This document shows, one piece after another, positions 1-32,457 of a stretch of 32,457 nt of DNA (positions are counted from its first letter, which is position 1; each line of letters starts with the position of its first letter). Both the position numbers and the translations under genes were made by a program. The DNA comes from Rhodocyclaceae bacterium. GTDB taxonomy: Bacteria; Pseudomonadota; Gammaproteobacteria; Burkholderiales; Rhodocyclaceae. The stretch covers positions 1 to 32,457 of the forward strand of contig JAPUEC010000260.1 of NCBI GenBank assembly GCA_027492775.1, read 5' to 3'. A model generated the notes under the pieces. The model had not been told where the DNA came from. It did not search any database and was given only the letters and a program-made list of their open reading frames with translations.

Positions 1-98
1 TGGTCGTTCCACACCAGCGAGCGGCAACGCCGCCCTGCGGCCTGCCTACCCCGCGCACACCGGCCCAACGCAATTCGCCGGCTGATTGTGAACACGCC
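1..98. other. left edge, no gene recognised
   Basis: This stretch lies downstream of the last minus-strand glycosyltransferase gene. It is GC-rich and I see no convincing reading frame, no T-tract terminator and no RNA gene. The open frame that crosses it on the minus strand is a shadow. Transcription from the EPS locus may continue out of the window here. Confidence 0.5.
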
Positions 99-1334
99 CT
101 AGGGCCTGTTGCGCCCTGCGACCCAGGCGCCGATTCTTTCGACCACCGCCGCCTTGTCGTAGATGGTTCTGGCCTTGCGCCGCGCGGCCATGCCGATCCG
201 TTCGGCGCGGGGCAAGGCGTTGAGCATTTCGACGCAGTGCGCGGCGAAGGTTTCCGGCGTATCGCCGATCAGGATTTCCTCGCCCGCGGTGAAATCCAGG
301 CCTTCCATGCCGAGCGTGGTCGAGATCACGGCGCGCGCATAGGCGGCAGCCTCGACGATCTTCACTCGCGTGCCGCCGCCGGAAAGCACCGGGCACACCA
401 CCGCCCTGGCCTGCGCATAGGCATCATCCAGGCTGGGAATGAAGCCGGCAAAGTCGACCCCGTCCGGCGGACTGGCGAAGTGCCGGATTTCTTCCGGCTT
501 GTTGCCCCCGATGATCAGTCGCGCCGCCGGAACCTGCGCGCGCACCAGCGGCCAGACCTTGTCGAGCATGTATTCCACCGCATGCACATTCGGCGGGTAA
601 AGAAAGGTGCCGAGGAACAGCAGCGTCGGCGCCAGCGCCGGCGGTGTCACCGGCGGAAAAGCCACCGAATTGGGCAAGACGGTAACGCGCCCCTCCCCGC
701 CGATCGCTTCGAGTTTGTCCACATCCAAACGCGAGCAGACGAAGGTCTTTTCCGTCAGCCGCATCGCCTTTCGCTCGCCCCGGATCAGCGCCGGCAACTG
801 CAGGTAAAGCAGGAATTTCGAGCGCCAGACTGGCGGCTGGGCGATGGAGCGGGCAAAGGCCACGTGCTCGATGTCGTCCATGTCGAGAAATACGCGCGGC
901 AAGGGGCGGCGCGCCCGCATCAGGGGCGGCATGCAGAAGAGGCGATGGACGAAGACGAGGTCGGGCTTTTCGTCGAGCGCCTGCTCGACGGCGGCGCGCT
1001 GGGCGCCGCCGGCCATGCGGGCATAGTTGGCTTGCCTGAGCATTGACATTGCGCCGCGCAGCACGCCGCCGACGGATCTGACCGACGGATCGTAGGGCTC
1101 GACCAGCGCGAAAGCGAGTTCCAGCTCGACACCGAAGTAGTCCTGCATGCGTCGACGCCAGGGCTCCAGCGCCGCGCCGGAATAGGGAGCCAGATCGTCG
1201 ACGAAGAACAGGAGTTTCAGCTGTGCGCCCGAGGCGGCCGCGCCCTGCACCAGTGTCCGCAGGCGACCGAAGAGCCCATGCACCTGGATATCGGGCTCGG
1301 ACGGGAAATTTTTCGAAATGAACAGGACGCGCAT
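99..1334 (-). CDS. glycosyltransferase family 4/1 protein, EPS locus
   Basis: A 411-residue cytoplasmic or membrane-associated GT-B glycosyltransferase, probably adding one sugar to the lipid-linked EPS repeat unit. The N-terminal half begins MRVLFISKNFPSEPDIQ, a typical beta-strand plus glycine-poor acceptor domain. The C-terminal half (about residue 235 on) contains LLFLGTFLYPPN and then SGGGTRVKIVEAAAYARAV, the nucleotide-sugar binding region of the Glyco_trans_1_4 type with the E-x7-E-like region. The layout resembles the XrtA-associated transferase at 15598-16812, so the two may be distant paralogues. The start is an ATG with no clear Shine-Dalgarno sequence. It follows the acyltransferase gene after 18 bp, so it is probably the last visible gene of the operon. 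Donor and acceptor cannot be told from sequence. Confidence 0.88.
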   Translation of the reverse strand: MRVLFISKNFPSEPDIQVHGLFGRLRTLVQGAAASGAQLKLLFFVDDLAPYSGAALEPWRRRMQDYFGVELELAFALVEPYDPSVRSVGGVLRGAMSMLRQANYARMAGGAQRAAVEQALDEKPDLVFVHRLFCMPPLMRARRPLPRVFLDMDDIEHVAFARSIAQPPVWRSKFLLYLQLPALIRGERKAMRLTEKTFVCSRLDVDKLEAIGGEGRVTVLPNSVAFPPVTPPALAPTLLFLGTFLYPPNVHAVEYMLDKVWPLVRAQVPAARLIIGGNKPEEIRHFASPPDGVDFAGFIPSLDDAYAQARAVVCPVLSGGGTRVKIVEAAAYARAVISTTLGMEGLDFTAGEEILIGDTPETFAAHCVEMLNALPRAERIGMAARRKARTIYDKAAVVERIGAWVAGRNRP

Positions 1335-1352
1335 GAGATGAAGTAGCCCGAA

Positions 1353-2468
1353 TCAGGCCTTGGCGGAGGAGGCATTGCTCGGCAGCGAGCGCCGGAACCG
1401 TCCGAGCATCCAGCGCTTGCCGGGCACTTCGACGATGTGGAAGGCAAATGCCGAAACGGCGAGAACCAGGACCATGAATAGCCCGAATGTGGCCGGCGAA
1501 CCGGTGCCCGGAATCCAGCCTTTCCTGGCCAGCCATCCCACCAGATCGATAAGGAACATGTGGCAGAGGTAGATGGAATAGGACACCGTTCCCAGCCACA
1601 CCAGGCCGCGCCAGCGCATCAGCCGGGTAAACGGGCCCTCGGAGCGGACGGCGAAAAAGATGAGACAAGGAAATCCCAGCGCAACCAGCGCGAAATCCCA
1701 GCGCTCGGAAACCATGTGCAGCCCGATCAGCGTCATTCCCGCCAATACGAGCAACATGCTCGCCAGGAAGCCGGCATCGGCCCAACCGCCACCGACCCCC
1801 CGAAAGACGCTCCCAAGGCGGTAGACGAGAACGCCCAGGGAGAACGACAAGGCGCAGCGCAACAAGCCGCTGTTGAACACCCAAAGATAGTTTTCCTCGA
1901 ACTCCCCGATCCGGCCCGCCTCGGCCATCAACACCGCCAGGGCGAATACCGCCAGCCCGAGCCAGACCGCCCAGCGGCGCCGCGAGGCGATGCACCAGAG
2001 GGCGAAAACGATGTTGATCAGGAATTCGCAGGAAATCGACCAGGAAATGCCGTTGAACGACCCACCGGCTTGCAAGCCTGAGTTCTGCAGCAGCAGCAGG
2101 TTGAGCACGAAGTGGTAGGCGTCGGCGTTCTGGCTGCGGTATCCGCCCTGGTCGGCGAGAATGAATTGCAGCGCAACGCAGAGCATCAGGGTGGCGAAAT
2201 GCAGCGGATACAGCCGCGCCAGGCGGCGGACCATGAAATCGCGGAGGTGGCTACGGTCGCTCAGCGCCGACAGGTAGGTGTGGCAAAGCACGTAGCCGGA
2301 AAGCGAAAAGAAGAGATCGACGAACAGCCAACCCCGGCCGTAAATCGGCGCCAGGAAGCTCCATGCGACGGGCGTGTTGAACACGGCCCCGTAGTGCATG
2401 ATCGCCACGCCAATGGCGGCAAGACCCCGAATGGAGTCGAGCGTTTCGAGCCGACCGGCCTTCGACAT
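1353..2468 (-). CDS. acyltransferase 3 family membrane protein (OafA/ExoZ-like)
   Basis: A 371-residue integral inner-membrane protein of the acyltransferase 3 family, which usually transfers acetyl or another acyl group to sugars of O-antigen or EPS. The family signature is at the N-terminus: LDSIRGLAAIGVAIMHY, where the R-G and H residues match the conserved motif, followed by FVDLFFSLSGYVL and a basic RRLARLYPLH loop. About ten hydrophobic segments follow. The C-terminal stretch SYSIYLCHMFLIDLV matches the last conserved family motif. The gene lies 15 bp downstream of the pyruvyltransferase-like gene and 18 bp upstream of the final glycosyltransferase, which implies a role in decorating the same polysaccharide. 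It is distinct from the second, shorter acyltransferase at 11083-12042. The acyl group and the sugar position are unknown. Confidence 0.88.
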   Translation of the reverse strand: MSKAGRLETLDSIRGLAAIGVAIMHYGAVFNTPVAWSFLAPIYGRGWLFVDLFFSLSGYVLCHTYLSALSDRSHLRDFMVRRLARLYPLHFATLMLCVALQFILADQGGYRSQNADAYHFVLNLLLLQNSGLQAGGSFNGISWSISCEFLINIVFALWCIASRRRWAVWLGLAVFALAVLMAEAGRIGEFEENYLWVFNSGLLRCALSFSLGVLVYRLGSVFRGVGGGWADAGFLASMLLVLAGMTLIGLHMVSERWDFALVALGFPCLIFFAVRSEGPFTRLMRWRGLVWLGTVSYSIYLCHMFLIDLVGWLARKGWIPGTGSPATFGLFMVLVLAVSAFAFHIVEVPGKRWMLGRFRRSLPSNASSAKA

Positions 2469-2483
2469 CTTGGCTGCGACCAG

Positions 2484-3749
2484 TCAGAAGGCGCTGCTAA
2501 GCGCCGGCGTGCCGGTGGGATCGACACCAAATTCGGCGAAATTTCTGAGCGACAACTGCCGCACCCTGTCACGCCGGGCGGCCAGGTGTCGCCGGATATC
2601 CTCGCAGCGCGGAAGCGTCTGCTCCACCAGCGTTTCCAGGCCATGGGCGGCATAGGCTTCGGCGGCGGTGACCACCAGCGAATCGATGCCGAAGTAGGAG
2701 AAAAGCCCGGCGAACTTGTCGTTGTAGTCGATGCCGATCACCGGTACGGCCACGCCGAGCGCGGCAACGGCCAGATGCATGCGTCCGGTCACGAGCAGGT
2801 CGCATTCGCCGACGATTGCCTTGGCATCCCAACTGTCGAACGGAGAGGTCATCATCCGTGCACGCGCCTGAGTCGAGGCGGCGAGACGGGCAAGAATGAC
2901 GGGATTGACCGAGGCATCGCTGCCTTCGGAACGGAAATCGTGGGGAATCAGGATGAACCCCATGTTCGGATGCTGCGCCGCCAGCTTTTCGATGAGCGCA
3001 ACGAAAACGCCGACGATGACTTCCTGCTTTTCCAGCCCGGTCAGGGCATTGGCGTTGATGGCGACAACCCTGGGCTTTTCCTGGGTGCCGGCGAGAACCT
3101 GATGTTTGGCTGCAATCCAGCGCGAGAGCTCGCGGGCGATCGGTGCGCGTTTTTCCGGTTCGAGCAAAAACGCCAGATCCGCGACCAGCGCGCCGCTTCT
3201 TCCCGTCATGCGCTCGAATCGCGCCAGCGACCCAGGGTCGCGCACGCAGCAGACGACTTCGGGAGAAAGGGACTTGAAACGCTCCACCACTTCCGGGCTC
3301 GGACGCGAGGAAAAGCTGAAACCGAAGAGCCGCGTGCGCACGCCGGCGCGAACGGCAAGATCGCTCATGTGCAGATAAGCCAGCGCCTGGTGGCGGTCAT
3401 AGACGCCATCCATGACATCGGCGCCGGGAACGCAAAACAGTCGCGCCTTACGTAGATGCCAAAGGAATTTAATGTCGCCAAACGCGGAATAATTGGTCAC
3501 CCGCTTCGCCGGCAGGCCCGGCGGGTCGGTCGGGATTAGCTCGAAGCCCGGCAGCAATAGCTGACGCAGTTGCACGCCCCCGGATTTGGCGAATCCGGCC
3601 CAAATTCCTTGCAACAAGGCTTGGTCGCCGAGGCTGCCTGCCGTTCCCGGCGTCGCAACGACAATTTCGCAATGATCGCCGTTAATTTTGCGCAGCAAAG
3701 TCACGCACCAGGCACAGCACGCGATCATGAATTGTTTCAGTTGATGCAT
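2484..3749 (-). CDS. polysaccharide pyruvyl transferase family protein
   Basis: A 421-residue protein resembling the polysaccharide pyruvyl transferase family (CsaB/WcaK-like), which adds ketal-linked pyruvate from phosphoenolpyruvate to sugars. Supporting motifs are TPGTAGSLGDQALLQGIW near the N-terminus (the family's GxxNxGD-type region), the central LIPHDFRSEG, and the C-terminal LLVTGRMHLAVAALGVAVPVIGIDYNDKF. The last matches the conserved R-x-H-x2-I/A-A-x2-x-G-V-P segment. An ATG start is preceded by AAGGA at a spacing of seven bases. A 97-bp gap separates it from the upstream fusion gene, one of the longer gaps in the locus, so an internal promoter is possible. Pyruvylation would give the EPS negative charge. 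The exact reaction is inferred from the family only. Confidence 0.82.
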   Translation of the reverse strand: MHQLKQFMIACCAWCVTLLRKINGDHCEIVVATPGTAGSLGDQALLQGIWAGFAKSGGVQLRQLLLPGFELIPTDPPGLPAKRVTNYSAFGDIKFLWHLRKARLFCVPGADVMDGVYDRHQALAYLHMSDLAVRAGVRTRLFGFSFSSRPSPEVVERFKSLSPEVVCCVRDPGSLARFERMTGRSGALVADLAFLLEPEKRAPIARELSRWIAAKHQVLAGTQEKPRVVAINANALTGLEKQEVIVGVFVALIEKLAAQHPNMGFILIPHDFRSEGSDASVNPVILARLAASTQARARMMTSPFDSWDAKAIVGECDLLVTGRMHLAVAALGVAVPVIGIDYNDKFAGLFSYFGIDSLVVTAAEAYAAHGLETLVEQTLPRCEDIRRHLAARRDRVRQLSLRNFAEFGVDPTGTPALSSAF

Positions 3750-3846
3750 CGGCGATCCTTCTATTTCAGACCGCGTATTGGACGATCAAATTCGCCAATA
3801 GTTCATGCCGTTGTCGCAGTACATTGGCCTATATCCAAAGGCGTAG

Positions 3847-6033
3847 TCAGGAACGGACGGCCGCCAAACCTCGGTATACGTTCAAGGTTGCCGTTGCGCA
3901 GCGTTCTCCGGCGAATTGCTCGGAGACATCGCGACGCGCATGTTCGGATAATGCGGAACGCGCCGGCATCGACAGCGCCGCCTCGAGTTTCCGCGACAGC
4001 GATTCCGCCGAGCGCGGCTCGAAGAGAAAGCCATTTTCGCCGTCGGTCACCACCTCGGTCGCCGCGCCGAATGCCGGCCCGACGAAGACACAGCCGCTCG
4101 CCATCGCTTCAAGCATCACCAGGCCGAGCGGCTCCGGTTCGGTCGACGCCGAGACGACGACATCGATCTCGGGCAGGACTTGCGGCAGATCGTCGCGTTT
4201 GCCGGTGAAAATCACCTGCCCTTTCAGCCCGAGTTGCTCGACTTGCTCGACCAGCGCCGCCGCGAAATTGGGATCGCCGCGCTCCGGCGTCCCGCCGATC
4301 ACGAGATAAGCCACCGGTTCGGCGCTGCGGACACCCGGGATGGCGTCGATGAAGAGTTGCTGGCCTTTCCAGGGCACCAACATGCCGATCATGGCGACCA
4401 GGCGTGTGTTTTCGGGCAAGCCGAGTTGGGCGCGCAGTCCGCCCGAGCGTGACACGTCATCTTTGGCGCCGAAGGTCGCGCCATCGTAGATGTGACGGAT
4501 GCGTTCGGGAATCACCCCGGCGACGATGATTTCGCCGCCCAGCCAGCGCGAAACCGGGATGAACATGTCGGGGCCGGAAAGCAGCCAGGGGGTGTGCCGG
4601 CTCGCGCCCAGGGGGCCGCGCAAATGCTGGACGTAGGGAATGCGCAGCAGCTTCGCCACGAGCATCGCTTCCCGGTTGGAATTGGGTTCGTTGTTGCCGT
4701 GGATGATATTGGGCCGCAACTTGAGCGCCAGGAGTGTCAGGCGCAGCAGATACGGCACGCGATTGACCAAATCGTCCAGCCGCCCGAGCAGGAAAAGCAG
4801 CAGCGTCCCGAAGATGCCCATGCCGCTCTGGCTGATGGCACGCGCCGGCCCGCGGAAGTCATGGAGACGATCGCCCACCACGCGGTGCGAGCGTACCGCC
4901 GGAAATTCCTTGAAATCGCCCACCGGCATGTTGGTGACCACGTGAAAATCGGCGGCGTCGCGAGGTGCGTGGCGCAACAACGTGCGCAGGGCGACGATGG
5001 CGCCACCGAAGCCGGCGCCGTTTTCCACCACCATGACCTTGTGGCGCTGCAACGCCTGCTTGCCCTTGCCTCCGGCGCCGTAGCGCCCGGTGCGCACCGC
5101 ACGCGGCCGCAGAACGAGATTGCGCACAAGCTGCTGTGCCATATCGGATGGTCGGGGTCCCCAGGGCGTAAAGCGGGGAATCTGGAAAATGGGCGTGGCG
5201 TCGTTGGCGGCGCCCCACTGGGTGCTGACCGCGAAGGTGTAGCCGGCCTGACGGACGAGGCCGACATGCTCCTCGGAGAAATCGGTTCCCGGCCGCCCGT
5301 TGGGATAGGCGAAGGAGCGGATGGAACCGCCAGCGATGCTTTCCAGCTCTTCGCGCACGCCGCCGATTTCGCGCGCCGCCATCATCGGGTCGCAAAGCGT
5401 CAAAATGGGATGGCTGACCGTATGGGCACCGATGCCGAAACCGCGATTGTGAAGGTGCCGGAGGTCGTCCGTGCTCATGCGCAGCACGTCGTCGCACTTG
5501 ACGCCGGTGGCCTGCTCCAGGCGCTGCAGCAGCCCTTCGCGCACGGAAAGCGGCTGGTACTTGAGGTGCCGCACCGTGAATTCGGCCGCCATGCGGCGAT
5601 CTTCCATCTTGGCGATCGGCAACGGCGGGAGGCCGAGGCCGGGCAGGTCGAAGACGTCGCCGGGCGCATGGCGCAGGGCGTGATAGACACGCTCGTGCCA
5701 CATCGGCAAGCCCTTGAACTGGCCGGACGTGATGAAGAAGGTGGCGTGGGCGTTGCGGCTTTCCAGGAGCGGAACGACGCCGTCGCGCCAATCGGGATAG
5801 CCATCGTCGAAGGTGATGCAGGCCGTACGCGGCTGCAGACGACCCGATTGCAGCCGTGCCACCGCATCGTCGAGCGGCATGACCTGGAAACGCTCGACGA
5901 TGAAATCGACGAGTTTTCCGAAAGCGTCCAGGGTCAGTTCTGGGACCAAGGGATCGAATTCCCTCGGCACCTTGTGAAAGAGGAAGACCGAGAGCTTGTT
6001 GCGGGCCAGCATGCTGAGGGCGAGATCGAACAT
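3847..6033 (-). CDS. polysaccharide deacetylase - glycosyltransferase fusion
   Basis: A 728-residue two-domain protein. Residues about 10-320 form a NodB-type polysaccharide deacetylase: TFDDGY at 74-79 supplies the catalytic and metal-binding aspartates, and HTVSH at 204-208 supplies the two metal-binding histidines. RSFAYPNGRPG further on matches a later conserved motif. After a basic linker (around residues 320-335), residues about 335-728 form a GT-B glycosyltransferase, with IGMLVPWKGQQLFIDAI and EPEPLGLVMLEAMASG, the donor-binding E-x7-E region of family GT4. The gene is in a continuous frame with no sign of a sequencing frameshift. It sits 10 bp after the polymerase/ligase gene. A fused enzyme could couple sugar transfer with de-N-acetylation of the same residue, but that is inference. 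No signal peptide is evident, so the deacetylase appears cytoplasmic. Confidence 0.88.
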   Translation of the reverse strand: MFDLALSMLARNKLSVFLFHKVPREFDPLVPELTLDAFGKLVDFIVERFQVMPLDDAVARLQSGRLQPRTACITFDDGYPDWRDGVVPLLESRNAHATFFITSGQFKGLPMWHERVYHALRHAPGDVFDLPGLGLPPLPIAKMEDRRMAAEFTVRHLKYQPLSVREGLLQRLEQATGVKCDDVLRMSTDDLRHLHNRGFGIGAHTVSHPILTLCDPMMAAREIGGVREELESIAGGSIRSFAYPNGRPGTDFSEEHVGLVRQAGYTFAVSTQWGAANDATPIFQIPRFTPWGPRPSDMAQQLVRNLVLRPRAVRTGRYGAGGKGKQALQRHKVMVVENGAGFGGAIVALRTLLRHAPRDAADFHVVTNMPVGDFKEFPAVRSHRVVGDRLHDFRGPARAISQSGMGIFGTLLLFLLGRLDDLVNRVPYLLRLTLLALKLRPNIIHGNNEPNSNREAMLVAKLLRIPYVQHLRGPLGASRHTPWLLSGPDMFIPVSRWLGGEIIVAGVIPERIRHIYDGATFGAKDDVSRSGGLRAQLGLPENTRLVAMIGMLVPWKGQQLFIDAIPGVRSAEPVAYLVIGGTPERGDPNFAAALVEQVEQLGLKGQVIFTGKRDDLPQVLPEIDVVVSASTEPEPLGLVMLEAMASGCVFVGPAFGAATEVVTDGENGFLFEPRSAESLSRKLEAALSMPARSALSEHARRDVSEQFAGERCATATLNVYRGLAAVRS

Positions 6034-6043
6034 CGCTACTTCC

Positions 6044-7378
6044 TCAACCCGGTACCAGCGTGCCCGAGCGCACCGTGGCCGGGCTTTCCTCCGCCACGCC
6101 TTGCAGGACGTGCTGTTTCAGCACCTCCATGAGGGTGACGAAAACGTAGATGGTTTCGAAGTAACCCAGGCTGACGCCGGCACCGCCGATCATGTAAGCC
6201 ACCACCGAAACCGCCAGCAAATCGGCGAGGTGGCCGGCCCAAACGAAGCGCTCTCCCGATCGTTTCACCATGCGCTTGATTTCGAAGCGCGTGAAGATGG
6301 CGTTGCCGAGGATCAGGAGAAAAAGGAAAAGGCCGACGAAACCGAGGTCGCCCATGATTTCGAAGTAAATACTGTGCGCCGCCTTGGCGATGACCGGCAT
6401 ATGCGGAATATCGACAAAGGAGAGCAGGCCGCCCTCTTCCTTAAAGGCATTCCAGGTCGACTGGAGCTGGAGCGCATGGAAACCGCCGCCAAAGACAGGA
6501 TTGCTGAGCGCGATGGCGCTGCTGATGCGCCATGCCGCAACCCGCCCCATGAACGAGGTGTCCTGGCCGGCGTTTTGGATCGATTCGATACGGTCGAACC
6601 AGGATTCCGGCGCCAGGGCCACGACGGCAACCGCGCCGAGCAGGACGACGCCGATCGCCACCCATTTCTTCGGCGCCCCGAAAGCGACGCCCAGGCCAAC
6701 CACCGCCAGGCAGAGAAAGCCGCCGCGCGAATAGGTCCCGAGAATGGCGGCCACCGTCAGCAGCATTCCGCAGAAGAAACCGAAGCGCACGATTCGTTTC
6801 TGCGAGTAATGGGAAAGGTAATACGCCAGCGGCACGCTCATCACCATGGCGACGGCGAAGTGATTGTTGTCACCCATCATCGTCGTGGGAATGCCGGAAA
6901 CCCGGTGACCGCCACCCGAGGCGATGAACTTCAAGCCTTCGACCGTGCCGTGGAAGCCCAAGCCCAGCACCACCATGATCAGCATGGCGTGGATGCGCAG
7001 CCGGCTGGTGACGAAGACCGGCATGAGCAGGCAGAACACCATCACCTTCATCAAGCCACCGTAATACTCCATGTTGAAGGGATTGTTGGGGAAAGCGAAC
7101 ATGGCGCTCAGGCTGGCGTGCGCGGCGAAAATGAGAAAGAGCGTGCTGGTGCGGGTGAGCTTGAAACTGCCGCGATCTTTCAACCGTCCCAGCAGCATCA
7201 TGAGCATGGCGATCACGGCGAAAAGCAGGCTGAAGCGCACCGATTGCATGAAGCCGTAGAGGTAATAGATCGGCGAGAGCACCGCCGTCCACCCCCAAAG
7301 CAGATAGGCGACAAAGCCATTGGCGAGGCTGAGCGGGACCAGCGCCATCATGGCGCTGAGCATCATCAGGTCACGCAT
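6044..7378 (-). CDS. exosortase A-associated O-antigen ligase/polymerase-like membrane protein
   Basis: A 444-residue polytopic membrane protein with ten or more hydrophobic segments and a Wzy_C-type periplasmic loop. It resembles the probable O-glycosylation ligase family associated with exosortase A (TIGR03097-like). Recognisable parts are the start MRDLMMLSAMMALVPLS, GTYSRGGFL in the middle, and AAHSIYFEIMGDLGFVG in the loop before the last helices. I place the start at 7378 rather than an upstream in-frame ATG, because this start aligns with the family and has GGAG ten bases upstream. The first 8 bases overlap the end of the 55-residue gene (ATGCGTGA), suggesting translational coupling. 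It may polymerise the EPS repeat unit or transfer glycan to a PEP-CTERM protein. Sequence alone does not separate these roles. Confidence 0.87.
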   Translation of the reverse strand: MRDLMMLSAMMALVPLSLANGFVAYLLWGWTAVLSPIYYLYGFMQSVRFSLLFAVIAMLMMLLGRLKDRGSFKLTRTSTLFLIFAAHASLSAMFAFPNNPFNMEYYGGLMKVMVFCLLMPVFVTSRLRIHAMLIMVVLGLGFHGTVEGLKFIASGGGHRVSGIPTTMMGDNNHFAVAMVMSVPLAYYLSHYSQKRIVRFGFFCGMLLTVAAILGTYSRGGFLCLAVVGLGVAFGAPKKWVAIGVVLLGAVAVVALAPESWFDRIESIQNAGQDTSFMGRVAAWRISSAIALSNPVFGGGFHALQLQSTWNAFKEEGGLLSFVDIPHMPVIAKAAHSIYFEIMGDLGFVGLFLFLLILGNAIFTRFEIKRMVKRSGERFVWAGHLADLLAVSVVAYMIGGAGVSLGYFETIYVFVTLMEVLKQHVLQGVAEESPATVRSGTLVPG

Positions 7379-7538
7379 GGGGCGGGTTCTCCGAATCCGC
7401 CGCCCGGGGTGCAGCGGCGTCGCGGAAGGCGAAAAAACCGAGGTCGCCGGCGCGGCCGACATCCCGATCCGATTTAAACACCGACCATACGAGCAGGATC
7501 ATGAAAAACACATCCAGGGTGAAGAGAATCGACTCCAT
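7371..7538 (-). CDS. small single-pass membrane protein of the XrtA locus (55 aa)
   Basis: A 55-residue protein starting MESILFTLDVFFMILLVWS, with one hydrophobic helix (about residues 4-20), then a charged KSDRD segment, GFFAFRD, and a proline/alanine-rich tail. I recognise no domain. It is probably real for three reasons: the ATG at 7538 has a strong GAGGA ribosome site eight bases upstream, the gene starts one base after the stop of the preceding glycosyltransferase, and its stop overlaps the start of the ligase/polymerase by 8 bases. A start nine codons earlier (7565) is possible but would put that ribosome site inside the gene. Its position suggests a small partner or coupling peptide for the membrane polymerase. 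Topology is probably N-terminus out or in the membrane with a cytoplasmic tail, which is inference. Confidence 0.72.
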   Translation of the reverse strand: MESILFTLDVFFMILLVWSVFKSDRDVGRAGDLGFFAFRDAAAPRAADSENPPHA

Positions 7539-7539
7539 G

Positions 7540-8676
7540 TCATCTTTCCTCAAAAAGGGCGTCATAGCGCCGCATGACGACCGGTAAGGCGTATTCGCGC
7601 TCGACGCATGCCCGTGCCGCCGCCGGCACCGGCGAAGGCTCGGCGCGGCGGGCGAACATCGCGGCCAGAATGTCGCTCAGCCGCGCGGCATCGCCGCTGG
7701 GCACCAGCACCCCATAGGCGCCTTCGCCGAGCAGTTTGCGATTGCCGCCGACGTCGGTGGCGACGATGGGAATCGCGGTCGCCATCGCTTCCGGCAAGGT
7801 GCAGGAAGTGCCCTCGGCGAGCGAAGGCAGGACGAAGCAGTCGAAGGCGCGCAGCAGTTCGGGAATATCGTTGCGCGTGCCCGGCAGCCAAAGGCGGTCG
7901 CCAAGGCCGGCCTCTTCCAGGCGGCGCCGCACCGCCTCCGCCTGCGGCCCATCGCCGACGATGGCCAGGCGTAGCCCGTCGCCGGCCGCTCCAAGGCGCG
8001 CGACCAGCCGAACGAAGGCCTCCGCCAGCAGTATCTGGTTCTTGATCGGCTCCAGGCGGCCAACCGTGCCGATCACCCAGTGCTCGTCGCGGCTGAAGGG
8101 ATACTCCCCGGGCAGCGCCTCACCATCGCGGCGCGGCCGGAAGCGCGCGGTATCGACGCCGTTGGGAATGAGTTGGAGCCTGCCGGCGGGAACACCGATG
8201 GCGTCGCGCAGGTAGTCGCGCAGTTCCGCCGAGACGGCGATGAAACGATGAACGAAAGGCCGGTAGATCCGGCGCAGAAAGCGATAGCGACGGTTGCTGC
8301 CATCGGGATCGCCGACGTCCCAGCCATGTTCGGCATGAATCCGCCGGGGCACGCCGGCGAGCGCGGCGACCGGCGCGAATTCAAGGGCGGCCAGATTACA
8401 GGAGTGCAGCACATCCGGCTTCAGCCTGCGAAAAAGATGAAAGGCCGTCGGATAGAGCCCGAATGCCTGTCCCGGCGGCTTGTGCAGGGTGACCACCTCG
8501 ACGTCGTCGCGCTCGATGCGGCCGATGAACGCGGCGTCGGCCTCGGTCAGGGCGACCACGGTATGGCGGAAGCGGTCGCGCGGGAGGTGGTTGATCAACT
8601 GGACGAGGACATTCTCCATGCCGCCGGCGGCAAAGCGATAGAGCAGATGCACCACGTGCAGCGGCGCGCCCTTCAT
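7540..8676 (-). CDS. XrtA/PEP-CTERM system glycosyltransferase (TIGR03088-like)
   Basis: A 378-residue GT-B glycosyltransferase that resembles the sugar transferase family tied to the PEP-CTERM/EpsH1 system. The start HVVHLLYRFAAGGMENVLVQ carries the glycine loop of the acceptor domain. IHAEHGWDVGDPDG, LIPNGVDTARFRP and IGTVGRLEPIKNQ follow in order, and LPSLAEGTSCTLPEAMATAIP supplies the donor-binding region (E-x7-E type). The gene overlaps the end of the next transferase by four bases (ATGA at 8673-8676) and is followed one base later by the small membrane protein gene. It most likely adds a sugar to the undecaprenyl-linked EPS repeat at the inner face of the cytoplasmic membrane. The sugar donor is not predictable. 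Confidence 0.9.
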   Translation of the reverse strand: MKGAPLHVVHLLYRFAAGGMENVLVQLINHLPRDRFRHTVVALTEADAAFIGRIERDDVEVVTLHKPPGQAFGLYPTAFHLFRRLKPDVLHSCNLAALEFAPVAALAGVPRRIHAEHGWDVGDPDGSNRRYRFLRRIYRPFVHRFIAVSAELRDYLRDAIGVPAGRLQLIPNGVDTARFRPRRDGEALPGEYPFSRDEHWVIGTVGRLEPIKNQILLAEAFVRLVARLGAAGDGLRLAIVGDGPQAEAVRRRLEEAGLGDRLWLPGTRNDIPELLRAFDCFVLPSLAEGTSCTLPEAMATAIPIVATDVGGNRKLLGEGAYGVLVPSGDAARLSDILAAMFARRAEPSPVPAAARACVEREYALPVVMRRYDALFEER

Positions 8677-9890
8677 GCGGCGGCCTTCCGTAAGACCGGC
8701 GCTTCCTCGATGATGACGCGGCGGAAAATTTGGAGCTGCCCCGCCGTCGTCGATGCCCAGGAAAAATTTTCGGCATGGCGTCGCACCGCCTCGGGCGCCG
8801 GGTAGCGGGCGGAAAGCCGGTCAAATGCGGCGCACAGCGCCTCTGGCGTGCGGCTTTCCATCAATTCGCCGGCTTCCGGCACGCTGACGACCTCGGGCGT
8901 TCCCCAGATATTGGTGGCGACGACGGGCGTCCCACAGGCCATGGCCTCGAGCAGCACATTGGCCCAGCCCTCTCGGCTGGAGCACAGCACCAGCGCGTCG
9001 GCGGCGCTGTACCACCATTTGAGCGCTTCGTTGGGAATCTGGCCGAGAAAGCGCACGCGATCGGAGACGCCCAGGGAAGCGGCCTGCGCTTCCAGATTGC
9101 CGCGCTCCGGGCCGCTGCCGATGACCAGCAGCCGAACGTCCTCGGGCAAATTCGGTAGCGCCGCGACGGCGACGTGGTGGCCCTTGCGCTCGATCAGGTG
9201 GCCGACGGACAAGAGGATGCGGCCAGGGGAAAGCCCGAGTTGGACGCGCGCGGCGAGGCGCGGCAGCGGGCGAAAGCGTTCGAGATCGACACCGTTGCGC
9301 AGGACGTGAAGCTTTTCCGGTGCCGCGCCCAAATCGGCCAGGACATCCATCAGCGCCTTGCAGACGCCGATAGAAGCCGCGGCCTGGGTTGCAGTTTCGA
9401 GAATGAGGCGGCGTGGCCGGGAGTACTGGGGAATCAGGTTCAAGTCGGTGCCGCGCGCGGTCACCACCAGCGGCTTGCCGAGCGCCCGCGCGACCATCGC
9501 CGCCGCCACGCCGTCCGGGTAATAGTAATGGGCATCGATGAGATCGAAATCGAAGCCCTCCTCGATCATCCGGCGCGCTACCGGCAAGGCGGCGCGGGCG
9601 ATGAAATACGGCGCCACGTTCATCCCGACGCGCGGCGGCAGAAAATAGCGCGGATGCTCCACGGCCACGCCATGCCGCACCTCTCGCAGGGGCGTCGCGG
9701 CGTATTGACCATACTCGCCGAAGCGCTCCGCGCGCCACGGAAACCATGGCACCGGCGCCACGACGCGCGTCTCGACCGCCCCACTGGATAGCAACTCGCG
9801 CAGCCGGGTTTCGACGAAGATGCCATGCACCGGACGCGCCGCGCTCGGAAAAAGCGTCGAAAACAGAAGGGTGCGGATGCGGCGGGTCAC
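8673..9890 (-). CDS. glycosyltransferase family 4 protein, EPS locus
   Basis: A 405-residue GT-B glycosyltransferase. I choose the GTG at 9890 as start because VTRRIRTLLFSTLFPSAARP is the natural first strand of the fold and because it gives a four-base GTGA overlap with the stop of the preceding gene. The longer open frame to 10055 runs through that gene in another frame and its extra residues look like shadow coding. Motifs include PVHGIFVETRLREL, DLIDAHYYYPDGVAAA, VTARGTDLNLIPQ, VLRNGVDLERF, LLSVGHLIERKGHH and SSREGWANVLLEAMACGTPVV. It overlaps the following gene by ATGA. It probably extends the EPS repeat unit. The specific sugar is unknown. Confidence 0.9.
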   Translation of the reverse strand: MTRRIRTLLFSTLFPSAARPVHGIFVETRLRELLSSGAVETRVVAPVPWFPWRAERFGEYGQYAATPLREVRHGVAVEHPRYFLPPRVGMNVAPYFIARAALPVARRMIEEGFDFDLIDAHYYYPDGVAAAMVARALGKPLVVTARGTDLNLIPQYSRPRRLILETATQAAASIGVCKALMDVLADLGAAPEKLHVLRNGVDLERFRPLPRLAARVQLGLSPGRILLSVGHLIERKGHHVAVAALPNLPEDVRLLVIGSGPERGNLEAQAASLGVSDRVRFLGQIPNEALKWWYSAADALVLCSSREGWANVLLEAMACGTPVVATNIWGTPEVVSVPEAGELMESRTPEALCAAFDRLSARYPAPEAVRRHAENFSWASTTAGQLQIFRRVIIEEAPVLRKAAA

Positions 9891-11086
9891 GCTGCATCCG
9901 CCGTCGGGTTGCGCGCGGCTTCCTGCTGCGCCCGGCAGCGCAACTCGGCCAGGGCGACGACTCGCCGGGCGTTGCCCATCCAGGTCAGGTCCAGGCGGGT
10001 GATCGTGGCCCGCGCCCCTTCGGACAGGCACTGCCGGAGTTCGGGATCGGCGCAAAGGCGGGCGAGCGCCGATTCGAGTGCGCCCGGCGCATCGCCGTCG
10101 AACAGCAAGGCGTTGGCGCCATCGACCAGCACCTCACGCAAATTCGGCGTGCCGGGGGCAAGAATGGCCTTGCCCAGCACCAGATATTCCATCAACTTCA
10201 ATGGCGAGGCGTAGGCCACCACCGCCGGCTGCAAGGCGATGTCGAACGCAGCGACGCGCTTTGGCACCTCGTCCCGATGCAGGACGCCGGTGAAAGTAAC
10301 CTGGCTTGCAATCCTCAGCTGGCGTGCCAGGGTTTCCAGTTCGGCCCGCACCGGGCCGTCGCCGACGACCAGTAGATGGGCGTTGGCGGGCGCATCCCCA
10401 GAAGCCATCCAACGGATGATGCGATCGACGCCATGCCAGTCGCGGACAAAGCCGGTAAAACCGAGCACCAGTTTGCCTTCCAACCCGAGGTTGCGCCGCG
10501 CCATCTCCGGCGTTGGCGCATAGGCGAAATGGGCGGTATTGATGCCATTCGGAATGACGGCGATGCGCCGCTCGGGAACCCCGTAGGCGATGACGTGCTG
10601 CGCCAGCACCTGCGTTACCGGCAGCACGACATCGGCGGCACGCCAGGTCGTCCCTTCCGCCCAGCGAGCCAGCCGCATCAGCGACAGCCCGCCGTGCTGC
10701 GAGCGCTCATGCACGAGCGGCGCATTGACTTCGAGCAGCATCGGCAACCCCAGGCGACGCTTGAGCATCACGCCGGCCAGCATGTAGAGGTTGTAGCGCT
10801 CATAGAGGACATCCGGCTGGAATTCTGCGGCCGCCCGCACCAGGCGGCGATAAGCGACGAGCGAATAAGCGAGTTCGAGCAATTCGTAGATCGCTTTGGG
10901 CAACGCCGCCTTGAGCCGATGCACCCAGCCGACCTTGACGCCCATTTTTCCTTCGCCCGCATCATGCGCGGCGGGTGCCACCACACGGATCTCGTGGCCG
11001 AGCGCCCGCAGCGCAGCGATCATTTCTTCGATGTGAACCGCCTGGCCGTCCTTGGACGCCGTGCGATGGTGGTAAAGAATTTTCAT
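9887..11086 (-). CDS. glycosyltransferase family 4 protein, EPS locus
   Basis: A 399-residue GT-B glycosyltransferase starting MKILYHHRTASKDGQAVHIE, with the H-x-E acceptor-loop pattern. YERYNLYMLAG, LLEVNAPLVHERS, VIPNGINTAHF, LGFTGFVRDWHGVDRI and LKLMEYLVLGKAILAP follow in the expected order for family GT4. The open frame extends far upstream to 12445, but the upstream part is a shadow of other genes. The ATG at 11086 overlaps the stop of the acyltransferase gene (ATGA), which fixes the start. Its end overlaps the next transferase by GTGA. It belongs to the run of three consecutive transferases that presumably build the backbone or a side chain of the repeat unit. Confidence 0.9.
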   Translation of the reverse strand: MKILYHHRTASKDGQAVHIEEMIAALRALGHEIRVVAPAAHDAGEGKMGVKVGWVHRLKAALPKAIYELLELAYSLVAYRRLVRAAAEFQPDVLYERYNLYMLAGVMLKRRLGLPMLLEVNAPLVHERSQHGGLSLMRLARWAEGTTWRAADVVLPVTQVLAQHVIAYGVPERRIAVIPNGINTAHFAYAPTPEMARRNLGLEGKLVLGFTGFVRDWHGVDRIIRWMASGDAPANAHLLVVGDGPVRAELETLARQLRIASQVTFTGVLHRDEVPKRVAAFDIALQPAVVAYASPLKLMEYLVLGKAILAPGTPNLREVLVDGANALLFDGDAPGALESALARLCADPELRQCLSEGARATITRLDLTWMGNARRVVALAELRCRAQQEAARNPTADAA

Positions 11087-12042
11087 CCGCTGATCCGTTG
11101 TTTGGGTGGAGCGGCGACCGCCGGAGCGCGCGCGCTTCGATTCATGAGCGTGGCGACCAGCCAATGCAGCAGCACCGCCGACGCCATCGCCGCCGCAATC
11201 GCCAGCAACAGCGCCAGAGGCGTCTCGCCGAGGAGCCTGACCGCCGCGCTGAGGGCGATGCCATGCACCAGGAAATATTCGTAGGAATAGGCGGCGGGCA
11301 GCGCCGCGCCGGGCAAATCCGGCAACCTTTGCGCACCCGCCAGCCATACTAGGCTCAATGCCAACCCGGCGTAAAAGAATTGGGGGTCGAACACAATCCC
11401 GGCGAGGAACAATCCTCCTCCGAGGAGCGCCAACCAAGCCGGAAATGCACCGAGCGCCGCCATCCCGGCCAGGGCAAAGGCGAGCACATGGCGGCTGAGC
11501 GGCACTTCGATACGGAAAACGAGAAGCAGCGTCGCCGCAATGGCGACGGCGGCAAGGATCGGCATCGGTCGCTTGCTGCTCCAGCCCACTGCCGCCAGCA
11601 GGTAGCAGAGCAAAATGAGCGAAAGGAACCAGGAGACCACATTGACCAGCGCCCAGCCATGGGTGAAATAGCCGAGGCCGAGCATTTGCGAGACGAAGAG
11701 CCCGGCGGTTGCCGCCTTTTCCGAGGCCACCATGGTGAGCGCGAAGGCAAGCAAAGTGACGATCCAGTACGCCGGGAAGAGGCGCAACAGGCGCCGCTTC
11801 AGCCATTGCCCGACATGGGCTGGCACTTCGCGGAACGCCAGCATGCCGGCGATGGCGCAGAAAATGGCGACTCCACTCTGACCCGGGCTGATGCCGCGCC
11901 ACTGGGTCGTTTCGTAATGTCCGAAAACGCTGGCCGCGTGCTGCCAGGTGACCAAGCCGAGCGCCAACAGGCGCAGGGAATCGAGGCCGGGAATGAGCAG
12001 GCCGGAATGAGGCCTGGCGCGCGCCGCCAATGCAGGGACCAT
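11083..12042 (-). CDS. acyltransferase 3 family membrane protein
   Basis: A 319-residue integral membrane acyltransferase. The family start motif is present as LDSLRLLALGLVTWQHA, with the conserved histidine, followed by GVAIFCAIAGMLAF and the basic stretch LKRRLLRLFPAYWIV. Eight to ten hydrophobic helices follow, and SYEYFLVHGIALSAAV matches the late family motif. It is shorter than the acyltransferase at 1353-2468 and not obviously a recent duplicate. Its ATG directly abuts the TAG stop of the amidotransferase gene and its stop overlaps the next glycosyltransferase. It probably O-acylates the EPS or a precursor in the inner membrane. The acyl donor and target are unknown. Confidence 0.87.
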   Translation of the reverse strand: MVPALAARARPHSGLLIPGLDSLRLLALGLVTWQHAASVFGHYETTQWRGISPGQSGVAIFCAIAGMLAFREVPAHVGQWLKRRLLRLFPAYWIVTLLAFALTMVASEKAATAGLFVSQMLGLGYFTHGWALVNVVSWFLSLILLCYLLAAVGWSSKRPMPILAAVAIAATLLLVFRIEVPLSRHVLAFALAGMAALGAFPAWLALLGGGLFLAGIVFDPQFFYAGLALSLVWLAGAQRLPDLPGAALPAAYSYEYFLVHGIALSAAVRLLGETPLALLLAIAAAMASAVLLHWLVATLMNRSARAPAVAAPPKQRISG

Positions 12043-14007
12043 CTACGTGCCCCCTGCCGACATCTTCGTTTGCCGGAATTCGGGCGCATTGCCCGCCGCA
12101 ACCGGCCGATCCGCGCCACGTTCGGCGTTTTGCAAAAAGGCGTCGAACATGAGCAGGCTCCAGAGCGGCACCGAGAAATCGCGGTGGCCCGAGCAATGGC
12201 TGTCGACCATGTGTTCCAGATAGGCGGTGTTGAAGAAGCCGGTATCGGCGAGCCGCGCGCCCAGGATCGACTGCCGCATGCGCTGCCGGAGCGGCCCGCG
12301 CAGCCAAGCGGCGAGCGGCACCGAAAAGCCCATCTTCGGCCGGTAGAGCACTTCCTTGGGCAGCATCGGCTCCATCGCTTTCTTGAAGCACCACTTGCCC
12401 TGCTGGCCGCGAATCTTGAGGTCGGAGGGCAGCGTTGCCAGCCATTCAACCAACTGGTGATCCATCAGCGGCTCTCGCACTTCCAGCGCATGCGCCATGC
12501 TGGCACGGTCGACCTTGGTGTTGCAGTCGCCGACCAGCCAGGTCTTGTAGTCGAGGTATTGGATCAGCGCCAGCGGATCGTCGGTGTTGGCTTTGGCGGC
12601 ATGCTGGCGGAAAACCACCTCGGTCGTGTAGCCGCCCAAGGCCTGCTTGAGCGCCGGCGAGAAGAGCCGGGAGCGTTCATCGGCGCGCAGCTTGGACATG
12701 CTGTGCAGGTAAGCCTGGACCGAATCCATGGCCAGCGCCTGGAAGGTGGTTTTGGCGCGCAGCGGCTGCGGTGCCCAATCCGCCTTGGGGTAGAACCGTC
12801 CCAACAATCCGAACAGGGGCCGGCGCACGCCTTTTGGCAGGATGCCGCGCCCGCGCTCTTCCATCAGGTGCAGGCGATAGCGCCGGTAGCCGCCCAGACT
12901 TTCGTCACCGCCATCACCGGAAAGCGCCACGGTCACGTGCTTGCGCGCCAGTTGGCAGACGCGGTAGGTGGGCAGCGCCGAACTGTCGGCGTAGGGCTCG
13001 TCGTAGAGCCAGGCGAGGGTGTCGATGAGATCGAAGTCGTCGCTCTTCACCACTTCGAGATGATGATCGGTGCGATAGCGCTCGGCCACCTGCTGCGCGA
13101 ATTCGGACTCGTTGAAATTGGGATCGTCGAAACCGATGGCGCAGGTGCGTACCGGCGTATCACTGAGGCCGGCCATGGTCGCTACCACGGCGCTGGAATC
13201 CACGCCACCCGAGAGGAAGGCACCCAGCGGCACATCGGCGACCATGCGCACTTTCACCGCTTCCGCCAGACGATGGCGGAGCTGCTCGGTCACCTCGCCT
13301 TCGCTGAGGCGATTGTCCAGTGTGAAGCGCACATCCCAATAGGCGACCGGTTCCGCCGCCGGCTCGCCGCGGCGCAGCGTCAGGGTATGGGCCGGCGGCA
13401 GCTTGCGGGCGCCGGTATAGATGCTGCGCGGCTCAGCGACATAACCGAGGGTGAAATACTCCTCGACGGCCAGCGGATCGATGTCGCGGCGGAAATCGGG
13501 ATGCGCCGTCAGGACCTTGAGTTCGGAACCAAAAATGAAACTGCCGTCGGCGAGGAAGGCGTAGAACAGCGGCTTAACCCCAAGGCGGTCGCGGGCGAGA
13601 AAGAAGGTCTGGCGATTGCGGTCCCAGAGCGCGAAGGCGAACATGCCGCGGAAGCGCTCGACGCATTTTTCGCCCCAGGCCTCCCAGGCATGGACGATGA
13701 CCTCGGTGTCGCTGCGGGTGCGGAAAACATGCCCCAGCGCCTGCAACTCGGGCACCAGCTCCTGGTAGTTGTAAATCTCGCCGTTGAAGACGACGACCAC
13801 CGAATGGTCTTCGTTGAACAAGGGCTGCTGGCCGGTCGACAAGTCGATGATGGACAGGCGCCGATGCGCCAGGGCAACGCCGGGTTCGCGGTGCACGCCC
13901 GCTTCGTCCGGCCCGCGATGGGACTGGATGTTGTTGATGCGTTCGACCAGCACCAGGGGAAATTCACGTTGCCCGGTGAGGTCGAACAGCCCGGCTATGC
14001 CGCACAT
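12043..14007 (-). CDS. XrtA/PEP-CTERM system amidotransferase (asparagine synthase-like)
   Basis: A 654-residue, two-domain, class II glutamine amidotransferase. The start MCGIAGLFDL puts the catalytic cysteine at position 2 and fixes the start at 14007, although the frame is open further upstream. The glutaminase domain (1 to about 200) has SHRGPDEAG, FNGEIYNYQEL and TRSDTEV. The synthetase domain has the ATP PP-loop SGGVDS at 266-271 and LSGDGGDESLGGYRRY. The family form linked to exosortase A (TIGR03108-like) is similar in length. It would form an amide on a sugar or peptide carboxylate using glutamine. The real substrate is not established. The ribosome site TGAGGAA overlaps the TGA stop of the exosortase gene ten bases upstream, so the two are probably coupled. 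Confidence 0.92.
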   Translation of the reverse strand: MCGIAGLFDLTGQREFPLVLVERINNIQSHRGPDEAGVHREPGVALAHRRLSIIDLSTGQQPLFNEDHSVVVVFNGEIYNYQELVPELQALGHVFRTRSDTEVIVHAWEAWGEKCVERFRGMFAFALWDRNRQTFFLARDRLGVKPLFYAFLADGSFIFGSELKVLTAHPDFRRDIDPLAVEEYFTLGYVAEPRSIYTGARKLPPAHTLTLRRGEPAAEPVAYWDVRFTLDNRLSEGEVTEQLRHRLAEAVKVRMVADVPLGAFLSGGVDSSAVVATMAGLSDTPVRTCAIGFDDPNFNESEFAQQVAERYRTDHHLEVVKSDDFDLIDTLAWLYDEPYADSSALPTYRVCQLARKHVTVALSGDGGDESLGGYRRYRLHLMEERGRGILPKGVRRPLFGLLGRFYPKADWAPQPLRAKTTFQALAMDSVQAYLHSMSKLRADERSRLFSPALKQALGGYTTEVVFRQHAAKANTDDPLALIQYLDYKTWLVGDCNTKVDRASMAHALEVREPLMDHQLVEWLATLPSDLKIRGQQGKWCFKKAMEPMLPKEVLYRPKMGFSVPLAAWLRGPLRQRMRQSILGARLADTGFFNTAYLEHMVDSHCSGHRDFSVPLWSLLMFDAFLQNAERGADRPVAAGNAPEFRQTKMSAGGT

Positions 14008-14017
14008 GGGTCGTTCC

Positions 14018-15592
14018 TCATCGTGCCGCCTTCGCCTGCTGCAACGCCGCCTCGACCGCCGCGGCGCCGCTGCGCGAGAACTCCTCCAGCGCCGCCTGGG
14101 CGCCGCCCGGTTGGTTCTCCGGCGCATAGAGAATCACCGAAGCCGAATCGTCGCCATGGCCCAGCAAGCGCGATAGCGCAATGTCGGCCTTGGCGCGGGC
14201 GTCGCTTGACGTCATGCGGCCGTCGATCCAATACCACTGCCACACGAGCAGTCGGCCTTCCGCAGACGCGACCGTGGCATTCTGGCCCCGCAACTGCGCC
14301 GTGCGGGCGGTGACGGGACGACCGTTGAAAGTTACTTCGCGCACCTCGTGGCCGACCACGGCCCATGAATGATCGTTGCTTCTGACCAGCATGTTCTCGG
14401 AGCTGACCAGTTTGCTTTGGTAGGTTTGATTGCGGTAGTAGGCGATGTAGACCCCGACCGTATGCAGCCCTTTGCGCAAGGTGACATTCGCGGTCGCCGG
14501 CGGATTTTCGAAAACCGGCGTCCACGTCGAAATCGGCGTCGGGCTCGGCTGCCATTCGCCGGCCGCGCCCAGGGCAAGCGATGGCTTCGGCGCGGCGTCG
14601 TGACGGTCGAGCGCCCAAAGCGCGGCATGGGGCAATGCGACCACCAGCGCCAGCAAGGCGGCGGTCAGCCAGATTCGGCCCGGAGCCGAGGGAGAAGCTT
14701 CCGCCATGGCCGCCGGCCCCACCGGGGTTGCCGGCATGTCTTCACGCCAACGCGCACCGACGACGAACATGATCATGATCACCAGGCCGAAGAAGAGCCA
14801 GCCATAAATCAGGTGATCGACGCCGACCGCCAAGCGGTTGCCAGAGAGGTGACCGAGCATGACGATCAGGTAGGCGCGCATCCAGTTGGCGACGATGGGC
14901 ACGAGGATGGCGAAGCCAATGAAGATGAGACGGCGCTTGAGCGAGGTGTAGTTGAGGTAGGCGAAGAGCGTGCCGACCATGAGCGAGGCGATGAGATAGC
15001 GCACGCCGCTGCAGGCTTCCACCACCGACCAGTTGCCGGAGGGAATGACGAATTGCAGCCCTTCGCGGTAGACGGGGATGCCGCTGGCGCGCAGACCGAT
15101 CACCGTGAAATTGGCCGTCCATTCCATGAGTTGCGGCATGACGAATTCGCCGATGGGCACCGCAAAGAACAGGAAGGCCAACGGGAATGCCATGGCGCGG
15201 GCGAGCGGCAGGCCGAGGACAGCGACGACGGTCAATACCAGCATCGCCGTCAAGGCCAACTGGGTGACTGCATTGACGGCGGCGAGGTCGCCCAGCAGCC
15301 ACCCCAGGCCAACGACAGCGGCCGGCAATGCCACCCAGGGCGCCGGCCGAACCGGCAGCCGTGCCAGTACCGCCCGCTGACGCCAGATCAGCCACAGCGA
15401 AATGAGCGGAACAATGAAACCGTGAGCGAAGGTTTCCGAGCGCGACCAGATGTTGACCATGGCCAGCGCCGTTTCCCGATATACCACCAGCACCCCGACG
15501 ATGAGCGCGAGCAGCGCCATCAGGGCGGTTTGCCGGGTGCGACCGGGTTCATGGTCAATCCTGGCGAGCGGTTCGATCACGGGTCGGTTCAT
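14018..15592 (-). CDS. xrtA: exosortase A with fused EpsI domain
   Basis: A 524-residue inner-membrane cysteine protease/transpeptidase that recognises PEP-CTERM tails. Residues about 20-285 form the polytopic exosortase domain, and the three expected catalytic residues are visible: Cys194 in VVEACSGVRYL, Arg239 in ANWMRAYLIV and His260 in GVDHLIYGWLFF. The C-terminal part (about 300-524) has one more hydrophobic helix and then a soluble EpsI-type domain, with GEWQP, VYIAYYRNQ, VVGHEVREV and WYWIDGR. I start the gene at the ATG at 15592, five bases after the stop of the preceding transferase. The frame continues upstream but only as a shadow. The likely substrate encoded here is the PEP-CTERM protein at 30512-31258, about 15 kb away. 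Confidence 0.95.
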   Translation of the reverse strand: MNRPVIEPLARIDHEPGRTRQTALMALLALIVGVLVVYRETALAMVNIWSRSETFAHGFIVPLISLWLIWRQRAVLARLPVRPAPWVALPAAVVGLGWLLGDLAAVNAVTQLALTAMLVLTVVAVLGLPLARAMAFPLAFLFFAVPIGEFVMPQLMEWTANFTVIGLRASGIPVYREGLQFVIPSGNWSVVEACSGVRYLIASLMVGTLFAYLNYTSLKRRLIFIGFAILVPIVANWMRAYLIVMLGHLSGNRLAVGVDHLIYGWLFFGLVIMIMFVVGARWREDMPATPVGPAAMAEASPSAPGRIWLTAALLALVVALPHAALWALDRHDAAPKPSLALGAAGEWQPSPTPISTWTPVFENPPATANVTLRKGLHTVGVYIAYYRNQTYQSKLVSSENMLVRSNDHSWAVVGHEVREVTFNGRPVTARTAQLRGQNATVASAEGRLLVWQWYWIDGRMTSSDARAKADIALSRLLGHGDDSASVILYAPENQPGGAQAALEEFSRSGAAAVEAALQQAKAAR

Positions 15593-15597
15593 GGCGA

Positions 15598-16812
15598 TCA
15601 AGCGGGTTCGAGGCGACGGTCGGTCACCAGATAGCGTTCGATGGCGGACAGGTGCGCTTCCCAGCCGTAACGCTCGATGACGCGTGCGCGCGCGGCAAGG
15701 CCCATGGCGGCGCCGCGGTCCGGCAGGTTGAGAATCTCGTTGACCTGCTGACAGTAGCCGAGTGTCGTGTCCGCCACCAGGAAATCCTTGCCGGGCGTGG
15801 CTTCGATGGCTTCGGCACATGCCGTGGTGGTGATCACCGGCTTGGCCATGGCCATGGCTTCGAGAATCTTGTTCTGGATGCCGCGGGCAATGCGCAAGGG
15901 CGCGACGACGGCCGCCGCGTGACGCAGATAGGGCCGCACGTCGGGAACGGTTCCGGTGACGATGACGGTATTGTCGGCGAGCACTTTCACCGCTGGCGCG
16001 GGATTGCGGCCGACGATGTAGAAGCGCACCCCGGGATGCGCGGCGATCAGCGACGGCAAAACCTCCCGCGCGAACCAGGCGGCGGCATCGACGTTGGGCC
16101 AGTAATCCATGGCGCCCGTGAATACGAGCGGAATTTCGCCCGGGGCGAAGGGCGAAGCGCACTCGACCTCGGGTGAAAAGAATTCCGAATCCACGCCGTT
16201 GCACATCGGAGCGATGCGCACCCCGCATTCCGGAGCCAAGCCGCGGAAGAGTTCGGTCTCCTTCTCGGTGACGAAGAAGGAGCGTGTCGCCCGCGACGCG
16301 ACGTGGCGCTCGTAGGCCAGCAGACGCTGGCCTTCGCGCCGGTAGAGCCAGGACATGGGCCAGCGATGGTTGGGGGCGTATTGCGTCCACTTGGCGGAAT
16401 CGACGTCGACAAAATCGACGAGCACCGGCAAGCGCGTCATCTTTTCAACGTATTGCGCCATGGCGGAGGAAAAGACCACCGCCGCATCGATCTTCTGCTG
16501 CCGGCAGGTTTTTTCGACCCAGCGGCGCAAACGGGAATCGCGGTAGTAAGGGAGCGTCAACGCCTGCCCCGTCAATAGACCGATGAGGCTGCGCACTTTC
16601 GCCAGACGCGGATGCAATCGGGAAATGTGCAGCCCGGCAACCATTTCCCGCAGCGCGGAGACGTGGAGTTCATCCTCCGGATCGTCGATGAAAGTGGCGA
16701 GAAACACCTGATGCCGGGAAGCCAGGTGCTTGAGCAAATGAAAGGAACGCACCTTGTCGCCCTTGTTGGGCGGATACGGTAGGCGATGAACGAGGTAGAG
16801 GATATTGCTCAT
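15598..16812 (-). CDS. XrtA/PEP-CTERM system glycosyltransferase (TIGR03087-like)
   Basis: A 404-residue GT-B glycosyltransferase that closely resembles the sugar transferase family found beside exosortase A. Characteristic stretches are NILYLVHRLPYPPNKGDKVR at the N-terminus, LLTGQALTLPYYRD, VDFVDVDSAKWTQYA and RSFFVTEKETELFR. The donor-binding C-terminal part has VFTGAMDYWPNVDAAAWF and RGIQNKILEAMAMAKPVI. The ATG at 16812 overlaps the stop of the FemAB gene by four bases and the stop lies five bases before xrtA. The close linkage suggests a role in a core step of the EPS made by XrtA-bearing bacteria. Donor specificity is unknown. Confidence 0.93.
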   Translation of the reverse strand: MSNILYLVHRLPYPPNKGDKVRSFHLLKHLASRHQVFLATFIDDPEDELHVSALREMVAGLHISRLHPRLAKVRSLIGLLTGQALTLPYYRDSRLRRWVEKTCRQQKIDAAVVFSSAMAQYVEKMTRLPVLVDFVDVDSAKWTQYAPNHRWPMSWLYRREGQRLLAYERHVASRATRSFFVTEKETELFRGLAPECGVRIAPMCNGVDSEFFSPEVECASPFAPGEIPLVFTGAMDYWPNVDAAAWFAREVLPSLIAAHPGVRFYIVGRNPAPAVKVLADNTVIVTGTVPDVRPYLRHAAAVVAPLRIARGIQNKILEAMAMAKPVITTTACAEAIEATPGKDFLVADTTLGYCQQVNEILNLPDRGAAMGLAARARVIERYGWEAHLSAIERYLVTDRRLEPA

Positions 16813-17846
16813 CCGAGATTCCGCACGATGTGTGGTCCCAGCCAGTTGGCGACGCCGATGGGCATTCGGCGCCAGGCCTCGATGAAGAGCTTGTACTTGG
16901 CGTTCGATGGATTGTTCTGGGGAATGCTGTCGCGCTTGTAGAGGCGATATTCGTAGAAAAGCGGTTTCGGTTCGAAACCCCAGTTCTTCTTGAAGGCGTA
17001 CGACCCAGTTCCCTGCTTGCTGCGCCCGTAGTCGAACACCTTGGTGCCGCGTGCGCAGGCACGGCGCATCAACTCCCAGTACTTGAAATCGTTGGCGGCC
17101 AAGTCCCGCGCCTTGGCATCGTCACCCGCGTAATAAGGCAGGATCTCGTCACGGAAATAAAAGCTCAGCACGCCGCTCAGCACCCTGCCCTCGCCGTCGG
17201 AAACGATGAAGACCTCGCAATCGTCGCCGAAGGTTTCCATCAACATCTGGAAATAGCGCTTGGGCAAGGCGGGCGTGCCGTGGCGGTGAACGTTATCGGC
17301 ATAGAGCGCGAAGAAGCGCTCGACATCGGCATCGACTTCTCCGACCAGGCCGTTCTTGATGCCCTTGCGCACCATGGCCCGCTGTTTGCGCGGGATGGCG
17401 AGCATGTTGGCCTCCTCATCGGGATCGATTTCCTTGCGAAAGGTGACGTAGAGGTCTTGCGTCGGCCAATCGGGGTGGCGACGTTCGAGGTTTCTGAATT
17501 CCAGGTGGTCGACGCCAAGTTCCTGGGCAAGCTGCGCGGCTTCCGCTTCCAGCCGCTTGACGGCTTCGGCGTTGCTTGCGGCGACCCCACCATAAACGGC
17601 AAAAGGCAGGGAAACCAGCGCATTGCCGAACAAAAGGCTATTGACATGAACGAGCGGCAGGATGCCCTCGATCACGCCATTGCGTTCGGCATAGAGGTAA
17701 TCGGTACGATGGCGGAATACCTGACGCATGATTTTCTGCCAGCCGGAACGATGGAAAAACGTTGCCTGCGGGCAGGCCCGGACAAAATCGTCCCAGGCGG
17801 CGGCACCGGTGGTATCCACGAGGTCAAGACGCTTGATGCTCAACAT
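16809..17846 (-). CDS. FemAB family XrtA/PEP-CTERM system-associated protein
   Basis: A 345-residue protein with the GNAT-like FemAB fold, resembling the exosortase-linked family TIGR03019. Visible pieces are ATFFHRSGWQKIMRQVF (the W-x2-F-type start), PLVHVNSLLFG, SLPFAVYGGVAAS, RKQRAMVRKGIKNG, and near the C-terminus YGRSKQGTGSYAFKKNWGFE, a conserved block of this family. FemAB proteins transfer amino acids from aminoacyl-tRNA or act as N-acyltransferases. Members at exosortase loci have no proven reaction. No signal peptide or membrane helix is evident, so the protein is likely cytoplasmic. The next gene starts inside its stop (ATGA). It may add an amino acid or acyl group to an amino sugar of the EPS, which is inference. 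Confidence 0.9.
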   Translation of the reverse strand: MLSIKRLDLVDTTGAAAWDDFVRACPQATFFHRSGWQKIMRQVFRHRTDYLYAERNGVIEGILPLVHVNSLLFGNALVSLPFAVYGGVAASNAEAVKRLEAEAAQLAQELGVDHLEFRNLERRHPDWPTQDLYVTFRKEIDPDEEANMLAIPRKQRAMVRKGIKNGLVGEVDADVERFFALYADNVHRHGTPALPKRYFQMLMETFGDDCEVFIVSDGEGRVLSGVLSFYFRDEILPYYAGDDAKARDLAANDFKYWELMRRACARGTKVFDYGRSKQGTGSYAFKKNWGFEPKPLFYEYRLYKRDSIPQNNPSNAKYKLFIEAWRRMPIGVANWLGPHIVRNLG

Positions 17847-17892
17847 GTTGTGCGTTCAGTAATGGCGGATGCCGGCAATCGGCTCCGCTCCG

Positions 17893-18774
17893 TTATTGTT
17901 TATATGCTTGCAGGGTTTGGCGCGCGGTGCCGCTTGCGCCCCGTTCGAGAAAAATCCTGTCCATCCGTCCCCAACGAAAATCGTTCAGCAACTGCCGCAG
18001 GCGCGGTTCCATCCGGTCGATATTGACGTAATGGCGAAAACGCGTCTTTGCGCTGATCCCGGAAATGCGCGGCTGCTCGTGATCGATTTCCCAGGGATGA
18101 AAATAGAAAATGGCGGGCTGGCGGTCGGTCGCATTGACCCGGCGCAACAGCCAGCGTGAAAGCGCGTAAGGCATGAGCCGGAAATAGCCGCCACCGCTCG
18201 CCGGCCAGTTGCGGCCGCCCATTCGCAGTGTGGTCGGAGGCACTTCGAGCAGGCCGCCGACGCCAAAGGCGAATCGCGGCGCATCCGGCATGCCGTAATG
18301 GTCATGCCGAATCGGATAAACGCTGGAACTGTAGCGATAGCCAGCCCGCTCCAGGCAATCGAAAGCCCAGAGGTTGTTCTTGCCGATGGAAAAGCTGGGC
18401 GCGCGGTAGCCTTTGATTTCATGGCCGGAAATATCTTCCAGCAGGTTTTTTGCGCGACGGATGTCGGCAAGGAAAACCTCCGCCGTCTGGTCGCTCACCC
18501 GCTGGTGCCCGTAGCCATGGCTGGCCAGTTCATGGCCGTTATCGACGATGGCGCGGACGAGTTGCGGATAGCGCTCGGCGATCCAGCCGAGGGTGAAAAA
18601 GGTGGCCTTGCTGCCCGACTCGTCGAGCATGCCCAGGATGCGTTCCATGTTGCGCTCGACGCGGCATTCGCGCGCGTCCCAGTCCGACCGGGCGATGTGC
18701 GGCGCGAACGCCGACACCTGAAAATAATCTTCCACGTCCACCGTTAGCGCATTGACGATTTGCTCATCCTGCAT
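17893..18774 (-). CDS. XrtA system polysaccharide deacetylase (TIGR03006-like)
   Basis: A 293-residue NodB-type deacetylase of the kind found at PEP-CTERM loci. It starts almost immediately with the catalytic motif: TVDVEDYFQVS at residues 11-21 carries the acidic metal and base residues. ELASHGYGHQRV provides metal-binding histidines 86 and 90, and GYRAPSFSIGKNN matches the later conserved block. PAIFYFHPWEID near the end supplies the last catalytic histidine. There is no obvious signal peptide. It would remove N-acetyl groups from sugars of the EPS or its precursor. The gene lies 134 bp after the epimerase gene and 46 bp before the FemAB gene. A second deacetylase domain is present in the fusion protein at 3847-6033. 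Confidence 0.92.
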   Translation of the reverse strand: MQDEQIVNALTVDVEDYFQVSAFAPHIARSDWDARECRVERNMERILGMLDESGSKATFFTLGWIAERYPQLVRAIVDNGHELASHGYGHQRVSDQTAEVFLADIRRAKNLLEDISGHEIKGYRAPSFSIGKNNLWAFDCLERAGYRYSSSVYPIRHDHYGMPDAPRFAFGVGGLLEVPPTTLRMGGRNWPASGGGYFRLMPYALSRWLLRRVNATDRQPAIFYFHPWEIDHEQPRISGISAKTRFRHYVNIDRMEPRLRQLLNDFRWGRMDRIFLERGASGTARQTLQAYKQ

Positions 18775-18882
18775 GAGTCACCGATTCCCGTCCCTTGGTA
18801 AGGCCATCACAACCAATACGACGTCCATCGACCTTAGCCGACATGCTCGGCGATGCCGTTTGTTTTTCGCATTATTTGAGAC

Positions 18883-18900
18883 AACACATTCAACACATTC
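18883..18900. repeat. tandem 9-bp repeat (2 copies) between epimerase and deacetylase genes
   Basis: The 9-mer AACACATTC occurs twice head to tail just downstream of the epimerase stop, inside a 134-bp AT-richer gap (18775-18908). No terminator-like hairpin with a T-tract is present. The gap could hold an internal promoter for the deacetylase gene, but I see no convincing -35/-10 pair. The repeat may be chance. Confidence 0.4.
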
Positions 18901-18908
18901 ATCCGCCA

Positions 18909-20057
18909 TCACGAGTGCAGCCACTGCATCAGATCAGACACGATACGTTCGGCCGCGTGGCCGTCCCAAAGTTCCGGAATGCGCCCTTGTTTACCTTGGC
19001 CGCCAAGAATATCGCCCACCGCCGATAATATGATTTCGCCATTGTTGCCTACCACCCGGTTGGTCCCCTGGGTGACGGTGATCGGGCGCTCGGTGTTCTC
19101 CCGAAGCGTCAGGCAAGGCACGCCGAGCGCGGTGGTTTCTTCCTGCATGCCCCCGGAATCGGTCAATACCAAGCGGGCATTGGCCATCAACCCCAGCATT
19201 TCGAAATAACCCTGCGGCGGCAACTCGGCAATGGCCGCAGAGCGGATGACAGCTTGCAGCCCGAATTTTTCAAGGTTGTGACGCGTCCGGGGATGAACGA
19301 CGAAGATCAGCGGGAGCATTTCCGCCACCGAACGCAAGGTTTCCAGAAGATGGCGCAGCACCGCTGGATCATCGACGTTCGAGGGTCGATGCAAGGTCAC
19401 CAGGCCGTACCCCGTCGGCGCCTCCGGCAATCGCGCATCCGCACCCGCGGACCGCAAGGTCTGCGCCGGCGGGACAGCGTGGCTCAGCGCATGGCGCAAC
19501 GAATCGATCATGACATTGCCGGCAAAACAGATGTCTTCCGCGGCGACGCCTTCCTTCAGGAGGTTATCGCCCGCTTCGCGCTCGGTGGTGTACAGGCGGC
19601 TGGCGATGCGGTCGGTCAGCAGCCGGTTGATTTCTTCCGGCATGGAACGGTCGCCGCTGCGCAAGCCGGCCTCGACATGGAACACCGGAATGTTTTTCTT
19701 GCTGGCCACCAATGCGCAGGCCAGCGTCGAATTGACATCGCCGACAACCAGAACGCCCGCCGCCCGGTGCGTATCCAGAAGCGGCTCGAAACGCTGCATG
19801 ATTTCGGCAGTTTGCACCGCGTGGCTGCTGGAACCCACTTCAAGGTCGACGTCGGGCCTGGGCAAGCCGAGGTCGCTGAAAAAGCGGCCGCTCATCGCGG
19901 TATCGTAATGTTGGCCGGTGTGAACCAGCAGGCTTGGCATGTCCGGCGCCTGCGCGGCCAGCGCCCGCAGGATGGGTGCCATTTTCATGAAATTCGGGCG
20001 TGCGCCAACGACGCAAATCAGCGCGCCCTCGGCGCGCCGCGGCCCGGCGCCCGTCAC
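18909..20057 (-). CDS. wecB: UDP-N-acetylglucosamine 2-epimerase (non-hydrolysing)
   Basis: A 382-residue enzyme that interconverts UDP-GlcNAc and UDP-ManNAc in the cytoplasm. It begins after a short extension with CVVGARPNFMKMAPILRAL. LVHTGQHYDTAMSGRFF, FHVEAGLRSGDRSMPEEINR, TLHRPSNVDD and TDSGGMQEETTALGVPCLTL followed by RENTERPI are all classic motifs of this epimerase family. The start codon is GTG at 20057 and overlaps the stop of the ATPase gene (GTGA). No gene for UDP-ManNAc dehydrogenase (WecC) is in the window, so the polymer may contain ManNAc itself or the dehydrogenase is elsewhere. Presence of this enzyme fits an amino-sugar-containing EPS and the two deacetylase domains. Confidence 0.93.
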   Translation of the reverse strand: MTGAGPRRAEGALICVVGARPNFMKMAPILRALAAQAPDMPSLLVHTGQHYDTAMSGRFFSDLGLPRPDVDLEVGSSSHAVQTAEIMQRFEPLLDTHRAAGVLVVGDVNSTLACALVASKKNIPVFHVEAGLRSGDRSMPEEINRLLTDRIASRLYTTEREAGDNLLKEGVAAEDICFAGNVMIDSLRHALSHAVPPAQTLRSAGADARLPEAPTGYGLVTLHRPSNVDDPAVLRHLLETLRSVAEMLPLIFVVHPRTRHNLEKFGLQAVIRSAAIAELPPQGYFEMLGLMANARLVLTDSGGMQEETTALGVPCLTLRENTERPITVTQGTNRVVGNNGEIILSAVGDILGGQGKQGRIPELWDGHAAERIVSDLMQWLHS

Positions 20058-21166
20058 TCTCGCGCTCCGCCGTCTTCGTGCCGGGGGCGAACCGAGTTGA
20101 TCAACTGCTGAAGAACGTTGAGCGTCGCAATATTGATGCGCTCCAGGCGCAACATGCTGCGTTCGAGCCGCAACAACCTTTCGCTGACCTGATCGCCGCT
20201 GAGCCCGGCGATCAATTCCGAGGCGAGGTCGGCGGTCTCTTCGTCGAGATCGAAGGCCGCCGGGTCGATCTCGCCACCTTCAGGGACGGCCGCAGGAACG
20301 CGGGAAACCGATCCCGCGGCCGCCTTGGCCTGCTTGCGCCGCAGCGTCGGAGAAAGCGTTTCCTCGTCGATTTCCTTCGCCACTTCTTCGACGTCCTCGC
20401 GAATGAAATGCTTTTTACCGCCCAGGAAACCGAGCAGCAAAAGACGGTCGCAAAGGGTGTTGATACGGCGCGGAATGCCATTGCTGGCGTGGTAGATCGC
20501 TTCGAACGCCTTCGGTTCGAAGGTGGGGGAATCGGTCGATCCCGAGCACTTGAGACGGTGCAGGATGTATTCCTCCGTCTCCTTCATGTCCATCGGGCCG
20601 ATGTGACAGGAGGCGATCACCCGCTGCTTGAGCTGCTGCATGTGCGGGCTGCGCAAGATGTCGCGAAATTCAGGTTGTCCGATCAGGAAACTCTGCAAAA
20701 GGGCATGGCTGCCGAACTGGAAATTGGACAGCATGCGCAGTTCTTCGACCGCCTTGGGTGTGAGATTCTGTGCCTCGTCCACCACCAGCAATGACCGCTT
20801 GCGCTTGCGGGCGTTGTTGGTGAAGAACGCTTCCAGCGCCATCAAAACGTCGGCCTTGGAAAGATCCTTGGTCTTGACGCCGAATGCGGCCCCAACGAGC
20901 CGCAAGGTGTCTTCGGCATCGACCTGAGTGCTGACCATGTGCGCGGCAATGACACGGTTGGAATCCAGCTTGTCGAGCAGGCCCTTGACGATGGTGGTCT
21001 TGCCCGCCCCGATCTCGCCGGTGATGACAATGAAACCTTCGTTCTGGTGAATCCCGTATTCGAGGTAAGCCGTCGCCCGCTGGTGCTGCTTGCTCCCGAA
21101 GTAGAAGGAGGGATCGGGGTTGAGCTGGAACGGCTTGCTCGTCAGGCCATAGTAGGTTTCGTACAT
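20054..21166 (-). CDS. XrtA-associated ATPase (ExeA-like, TIGR03015-like)
   Basis: A 370-residue AAA-type ATPase. It starts MYETYYGLTSKPFQLNPDPS, a typical opening for GspA/ExeA-like proteins, and has Walker A GEIGAGKT at 50-57 and Walker B LLVVDEAQ around 127-133. GIPRRINTLCDRLLLLGFL matches the family's sensor and arginine region. The last 100 residues are charged and probably helical or coiled. The start at 21166 is fixed by homology, although the frame is open to 21406. The gene begins 5 bp after the outer-membrane protein gene, so these two likely act together. A role in driving or positioning envelope assembly of the EPS/PEP-CTERM system is inferred. The precise function is not known. 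Confidence 0.92.
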   Translation of the reverse strand: MYETYYGLTSKPFQLNPDPSFYFGSKQHQRATAYLEYGIHQNEGFIVITGEIGAGKTTIVKGLLDKLDSNRVIAAHMVSTQVDAEDTLRLVGAAFGVKTKDLSKADVLMALEAFFTNNARKRKRSLLVVDEAQNLTPKAVEELRMLSNFQFGSHALLQSFLIGQPEFRDILRSPHMQQLKQRVIASCHIGPMDMKETEEYILHRLKCSGSTDSPTFEPKAFEAIYHASNGIPRRINTLCDRLLLLGFLGGKKHFIREDVEEVAKEIDEETLSPTLRRKQAKAAAGSVSRVPAAVPEGGEIDPAAFDLDEETADLASELIAGLSGDQVSERLLRLERSMLRLERINIATLNVLQQLINSVRPRHEDGGARE

Positions 21167-21171
21167 GCGAC

Positions 21172-22818
21172 TCAGAAAATGACGGAAATAGTGCCGGTGA
21201 TGGCATTTTCCTGATAAGGGTTGGTCGAGCTCTCGAACAGCGCCCGTCGCACGCCCAGCGAGGCGGTGGTCTTGGGATCGAACTTGGTCGAGTAGGACAC
21301 GTTCAAGGTGCGCAGCTTGGTGCCCTGGATATTTGCGTCGCCGGCACTGTTTTGCTGCGAAGCCATGACCGAAAGCGAAGAAAGCGGCGTCAGGTGATGC
21401 GCCCAATTCATGGAGAAGCCGCGCTGCCGGATCGACGAGGTCACGGCAAAATCACCGGCGGCAGCACCCAAGGTGCTGCCCAGGCGCTGGTTCTCGCTGC
21501 GCGACGCAAGGAAAGTCACCGTATTGCGGACGCCTTGCAAGGCGACGGAGATCTCCTGTTGACGCTGAACGGTCGCTTGCGAACTCAGAAAACCTGCCAG
21601 CACCTGAGAATTGGCCGCGACGCCGCCGCGCTGCAAGAGGCCGCGGACGAAGGCTTCGCGCTGGATCGGATCGGGAATGTTCGACTGATACATGTTGTAT
21701 AGCAGGTCGTAGATCGATCCCAAGCCCACCGTGGTCAGGTTGCTCGGCGCCAGCGAAACATCGCGGGTGTCGCTGATGCGCCAGGATGTCAGGGGCGTGC
21801 GATGAGTAAAGGTCACGGTGTGGCCATTGCCGAAGAAGCGCCGCTCGCGGAAGGCGGAAAGGAGAGTGCGCTCGCTCGGCGACCAATCGAAGCCGTAGCC
21901 ATGCGTCTGCCAGGTTTTGGCGTCGCCGCCGAGATAATCGTTGCGCTCGGAGCCCATGCTCGCGGAAACGCGGATTTCCGGCGCAAAGCGATAACTCAAG
22001 AGGCCGCGGAAAAGCTCGGATTCGTTCTTGCGGCCGTCGGAATAATCGACCTGGGTGCCATGGCCCTCCAGGCTCCAGCCCAGGTTCGCCATCGCCGTGG
22101 CGCCGTGGATTTTGCCCATCCACTCGTTGGTATCGGAGTCGAATGCTCCGCTGGCATCCGAACGCAGCGCCGAACGGGTGTAGCGCAGTTCGTAGTCCGC
22201 ATAGCCCAGCAGGCGCCCCTTGAGATAGGGAGAGAGGCGGAAATTGGCCGTTTCGGTGCTGTTGGCATTGACGTTGACCGAGCTTGGCGACTGCGTGCCG
22301 AAGGCGGAAATGCTTTGCTGGGTGATCACACCGCTGAAATCGAGATACAGCAGGTTATCGACCGCTTCCAGCGTCCCGAAGGTATTGAGCGCGTTCTGGG
22401 TATGGTTCGATCGCGATCCCTGGGCGTAGAAAATGCCGCGCAGCTGGTAGTCGAAATGGACCTTCAATCGCGCGCTCTGGCCATCGATACGCAGACCGGG
22501 CGAGATTTCTGTGACTTCGTCGTGTTTGCGGTTGGTATTGGTGAGCAGAATGTTGTCGGACAGGCGTTCGGTAACCTCGACCGTCGGGGTGATCGTCCAG
22601 CCCGGCCGTTGAGTTGCGCCGGGTGCGGCCGGTTCCGGAGCACTGGCGGCAGGCGCCGAAGGAGATGCGGCAGGCGCGGTGACGGCGGCCTGCTGCGCCC
22701 AAACCGGCGAAAACAATCCGGCAAGCGCAATCGATACCGCGCCGACGCGCATCGGCGGCCGGCTAGCAATCATGCATTTGGCTGAAAAGTCTTTTATTTT
22801 TAGTTCGTTGTTGGTCAC
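21172..22818 (-). CDS. PEP-CTERM system-associated outer-membrane beta-barrel protein (TIGR03016-like)
   Basis: A 548-residue outer-membrane protein. The start codon is GTG at 22818, with GGGAGGA about six bases upstream. The N-terminal region is a charged stretch, then a hydrophobic signal segment (SIALAGLFSPVWAQ) with likely cleavage at AQA-type residues, then an Ala/Pro-rich linker (about 45-72). From ITPTVEVTERLSDNILLTN onwards the protein alternates polar and hydrophobic residues like a beta-barrel and ends in ITGTISVIF, with the terminal Phe expected for BAM-dependent insertion. It resembles the outer-membrane family specific to PEP-CTERM loci. It could be the outer-membrane pore or scaffold for EPS export, but the Wza-like lipoprotein at 25382-26008 is also present. 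Confidence 0.9.
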   Translation of the reverse strand: MTNNELKIKDFSAKCMIASRPPMRVGAVSIALAGLFSPVWAQQAAVTAPAASPSAPAASAPEPAAPGATQRPGWTITPTVEVTERLSDNILLTNTNRKHDEVTEISPGLRIDGQSARLKVHFDYQLRGIFYAQGSRSNHTQNALNTFGTLEAVDNLLYLDFSGVITQQSISAFGTQSPSSVNVNANSTETANFRLSPYLKGRLLGYADYELRYTRSALRSDASGAFDSDTNEWMGKIHGATAMANLGWSLEGHGTQVDYSDGRKNESELFRGLLSYRFAPEIRVSASMGSERNDYLGGDAKTWQTHGYGFDWSPSERTLLSAFRERRFFGNGHTVTFTHRTPLTSWRISDTRDVSLAPSNLTTVGLGSIYDLLYNMYQSNIPDPIQREAFVRGLLQRGGVAANSQVLAGFLSSQATVQRQQEISVALQGVRNTVTFLASRSENQRLGSTLGAAAGDFAVTSSIRQRGFSMNWAHHLTPLSSLSVMASQQNSAGDANIQGTKLRTLNVSYSTKFDPKTTASLGVRRALFESSTNPYQENAITGTISVIF

Positions 22819-22839
22819 GCCGAATCCTCCCTGTAAACC

Positions 22840-23754
22840 TTACCCGCCTTTGCCATAACCGTAGCCGTAGCCATAGCCGTAACCATAGCCATCGCCCGGC
22901 TTTGCCCGGGACTGGTTGAGCAGCAAGAGCTTGACCGGGCAATTGGCGATGGTCCCCAGCGCTTGCTTAACCTGTCCGTGCAACGTTCGCTGGGCGTGAA
23001 CGACCAGGACGATCTGTCCCATGTGCGTAGCCAGCACACGCGACTCGGTTGTCATCAACAGCGGCGGAGAATCAAAAATGATGATCCGGTCAGGATACCG
23101 GCTGGCCATGTCATCGACAAGTCGGCCCATGGCATCGCTGGCCAGCAGTTCGGTCGCCCGGTCGTGCTGGGTTCCGCTGGGAAGGATGGTGAGTTTCTCG
23201 ACGTTGGTCCGCAGGAGGAGACTGGATAGCGGAATCGAGTCGTCGACCAGCATATCGAGCAGGCCCGGCTCAGGCGCCTTCCCCAACATGTTGAGCACGG
23301 ACGGTCTCGCCACGTCGGCATCCACCAGCATCACGGTGTTGTCGAGTTCCATGGCGATGCTCATGGCCAGGTTGATGGCGGAGAAGGTCTTGCCCTCGCC
23401 CGGCATGGCGCTGGTCACCATGATCAGGTTGCCATTGGCGATCGGGGCGGCGCCCTTACCCATCGCATTGGTGATGAGCGGACGCTTGATGACGCGATAC
23501 TCGTCCGAAATGTGGGAGCGCGGTGCGGTCGGACTGATGATTCCCGCCGCGGCCAACCCGTTCAGGTCGAGGTCGATCTGACGCGATTGGGCGGCAGGCT
23601 GCAATTCCTCGACGACGACTCGTTCGGCGCCATCGATACGGTTCGGTCGCAACGGCCGGGTAACGATCTGTTCCGGCGCATCGTCCTCCGGAATATCGAC
23701 GCCGGCTTGGCGCAGTTGTTCGAGTCTTTTTGCTGCTTGTTCAATCAGGCTCAT
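22840..23754 (-). CDS. XrtA-associated tyrosine autokinase (BY-kinase, TIGR03018-like)
   Basis: A 304-residue cytoplasmic bacterial tyrosine kinase of the Wzc/CapB type without its own membrane domain. The Walker A variant PGEGKT is at 118-123, Walker A' VMLVDADVARPS around 141-152, and Walker B IIIFDSPPLL further on. The C-terminus is a Tyr-Gly repeat with six tyrosines (290-300, every second residue), the expected autophosphorylation cluster. I start at 23754: TGAGGAA, which includes the stop of the chain-length gene, is the ribosome site. An in-frame ATG at 23802 would add 16 residues and overlap that gene. It should phosphorylate itself in trans and, with the neighbouring chain-length protein, control polymer length and export. 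Confidence 0.93.
   Translation of the reverse strand: MSLIEQAAKRLEQLRQAGVDIPEDDAPEQIVTRPLRPNRIDGAERVVVEELQPAAQSRQIDLDLNGLAAAGIISPTAPRSHISDEYRVIKRPLITNAMGKGAAPIANGNLIMVTSAMPGEGKTFSAINLAMSIAMELDNTVMLVDADVARPSVLNMLGKAPEPGLLDMLVDDSIPLSSLLLRTNVEKLTILPSGTQHDRATELLASDAMGRLVDDMASRYPDRIIIFDSPPLLMTTESRVLATHMGQIVLVVHAQRTLHGQVKQALGTIANCPVKLLLLNQSRAKPGDGYGYGYGYGYGYGKGG
22852..22887 (-). repeat. Tyr-Gly codon repeat in autokinase C-terminus
   Basis: Twelve codons encode six Tyr-Gly pairs in a row. Codon use alternates TAT/TAC and GGC/GGT, so the DNA is an imperfect 6-bp tandem repeat. A perfect protein repeat with mixed codons points to selection on the protein, not only on recent slippage. The repeat could still vary in copy number between strains. 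Confidence 0.85.
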
Positions 23755-23761
23755 AAGTTCC

Positions 23762-25303
23762 TCAGCCGGCACCGGTCGTGAAATAAAGGACTCCGACCCC
23801 AACGATGAATGCTCCGATAAGTACCGAAAAACCCGCCGCGAAACGTCTAAGGTCGGTTTTTTCCCGAGCTTGTATGGCTTCGCTCCGGATCAGCGAAACG
23901 CTGCCCAGGATCGGCAGGCCGGTGGCTTCACGGAGGGATTGGGCATCGAAGAATACCGGTCGCACCTGGCTGGCCAGGAGACTGGCAAAGACACCGATAC
24001 CAAGCGCCGCCAGCAAGGCCAGTGGCAAGAGCAGAACACGATTGGGCGCTACCGGCTTGGAGGAGACACGGGGCGGATCGATCAGGCGGAAATCGACTAC
24101 GCCGGAGGCGGCATCGAGATCGCCGGTGAGACTGGCGGATTCCCGACGGGAAACCAGCGCCTCGTAGTTCCGCTTGTGGATATCGTAGTCGCGATTCAAC
24201 TGCGCATACTCCGCTTCCAACTGCGGCTTATCCTTGAGCGTCGACTTGATGCGGTTGAAGCGTTCCTCATACTCGGCAACGCGCGTGCGCAGAGAAGCCA
24301 CCTTGGCATCCGCCGAGGCCATCTCGTTCTTCAGTTCGGCGCTCGCCGCATTGCTTCCGACCAGGGCGCCCGGATTTGCGGCCGCAGCCTTGCGCAGCTC
24401 GGCCACTTCGCGCTTCTTCTGTTCCTGCAAGTCGCGAATGATGCGCCGCGTGCCGATCACGTCTGGGTGCTGCTCGGTGTACTTCTGGAGCAACGTATCG
24501 AGTTCTTTTTTCTTGGCTTCGATACGCCCATCCAGCTCGGGCATGGAAACGGAGTCGATGGAGCCGCCCTTGCTGCCGTCACCCAGGACATGGCGCCGCA
24601 GGGCTTCCTTGGAGTTTTCCGCCTCCCGCAAGGCAAGCCGCGCTTCATTCAACTGCGTGGTGACGTCGGACAACCTGCCGACTGCATCTTTGCCATCGGC
24701 GGTTTGCATCTCGATATTGCGAACCTTGAATTCCTTCAGGCGGGTTTCCGCTTCCTCAAGTTTCTTTTCATAGACCTTGATCTGTTCATCGATGAATTTC
24801 TTGGCCGAATCGGAATCCTTGCGTTTATCGCCGAGGCTCGATTCGACAAAAATCGATGTCAGCGACTGGATCACGCGCTTGGCCTTGTTGGGATCGGGAT
24901 CGCGGTAGGCCAGCGAATACAGGTTGTCGCGGGAGGTGCTCTTGATTTGCAGGCTCTTCATCAGATGCTCGACCAGTTCGTCCTGCGCTTGCTTGGACTG
25001 GTTACCCAAATCCAGGTCGGCCATGCGGACGAGCTTTTCGACGTTGGGGCGGCTGATCAAGGTCTTGCTCAGCATCATCACCCGCTGCTCGACATTCGGT
25101 TGCACCGTCAAGCCCGACATCAGGGGTTTTAGCATCGACTCGGTATCGACATAGATCCGTGCCGAAGCCTCGTATTTATCCGGCACGCGGAGGACCACCG
25201 CAGCGGCGACGATAGCCGCCAGGAACGCAACGCCCAGCCCAAGCCATCGTTGGTGCCACGCCGCCTTGAGCAACGTCGTGACTTGGCGGATTAATTCATC
25301 CAT
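23762..25303 (-). CDS. XrtA system polysaccharide chain-length determinant (Wzz/GNVR family)
   Basis: A 513-residue polysaccharide co-polymerase of the inner membrane. The first transmembrane helix is at about 19-39 (WLGLGVAFLAAIVAAAVVL), after a short cytoplasmic N-terminus. A Wzz-type domain follows with PDKYEASARIYVDTESMLKP. A long coiled coil covers about 170-385. The GNVR-type region (LNRDYDIHKRNYEALVSRRE) precedes the second helix at about 428-447, and a third hydrophobic segment closes the protein (488-510). It resembles the exosortase-linked family TIGR03007. It lacks a kinase domain, which is supplied by the next gene 7 bp downstream. The ribosome site is weak and a hairpin lies in the 78-bp leader between it and the export gene. 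Confidence 0.93.
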   Translation of the reverse strand: MDELIRQVTTLLKAAWHQRWLGLGVAFLAAIVAAAVVLRVPDKYEASARIYVDTESMLKPLMSGLTVQPNVEQRVMMLSKTLISRPNVEKLVRMADLDLGNQSKQAQDELVEHLMKSLQIKSTSRDNLYSLAYRDPDPNKAKRVIQSLTSIFVESSLGDKRKDSDSAKKFIDEQIKVYEKKLEEAETRLKEFKVRNIEMQTADGKDAVGRLSDVTTQLNEARLALREAENSKEALRRHVLGDGSKGGSIDSVSMPELDGRIEAKKKELDTLLQKYTEQHPDVIGTRRIIRDLQEQKKREVAELRKAAAANPGALVGSNAASAELKNEMASADAKVASLRTRVAEYEERFNRIKSTLKDKPQLEAEYAQLNRDYDIHKRNYEALVSRRESASLTGDLDAASGVVDFRLIDPPRVSSKPVAPNRVLLLPLALLAALGIGVFASLLASQVRPVFFDAQSLREATGLPILGSVSLIRSEAIQAREKTDLRRFAAGFSVLIGAFIVGVGVLYFTTGAG

Positions 25304-25338
25304 CAGATCAAATTCTCACTGGTTATGTAACAAGGACA

Positions 25339-25363
25339 CCGCTCATGCATGATGCATGAGCGG
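25339..25363. other. perfect 11-bp inverted repeat in intergenic leader
   Basis: A perfect inverted repeat (CCGCTCATGCA, three-base loop TGA, then its exact complement) lies in the 78-bp gap between the export lipoprotein gene and the chain-length gene. No T-tract follows on the minus strand, so it is not a standard intrinsic terminator. It might be an RNA hairpin that protects or processes the polycistronic mRNA, a partial attenuator that lowers expression of downstream genes, or a dimeric-protein operator. The sequence cannot decide between them. Confidence 0.65.
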
Positions 25364-25381
25364 GCGAGCCTTCAATTAGTT

Positions 25382-26008
25382 TTAGAACCAGCTTTGGGGG
25401 ATGATCAAAACGTCGCCCGGCTTCATTTCCACGTTGGCGGAAACGTCGCCGCGCTTGATGAGGTCCTTGATCCGCACGCCATACTGCTTGTTGCCTTCGG
25501 AAGAACGCAGCAGCACGGCGCCGTTGCCATCGGCGAAATCGGTAATGCCGCCAACGGCGATCATGACGTCAAGCAAGGTCATTTTCTGACGGTAAGCGAG
25601 AACCTGCGGCTTGGCCGCCTCGCCCACGACGCGAATCTGTTCGCTGTAAGGACCGACAAAGTTGGTGACGACGACCGTCACCACCGGGTCGCGCATGAAT
25701 TTGCCAAGCGCCTTTTCGATGTCGCGCGCCAGGGTGGAAGGATCCTTGCCCATGGCCTGGAGATCTTCGACGAGCGGCGTGGTCACCTTGCCGTCCGGAC
25801 GCACGGGAACGGACATGGAGAGCTCCGGATTGCGCCAGACGACGATGTTGAGGACGTCGCCGGGGCCGATCACATAGCTGTAATCCGGGGATGCAGCGCT
25901 CGAGGGTGCCGGCGGGTGCGACGAGGCGCACCCTCCTACGATAAACAGCACGGATACCGCTGCTGCCAGGCGAACCCAATAATTACGTATAAAGTTCAGA
26001 TGATTCAA
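25382..26008 (-). CDS. XrtA/PEP-CTERM system exopolysaccharide export lipoprotein (Wza-like)
   Basis: A 208-residue outer-membrane/periplasmic lipoprotein of the polysaccharide export family. The signal peptide ends in a lipobox, VGGC, with the modified cysteine at residue 27. After a Pro/Ser/Ala linker comes YVIGPGDVLNIVVWRNPELS, the conserved start of the poly_export domain (about 43-130). An SLBB domain follows, with VVGEAAKPQVLAYRQKMTLLDVM and KPGDVLIIPQSWF at the end. It resembles TIGR03027. It is shorter than Wza and lacks the C-terminal amphipathic helix region, as usual for this subfamily. The start codon is TTG at 26008, with GGGAG seven bases upstream, and I see no better ATG. It is the first gene of the EPS block, 115 bp after the ABC permease gene. 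Confidence 0.92.
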   Translation of the reverse strand: MNHLNFIRNYWVRLAAAVSVLFIVGGCASSHPPAPSSAASPDYSYVIGPGDVLNIVVWRNPELSMSVPVRPDGKVTTPLVEDLQAMGKDPSTLARDIEKALGKFMRDPVVTVVVTNFVGPYSEQIRVVGEAAKPQVLAYRQKMTLLDVMIAVGGITDFADGNGAVLLRSSEGNKQYGVRIKDLIKRGDVSANVEMKPGDVLIIPQSWF

Positions 26009-26123
26009 AATAAGACTCCCTGAAGTGAGCTCTCCTCGAGCCTTCGCGGTTAATAAACCTGCCCATCATAACTGATATCCATACGTCATTGATGCGCAGC
26101 AACAAAATAAGCTTTTCATGCCA
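26009..26123 (-). promoter_or_regulatory. intergenic leader before the EPS block, possible promoter
   Basis: This 115-bp gap lies between the ABC permease stop and the TTG start of the export gene and is AT-richer than its surroundings. On the minus strand a TATGAT box is visible (about 26069-26064), but there is no good -35 hexamer 16-18 bases upstream. I searched for a GG-N10-GC sigma-54 signature and found no convincing one. It may contain the main promoter of the EPS operon, or the operon may read through from the permeases. Confidence 0.35.
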
Positions 26124-27341
26124 TCAGACACCATGGCGCAGGGCATCCACCACATCCATCCGGGACGCACGCCTCGCCGGCAGCAACGATGCGAGGCAAG
26201 AAGCGACGAATCCCACCGCTCCCGCCGCCATTACCCCCATCAGATCGAGGCGGATGACCGCGGTGTACCCCAGGTTGGCGTTCGGTGGCGGCGGCATGGG
26301 AATGCCGATGGCCGAGATCGCCATCGCCGCCAGGCATCCCAGAAGCATGCCGAGGATGGCGCCGATCAGCCCGAGCATGGCGCTCTCCGCCATGATCAGA
26401 GTGAAGATATTGATCGGCCGATTCCCCAGCGCACGCATGGTGCCGAATTCGCGGGTACGTTCGAAAAGGGTCATGTTGATGCTGTTGGCAACACTGAGAA
26501 GCACCATGAGCAAAATGATCAAACGCAGAACCCCGAACTGGCGGTCATACAGTTCCTTCGCCTTTTCGTAGAAATCCGACAATTCATTCCATGCGAAGAC
26601 TTCATATCCCTGTTTTTCCAATTGCGGCGCCAGCGTCGCCAAGACCTTTTTCGTGTCTTCGGTGTGCTTGAGCATCACCACCAGCAGATGCGCCGCCTGG
26701 GTATCCATCAATTCGCGCGCCGCGGATAGCGGGATTCGCACCGCGCGCGCGTCAAAATCTTTCGAGAAGCTCTGAAACACTCCTTGCACTTCGAAATCCA
26801 GCGTATTCACCGCACCTTGGGAAAGACGCATGACCAAGGTCACCCGGTCTCCGACCTTGAGGCCCAGAGAGCGTGCGACGCCCTGCCCGATCACGATGCC
26901 ATCGGCCGAAGAATCGACCAGCGGACCGCCCTGGATGTAACGAAGGTAGGTTCCGATCGCCGCCTCGCCGCTGGGCTCAATGCCCTCGCCAATAATTCCG
27001 AGGTCGCGTTTTCCATTATTCAGGACACCGGCAAATCCCAAACGTGCTACAACGCTCTGAACGCCGACGCTGCCAGAAAGTTCCGCGCCGACTTTTTCCG
27101 GGGCCTCGATCAGGTAGTTTTCAGGGGCGCGCGTCTTGCCCTCGCGGTAGCCTTTCTTGGCAACCTGGACATGGCCGGTCTGGGAATGAATGATGGCTTC
27201 GGCCAGCTGGACAAAAATATCCTGAACGAAGCCGCCCGCCATAATCAGGCTGGCAACGCCGATGGCGATCGCCAGCAGGGTTGCCGCCGACCGGGAGCGG
27301 TGGCGGAAGACGTTGCGCAAGGCCAATTGGATGTAGAGCAT
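26124..27341 (-). CDS. FtsX/MacB-type ABC transporter permease
   Basis: A 405-residue inner-membrane permease with the four-helix FtsX topology. The first helix (about 19-39) follows LALRNVFRHRSRSAATLLA, a typical cytoplasmic start. A large periplasmic MacB-like domain (about 45-265) begins with IIHSQTGHVQVAKKGY. Three C-terminal helices follow (VLRLIILLMVLLSVANSIN, MLGLIGAILGMLLGCLA, MGVMAAGAVGFVASCLAS), ending in LPARRASRMDVVDALRHGV. It is paralogous to the adjacent permease and starts 2 bp after it. Such pairs form the membrane part of a type VII ABC transporter that moves lipids or lipoproteins, or works mechanically across the envelope. Neither an ATPase nor a periplasmic adaptor gene is adjacent. 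Confidence 0.9.
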   Translation of the reverse strand: MLYIQLALRNVFRHRSRSAATLLAIAIGVASLIMAGGFVQDIFVQLAEAIIHSQTGHVQVAKKGYREGKTRAPENYLIEAPEKVGAELSGSVGVQSVVARLGFAGVLNNGKRDLGIIGEGIEPSGEAAIGTYLRYIQGGPLVDSSADGIVIGQGVARSLGLKVGDRVTLVMRLSQGAVNTLDFEVQGVFQSFSKDFDARAVRIPLSAARELMDTQAAHLLVVMLKHTEDTKKVLATLAPQLEKQGYEVFAWNELSDFYEKAKELYDRQFGVLRLIILLMVLLSVANSINMTLFERTREFGTMRALGNRPINIFTLIMAESAMLGLIGAILGMLLGCLAAMAISAIGIPMPPPPNANLGYTAVIRLDLMGVMAAGAVGFVASCLASLLPARRASRMDVVDALRHGV

Positions 27342-27343
27342 GG

Positions 27344-28567
27344 CTATTGATTGCAGCGCAAGGCATCGACCACGTTCATCCGGCTTGCCTTCCAGGCCGG
27401 CATCAAACTGGCGATGATGGTTGTCAAAAAAGCCAGAAGCAGCGCATCGCGCGCGAGCGCCGGCGTCACGATGATCTGCGCGACATAACCGTGCGCCATC
27501 CCCGGCGGCGGCGGCATCGGGATGCCGATGGCGGAGATAAGCGTCGCCAAGCCATAGCCGAGGACGATTCCGGCCACGCCGCCCAGAACGCCGATCATCA
27601 TGCCTTCGATCAAGAACAACAGCATGATCATGCGCTGACGCACACCGATAGCCAGACTCGTACCGATTTCCGTGGTGCGTTCGAGCACCGTTACCGTCTG
27701 CGTGTTAGAGATCGTCAAGATGATGATCAGGCCGATGATCAATTTCATGACATCGACCTGCTTGGAATAGAGCGCGACCGTCTTGTTGTAGAAATCGGCG
27801 AGCTGGGTCCATGGCACGACCTCAAAATCCTTGCCATCCAGCCGGGAGGAAATGGCGGCCGCGGCTTCTTCGGTGCGCTCCGCGCCATCCAGCAGCACCA
27901 CCCATGAAGTTGCCCCCTCGACCCGCATCAGCTTGCGCGCTTGTCCAATCGGCAGGCGCAATGCCGAATCGTCGTAGTCCTTGTAGATGGTGGCGAACGT
28001 GCCGGTCACCTCGACCTCGATGGCGTTGGGGCTGCCGCTGGCAGTGGTCGCCAACAACACGACCTTGTCTCCGGGTTGAACACCGAGGCTTTTTGCCAGA
28101 CCCTCGCCAAGAATCACCGCAGGGGTGTTGCCGCCCTCGAGATTTCGCCCCGCCATGATGTTGATGCGTCGGCTGACGGGCTTCTCGCCTTCGGGATCGA
28201 TGCCTTCGCCGACGAAGGGAATGGTGGTTTCACCATGCGCAATCAGGCCATTGAAAGCCAAACGCGGGGTGAGGGCCGAAACGCCATGCAAGGCGTGAAT
28301 ATCGCGTTCCGCCTTGGACTTCGCCGGCAGCAAATAGCGGTAAGGATCGGCAATGCCCTTGTCGAAATAGCCCGGCCGCACCACCTGCAGGTGACCCAAC
28401 TGGGAGTGGATGGTCGCTTCCCGCATGTCATGGAAAATCCAGGCGATGAATCCGCCTGCGAGCAGAAAGGCAACGATGCCGGCGGCGACAGTGAAGACCG
28501 CTACCAGCGTGCGCTTCGGATTTCGCCGAAGATTGCGGACGGCGAGGCTAAGGATGGCTAGTCGCAT
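27344..28567 (-). CDS. FtsX/MacB-type ABC transporter permease
   Basis: A 407-residue permease homologous to its neighbour at 26124-27341. The shared features are LAVRNLRRNPKRTLVAVFTV at the start, ATIHSQLGHLQVVRPGYFD opening the periplasmic domain, LIIGLIIILTISNTQTV in the second helix, and MPAWKASRMNVVDALRCNQ at the C-terminus. I place the start at the ATG at 28567 because it aligns with the paralogue. An ATG at 28597 would add ten residues, and neither has a good ribosome site. It is probably the first gene of a minus-strand unit that may read into the EPS locus. The pair probably forms a heterodimer. The substrate is unknown, and the missing ATPase must come from elsewhere in the genome. 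Confidence 0.9.
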   Translation of the reverse strand: MRLAILSLAVRNLRRNPKRTLVAVFTVAAGIVAFLLAGGFIAWIFHDMREATIHSQLGHLQVVRPGYFDKGIADPYRYLLPAKSKAERDIHALHGVSALTPRLAFNGLIAHGETTIPFVGEGIDPEGEKPVSRRINIMAGRNLEGGNTPAVILGEGLAKSLGVQPGDKVVLLATTASGSPNAIEVEVTGTFATIYKDYDDSALRLPIGQARKLMRVEGATSWVVLLDGAERTEEAAAAISSRLDGKDFEVVPWTQLADFYNKTVALYSKQVDVMKLIIGLIIILTISNTQTVTVLERTTEIGTSLAIGVRQRMIMLLFLIEGMMIGVLGGVAGIVLGYGLATLISAIGIPMPPPPGMAHGYVAQIIVTPALARDALLLAFLTTIIASLMPAWKASRMNVVDALRCNQ

Positions 28568-28611
28568 GAATTTGTTGGGGAAACTTCCGCAGGCCATTTA
28601 TTGTTGGCGTC

Positions 28612-28617
28612 ACTATA
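28612..28617 (-). promoter_or_regulatory. candidate -10 box for the ABC permease genes
   Basis: On the minus strand the divergent intergenic region contains TATAGT, a good -10 hexamer about 40 bases upstream of the permease start at 28567. The best -35 candidate, TTGCAT, is 19 bases further upstream, which is longer than ideal. The signal is plausible but weak. The rest of the 142-bp divergent gap (28568-28709) shows no clear promoter for the plus-strand oxidase. Confidence 0.35.
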
Positions 28618-28709
28618 GCCCCAACTCGCTGAAAATATGCAACTTGCGACGGAATCCTTTCCAGGCTGAGACGGTCAACAATGTCATTGTGATCTTGGGC
28701 GGGATTGTC

Positions 28710-30305
28710 ATGGACGTGGATCAGGCATTGTGGGAATGGCGCGATATTCTGGGCGATTCGAGGGTCCTCGGCGCCGAGTCGGCAACAACGATCTACAGCG
28801 TCGACGCCAGCGGTTTCCAGCGCCGTATCGCCGGTGCCCTGAAAATCAAGGATGCGAGTTCGCTACCGGCGATCGTCTCGATCGCCAGCCGCCTCGGCAT
28901 TCCGATCTACCCGATCAGCACCGGCAAGAACTGGGGCTACGGCACTTCGCTGCCCGTACGCGACGACTGCGTCATCGTGGACCTCGGCGAACTCAACCGT
29001 ATCCTGGACTTCGACGCCGAACTTGGCGTTGTCACCCTCGAACCCGGCGTCACCCAGCAGCAACTGGCGGAATTCCTCGAACAAGGCGGCCATCCTTTCC
29101 TGGTTCCGGTCACCGGTGCCGGCCCGAAGTGCAGCCTGGTCGGCAACGCGCTCGAGCGCGGCTATGGGATCACGCCGCATGCCGACCACTTCGGCGCGGT
29201 CACTGACCTGGAAGCGGTGCTCGCCGATGGCAGCATCTACCGGACGGCACTGCATGAAGCCGCCGGCGAGGATTTGGCGCGGCTCTTCAAATGGGGACTC
29301 GGACCCTATTCGGCGGGATTGTTCACCCAGAGCGGATTCGGTATCGTCACCCGCATGACCATCGCCCTGGCGCGTCGGCCGGAACAGGTCAAGGCCTTCC
29401 TCTTCAGCCTGCGCTCCGACGATTTGCTGGAAACAGCCGTTGAACGCATCCGCGGCCTGCTCGCCGCACTTCCCGGAACCGTCGGCGCCGTCAACTTGAT
29501 GAACCAGCGCCGGGTCCTGGCCATGTCCTCCCCCTTCCCTTCCGACCAACTCGACGCCCAAGGCATGATCCCGGAAGCTCTCCTGCAAAAGATGGGGCGG
29601 CAATATCAGATATTTCCGTGGACTGGCTTCGGAACGCTGTATGGAACACGGCGCATGGTCAAGGCAGCCCAGAGCGAAATTCGTCGGGCGCTGTCGGGCG
29701 TCGCCAGCCGGCTGATCTTTCTGAGTCCGACTCAGGCGCAAACGCTGGCGGATCTTGCCCGCTTTGTCCCGGGAGCGGGTGCCCAGAAACTGGCGAGGAC
29801 GGCGGCCACGCTCGCGAAATCGCTGCAACTTGTCGCCGGCCGGCCCAACGAAACCGCCCTCCCCTTGTGTTACTGGCGAAACCCGGGCGCGCCAAAGGGC
29901 CCGGGGCTCGACCCGGCGCGCGACGGCTGTGGCCTCATCTGGTATGCGCCCCTGGTCCCGATGCGTCCTCAGGCGGTGCGCCAGTATGTCGACATGGTCC
30001 GGCGCGTGGCGTTTGCCCACCGCATTGAACCGTTGATCACCTTTACTTCCGTCAGCGACAAGATTTTCGATAGCACCGTGCCGCTGATATTCGAGCGTGA
30101 GGATGCGCTGGCCCAGAAAAGTGCCGAGGAGTGCTATCACGACCTGTTGTCGGCTGGCCACGCCATCGGATGTTTCCCCTATCGCGTCGGAATCAACACC
30201 ATGGCGACGCTGAGCGGCGCCATGGAGCATTCGCGCACGTTCCATGCTCGCCTTCGGGCTGCCCTCGATCCGGCGGATATCCTCTCCCCGGGGCGGTACA
30301 GCTGA
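28710..30305 (+). CDS. FAD-linked oxidoreductase, VAO/4-cresol dehydrogenase family
   Basis: A 531-residue flavoprotein. The FAD-binding PCMH domain (about 45-230) has PIYPISTGKNWGYGTS at 66-80, very like the pyrophosphate loop of 4-cresol methylhydroxylase and vanillyl-alcohol oxidase. VIVDLGELNRIL, VTLEPGVTQQQLAEFL and GNALERGYGITPHADHFG follow in the family order. The C-terminal cap domain ends with LRAALDPADILSPGRYS, the usual end of this superfamily. There is no signal peptide, so it is likely cytoplasmic. I start at the ATG at 28710 (the frame is open from 28410 inside the permease gene), with only a weak GGGCGG ahead. No cytochrome subunit gene (as for cresol dehydrogenase) is next to it. 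The substrate, perhaps a phenolic alcohol, is not predictable. Confidence 0.87.
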   Translation: MDVDQALWEWRDILGDSRVLGAESATTIYSVDASGFQRRIAGALKIKDASSLPAIVSIASRLGIPIYPISTGKNWGYGTSLPVRDDCVIVDLGELNRILDFDAELGVVTLEPGVTQQQLAEFLEQGGHPFLVPVTGAGPKCSLVGNALERGYGITPHADHFGAVTDLEAVLADGSIYRTALHEAAGEDLARLFKWGLGPYSAGLFTQSGFGIVTRMTIALARRPEQVKAFLFSLRSDDLLETAVERIRGLLAALPGTVGAVNLMNQRRVLAMSSPFPSDQLDAQGMIPEALLQKMGRQYQIFPWTGFGTLYGTRRMVKAAQSEIRRALSGVASRLIFLSPTQAQTLADLARFVPGAGAQKLARTAATLAKSLQLVAGRPNETALPLCYWRNPGAPKGPGLDPARDGCGLIWYAPLVPMRPQAVRQYVDMVRRVAFAHRIEPLITFTSVSDKIFDSTVPLIFEREDALAQKSAEECYHDLLSAGHAIGCFPYRVGINTMATLSGAMEHSRTFHARLRAALDPADILSPGRYS

Positions 30306-30335
30306 ACCTGTCGACTTTCCTTACAAGGATTCCCC

Positions 30336-30391
30336 AAATTGACAAGTAGGCAGCTTCGCCCAAGCGATAGCTGATGATAAATTGACAAATA
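30336..30391 (+). repeat. two 13-bp direct repeats upstream of the PEP-CTERM gene
   Basis: AAATTGACAA(G/A)TA occurs at 30336-30348 and again at 30379-30391, start to start 43 bases, close to four helical turns. Such same-face direct repeats upstream of a sigma-54 type promoter can be activator binding sites. The second copy contains TTGACA, so it may also be part of a sigma-70 promoter. The function is inferred only. Confidence 0.5.
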
Positions 30392-30409
30392 ATCAAATAG
30401 TTATAAATA
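30382..30409 (+). promoter_or_regulatory. possible sigma-70 promoter for the PEP-CTERM gene
   Basis: TTGACA (30382-30387) is a perfect -35 hexamer. TAAATA lies 16 bases later (30404-30409) as a fair -10 hexamer, in very AT-rich DNA. It would give a leader of about 95 bases. It overlaps the direct repeat and is a competing or additional promoter to the sigma-54 site. Confidence 0.4.
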
Positions 30410-30422
30410 AGCCGCACTCCCC

Positions 30423-30438
30423 TGGCACAGCAGATGCT
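30423..30438 (+). promoter_or_regulatory. sigma-54 (-24/-12) promoter candidate for the PEP-CTERM gene
   Basis: TGGCACA-N4-ATGCT matches the sigma-54 consensus TGGCACR-N4-TTGCW at all but one of the specified positions. GG (30424-30425) and GC (30436-30437) are exactly ten bases apart. The start of transcription would be near 30449, about 63 bases before the ATG. Known biology supports it: PEP-CTERM genes in Zoogloea-type bacteria are reported to depend on RpoN and the PrsK/PrsR two-component system. No activator gene lies in the window. Confidence 0.7.
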
Positions 30439-30511
30439 TACGAGGAAGCATGCGGAAATTGAAATCAAAAACCGCGCGATATTCCCCCACAGGTTCATTA
30501 GGAGAAACTAA

Positions 30512-31258
30512 ATGAAAGCAATCAAAAAGGCGGTTCTGGCTTCGGCAGTAGCCCTGGCTCTGACCGGCTCGGCATACGCCTCGCCGATTAATGTTGGCGG
30601 CGTGGTCTGGGATCCGAATTCGGCCCAGGACTTTTCCGGCGTTAGCGCGACTCTGAGCCAGACGATCAACCCGGCAACGGGCGAACTGTCCGGCTTCGGC
30701 GTCATCACCACGCTCAATGGTCAACCGGTGAGCAGCTTCTGCCCGGGTTGCGAATTGACCGTGCGTTACTCCGGTTACACCCCGATCGGCGGCGTTGCCC
30801 TTCCGGGTCCTGGCGGCGGCGGCACGGCCATCAGCTACACCGGCGGCCTGGTCAATGTCTACGTCGACCATACCCCCAACGCCCCGGTGAGCGATCCCTC
30901 CCTGCTGAACACCGCAAACACTACCGACGGCGATTTGTGGCTGTCTCTGGTTGGCCACGCGATCAACGGCGTGACCCTGACCGGCTACAACTTCTTCCCA
31001 ACCCTGCTGCTGGGCGGCGGTTTGTGGGATGTTGTCGGCGGCCTGGCCCAAGGCAACCTGGACACCAACACCAAGACCGATGGTGCCGACCTGAGCTTCT
31101 CCAACAGCTTTACCACCTTCCCGACGGGCTCGCCCCTGGTGGCTTGGGGTTCTGGCAACTTCAACGGCAACAGCATCCCCGAACCGGGTTCGCTGGCACT
31201 CGCCGGCCTGGGCCTGCTCGGTGCCGCTGCCCTGCGTCGCCGCAACAAAGCCAAGTAA
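30512..31258 (+). CDS. PEP-CTERM sorting domain protein
   Basis: A 248-residue exported protein and likely exosortase A substrate. It has a signal peptide (MKAIKKAVLASAVALALTGS, cleavage after about residue 23), a glycine-rich, probably beta-sheet mature region, and a C-terminal sorting signal: the PEP motif at 223-225, a hydrophobic helix (LALAGLGLLGAAAL) and the basic tail RRRNKAK. The mature part contains FCPGCEL, a CxxC pair at Cys77 and Cys80, which could form a disulfide or bind metal. AGGAG seven bases before the ATG is a strong ribosome site. A sigma-54 promoter candidate lies upstream and a bidirectional terminator follows. XrtA should cleave near the PEP motif and attach or release the protein at the cell surface, where it may help hold cells in EPS. 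Confidence 0.93.
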   Translation: MKAIKKAVLASAVALALTGSAYASPINVGGVVWDPNSAQDFSGVSATLSQTINPATGELSGFGVITTLNGQPVSSFCPGCELTVRYSGYTPIGGVALPGPGGGGTAISYTGGLVNVYVDHTPNAPVSDPSLLNTANTTDGDLWLSLVGHAINGVTLTGYNFFPTLLLGGGLWDVVGGLAQGNLDTNTKTDGADLSFSNSFTTFPTGSPLVAWGSGNFNGNSIPEPGSLALAGLGLLGAAALRRRNKAK

Positions 31259-31273
31259 TCGAAATACCGCTGC

Positions 31274-31303
31274 AAAAAAAGGCCCGCTTCTGCGGGCCTT
31301 TTT
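31274..31303. terminator. bidirectional intrinsic terminator
   Basis: GGCCCGC (31281-31287), loop TTCT and GCGGGCC (31292-31298) form a perfect seven-bp GC stem. It is flanked by seven A on the left and five T on the right, which extend the stem and give a U-tract in both directions. It lies 15 bases after the PEP-CTERM stop and 15 bases before the stop of the convergent minus-strand gene, so it can end both transcripts. Confidence 0.93.
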
Positions 31304-31318
31304 CTTTGGTTTTCGATT

Positions 31319-32457
31319 CTAAAAACTGTAGCGGATCTCGGAAAATATCCGGTCTTGACGGTTGTATTGACCGAAAAGACCGAGAGGTGGGCCTTTGAAG
31401 ATGTCCGCGCCGAACGTCCAGCGCCAATTCTTCTCCATCGCCCAAGTCAACTTCGGGCGGAACAGCCAATCTCCTCGGTTCAGGCTGGAGATCCACAAAG
31501 CCTGCGCTTCAACCGCATCCCCGAATTTCTTGCTTAGATAAACGCTATAGCCATTCTCGTTTTTTCGGGGAACGATGTCGGGATCGTGATCGGGGAAGTT
31601 TCGTTGGAACAGTTGAACGTTCAGACGCGTTTCCGCTGGCAATGTGAAATCCAAGCCAACCGCCCAATCGAGCGTATCCTGCCCGACCACGCCATTCGGC
31701 GCATTCAGCCGCCACACTCCGAATTTGCGCCCTTGGGTGTACACCGCTTCGCCTTTCAAAACGACCGAACCGAAATCCTTGGCCAAGGTCCCGCCAAATT
31801 GATTGATGCGCTCGTGCCGGGCCTGGAAAATCATGGTGGAACCGACAATCTCACGATAGAAAGTCGGCGAGTTATCCATGCTGCTGTAATAGAAGCCCGA
31901 GATGTCCCAACCGTTCTTCAAGGTGGAGAGACGAACACCGTAGTTTCCATGTTGCAGATTCCTTGCCGGGCGGATCTCCGGTCGATAAGCGGCACTGAAA
32001 CCCGGCGCGACCGGCTGGTAAGGATAGAAATCGGCGCCCGGCTTGCCGATCTCGTCATAGCTCGCCACCGGAATCCACACCGCTTCGGCGTGGAAATCAT
32101 CCTTGAAATACTCGGCCCGCGCCGCCCACTGCGGGATGCGAAGGCTCTCGAAATCCGGCAGGATGAATTCGCGCATGTCGCGTGCGGAAACCACGTCGGC
32201 GAAAAACAGCCCGACCATTTCCCCCCAAACCACGTGCTGGCGCCCGAGGCGGAAATCCCAATTTCCGGTGCTGTAATCGAGATAGTTTTCCCTGAGCGTC
32301 AGGTTGAAGCGCTGATTATTCGCGACCTGGGCCGGATAAAAGCTCGTGTGGTCATAGACCGCGTCGTAGTCAGCGCGGGCGCTCAATTTCCATTTGAGGC
32401 CATCGCCAAGATCACCACGCGAGGCGAGCTCGGCGCGCGTACGCATTTTTGACCAAT
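31319..32457 (-). CDS. outer-membrane beta-barrel protein, DUF1302-like (partial)
   Basis: At least 379 residues of a protein that runs off the right edge. The frame stays open to the last base, so the ATG at 32446 is probably internal and the signal peptide lies outside the window. Alternating hydrophobic and polar residues, many aromatics, and the terminal sequence FSEIRYSF (final Phe) mark an outer-membrane barrel. The region LGRQHVVWGEMVGLFFADVV and then REFILPDFESLRIPQWA recalls DUF1302-type proteins, which often sit beside lipid or hopanoid-type transporters. It is convergent with the PEP-CTERM gene and shares its terminator. On the same strand, about 2.7 kb away, are the two ABC permeases, so a trans-envelope system is conceivable. 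The family call is by resemblance only. Confidence 0.78.
   Translation of the reverse strand, partial: WSKMRTRAELASRGDLGDGLKWKLSARADYDAVYDHTSFYPAQVANNQRFNLTLRENYLDYSTGNWDFRLGRQHVVWGEMVGLFFADVVSARDMREFILPDFESLRIPQWAARAEYFKDDFHAEAVWIPVASYDEIGKPGADFYPYQPVAPGFSAAYRPEIRPARNLQHGNYGVRLSTLKNGWDISGFYYSSMDNSPTFYREIVGSTMIFQARHERINQFGGTLAKDFGSVVLKGEAVYTQGRKFGVWRLNAPNGVVGQDTLDWAVGLDFTLPAETRLNVQLFQRNFPDHDPDIVPRKNENGYSVYLSKKFGDAVEAQALWISSLNRGDWLFRPKLTWAMEKNWRWTFGADIFKGPPLGLFGQYNRQDRIFSEIRYSF

Follow-up and report, generated by a model that had tools for sequence, protein, structure and literature searches.

The DNA upstream of a PepA-like PEP-CTERM protein gene (positions 30309–30451 of the window, the whole 32,457-nucleotide stretch analysed) very probably acts as a PEP-CTERM-class promoter under PrsK/PrsR and RpoN, with bending by IHF as part of its mechanism. 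To judge from its sequence it is a genuine RpoN (sigma-54) switch of a kind already described; it belongs, with good support and as an unexceptional case, to the PEP-CTERM promoters that Haft et al. described in 2006. The class probably shares a grammar in which the distances between a PrsR site, a -24/-12 element and an IHF site, which can face either way, vary only by whole turns (~11 bp), such that bending and phasing would be part of the switch in many families. Judging by the literature searched, this phased arrangement of three elements had not been described for the class.

The PepA-like gene and its surroundings

The gene (30512–31258, forward strand) encodes a protein of 248 aa that has both a signal peptide and, at 30.2 bits against PF07589 (cut-off 20.7), a PEP-CTERM tail. 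Among named families it comes closest to floc_PepA, which is associated with flocculation (NF033554; E = 2.7e-15); because the match is full-length but its 56.9 bits lie below the curated cut-off of 80, the gene is described here as PepA-like and not as a certified PepA. A Rho-independent terminator-like hairpin on the 3′ side (31276–31303, forward strand) is consistent with a single-gene unit. The window also encodes exosortase XrtA and several XrtA-associated proteins, and an Rfam scan of the window gives no match at gathering scores.

The regulators of the class are encoded in the same genome, with adjacent genes on contig C88 for PrsR (745.5 bits; cut-off 502.6) and PrsK (881.8 bits; cut-off 300); RpoN and IHF-alpha (ihfA) are encoded as well.

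On the left side of the promoter is a FAD-binding oxidase gene (28710–30305), which in several genomes (L120, L022, L056, L057) is the neighbour of a PepA-like gene, in varying orientations; the recurring adjacency suggests a functional tie. To the right of the PepA-like gene is a leftwards-transcribed gene for a DUF1302 protein (31319–32457, minus strand), part of which shares 67% identity with a DUF1302 protein encoded close to a PEP-CTERM gene in another genus of the same family (L025).

The sigma-54 promoter and motif 1

The putative sigma-54 -24/-12 promoter, motif 2 of the class, is CTGGCACAGCAGATGCT (30422–30438, forward strand). TGGCACA begins at 30423, with GG at 30424–30425 and GC at 30436–30437, giving precisely the GG-N10-GC spacing that had been pointed out in the sequence-only reading. 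It is the top sigma-54 match on both strands of the window at 16.0 bits, with a runner-up of 13.0 bits, and stands well above chance; the matrix was built by hand from the consensus with no published matrix behind it, and these scores are relative. Of 100 PEP-CTERM genes, most of them taken from genomes in this order, 61 have an upstream site scoring 13 bits or more, as compared with 1.5% of shuffled regions, and the window site shares the position common to the 61. Sigma-54 geometry places the expected transcription start at 30449 (forward strand), 12 nt past the C of the -12 element.

De novo motif discovery by expectation-maximisation in the 160 nt upstream of 60 promoters yields TGTCGGAATTTTTTACA in ~93% of them. 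This is motif 1 as described in 2006 by Haft et al., who proposed that PrsR binds this 17-nt sequence with TTTACA at its end (PMC1569441). When the matrix is trained on the 60 other promoters, excluding that of the window, TGTCGACTTTCCTTACA (30309–30325, forward strand) scores 18.8 bits and the second-best match in the window 8.2 bits; the same site is retrieved by an exact pattern search of the genome. This presumed PrsR enhancer site has the 17-nt length and the (T)TTACA end of motif 1, lies just past the preceding gene's stop codon, and is less typical than most in having a CTTTCC core. The sequence-only reading had overlooked motif 1. Its proposal of RpoN control, with PrsK/PrsR as a guess, is well supported by the class promoter, by motif 1, and by the presence of genes for RpoN, PrsK and PrsR.

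In six promoters of the genome, motif 1 is accompanied by a sigma-54-like site; in one the motif has a single mismatch, and in two the sigma-54-like site is weak (9.4–9.5 bits). Five of the six lie ahead of PEP-CTERM genes, the sixth ahead of a gene for a protein with a Tat-type signal. On contig C88 of this genome (G000), which also carries prsK and prsR, motif 1 and TTGGCTTGTTTATTGCT (17.0 bits) are found at a spacing of 95 with an IHF-like site, upstream of a gene whose 218-aa product carries the Tat-type signal (RRRLLRGG; L121). On contig C257, motif 1 occurs twice on the same strand, ~155 nt apart (L125/L126), and there is no sigma-54 site 40–130 nt downstream of the better copy.

Spacing and helical phasing

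Motif 1 and the sigma-54 site of the window are separated by 96–97 nt. For the class as described by Haft et al., the spacing has a mean of 62.8, an SD of 10.6 and a range of 32–92 (PMC1569441), so the window at 97 is above the reported maximum; the class assignment nonetheless stands because that range is descriptive, not defining, and promoters with spacings of 94–100 exist in the same order. These promoters were found by searching 389 genomes of the order with a pattern of motif 1 followed by TGGCAY-N6-TGC, which gives at least 212 matches as compared with none for a reversed control pattern. Among the matches listed, spacings group at 50–55, 60–65, 72–77, 81–88, 94–100 and 105, with steps of ~11 bp (52, 63, 74, 85, 96), and the window falls in the fifth cluster. 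The best period for the matches listed is 11.1–11.2 bp with a vector length R of 0.74, which drops to 0.67 after removal of the main peak; the maximum in 2000 smoothed nulls is 0.22. In a phylum-wide sample, matches occur in 6 of 219 genomes, too few for a phasing test beyond the order. The 2006 description (PMC1569441) mentions neither helical steps or phasing nor an IHF site, and the window promoter has both.

The putative IHF site

Between the presumed enhancer and the promoter, at the class position 19 nt before the TGG, is AATCAAATAGTTA (30391–30403, forward strand), which agrees with the IHF consensus WATCAANNNNTTR at 9/9 positions; the consensus by itself is short and degenerate, and this is its only perfect occurrence in the window. 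Perfect matches are present in 12 of 57 promoter spacers, where 0.5 would be expected from dinucleotide-preserving shuffles. Among 80 further promoters fetched later there are 17 perfect sites and 51 with at least 8/9, and the means for 300 permuted consensuses on these same promoters are 0.8 and 13.9 respectively.

The sites are also positioned, with those in forward orientation 5–7 or 16–19 nt before the TGG and those in reverse orientation 17–20 or 28–31 nt before it. Phased sites of this type are present in 77 of 137 promoters, as compared with 2.7 in mononucleotide shuffles and 5 after a 5-nt shift of the position windows, although the 77 is somewhat flattered since the positional windows were picked after viewing both sets. 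The training set and the later set each show the same position peaks.

It is unlikely that the enriched element is instead an intrinsically bent AT-rich sequence or the site of some other protein. The element is judged by its agreement with a consensus, and HU-family paralogs are likewise encoded in the genome; however, the matches fit a specific 9-position consensus (17 perfect sites against the permuted mean of 0.8) and the IHF-alpha gene exceeds its curated cut-off. Occupancy by IHF is the preferred reading. A literature search found no PEP-CTERM or exosortase promoter linked to an IHF site; a paper on IHF in Geobacter has merely one PEP-motif gene, in a transcriptome table.

Other elements in the spacer

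The spacer also contains a perfect TTGACA hexamer, which with TAAATA (30382/30404) could form a sigma-70 promoter. That the gene is mainly transcribed from it is very unlikely: the -10 fits at only 3/6 positions, a sigma-70 scan around the gene reports no site, TTGACA is in no other spacer among the 137, and the AT-rich stretch holds the IHF consensus instead.

A direct repeat, AAATTGACAA(G/A)TA, is situated in the spacer at 30336–30348 and 30379–30391, with 12/13 positions identical and the copies 43 bp apart. Its other strand contains TGTCAATTT, which resembles one half of motif 1. It was dropped as a class element, being in no other spacer of the 137 promoters.

The inverted repeat over the -12 element

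The arms ATGCTT (30434–30439) and AAGCAT (30446–30451), separated by ACGAGG, form a perfect 6 bp inverted repeat, as the sequence-only reading had observed. The repeat is incidental. Perfect 6-bp repeats with loops of 3–8 are common, with 106 in the window, and repeats of at least 6 bp lie over the -12 in 2 of 61 promoters, as compared with ~1.1 expected when the downstream bases are shuffled; it was consequently dropped as a class feature. The exact pattern ATGCTT-N6-AAGCAT was found once, and was defined only after it had been sighted. The conserved TGCTT of the class -12 accounts for its left arm; in that sequence the TGC has 95–100% identity among the 61 promoters, followed by T at 92% and T at 75%.

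The repeat had been proposed to be either an operator or a hairpin at the start of the message. As an operator, a repressor or a PrsR dimer bound to it would block the -12 region; the perfect arms span the -12, and the fold of the 18 nt is more stable than that of most shuffles (z -3.3). This role is highly improbable, as the repeat is absent from the same-genus homolog (L120), from a 51%-identical homolog in the same family (L119) and from all five further promoters of the RpoN/PrsR type in the genome, its frequency in the class does not exceed chance, and the left arm is already accounted for by the -12 consensus. A hairpin acting on message stability or translation is extremely improbable: the 18-mer by itself folds at -4.2 kcal/mol, but with a start near 30449 its left arm and loop are upstream of the start and would not be in the RNA, it is not the predicted fold of the longer fragment 30423–30511 (z 0.47), and the leader, if it starts at 30449 as expected, has no unusual structure (z -0.57).

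Proposed operation of the promoter

In the PrsK/PrsR-RpoN reading, phosphorylated PrsR would bind motif 1 (30309–30325) while sigma-54 RNA polymerase waits in the closed form at 30422–30438. IHF at 30391–30403 would bend the 97-bp spacer such that PrsR, on the same face of the helix, could contact the polymerase and open it by ATP hydrolysis, with transcription presumably starting near 30449. The single-gene message would then give rise to a PepA-like surface protein as a substrate for sorting by exosortase XrtA.

PEP-CTERM proteins help to bind activated-sludge flocs and biofilms together. With the full promoter grammar known, the PrsR regulon could be read from sequence, and the grammar predicts that IHF, usually a growth-phase-linked factor, has a role in floc formation.

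Comparison with related loci and known systems

A genome of the same genus (G002) has a similar arrangement, with a FAD-dependent oxidase gene (70% identical) likewise preceding a PEP-CTERM gene. Its promoter contains motif 1 (TGTCGAAAATTTTTACA), an IHF-like site (AAACAAGTAATTA; 8/9) and a sigma-54 site (CTGGCATACCTACTGCT), with a spacing of 95–96, element distances nearly as in the window, and no inverted repeat. A MAFFT alignment of the same-genus upstream region left the promoter elements out of register.

Control of PEP-CTERM genes and floc formation by PrsK-PrsR has been reported in Zoogloea resiniphila, as summarised from earlier work (PMC9012009). The pepA gene of Aquincola tertiaricarbonis has a primer-extension start behind TGGCAC/CTGCTT and its transcription is RpoN1-dependent; in that organism the mutant was not complemented by a prsK/prsR cassette (PMC9850573). 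The window promoter is similarly organized, with an RpoN -24/-12 before a PepA-type PEP-CTERM gene and TGGCAC and xTGCTT boxes. Whereas the start has been mapped and RpoN1 dependence measured for Aquincola pepA, both are predicted for the window promoter, and the neighbouring genes differ in that prsT is adjacent in Aquincola and not at the window locus.

The nif-type promoters are IHF-assisted sigma-54 promoters. The general mechanism of such promoters has been described (PMC7962754), and the window promoter is like them in having an IHF site between the enhancer and the promoter, where bending would help contact. It is unlike them generally in that its predicted activator is PrsR, the enhancer distance is short and, in the class, varies in ~11-bp steps, and the IHF site can be in either orientation.
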